Source: an uncultured Ruminococcus sp. (GTDB lineage: Bacteria; Bacillota_A; Clostridia; Oscillospirales; Ruminococcaceae). From it: a DNA stretch of 13,518 nucleotides. The number at the start of each line of letters is the position of its first letter. The stretch's first letter is position 1. The notes below the pieces were generated by a model that had not been told where the DNA came from, ran no database searches, and saw only the letters and a program-made list of their open reading frames with translations. The stretch is from the NCBI GenBank assembly GCA_937880065.1, contig CALFMA010000370.1, positions 1 to 13,518 on the forward strand, given 5' to 3'. Shown one piece after another: positions 1 through 13,518 of the stretch. Made by a program: the position numbers and the translations under genes.

Positions 1-17
1 AAATTATCAATTCTATA

Positions 18-33
18 GCAAACTTTAGTTTGC
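18..33. repeat. Short perfect inverted repeat
   Basis: Arms GCAAACT (18-24) and AGTTTGC (27-33) flank a two-base centre. It lies just downstream, in the minus-strand direction, of the last binding-protein gene and its repeat array. It has no adjoining T-run, so it is not a convincing terminator alone. It could be an mRNA 3'-end stabiliser or a protein site. Confidence 0.5.
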
Positions 34-56
34 GGAACAATATAATAATTCTGTCA

Positions 57-79
57 GGCTTCGGGATAACCCCGAAGCC
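57..79 (-). terminator. GC-rich hairpin, possible operon terminator
   Basis: Arms GGCTTCGGG (57-65) and CCCGAAGCC (71-79) form a perfect 9-bp stem with a 5-base loop, the most GC-rich hairpin near the 3' end of the operon. On the minus strand the bases after the stem are T-rich but not a clean T-run. On the plus strand a short CTTTATT follows. The likely role is to end or protect the 3' end of the binding-protein mRNA. The strand and the terminator function are inferred from position. Confidence 0.4.
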
Positions 80-86
80 GCTTTAT

Positions 87-279
87 TGTCTGCATAGCTG
101 TCGAATAAAATGTCATACAAGCTGTCAAAAAATTAATGTCAAACAAAGGTGTCAAATCAAAATGTCGGATTATGTCATACAAGCTGTCGCAAAATTTATG
201 TCAAACAAAGATGTCACAATAAATTGTCGGAAATTTTGTCAAACTAAGGTGTCAAATCAAAATGTCAAACCAAGCTGTC
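87..279. repeat. TGTC array 1 (16 units, 10-14 bp spacing)
   Basis: TGTC begins at 87, 99, 111, 123, 137, 150, 163, 173, 185, 199, 212, 225, 237, 250, 263 and 276, a mean step of 12.6 bp. The bases between follow a few recurring forms (AAACNAAG, ACAATAAAT, GGAAATT, ATACAAGC). It starts 20 bp beyond the stop codon of the 492-residue binding protein and continues almost to the GC-rich hairpin. It is related to arrays 2 and 3 but has diverged. The unit ACAATAAATTGT, a 5+5 bp dyad, is conserved at 216-227. Units are too short and spacers too regular for CRISPR. Function unknown. Confidence 0.9.
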
Positions 280-298
280 GTATAGAACTAACCTATTA

Positions 299-1777
299 TC
301 AGGATTGTTCGCTTATCCAAATTGAAGCTCTGTTCTGAATTCGCTCAATGCAGGTATCAATATCAATTGCACCTGCTAAGTATTCAAAAACTTCTTCCTC
401 AACAATTTTCTGCAAATTAAAATCAGAAATAATCTCCCAACGCTGAATGGAATTCATATAATTCACAAGCGCATCCACATCTTCACTTGCAGGGGGCTGT
501 TCAAGAAATTCCTCTCCGTTAAAGTCAATTCCCGAACTGCAATATTTTCCGCTTAAAATATCCGCTTTCTGCATTTCAAAAGCCTCGTTATTTATGGGGA
601 AACCCTGTTCGCTGTCGTATTGAACATATTTTTTTCCGTTTTCAACGAATTCATGCCCCTCAATATAATTATCCATAAGGGACTCAACAGTTGCAAATGA
701 ACGGATAAATTTCCAAGCCGCCTCCTGTTTTTCCTTAGATGAATTGGCATTTATGGAATACATTGAACCTAACGAATGAAAATATGCACCATTTCCGTTT
801 AATGTGGGATAACCGACTACCGTTGTATTATTTTCTGCTGAGAAATAATCATCAGCCACAGAAAAACCCGTAATCATACACACATTGGCAAAATTAACTG
901 TATCTGAGGAATGTTCCTCTCTCCGTCCGTTGTTGTATTCAAAGCTATTGCAAAAAGCAAGCATTTTTCTGAATTCCTCACAATCAAAATTAACTGAGCA
1001 ATTCTCATAGTCAACAAAGCTTGATATATTATCTCTGACTATCGCATAATAGACATATTCGCTGCTGCGGTTGCCATTTATAGTGGCATCGGGCGGCATA
1101 TTGTCCCAATAAGACAAAAACTCATCAATTGTCCAGTTCTGCTTTTCGCCAACATAATCACTATTACCGCAAAGGGTTTTAATTCCATATCGGATTGGCA
1201 ATGCGTAAAGTCTGCCGTTTGTTTCGTTTAATTCAAGAATACGTGAATTCAAGGTGTTAGTATTGATTTCTGCATCAGACTCCATAAAGCCGTACAAATC
1301 TACAAAGGCATTTTTGCTTTTCAGAACTTCATATTTTAATGGTTCTTTAAAGCTTGCATTTAAAATAATGTCGATTTCATCGCTGTTGATAATGTCCTGC
1401 ATCAGCTGAAAATCCGCTGTTTTAAAGCCCTCGGGATTATATCCGCCCTCTGTACTGCCGCTGTAATATTCAATGTAATTTTTCAGTTCAACTGTTACTC
1501 CAATATCGCTTTTGTTAAAGGCATCTATGGGCTTTTTGTAGCGGTATTCGTCCTCTTTTGGAAAAACTATAGCCATAGTGAGAACTATATCTTCGGTATC
1601 AGACTCAGAGGTTTCAGTCAGCTTTTCAATTACAGCTGATTGGTTAGTATCTTTTAGGGTATCTTCTTTGTGAATTTCCTCATTCTGAGTTATTGGCTTT
1701 GACTGAAAACAGGATACAGAGGAAAGCATAAAGGTCATAACTGCAATTCCTGTGAGGATTCTATTAAGCTTGTTCAT
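299..1777 (-). CDS. Extracellular solute-binding lipoprotein, short form without propeller domain
   Basis: A 492-residue probable sugar- or oligomer-binding lipoprotein of an ABC importer, anchored outside the membrane. A lipoprotein signal peptide ends at Cys23 (SSVSC). Residues 1-57 are identical to those of the 815-residue neighbour, with only two synonymous base differences. From about residue 64 the protein is a family-1-type binding domain: a first strand, a FNKSD segment, a YIEYY block, and late in the chain VVGYPTLNG followed by EAAWKFIRSF, as in many CUT1 binding proteins. The roughly 320-residue propeller-like domain of the two paralogues is absent. The body is only distantly similar to them, while the end ISEQS is shared again. 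The start has AAGGAGG seven bases upstream. It is the last gene of the operon. The substrate cannot be read from sequence. Confidence 0.9.
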   Translation of the reverse strand: MNKLNRILTGIAVMTFMLSSVSCFQSKPITQNEEIHKEDTLKDTNQSAVIEKLTETSESDTEDIVLTMAIVFPKEDEYRYKKPIDAFNKSDIGVTVELKNYIEYYSGSTEGGYNPEGFKTADFQLMQDIINSDEIDIILNASFKEPLKYEVLKSKNAFVDLYGFMESDAEINTNTLNSRILELNETNGRLYALPIRYGIKTLCGNSDYVGEKQNWTIDEFLSYWDNMPPDATINGNRSSEYVYYAIVRDNISSFVDYENCSVNFDCEEFRKMLAFCNSFEYNNGRREEHSSDTVNFANVCMITGFSVADDYFSAENNTTVVGYPTLNGNGAYFHSLGSMYSINANSSKEKQEAAWKFIRSFATVESLMDNYIEGHEFVENGKKYVQYDSEQGFPINNEAFEMQKADILSGKYCSSGIDFNGEEFLEQPPASEDVDALVNYMNSIQRWEIISDFNLQKIVEEEVFEYLAGAIDIDTCIERIQNRASIWISEQS

Positions 1778-2074
1778 TTTATGTCCTCCTTATTTTTTTC
1801 CATATTTTTGTTGTTAATTCTGTCAAACCAAGATGTCAAAAATTTATGTCAAACAAAGCTGTCACAATAAACTGTCGGAAATTATGTCAAACTAAGCTGT
1901 CACAATAAATTGTCGGAAATTATGTCAAACAAGCTGTCACAATAAATTGTCGCAAAATTATGTCAAATCAAAATGTCAGCCAAGCTGTCGTATAGAACTA
2001 ACCTATTATCAGGATTGTTCGCTTATTAAAATGGAAACTCTGTTCTGAATGATTTCAGCTGTCTGCTCTGCGGT
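1608..2074. repeat. 467-bp near-perfect direct repeat, copy A
   Basis: Matches 4287-4753 at a constant offset of 2679 bp with two mismatches (1631 T/C and 1646 A/T). It covers the first 57 codons of the 492-residue gene, the ribosome site, the whole 231-bp spacer with TGTC array 2, and about the last 22 codons of the upstream 815-residue gene. Similarity drops sharply at both edges, where the gene bodies begin. This indicates recent duplication or gene conversion. Confidence 0.95.
1821..1989. repeat. TGTC array 2 (14 units, 12-13 bp spacing)
   Basis: TGTC begins at 1821, 1834, 1847, 1860, 1873, 1885, 1898, 1911, 1923, 1935, 1948, 1961, 1974 and 1986. Three units make a higher-order repeat of about 38 bp. 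Dyads of the form ACAAT-AA-ATTGT occur at 1902-1913 and 1939-1950. It lies between two binding-protein genes and is probably transcribed as GACA repeats in the leader of the distal gene. There is no GC-rich hairpin and no other gene in this spacer. Confidence 0.9.
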
Positions 2075-4456
2075 CTTTTTACCTGCGAAATACACATTAG
2101 CTTCTTCCGTAATTATATTGTAGATTGCGTTATTGTAATAATAATCATCGGGTTTTGCATTGCTGACATATTCATAAAAAATATCTCTTTCCGCCTGCGT
2201 AAGTGGGGGAATTTTCATTTCTGTGTCATTGATATAGCATACATCGTCATATTCAACCTTTTCACCGTTTGCATCAAGGTAATAAGGCTTTGACATTGCA
2301 TCATCAAAGGTTTTTTCAAAATACGCTTTCAATGCAGGGAAATGATTGCCCTGATAAAGGCTATTTTCTTCTTTAATTAATACACTTTTGATAAATTCCC
2401 AGCAGATATCCTTATTTTCGGAAGTCTGCATAATGGCATAATTTGATGAAGTAATAATTCTTGCAGACGCACCCTCGGGAGTTGGAGTTCCAATCAATGT
2501 AATATCATCGCCCACGTAACCATACTTTATGTGAGCATATTCCCTTGCACTTGCTATATTTGCGTCATAAAGAAGCGCTCTGTCCTCACGGACGGCAGAC
2601 TGCATACTTTTGCTGTAATTAGCAAGTTCTTCGTCTGTAGCGTTATCCCAGTTGATTTCATCGGCCTCACCGGGGTTGGGGTATTCGTTGCAGAATTCAA
2701 GAATTTTTATAAAATCGGGATTATTGAAATCACAGGTAGCATTTTCGTAATCTATAAACGTATTGCTTGATAATACAAGACGTGAGAAAATATCGCTTTT
2801 GGTATTTCCGCCTATAAAAGGCTTCATACCTTCAGGGAGATTATGACAGGTTTCTATAAATTCATCAAGATTCCAGTCTGCCTTGCCGTAATATTTAGTC
2901 TTGCAGGCAAATGTGCTGATATAGAACGAGGGAGAAAGAGTTGAAAGCTGTCCATCAATTTCACAGGCCGAAAGCAAGGAGGGTACAAAATCCTCCCTTG
3001 AATATTCGCTGTCATTGTCAAGATATGTGTATAAATCAACCAATGCACCCTTTTTGGTAAGGTTGGTGAAAACATCGGAATAATCCGACAGACAGATAAT
3101 ATCATAGTTTTTTCCTGCGGCAATATCTCTTTTCAGCTGGTCAACAGGGGTATTCAGTGCCTTTCCCGAGTCATCGTCATACTCAAAATATTCGCTGTAA
3201 TCAGTAAGAGTTATGCGGTAATCGCTGTTTTCCATATTGAAGTCTTTGACTTTATCAGCTATTTCGCCTCCCGAATATTCCACAGCCATATTGATAATTT
3301 TTACATTTTCAATTTCAGCCGCATCACGCTTTGTAAGGCGGTAAATGGCAGCGTTGCCGTCACCCTTGCTGTATTCGGTTATAAAGAAATCACCGTCATT
3401 GACAGGGACAATGGAATTCAGGGAGTTGGCTGATATATCGGAGTCAACCCAGTTTATGAGTTCCACAAGAGAGCCGTCGTCCTTTAAGCCGTAAAGAGAT
3501 GTCTGAGATGAAAGGTATACACGGTAATCGCCCGAACCCTTAATAATATTGTTGAAATACAAATTATCCTCAAAGGTGATTTTATCGGGGGAAATTTCCA
3601 TTGTATCTGCATTGAGAGTTCTTAATTCGCTGTTTCCGTTTTCATTTACCATAAAAACAAAATTGTTATCCCTGTCCGTGCCGTAGTAATTCAAATAATC
3701 ATTTGTGTGAAAATCAATAGGCTCAGAGATGTTTCCCTCACCGTCAACAGTTACAAAAACCGTTTCATCGCTCATTATTACGGATATACAGATTTTATCA
3801 TCACCAAGGGCGAAACATTCGCTTATACCGAACATATCATCTGCTCTTGCGTTAACACTTTCCTCAAAATCTTCAATTTCATTTTCCGCAATAACCTTGC
3901 CTGATTCGTCAAAAGTCAGAATTTTATATGTATTTACTGCGGCTTCTGCCATTTCCTCATAGTCGAAGCTTTCATAGTCAAAGTTCGGGTCATTAAAATC
4001 GGGAAGTTCATAATCACCGTAATCCGTAACTGTAAGAATTGCATATATTGTGCCGTTGTTTGCAGCAACATAGTTTTCGTTAAACTCAATATTGGCTGTT
4101 TTGTTAATTCCGTTGTCAAATTCCTTGTATGCGGATAAATCGGATTCAACCAGCAGCGTACCCCATTCCCAGTCTGCTCCGCTTCCAATAACGCCCGAAA
4201 ACAGGTATTTCCCTGTATTTCCCACATTCTGAATATTTGTTATATCCGTAAGCGGCAAATCAGCATCAAGCTTAACCGCCTTATATGAGGTTTCAGTCAG
4301 CTTTTCAATCACAGCTGATTGGTTTGTATCTTTTAGGGTATCTTCTTTGTGAATTTCCTCATTCTGAGTTATTGGCTTTGACTGAAAACAGGATACAGAG
4401 GAAAGCATAAAGGTCATAACTGCAATTCCTGTGAGGATTCTATTAAGCTTGTTCAT
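2009..4456 (-). CDS. Large solute-binding lipoprotein with N-terminal propeller-like domain
   Basis: An 815-residue surface lipoprotein, about twice the usual length for a CUT1 binding protein. The signal peptide ends at Cys23. Residues 58 to about 382 contain repeated beta-strand and turn units (for example ILTFDESGKV, FVTVDGEGNISEP, YLSSQTSLYGLKDDGS) consistent with a beta-propeller; this is inferred from pattern. An acidic, aromatic stretch (DFNDPNFDYESFDYEEM) is conserved in the 809-residue paralogue. From about residue 385 comes the binding domain: IINMAVEYSGG, KVKDFN, YSEYFEY, NLDEFIETC, and near the end ICWEFIKSV. The chain ends in ILISEQS, as in the paralogue. AAGGAGG lies seven bases before the ATG. 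It probably captures substrate for the two permeases upstream, or works with the adaptor; the ligand is unknown. Confidence 0.9.
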   Translation of the reverse strand: MNKLNRILTGIAVMTFMLSSVSCFQSKPITQNEEIHKEDTLKDTNQSAVIEKLTETSYKAVKLDADLPLTDITNIQNVGNTGKYLFSGVIGSGADWEWGTLLVESDLSAYKEFDNGINKTANIEFNENYVAANNGTIYAILTVTDYGDYELPDFNDPNFDYESFDYEEMAEAAVNTYKILTFDESGKVIAENEIEDFEESVNARADDMFGISECFALGDDKICISVIMSDETVFVTVDGEGNISEPIDFHTNDYLNYYGTDRDNNFVFMVNENGNSELRTLNADTMEISPDKITFEDNLYFNNIIKGSGDYRVYLSSQTSLYGLKDDGSLVELINWVDSDISANSLNSIVPVNDGDFFITEYSKGDGNAAIYRLTKRDAAEIENVKIINMAVEYSGGEIADKVKDFNMENSDYRITLTDYSEYFEYDDDSGKALNTPVDQLKRDIAAGKNYDIICLSDYSDVFTNLTKKGALVDLYTYLDNDSEYSREDFVPSLLSACEIDGQLSTLSPSFYISTFACKTKYYGKADWNLDEFIETCHNLPEGMKPFIGGNTKSDIFSRLVLSSNTFIDYENATCDFNNPDFIKILEFCNEYPNPGEADEINWDNATDEELANYSKSMQSAVREDRALLYDANIASAREYAHIKYGYVGDDITLIGTPTPEGASARIITSSNYAIMQTSENKDICWEFIKSVLIKEENSLYQGNHFPALKAYFEKTFDDAMSKPYYLDANGEKVEYDDVCYINDTEMKIPPLTQAERDIFYEYVSNAKPDDYYYNNAIYNIITEEANVYFAGKKTAEQTAEIIQNRVSILISEQS

Positions 4457-4753
4457 TTTATGTCCTCCTTATTTTTTTCCATATTTTTGTTGTTAATTCT
4501 GTCAAACCAAGATGTCAAAAATTTATGTCAAACAAAGCTGTCACAATAAACTGTCGGAAATTATGTCAAACTAAGCTGTCACAATAAATTGTCGGAAATT
4601 ATGTCAAACAAGCTGTCACAATAAATTGTCGCAAAATTATGTCAAATCAAAATGTCAGCCAAGCTGTCGTATAGAACTAACCTATTATCAGGATTGTTCG
4701 CTTATTAAAATGGAAACTCTGTTCTGAATGATTTCAGCTGTCTGCTCTGCGGT
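4287..4753. repeat. 467-bp near-perfect direct repeat, copy B
   Basis: Partner of 1608-2074. It contains the leader codons of the 815-residue protein, the 231-bp spacer and the last codons of the 809-residue protein. Recombination between the copies would remove or amplify a 2679-bp unit carrying one binding-protein gene. Confidence 0.95.
4500..4668. repeat. TGTC array 3 (14 units), identical to array 2
   Basis: Every TGTC position equals that of array 2 plus 2679, and the whole spacer is identical base for base. It lies between the 809- and 815-residue binding-protein genes. Since the flanking gene bodies differ in about a third of their residues, identity of a noncoding spacer points to recent homogenisation or strong constraint. 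Confidence 0.9.
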
Positions 4754-7117
4754 TTTTTCACCTGCGAAATAGATGTTGCACTCATCTAAAATAATGTTGA
4801 AAACATCTTCATTATAATAGAACTTGCTTGCCTTTATGTTGCCCACATAGTTTCTGATTAAATCACATTCCTCCTGTGTAAGAGGGTCAAGCTTGATTTC
4901 ATTGACACCGTCATAGTACATATCGTCATATTCAACCTTTTTGCCGTTTTCGTCAAGGTAGTAAGGTCTTTCCATAGCCTTATCGAAACCTTTGTCAAAT
5001 TCAGATTTTAATGCAGGGAAATCATAAAGTTCCTCGGAACCCTGATATTCCTCATCAAACATCTCCTTGATAAACTCCCAGCAAGCGTCCTTATTTTTAG
5101 AAGTTTCCATAATTGCATAAGAACCTGATGTGAAAATCTTTGCTCCTGCTCCGTCAGCGGAGGGATTTCCTACAAAAGTGAATTCCTCACCGAAGTTGCC
5201 GTGTCTTATACGAGCATAATCTCTTGGATTGCTGAGGTAAATATCATAGAGCAAGGCTCTGTCGTCACGAACAGCAGATTCTATTTTTCCCCAGTATTCG
5301 TTCATTTCTTCATCTGTTGCATTTTCCCAGTCGATTTCATCGCCCTCACCTGGGTTGGGGAACTGATTACAGAATTCAAGAAGTTCTATAAACTTAGGAT
5401 TGTTGAAATCGCAGGTTGCATTATCAAAATCAATAAACGCATCGCTCACCAATGCAAGGTTCATAAGAATTCCTTCCTTGGTGTTATCGGAAGAAAAGGG
5501 CTTCATTCCCTCGGGAAGATTGTTACAAGTTTCAAGGAATTCATCAATTGTCCAGTTTTCCTTGTCGAAAAATTTAGACTTACAGCCAAATGTTGTGATA
5601 TAGAATGAAGGGGCAAGAGATGTAAGCTTGCCATCCCTTTCGCCTACAGAAAGCATTGTGGGAACTATATCATCTCGTGAAAGTTCGCTGTCGCTGTCAA
5701 GGTATGTGTATAAGTCAACTAACGCACCCTTTTTGGAGAGGTTTTCAAAAATACCCGAGGAATCTGACATACAGATAATATCAAATGTCTTTCCTGCGGC
5801 TATATCCTGTTTAAGCTGCTTGTCGGGAGAGTTTATGTTTCTTTCTGCTTCCTCGTCCCATTCAAAGTATTCGCTGTAATCCGCAATCTTTATACGGTAA
5901 TCGCTGTTTGTCTTGTTGAAATCCTTTACTCTTTCGATAATAGACGGGTCTGCGTATTCCATAACCATATTGATAAACTGAACATTTTCAATTTCAGATA
6001 TATCACGCTTTGTAAGGCGGTAAACAGAGGCTGTGCCTGTTGACCAGTTCTGCTCTGTTACAAGGAAATCGCCGTTATCAACAGGAATAAGCTCCTGAAT
6101 GTAGTCGCCTGTCATATCGGAGTCAACCCAGTTGATGATTTCCACTACGGAGCCGTCATCTTTCATACCGTAAAGAGATGTTGAAGATGAAAGGTATACA
6201 CGGTACTCACCTGAGCCTTTAATAACTGCGTTGAAGTAAAGAGCTGCGTCAACAGTAATTGAATCGGGGCTGACAGCTAAAGTTTCAGCATCAAGAGTCT
6301 TTAAAATGTTATCGCTGCCCTCGTTTGTCATATATACGAAATTGTTATCTCTGTCTGTGCCGGAGGGGTGGAAGTAGTCATCTGTGCCGAAATCAATAGG
6401 CTCAGAAATACTTCCGTCGCTGTCAACAGTAATATAATCCGAATTCATTCCGCCGCTTAATGATAAACAAATCTTGCTGCTGCCGAGGGCGAAACAATCA
6501 TGTAAATAAACTATACCGCTTGAATCGTCTGCATCAGAAAATTTTTCAATGCCTGATATTTCACTTTCAGTAAGGATTTCGCCTGATTCGCTGATAGTAA
6601 AAATTTTATATGTGTATGTTGCGGCTTCTTCCATCGCCTCATAGTCGAAGTTTTCATAGTCAAAGTCGGGGTCGTTATAATCGGGGAGTTCAAAATCGCC
6701 GTAATCTGTAATCATAGCAACTGCATAAATTTTGCCGTCGTTTGCCGCAACGTAATATGCGTTGAAGTTAACGCTGTCGGTGGTTTTGATTCCGAGGTCA
6801 ATTTCCTTAAATACAGAGAAATCGGCATCGGCAATATATCCCTTTACATTATACATACCTTTTTCATCTTCAACATATCCCGAAGCAAGAAGCTTTCCTG
6901 TGGTTCCGATAGGAATAATGCTGTTAACTTCCACAAAGGGCAGTTCAGCGTCTATTTCCACTGCCTTATATGATGTTTCAGCCATTTGCTGAATTGCGGA
7001 TGATTGGTCTACGCTGTTATCGGCTTTGAGGTCAATTTCCTTTTTACTGCAAGATGCGAAAGAGAGCATAGATGCCATAGCCATAATTCCTGCAAGTGTT
7101 CTTGTTAATTTGTTCAT
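4688..7117 (-). CDS. Large solute-binding lipoprotein with N-terminal propeller-like domain, first of three paralogues
   Basis: An 809-residue surface lipoprotein. The signal peptide ends at Cys23 (LSFASC). Residues 50 to about 375 form strand-rich repeats resembling a propeller (TISESGEIL, ITVDSDGSISEP, YLSSSTSLYGMKDDGS, ending YRLTKRD). An acidic segment lies at about 146-166. The binding domain runs from about 378: FINMVMEYAD, RVKDFNKTN, YSEYFEW, WTIDEFLETC, and FVGNPSADG followed by ACWEFIKEM. By eye its body is roughly 60-65% identical to the 815-residue neighbour. Its leader differs from the other two, so it probably represents the ancestral arrangement. The start overlaps the preceding stop as TAATG, with AAGGAG seven bases upstream, indicating translational coupling to the MacB-like gene. 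Substrate unknown. Confidence 0.9.
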   Translation of the reverse strand: MNKLTRTLAGIMAMASMLSFASCSKKEIDLKADNSVDQSSAIQQMAETSYKAVEIDAELPFVEVNSIIPIGTTGKLLASGYVEDEKGMYNVKGYIADADFSVFKEIDLGIKTTDSVNFNAYYVAANDGKIYAVAMITDYGDFELPDYNDPDFDYENFDYEAMEEAATYTYKIFTISESGEILTESEISGIEKFSDADDSSGIVYLHDCFALGSSKICLSLSGGMNSDYITVDSDGSISEPIDFGTDDYFHPSGTDRDNNFVYMTNEGSDNILKTLDAETLAVSPDSITVDAALYFNAVIKGSGEYRVYLSSSTSLYGMKDDGSVVEIINWVDSDMTGDYIQELIPVDNGDFLVTEQNWSTGTASVYRLTKRDISEIENVQFINMVMEYADPSIIERVKDFNKTNSDYRIKIADYSEYFEWDEEAERNINSPDKQLKQDIAAGKTFDIICMSDSSGIFENLSKKGALVDLYTYLDSDSELSRDDIVPTMLSVGERDGKLTSLAPSFYITTFGCKSKFFDKENWTIDEFLETCNNLPEGMKPFSSDNTKEGILMNLALVSDAFIDFDNATCDFNNPKFIELLEFCNQFPNPGEGDEIDWENATDEEMNEYWGKIESAVRDDRALLYDIYLSNPRDYARIRHGNFGEEFTFVGNPSADGAGAKIFTSGSYAIMETSKNKDACWEFIKEMFDEEYQGSEELYDFPALKSEFDKGFDKAMERPYYLDENGKKVEYDDMYYDGVNEIKLDPLTQEECDLIRNYVGNIKASKFYYNEDVFNIILDECNIYFAGEKTAEQTAEIIQNRVSILISEQS

Positions 7118-8244
7118 TACTTTTTCTCCTTGTAATTCATATTATTTTTGGTTTCTTTTTTCTGTTCCTTTAATATACTCCGTCTGTAAAAGAATTTTGT
7201 TACACTATTTGAAAAATTTTCTGTAATTTTTTTTCGCAGTCTGCCTCCTGCCCTCCAGCCGAGGACGATAAGGAGCAATGATGTCAGAACAGGTATGATA
7301 TATGTCAGCTTGCGGAAATGGTAAATTCCCGTAAGTCTGAATTCTGTTATACGTGAAGCATTTTCCCAGTACGGATAAATAAGCGGTTTATCTGAAATCG
7401 CATAATCCGAAAGGTTTTTATACTTCTTTGCAAGCTTTGAGGAATCAAATCGCTCTGTATTATTTACAATGGCAATTGATGTGTTGTAGCTTCCTCCAAG
7501 CTGGTCGTTAAGAGCGTTGTATGCGAAATTCTCAACAGGGTCGGGAACTACACATTCATAGCAGGTCAATGTACTTGTCGGGCTGTCGTAACCCTCGGAA
7601 TATCCGCCGTTGAGAAGCTTGTAACCCTCGTAAGAGATGTACACCCTCGGCATATCCCCTGCGGTTTTTTTCTCCTGCTTTGTCTGCGGAGTGTCAATAA
7701 CTCCCGATATGTAGAACTTTATGCCGTTGAGGTAAAGGGACATTCCTGCAATATCCTCTGAGCCGTAAAGTTCCCACGCAAGCATTCTGTCAATAACTGC
7801 ACCGTCCTGCATAATATCGCTTTCGGTGTAAAATGCACCGTCAAGGAGCTTGAAGTCACGGAAAAGGAAGAAATCCCCCCCTGTAGCCGTTACCATAGCT
7901 TCGGAACGTCCTGTTCTGTCGCAGGTAACTGTCATTTGTCCCGCATTTCGGCTGTAGGCTTCGGGGATAAGCGTCTGCCCCTCCTCTGCTATAACTCCCA
8001 CATTTTTCAGCTTATCCGTAATGGATTGCTTTATATAGGGAAGTGACTGAACGCTGTAGGCTGCATCATCTGTAAAGAAACAGCTTAGCTGTGTACAGCC
8101 CTTTTCGGAATCCCACCGCTGTGCGGCATAGTTGTAGCTTTGGGATTTGGCAAGGGAACTGCCAACCGCCGTGAGAGTAACTCCCGTACCGATCGACAAC
8201 ACGTTTGCGGCGGCAAGGGCGGCAATTAATAGCTTTTTATTCAT
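7117..8244 (-). CDS. Small MacB/FtsX-like ABC permease-type membrane protein
   Basis: A 375-residue membrane protein. An N-terminal membrane segment (about 5-30) is followed by a large extracellular domain with the MacB periplasmic-core signature at about 135-183: a GAFYTESD segment, then GAVID, an ELYGSEDIAGMSLYLNG stretch and FYISGVID. A second membrane segment follows at about 311-330, then a basic tail (GGRLRKKI and a lysine-rich end). Full MacB/FtsX permeases have three C-terminal membrane segments after this domain, so this is a minimal or degenerate form. It starts 12 bases after the adaptor stop and its TAA overlaps the next ATG. In MacAB-type systems the permease works with an HlyD-type adaptor, and the adjacent adaptor gene fits that pairing. 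No ATPase is encoded nearby, so export activity is uncertain. Confidence 0.8.
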   Translation of the reverse strand: MNKKLLIAALAAANVLSIGTGVTLTAVGSSLAKSQSYNYAAQRWDSEKGCTQLSCFFTDDAAYSVQSLPYIKQSITDKLKNVGVIAEEGQTLIPEAYSRNAGQMTVTCDRTGRSEAMVTATGGDFFLFRDFKLLDGAFYTESDIMQDGAVIDRMLAWELYGSEDIAGMSLYLNGIKFYISGVIDTPQTKQEKKTAGDMPRVYISYEGYKLLNGGYSEGYDSPTSTLTCYECVVPDPVENFAYNALNDQLGGSYNTSIAIVNNTERFDSSKLAKKYKNLSDYAISDKPLIYPYWENASRITEFRLTGIYHFRKLTYIIPVLTSLLLIVLGWRAGGRLRKKITENFSNSVTKFFYRRSILKEQKKETKNNMNYKEKK

Positions 8245-8256
8245 CAGCCCACCGCC

Positions 8257-10029
8257 TTATTCATCTTTCATACGCACCTGATCTCCCGGTTTAACAGGGA
8301 GGCTTGAAGCTACAATAACATAATCGCCATAGGTAACGCTGCCGCTTATCGCACTTGAAACTTCATCGGAACAGAGCACTTCTACGGGAACACGCTCTGC
8401 AAAATAGCGGTTGCCCAGAGGTGAACTCTTTGATTTTACTATAAGTACGAATGAGCCTTTATTGTCGGTATAAACAGCACTCTTTGGCACGATAGTGTCA
8501 TAGTTGCCGCTGCCGAGAGGAATTGAAAGGTCAAGGTTTGTATTGGAATCCACATCACCTGTTACAGAGAAAACGAGTATGCGGTTTTTGGAATTTGCAG
8601 TTGTATCGTTTTTGATATTAGTGAGAACAGCTGTAATATTGCCGTTCCAGTTGTTGAGAACCTCAGCTTCAACGCCCTTTCTGATTTTTCTTGTCTTTTC
8701 GCCGTCAACGGTAATTTCAACGGTATAACCCTCAGATGAAAGGTCAATTGTGATAATTTCCATATCGGGAACTGTTTCATCGCCGACTCTTGCATTGATT
8801 GCACTTACAATTCCGCTGTGTTTTGAGATAATTTCTGTTGTTTCGTTTTCCTTTTTAAGCTTTTCAACCTTTTCCTTAGCCTTTTCGATATTCTTTTTCA
8901 TAGAAGTAAGGTTGAGATTTTCAAGCTTATCCTGTGCTGCGTTGTCCTTCTGTGACTTTTCGAGCTGTGCTATAACTTCCTCTAAAGCACGCTGTTTAGC
9001 CTTTACATCAGCTTCAAGCATATCGAGAGTAACACCCTCGCCGCCCATAGATGACTCATATTCGCTTACAAGATTTGTATACTCCTCAATTTTTGATTCT
9101 GCATCTGAAAGCTGTGCGGAATAATCTGTTCTAAGCTGTGATTTCTTTGTGTTGTAAGCCTCGGCAGCAGTATTTCTTGCTGTTTCAGCTGTTTCCATAG
9201 CTGTCTTTGCAGCAGCGATTTCTTCCTGTGAAACCATAGTTGGAGCAGTTGTTTCAACATCTTCTTCCTCAGATGTTGAAATCATAGCTGTGTATACTGT
9301 CAGCTTTTCCTGATAAAGCTTTTCTGCATTTTTGTATTCCTCGGAAAGTTTAAGGATTTCCCCTGTATATTCAACAGGAGCAGTTGTATAGTTGTCCATA
9401 TCAATTGCCGCAATCATAGCTGTAAGTTTTTCCTGAAGCTTTGTATAGCTTGAAAGCTGTGCCTTATTTTCCTTATAGGCATTCTTTGCAGCTTCAACAT
9501 TGCCTTGATTTGCATTAAAGTTATCCCTTGCAGTAATAGCCTCAGCTAAATCCTCACGGGCGTGCTTGATAGCCTGATTTTCTGATGTGTAATCAGCGTC
9601 GGGAGTAAGAAGTGCCTTGCTGTATTCAAGTTCAAGGGCTTCAAGATTTTCAATAGCAGCAGTAAGGGCTTCGCTTTCGCCTGTGCCTACAACCATAAGC
9701 ACATCGCCCTCCTCTACCTCTTTGCCGACTTTTACATTAATAGTGTCGATTACTTTATTTCCGTCAACAGTAACGCCGTATGTCTGATTTGAAAGCACCA
9801 TACCGCTGCCACGAAGTCTTTCTGTAAGCTTTCCGCTTGTAGTACGCTCAGTTGTAATCTGCGGCAGAGATTTGTTCATAATTGTATTTGAGCAGAAAAG
9901 GAGGACAAGAAGTGCCGCAAGGAAAATAATAAGTATAGTTTTGATTACCTCACGTTTGCGGCGGGGGTCATACTCCTCTTTATCGCCTTTAATATCCTTA
10001 ACATCTTTGATTTCTTTTAATTCAGCCAT
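8257..10029 (-). CDS. HlyD-family membrane fusion/adaptor protein
   Basis: A periplasmic-adaptor-type protein of 590 residues from the chosen start. A charged cytoplasmic N-terminus and one membrane helix (about 29-47) are followed by half of a biotinyl-lipoyl-like domain (about 80-115, VKVGKEVEEGDVL), a very long Ala/Glu/Lys-rich coiled coil (about 118-395), the second lipoyl half (ISKHSGIVSAINARVGD) and beta-barrel parts with IVPKSAVYTDNKGSFVLIV. This order is the standard HlyD/MacA layout. I chose the ATG at 10029 because AAAGG lies ten bases upstream. An ATG at 10047 would add six residues but its only ribosome-like site is about 14 bases away. In Firmicutes such proteins usually pair with MacB-like transporters. 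Its place inside an importer operon is unusual. Confidence 0.88.
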   Translation of the reverse strand: MAELKEIKDVKDIKGDKEEYDPRRKREVIKTILIIFLAALLVLLFCSNTIMNKSLPQITTERTTSGKLTERLRGSGMVLSNQTYGVTVDGNKVIDTINVKVGKEVEEGDVLMVVGTGESEALTAAIENLEALELEYSKALLTPDADYTSENQAIKHAREDLAEAITARDNFNANQGNVEAAKNAYKENKAQLSSYTKLQEKLTAMIAAIDMDNYTTAPVEYTGEILKLSEEYKNAEKLYQEKLTVYTAMISTSEEEDVETTAPTMVSQEEIAAAKTAMETAETARNTAAEAYNTKKSQLRTDYSAQLSDAESKIEEYTNLVSEYESSMGGEGVTLDMLEADVKAKQRALEEVIAQLEKSQKDNAAQDKLENLNLTSMKKNIEKAKEKVEKLKKENETTEIISKHSGIVSAINARVGDETVPDMEIITIDLSSEGYTVEITVDGEKTRKIRKGVEAEVLNNWNGNITAVLTNIKNDTTANSKNRILVFSVTGDVDSNTNLDLSIPLGSGNYDTIVPKSAVYTDNKGSFVLIVKSKSSPLGNRYFAERVPVEVLCSDEVSSAISGSVTYGDYVIVASSLPVKPGDQVRMKDE

Positions 10030-10056
10030 TGTATTTCTACCTTTCATAATATTGTA

Positions 10057-10947
10057 TTAACCCTTGATACCGCCTGAATAGGTGATACCCTCAAGGAGAT
10101 AGTCCTCGCCATAGAGGAACATAAGTATTGTAGGAACCATATACACCGTACCTACCGCAAAGGCAAGTCCGATATCTCCTGTGTTTATCTGCGACAGGAA
10201 CACCGATAAGGGGTGCATATCAGCGTCTTTCATAAGAATAAGTGGCTGTTCCACCATATTCCAATAGTCGATGAATACAAGCATTGCAATTGAAACAATC
10301 GCACCTTTGCAAAGGGGAACGTGAATTTTTGTAAGTATCTGCAATTCACTTGCACCGTCAAGCTTAGCGGCTTCCACATAGGAAACGGGAATTCGCCTCA
10401 TAACCTTTGACAGCAGGAATACGCTGAAAGGTGAGAAGATACCCGGCAGAATAATTGCCCAGCGTGTATTGAGAAGATTGAATTTCTCAGCTACAAGAAA
10501 ATTCGGTACAAGAGTTACCTGATAGGGCATTATCATAAGTATGATATAGGTGAAAAATATAATGCCCTTGAATTTGTTGGGGTATCGTGAAAAGCCGTAG
10601 GAAGTGAGGATTGCCAGAAACATCTGAAACAGGGTAATTGGAACGGTAAGAAGTACGGAATTCCAGAATTTCAGCAGATATTCGGGATTTTTCAGCAATA
10701 CATTCTTATACTGGTCAATTGTTACCTTGTCGGGAATAAATTTCAGATTTACTTTATCAGAAATATAAACCTTTTTGTCCTCGGTCATATTGTCAAGCAT
10801 TGCACCGTAGTTGGCGGAAATTTCCGTTGATGTCATAAAGGAATTGGCAATTGTAAGCACCGTGGGCATAATGAACATTGCCGCCGCAACAAATGCGAAA
10901 ACGGTAACAATTGCGTTGACGATTTTTCTGTTTCTCCGCATATTCAT
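10057..10947 (-). CDS. CUT1-type sugar ABC transporter permease, MalG-like
   Basis: A 296-residue integral membrane subunit of a binding-protein-dependent importer. The first membrane helix is at about 10-35, followed by an extracellular loop (about 40-90) and further helices at about 95-118, 127-150, 162-182, 215-235 and 262-280. The EAA loop that docks the ATPase is clear at 192-205 (EAAKLDGASELQIL). The C-terminus YSGGIKG matches the usual end of MalG-type permeases. The ATG overlaps the TAA of the MalF-like gene (TAATG), with AAAGGA upstream, so the two permeases are translationally coupled and probably form a heterodimer. Two further ATG codons follow closely; the coupled one is preferred. 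Confidence 0.94.
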   Translation of the reverse strand: MNMRRNRKIVNAIVTVFAFVAAAMFIMPTVLTIANSFMTSTEISANYGAMLDNMTEDKKVYISDKVNLKFIPDKVTIDQYKNVLLKNPEYLLKFWNSVLLTVPITLFQMFLAILTSYGFSRYPNKFKGIIFFTYIILMIMPYQVTLVPNFLVAEKFNLLNTRWAIILPGIFSPFSVFLLSKVMRRIPVSYVEAAKLDGASELQILTKIHVPLCKGAIVSIAMLVFIDYWNMVEQPLILMKDADMHPLSVFLSQINTGDIGLAFAVGTVYMVPTILMFLYGEDYLLEGITYSGGIKG

Positions 10948-11837
10948 TATTCCACATCCTTTCCGAAATGATTTTCAATGGCAAGGAGAATGGCAATAAT
11001 CACAATCATAATGAGAGAGAAAAGTACCGCCGCCGATGACAATTTCTGATAGTCCAGACTGTTGAAAGTGTTATTCATAAAGTGCTGGAGCATATACATT
11101 TTATCGTAGGGGTAATCGCCTGTAAGGAGATAAACCTCACGGAAAATCTTAAATGAGTTGATAAGGGAAAGGATAAGCACAAAGAGTATTGTGGGTGAAA
11201 GGTATCTCAATTTAATATGTACAAACTGATACCAGCCGCTTGCACCCTCCAGTTTTGCAACCTCGATAATGTCACGGGGAATTGAGGCAAGTGCGGACAT
11301 AAAGAGTATCATATTATATCCCATATTCTTCCACAGGAACATTACTATAATAATAGTCTGACCGTGTGCGGATTTCATCCAGTCCACAGAGCCGCCGCCA
11401 AACATTTCAATTATCTGATTTAGTGTACCGTTGGTGTGGAATAAAACCTGCCACACAAGAACGACTGATGCCGTAGGTACCATAAGGGGACTCAGGAAAA
11501 AAGTTCGCACAACGCTTTTTCCGGGGATATCCCTTTCAAGGAGTACCGCAAACCACAGTGATAAAATAACTGCAAGGGGTACGGATATAAGGGAAAAAGT
11601 AGCGGTATTTACTGCGGCTTTTTTGAATGCCACCGTTTCAATGAGCCGCTTGTAGTTGTCCAATCCCACAAATTCCTGCATAATGGGATTATTTATAAGA
11701 GAATAATAGACTACTATTCCAAATGGTATAAGAAAAAATATCAAAACGCCGATAAGACTTGGCATAACGCATATATTACTGAATATCCGTTCGCCTCTCC
11801 TGCCGCATTGGCTTTTCTTTTTCTTCAAGTGCAACAT
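10947..11837 (-). CDS. CUT1-type sugar ABC transporter permease, MalF/UgpA-like
   Basis: A 296-residue importer permease with a lysine-rich N-terminus and about six membrane helices (about 25-45, 78-100, 115-133, 160-182, 215-230, 268-286). The EAA loop reads EVAKLEGASGWYQF at 192-205, and FREVYLLTGDYP near the end is typical of the MalF/UgpA group. It is the first gene of the operon. The start is ambiguous: the ATG at 11837 directly abuts AAAGGAG with no spacer, whereas the in-frame TTG at 11828 (codon 4) has a nine-base gap and may be the true start. An in-frame TAG lies just upstream, so no longer form exists. It pairs with the MalG-like subunit; the ATPase must be encoded elsewhere. Confidence 0.93.
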   Translation of the reverse strand: MLHLKKKKSQCGRRGERIFSNICVMPSLIGVLIFFLIPFGIVVYYSLINNPIMQEFVGLDNYKRLIETVAFKKAAVNTATFSLISVPLAVILSLWFAVLLERDIPGKSVVRTFFLSPLMVPTASVVLVWQVLFHTNGTLNQIIEMFGGGSVDWMKSAHGQTIIIVMFLWKNMGYNMILFMSALASIPRDIIEVAKLEGASGWYQFVHIKLRYLSPTILFVLILSLINSFKIFREVYLLTGDYPYDKMYMLQHFMNNTFNSLDYQKLSSAAVLFSLIMIVIIAILLAIENHFGKDVE

Positions 11838-12105
11838 CTCCTTTAGTGTATGGGTTTTCTATTTTACCCCTCTATATATAAGTGTTTTTAAAAGGCGAAA
11901 AAAACAAAGTGTTGAAATATTTTTTTATTTTAACGAATTGCTCGGTTATTTCGCAAATTAAAAATTGAAATGATAAGAAAATTTTTATGTGTAGTTTTCA
12001 GCTGTATACGGTGATTTCAGTCACACTTCAAATTTTGATTTATGTGAATTTCAAGGCAAATAGGTGATAAATAATAAAATTATTTTACAACTGTTTTTCT
12101 TTCAC

Positions 12106-12129
12106 ATTTGTAAACCTAAGTTTACAAAT
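12106..12129. promoter_or_regulatory. Perfect 10+10 bp palindrome, candidate operator
   Basis: Arms ATTTGTAAAC (12106-12115) and GTTTACAAAT (12120-12129) are exact reverse complements around CTAA. It lies about 270 bp before the first permease gene and about 65 bp downstream of the candidate promoter start. Such a long AT-rich perfect dyad fits a repressor or dimeric regulator site rather than a terminator. It does not fit the Rex spacing, and I cannot assign the regulator. Confidence 0.6.
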
Positions 12130-12170
12130 CGGTGATTTTTCATTCACAAAGTGTACAAGGTGTACCAAAC

Positions 12171-12200
12171 ATCATAATACAGTTGCTACAACATTATGAT
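12171..12200. promoter_or_regulatory. Inverted repeat overlapping the candidate operon promoter
   Basis: Arms ATCATAAT (12171-12178) and ATTATGAT (12193-12200) are perfect complements 14 bp apart; within the gap GTTG and CAAC add a shorter inner dyad. The right arm covers most of the candidate -10 and the left arm lies just downstream of the expected start, a position suited to repression. Confidence 0.5.
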
Positions 12201-12224
12201 ACCACATTGTTTAATATTTGTCAA
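12196..12224 (-). promoter_or_regulatory. Candidate sigma-A promoter of the transporter operon
   Basis: On the minus strand TTGACA (12219-12224) is followed after exactly 17 bp by TATCAT (12196-12201), one base off the consensus -10. Transcription would start near 12189, giving a leader of about 350 nt. A second, weaker candidate lies upstream: perfect TATAAT at 12276-12281 with CAGACA at 12300-12305. No better match was seen closer to the gene. Confidence 0.5.
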
Positions 12225-12283
12225 TAGTTTTTTTAAAAAAGATTACACAAAATTCACTTGATTTTACTACGATAAATTATACA

Positions 12284-12294
12284 ACTCAAATGTT
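12284..12294 (+). repeat. Direct repeat ACTCAAATGTT, copy 1
   Basis: The same 11 bases recur at 12513-12523. Both copies are followed within about 60 bp by TGATATA and then AATATTTT, so they look like two diverged copies of a longer segment flanking the TTAGCC element. Confidence 0.5.
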
Positions 12295-12341
12295 AAAAGT
12301 GTCTGATATAATTCTTAATATTTTCTTATGATTTAACAGTT

Positions 12342-12376
12342 GTTAGCCGTTAGCCATTAGCCTTTAGCCGTTAGCT
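12342..12376 (+). repeat. Five tandem heptamers of the form NTTAGCC
   Basis: Consecutive units GTTAGCC, GTTAGCC, ATTAGCC, TTTAGCC and GTTAGCT without gaps. The last two units are part of a 15-bp arm that recurs inverted at 12498-12512. GC-richer than its surroundings. Confidence 0.8.
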
Positions 12377-12512
12377 GTTTGGCAATGCGTAATTATGTGG
12401 GCGACTGATATAATTTGTATGGTCACGGCGTGCCGTGTCCGCAATTTACGTAATATAGTTGTATTTGTGTAGCGACGGATATTAGCCGCCAGCTAAAAGC
12501 TAACGGCTAAAG
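12362..12512. repeat. Inverted-repeat element with 15-bp arms
   Basis: CTTTAGCCGTTAGCT (12362-12376) and AGCTAACGGCTAAAG (12498-12512) are perfect complements separated by 121 bp. Inside is a compact hairpin at 12421-12440 with arms CACGGC and GCCGTG plus an outer GG/CC pair. No reading frame of note is inside. It resembles a small non-autonomous repeat or miniature element, flanked by ACTCAAATGTT direct repeats; mobility is not shown. Confidence 0.5.
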
Positions 12513-12523
12513 ACTCAAATGTT
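12513..12523 (+). repeat. Direct repeat ACTCAAATGTT, copy 2
   Basis: Partner of 12284-12294, beginning directly after the inverted arm of the TTAGCC element. Confidence 0.5.
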
Positions 12524-12600
12524 CAAAAACTAAAAAATGAGCAAAACTGTGATATAGTAAAGTAATATTTTGTGTATAGTGCTAAAATTTTAAAAACCAC

Positions 12601-12629
12601 TTGACATTTACTGCTCGTTGTGATATAAT
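12601..12629 (+). promoter_or_regulatory. Consensus promoter of the tRNA cluster
   Basis: TTGACA (12601-12606) and TATAAT (12624-12629), both perfect, are separated by 17 bp. TGA just before the -10 makes an extended -10. Start expected near 12636, about 16 bp before the first tRNA. Confidence 0.92.
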
Positions 12630-12651
12630 AATTATCGTTGAAACACAGAAT

Positions 12652-12725
<74 letters not shown>

Positions 12726-12731
12726 TTCAAA

Positions 12732-12747
12732 AGCAGCTTTGGCTGCT
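12732..12747 (+). other. Small hairpin between tRNA-Gly and tRNA-Arg
   Basis: AGCAGC and GCTGCT pair around a TTTG loop, followed by GATTTTAT. The T-run is weak, so it is more likely a processing or partial termination signal within the tRNA transcript than a full terminator. Confidence 0.4.
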
Positions 12748-12759
12748 GATTTTATCTAT

Positions 12760-12833
12760 GCGCCTTTAACTCAGCTGGATAGAGTAACTGCCTTCTAAGC
12801 AGTAAGCCGCTGGTTCGAATCCAGCAAGGCGCG
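12760..12833 (+). tRNA. tRNA-Arg (anticodon TCT)
   Basis: Acceptor arms GCGCCTT and AAGGCGC pair fully. The anticodon stem ACTGC/GCAGT encloses CTTCTAA with anticodon TCT, and the T arm is CTGGTTCGAATCCAG. No encoded CCA. Confidence 0.95.
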
Positions 12834-12842
12834 CTATAATAT

Positions 12843-12917
12843 GGTGGGTGTAGCTTAGCTGGTTAAAGCGTCGGATTGTGGTCCCGAAGATCGTGGGTTC
12901 GAATCCCATCTCCCACC
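12843..12917 (+). tRNA. tRNA-His (anticodon GTG)
   Basis: The extra G-1 (12843) faces discriminator C (12917), the hallmark of tRNA-His. The loop TTGTGGT carries GTG. The D stem GCTT/AAGC and T arm are normal. Two stem mismatches are visible: T6-T67 in the acceptor and A31-C39 at the base of the anticodon stem. No encoded CCA. Confidence 0.93.
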
Positions 12918-12928
12918 CTCATAAAACA

Positions 12929-12959
12929 GGCATTTCCGAGAAATCGGGAATGCTTTTTT
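12929..12959 (+). terminator. Rho-independent terminator of the tRNA cluster
   Basis: GCATTTCCGA (12930-12939) pairs with TCGGGAATGC (12944-12953), with one T-G wobble, around a GAAA tetraloop and is followed by six T. It begins about a dozen bases after tRNA-His. Confidence 0.92.
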
Positions 12960-12963
12960 GTTA

Positions 12964-12984
12964 TTTTCCTACAATTTTCCTACA
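12964..12984 (+). repeat. Two tandem copies of TTTTCCTACA, 11-bp period
   Basis: TTTTCCTACA at 12964-12973 and again at 12975-12984, just after the tRNA terminator. Short repeated motifs near a tRNA 3' end can be integrase arm sites, but no integrase gene is in the window. Confidence 0.6.
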
Positions 12985-12998
12985 CACTATTTCAGACC

Positions 12999-13027
12999 TT
13001 GACTAATTAAACGCAAATTGATATAAG
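12999..13027 (+). promoter_or_regulatory. Promoter of the Fic-family gene
   Basis: TTGACT (12999-13004), 17 bp, then TATAAG (13022-13027) preceded by TGA as an extended -10. The start would be near 13034, leaving a short leader that holds AAAGGAGGG. Confidence 0.7.
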
Positions 13028-13057
13028 GGCATAATAAAATAAAAGGAGGGATTGCCA

Positions 13058-13518
13058 TTGTCGGACAAAAGAGAATTATTGTCTGTTTTGCTTTCTGAAA
13101 AGTGCAGAAAACTCAAAGGCAGTATATATAACAGAATGCAGGTGGATTTTGCATACAACTCAAATCACATCGAGGGCAGCAAACTTACCCACGACCAGAC
13201 CAGATATATTTTTGAGACTAATACGATAGGCGTAGAAAAGGAAGTGCTGAACGTAGATGATGTAATTGAAACAGCGAATCACTTCCGTTGCATTGATATG
13301 ATTATTGATAACGCAAAGGCAACATTGACAGAGAAGTTTGTCAAAGAACTTCATCTGATTCTGAAGAATGGTACTAGTGATTCCAGAAAAGAGTGGTTTG
13401 CTGTAGGCGATTACAAAAAAGTACCGAATGAAGTCGGAGGCATGGATACAGCACTTCCTGAAGAAGTTGCCGATAAAATGAAAGCGTTACTGACAGAGTA
13501 CAACAGAAAAGAAGAAAA
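13058..13518 (+). CDS. Fic-family protein, N-terminal part (runs off window)
   Basis: 153 codons visible and open to the window edge. The start is a TTG at 13058 with AAAGGAGG about seven bases upstream. No ATG in this frame is near a ribosome site, which makes the gene easy to miss. The N-terminus is helical, followed by FAYNSNHIEGSKLT at residues 31-44. This matches the Fic N-terminal region, and SNHIEG (35-40) fits the [S/T]xxxE[G/N] inhibitory motif that blocks ATP binding in autoinhibited Fic enzymes. Later EWFAVGDYKKVPNEVGG resembles the segment before the Fic core. The catalytic HPFxxGNGR motif should lie beyond the window. Fic proteins usually AMPylate target proteins; this one may be a toxin or regulatory enzyme. 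It has its own promoter after the tRNAs. Confidence 0.88.
   Translation, partial: MSDKRELLSVLLSEKCRKLKGSIYNRMQVDFAYNSNHIEGSKLTHDQTRYIFETNTIGVEKEVLNVDDVIETANHFRCIDMIIDNAKATLTEKFVKELHLILKNGTSDSRKEWFAVGDYKKVPNEVGGMDTALPEEVADKMKALLTEYNRKEE

Follow-up and report, generated by a model that had tools for sequence, protein, structure and literature searches.

Arrays of the four-letter word GACA, spaced at 12-13 nt, lie directly behind the stop codons of solute-binding protein (SBP) genes in an uncultured Ruminococcus sp. and recur behind unrelated genes; the word and its pitch are constant, the linkers drift, and the arrays fold no better than shuffled sequence. The reading we favor, tentatively and at a little under even probability, is that the arrays are transcribed and provide a multi-site single-stranded-RNA platform for a putative RNA-binding protein, which would set the fate of the mRNA.

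The window (the whole stretch of 13,518 nt that was analyzed) carries a minus-strand operon with three SBP lipoprotein genes at its end, together with two permease genes, one HlyD-like and one MacB-PCD-like gene (Table 1). Because the operon genes lie on the minus strand, the word in the mRNA is GACA, seen as TGTC on the plus strand. An earlier note on this DNA had reported three arrays of 14-16 TGTC words with a mean step of about 12.6, one per binding-protein gene, and a recount bore out the copy numbers and the step. The placement also held, with 19 nt between stop codon and array start at all three SBP genes, but the number did not: arrays B and C are identical and sit inside a 428-bp perfect repeat, so the window contains two independent arrays and not three. 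Steps range from 10 to 14 nt in array A (mean 12.6) and are 12 or 13 in arrays B and C, which also stand ahead of the next gene. The proposed organization into 38-bp triplets applies to B and C, where Tandem Repeats Finder returned a 38-bp period (3.4 copies, 92% matches), but not to array A, which scored best at 62 bp, or five units. The nearest relative genome (G001, loci L021/L022) has 23% of sampled 31-mers in common with the window and carries only two SBP genes here, separated by one array and followed by another. Hairpins resembling the one past array A were also found in L022, L023-L026, and L040, and the GACA step across the hairpin is 35 nt in the window and 36-37 nt in L024-L026 and L037.

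Table 1. Features of the SBP end of the operon (window coordinates).
Feature	Position	Strand	Details
Single GACA	52..55	-	directly past hairpin 57..79
Hairpin GGCTTCGGG..CCCGAAGCC	57..79	-	directly past array A; no T-run on operon strand, terminator-like on + only
Array A	87..279	-	16 GACA words (TGTC on +), after last SBP gene (gene 1)
SBP lipoprotein gene 1	299..1777	-	492 aa, SBP_bac_8
428-bp block	1647..2074		gene tail + array + next gene head; identical to 4326..4753
Array B	1821..1989	-	14 GACA words, between SBP genes 2 and 1
SBP lipoprotein gene 2	2009..4456	-	815 aa, SBP_bac_8; missing at this place in L021
428-bp block	4326..4753		identical to 1647..2074
Array C	4500..4668	-	14 GACA words, between SBP genes 3 and 2; identical to B
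SBP lipoprotein gene 3	4688..7117	-	809 aa, SBP_bac_1

When the window was simulated 300 times with a first-order Markov model, the maximum number of TGTC words per 190 nt was usually 4 and reached 8 once. The word was not hand-picked: all 256 tetramers were scanned in 40 loci retrieved solely through SBP homology (395,615 bases; L021/L022 and, as second copies, L038, L039, and L041-L044 were left out). Only GACA/TGTC formed runs of five or more copies with a 12-13 nt step at multiple loci, with 10 such runs spread over 6 loci. The next-best tetramers (ACAT, GAGC, GTCA, and their complements) had such runs in one locus each.

Twelve arrays from the SBP operon family were measured, including the one in the L037 5' leader but not array C, which duplicates B; 107 of their 134 steps came to 12 or 13 nt. 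Another 12 steps measured 24-26 nt, and each of these holds, by eye, a one-mismatch copy (AACA, TACA, GACG, GACC, GACT, or GGCA) near the place where GACA is due. No unit position outside GACA exceeded about 1 bit. Among 26 runs from Ruminococcus and its family, a set that counts the identical arrays B and C both and in which five of 23 loci (L023, L128, L129, L210, and L232) lack a strict run of five, the median linker identity was 0.47, and 12- and 13-nt steps were mixed in 21 runs. The corresponding values for GACA runs on viral contigs were 0.94 and 7 of 43, although the pattern that retrieved them, with five copies of GACA, itself fixed two steps at 13; with that caveat, the comparison sets the arrays apart from the usual 13-mer minisatellite. 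A phage origin was rejected, the 31 viral_contigs stretches with the 5-copy pattern being mostly homogeneous repeats. The mixture of 12- and 13-nt steps confirms that the arrays are not coding. Arrays of close relatives differ by whole-unit insertions and deletions, and orthologues retain arrays though their units differ, at the seven SBP loci described below, a serpin-dockerin gene (69% protein identity between orthologues), a dockerin-like gene (70%), and a zinc-ribbon gene. Comparison of the window with L021 placed changes in 14 of 118 GACA columns and 45 of 296 linker columns, in an alignment whose registration within the repeats is unreliable; doubtful as it is, this comparison speaks against strong short-term constraint on GACA.

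The SBP was found in 112 of the 125 genomes of the genus (E ≤ 1e-60), and the genomes are mostly metagenome-assembled. Among 30 SBP loci with flanking sequence, a cluster of at least five GACA words followed the stop in the seven most similar (G001, G088, G093, G070, G082, G079, and G092; SBP identity 51-95%), and the other 23, at 51% identity and below, had no such cluster. Most of the genus has no arrays. Presence is patchy: a strict four-copy pattern matched 11 of the 125 genus genomes (57 overlapping matches vs. 10 for the reversed control) and 8 of 396 genomes in a family sample (31 matches vs. 11). In a class sample it matched 9 of 393 genomes, G001 among them, with four matches in G887 and seven single matches (reversed control, 16). 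G887 has the sole array-like run in that sample besides G001; a tmRNA gene follows it, and the gene on its 5' side is one that we take to be smpB.

The earlier note had proposed asking whether the arrays always sit 3' of this lipoprotein family, and they do not. Arrays outside the SBP operon were found by GACA-based sequence models and patterns, so the constancy of GACA there is partly a selection of matches. Long regular arrays follow a serpin-dockerin gene in G090 and G120 (14 and 11 words), a dockerin-like gene in the same two genomes (15 and 17 words, 276 and 196 nt past the stop), and a sortase gene in G106 (13 words). Weaker candidates are an LRR-dockerin gene (G082, 4 words), two related membrane proteins (G059 and G092, 2-3 words in register), a separate membrane protein (G136, 4 words), a membrane locus that we presume to be SPFH-like, a label not derived from a Pfam match (G093 and G079, 3-4 words at a time), and a long G081 protein followed by GACA-rich sequence with no regular step (2 of 15 steps at 12-13 nt). 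In all, five of the eight non-SBP genus groups show only 2-6 words or an irregular step, and the L134 array rests on E = 0.0145, which taken alone is at chance level. The products of the genus gene groups have a lipoprotein signal (the SBPs, by eye) or a 19-residue window whose hydrophobicity is 1.48 or higher, except for the cut G081 protein. In another genus, g15, an array 3' of a zinc-ribbon gene is kept in two species (G139 and G388), and its product is not exported, so the link to exported proteins is a trend, not a rule. The array of L037 lies in a 5' leader, and those of G258 are part of a dispersed repeat. The two outcomes that the earlier note had named as fatal did not occur: the arrays were tied to gene ends instead of scattering at random, and the nearest relatives with the operon carry them, most of the genus being without.

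An array between convergent genes is always sense to one of them, and orientation is therefore informative only between co-directional neighbors. In such settings GACA was in gene sense in four of four genus groups, namely the SBP and serpin-dockerin groups plus L128 and L270, whose arrays are weaker. This count excludes G258 as a dispersed repeat, G469 for its masked bases and unclear gene assignment, G329 because it lies at a contig edge, G192 and G334 as having only four copies, G002 as lying within an ORF, the L037 5' leader, and any array with a convergent neighbor. Of the three G258 loci flanked by two co-directional genes, L176 is antisense and the other two are sense. A convergent gene adjoins, or a convergent pair encloses, the dockerin-like, sortase, LRR-dockerin, L131/L134, L133, and L271 arrays. 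Because most non-SBP arrays lie between convergent genes, orientation backs an RNA reading weakly. Among the convergent cases, a terminator-like hairpin stands past the array on the GACA strand in all six of L129-L134 and in L200 and L204, which fits, and does not prove, a 3'-UTR of the GACA-sense gene; L130 and L200 seemingly have, by eye, a further hairpin ahead of the array.

Transcription is best argued at the SBP locus, where the 3'-UTR is closed by a conserved anti-Shine-Dalgarno-like element, ATACTCCACCTCCTT, and an intrinsic terminator; the window ends short of the element. In 41 of 49 rows, a set with some genomes present twice and intercistronic arrays included, CCTCCTT occurred no more than 350 nt past the SBP stop, against 0.038 expected per 350 nt. 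It lies mostly 27-55 nt past the stop in array-less species, and in array species the array and a hairpin intervene between stop and element. A 15-mer, TACTCCACCTCCTTA, was present in exactly one copy in each of 18 of the 125 genomes, never more than about 300 nt downstream of the last SBP gene. In the terminator stem that follows it, 10 of 10 pairs showed at least one compensatory change in an alignment of 20 sequences, from 33 segments, and each pair was broken or gapped in 0-7 of the 20. Since the end-of-operon arrays of the SBP clade lie between the stop and this element with its terminator, they are very probably transcribed, and genomic context strongly suggests transcription of the arrays at the SBP operon. 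Arrays within the operon, between co-directional genes, are B and C of the window and, in L021 and L023, the first array. Most genus loci examined have the element without an array; among 26 distinct array-less sequences, nine keep one GACATC or GACAGC ahead of the element, and the remainder have GCTATC, GAAATC, or none of these. Across 25 loci the element matched the ribosome-binding site of its own SBP gene no better than a swapped one (mean longest match 7.32 own, 7.36 swapped), and of the 12 non-SBP genus loci, just one has a CCTCC no more than 400 nt from its array.

The arrays were compared with known classes of repeat element. CRISPR arrays alternate unique spacers with near-identical repeats at least about 23 nt long, and here the constant part is a 4-nt word only. 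Folding of the arrays was no better than that of dinucleotide shuffles (z from -1.27 to 1.94, 10 of 12 segments positive) and hairpins lie beside the arrays, not within, which speaks against an intrinsic terminator or REP element; in these exclusions we agree with the earlier note. PHO boxes are TGTCA direct repeats at 11 bp, and a response-regulator site of that kind was rejected because the steps here are 12-13 and the base adjoining the word varies. A promoter array (TTGACA), for which we looked for TT before GACA, a -10 at 16-18 nt, and sites above chance, was set aside because the second base before GACA is mixed and positions 1-4700 hold 18 promoter-like sites vs. 16.2 expected. Type III toxin-antitoxin RNAs combine a repeat array, a terminator, and a toxin gene in line; the ORF after the array is convergent in L021, L023, L024, L025, and L037 and in line in L026. 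Iterons and replication origins would be expected beside a replication initiator gene; the seven window genes tested proved to be SBP, MacB-PCD, HlyD, and permease genes, with no replication gene. At gathering thresholds, Rfam returned only tRNA and tmRNA from 7 + 14 sources, and no RRM domain was matched in any of 30 genomes.

Among RNA platforms, rut sites recur every 8-13 nt in unstructured, C-rich, and G-poor RNA downstream of a stop codon. The arrays resemble them in lacking structure, in standing behind stops, and in spacing, but the dinucleotide here is AC and not the YC of rut, and the C/G ratio is near 1 (0.81-1.28); a Rho rut site was rejected on this ratio and on the failure of PF07497, the RNA-binding domain of Rho, to match in 30 of 30 genomes (control positive in 9 of 14). 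CsrB/RsmZ RNAs offer many short identical words (GGA) to one RNA-binding protein, whereas here the invariant word is GACA, unstructured, at a fixed 12-13 nt pitch and behind genes instead of on a separate sponge RNA, and none of the 21 sources gave such an Rfam match. TRAP wraps (G/U)AG words at about 5 nt pitch, in leaders, around an oligomeric protein; the arrays likewise have a short word at fixed pitch, but a different word at about 12.6 nt, mostly at 3' ends, and in up to 17 or more copies. The closest case found, in a literature search limited to open PMC papers, is RsaC of Staphylococcus aureus, described as a 3'-UTR sRNA of an ABC-transporter operon (mntABC) with length-varying repeats in its 5' part (PMC9438474). 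An RsaC-like layout, with repeats upstream in the 3'-UTR of an ABC-importer operon, is present at the SBP locus; in contrast to RsaC, the arrays here also lie behind unrelated genes, and any processed RNA from them is putative.

The reader protein, its binding mode, and the regulatory outcome are inferred. A 4-nt word at close spacing, linkers that vary freely, the lack of a fold, and the position after stop codons together suggest a reader of single-stranded RNA that touches its neighbors along the strand. The array RNA, in a 3'-UTR or between cistrons, would remain unstructured and be read as GACA every 12-13 nt by a sequence-specific single-stranded-RNA-binding protein, landing on the words as an oligomer or cooperatively. 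Such neighbor contacts would account both for the close spacing and for linkers that are free to vary. Once loaded behind the stop, the protein would determine, cistron by cistron and mainly for exported and membrane proteins, how stable the mRNA is, how its 3' end is processed, or where it is located. Intercistronic SBP arrays lack an adjacent terminator, so a per-cistron role fits better than one in termination. On present evidence the reader is neither Rho nor an RRM protein, given the lack of domain matches in 30 of 30 genomes; KH-type proteins such as KhpA/KhpB are candidates on general grounds. A bolder version, possible but doubtful in our judgment, is that GACA at 12-13 nt would be a 3'-UTR code in Ruminococcus and its family, by which an oligomeric RNA-binding protein marks exported- and membrane-protein mRNAs for membrane-near translation, stability, or 3' processing, the arrays having been amplified from a single ancestral GACATC-like site.

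The lone GACATC or GACAGC at the site in array-less relatives can be counted toward a neutral or selfish minisatellite, in which slippage and unequal exchange would amplify a GACA unit with no reader and gene ends would merely tolerate the repeats. We think this unlikely: slippage homogenizes the whole unit, as in the viral runs, and here word and pitch alone are constant, with 12s and 13s mixed, and the word is identical at unrelated genes and in several genera. The whole-unit indels between close relatives, the higher-order 38-bp repeats in the window, the patchy distribution, the dispersed repeat of G258, and GACA columns that changed nearly as often as linkers between the window and L021 are nevertheless all points in its favor.

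The earlier note had left it open whether the arrays were a multi-site platform for an RNA- or a DNA-binding protein, and the RNA version, in spacer mRNA, is the one we prefer. Binding of a protein to TGTC in the duplex, as an iteron, nucleoid, termination, or recombination platform, appears quite unlikely to us, because 12.6 bp is out of phase with the helix, GACA is in gene sense in all four groups with co-directional neighbors, the arrays sit behind stop codons, and no replication gene was seen in the window. Regular short direct repeats do recall iterons, and many non-SBP arrays lie between convergent genes, where the strand is not decidable. The suggestion of an iteron-like recombination substrate has little behind it, though array DNA does belong to the duplicated 428-bp block flanking the extra SBP gene. 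Very unlikely, in our estimate, is that the array forms the 5' part (spacer or chaperone-binding) of a 3'-UTR-derived small RNA ending in the anti-Shine-Dalgarno-like element and terminator, as the RsaC 5' repeats may be. The enrichment of CCTCCTT, the once-per-genome 15-mer that always lies 3' of the SBP gene, and the RsaC parallel of an ABC-transporter operon sRNA with 5' repeats (PMC9438474) would fit such an RNA; against it stand the element's occurrence without an array in most genus loci examined, its near absence from non-SBP array loci, and pairing with its own Shine-Dalgarno sites no better than with swapped ones.

What is new in the platform reading is the unusual word, pitch, and place; a multi-site RNA platform is a kind already known, and we claim no family membership for the arrays. 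Bacterial examples of a 3'-UTR element with many sites and a ruler-like reader protein are, to our knowledge, very scarce. According to a review, the major sRNA-related RNA-binding protein is not known for most Gram-positive species (PMC9438474). The same place offers a second candidate regulatory RNA, the conserved single-copy anti-Shine-Dalgarno-like element that follows the SBP gene, and the short exact word at fixed pitch offers ready bait for such a protein in Ruminococcus, a fiber-degrading gut genus.

The 815-aa gene 2 of the solute-binding lipoprotein (SBP) operon is an additional SBP gene, bracketed in the window by 428-bp perfect direct repeats (coordinates below), and the nearest relative has no 815-aa SBP gene at the corresponding place. 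Its start resembles gene 1 and its end gene 3; judged from sequence, it looks as if it had been inserted via recombination through the array and the gene ends.

A tRNA trio whose scores equal those of the window's own three tRNA genes adjoins the SBP operons of L023, L024, L025 and L037, and two of its three genes are present on the cut contig of L026. Short TTAGCC/GGCTAA repeats flanking the operon are likely a dispersed repeat of a separate kind. The leader array of L037 lies directly 3' of TATATATAGAG, which is common to this leader and that of the window, and a hairpin follows 3' of the array.

Outside the family, a 13-mer GACA array (L201, G887:C76) lies between the tmRNA gene and a putative smpB gene. 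In G258, from another genus, the intergenic DNA contains a dispersed repeat that has a C-rich leader and includes GACA arrays. At L271 (G079:C51), identical in sequence to L212/L217, GACA triplets are interleaved with near-identical ~90-nt stretches holding TGATATAG, which is also found 3' of the non-SBP arrays L128, L130 and L200.

Coordinates of repeats, tRNA genes and array-associated elements
Feature	Position	Setting
Direct repeats, 428 bp	window 1647-2074; 4326-4753	around SBP gene 2
Three tRNA genes	window 12652-12917	upstream of SBP operon
TTAGCC/GGCTAA repeats	window 12342-12379; L021:9921-10037	either side of operon
GACA array, diverged linkers	L037:2062-2233	operon 5' leader
Dispersed GACA-array repeat	L165, L170, L173, L176, L178, L181, L184, L186	G258
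Anti-Shine-Dalgarno-like element	L021:9789-9804	
Anti-Shine-Dalgarno-like element	L024:12706-12721	

The SBP 3'-UTR carries a conserved anti-Shine-Dalgarno-like element, ATACTCCACCTCCTT, in one copy in each of 18 genomes, with a terminator immediately 3' of it. The element is a candidate 3'-UTR-derived regulatory RNA.
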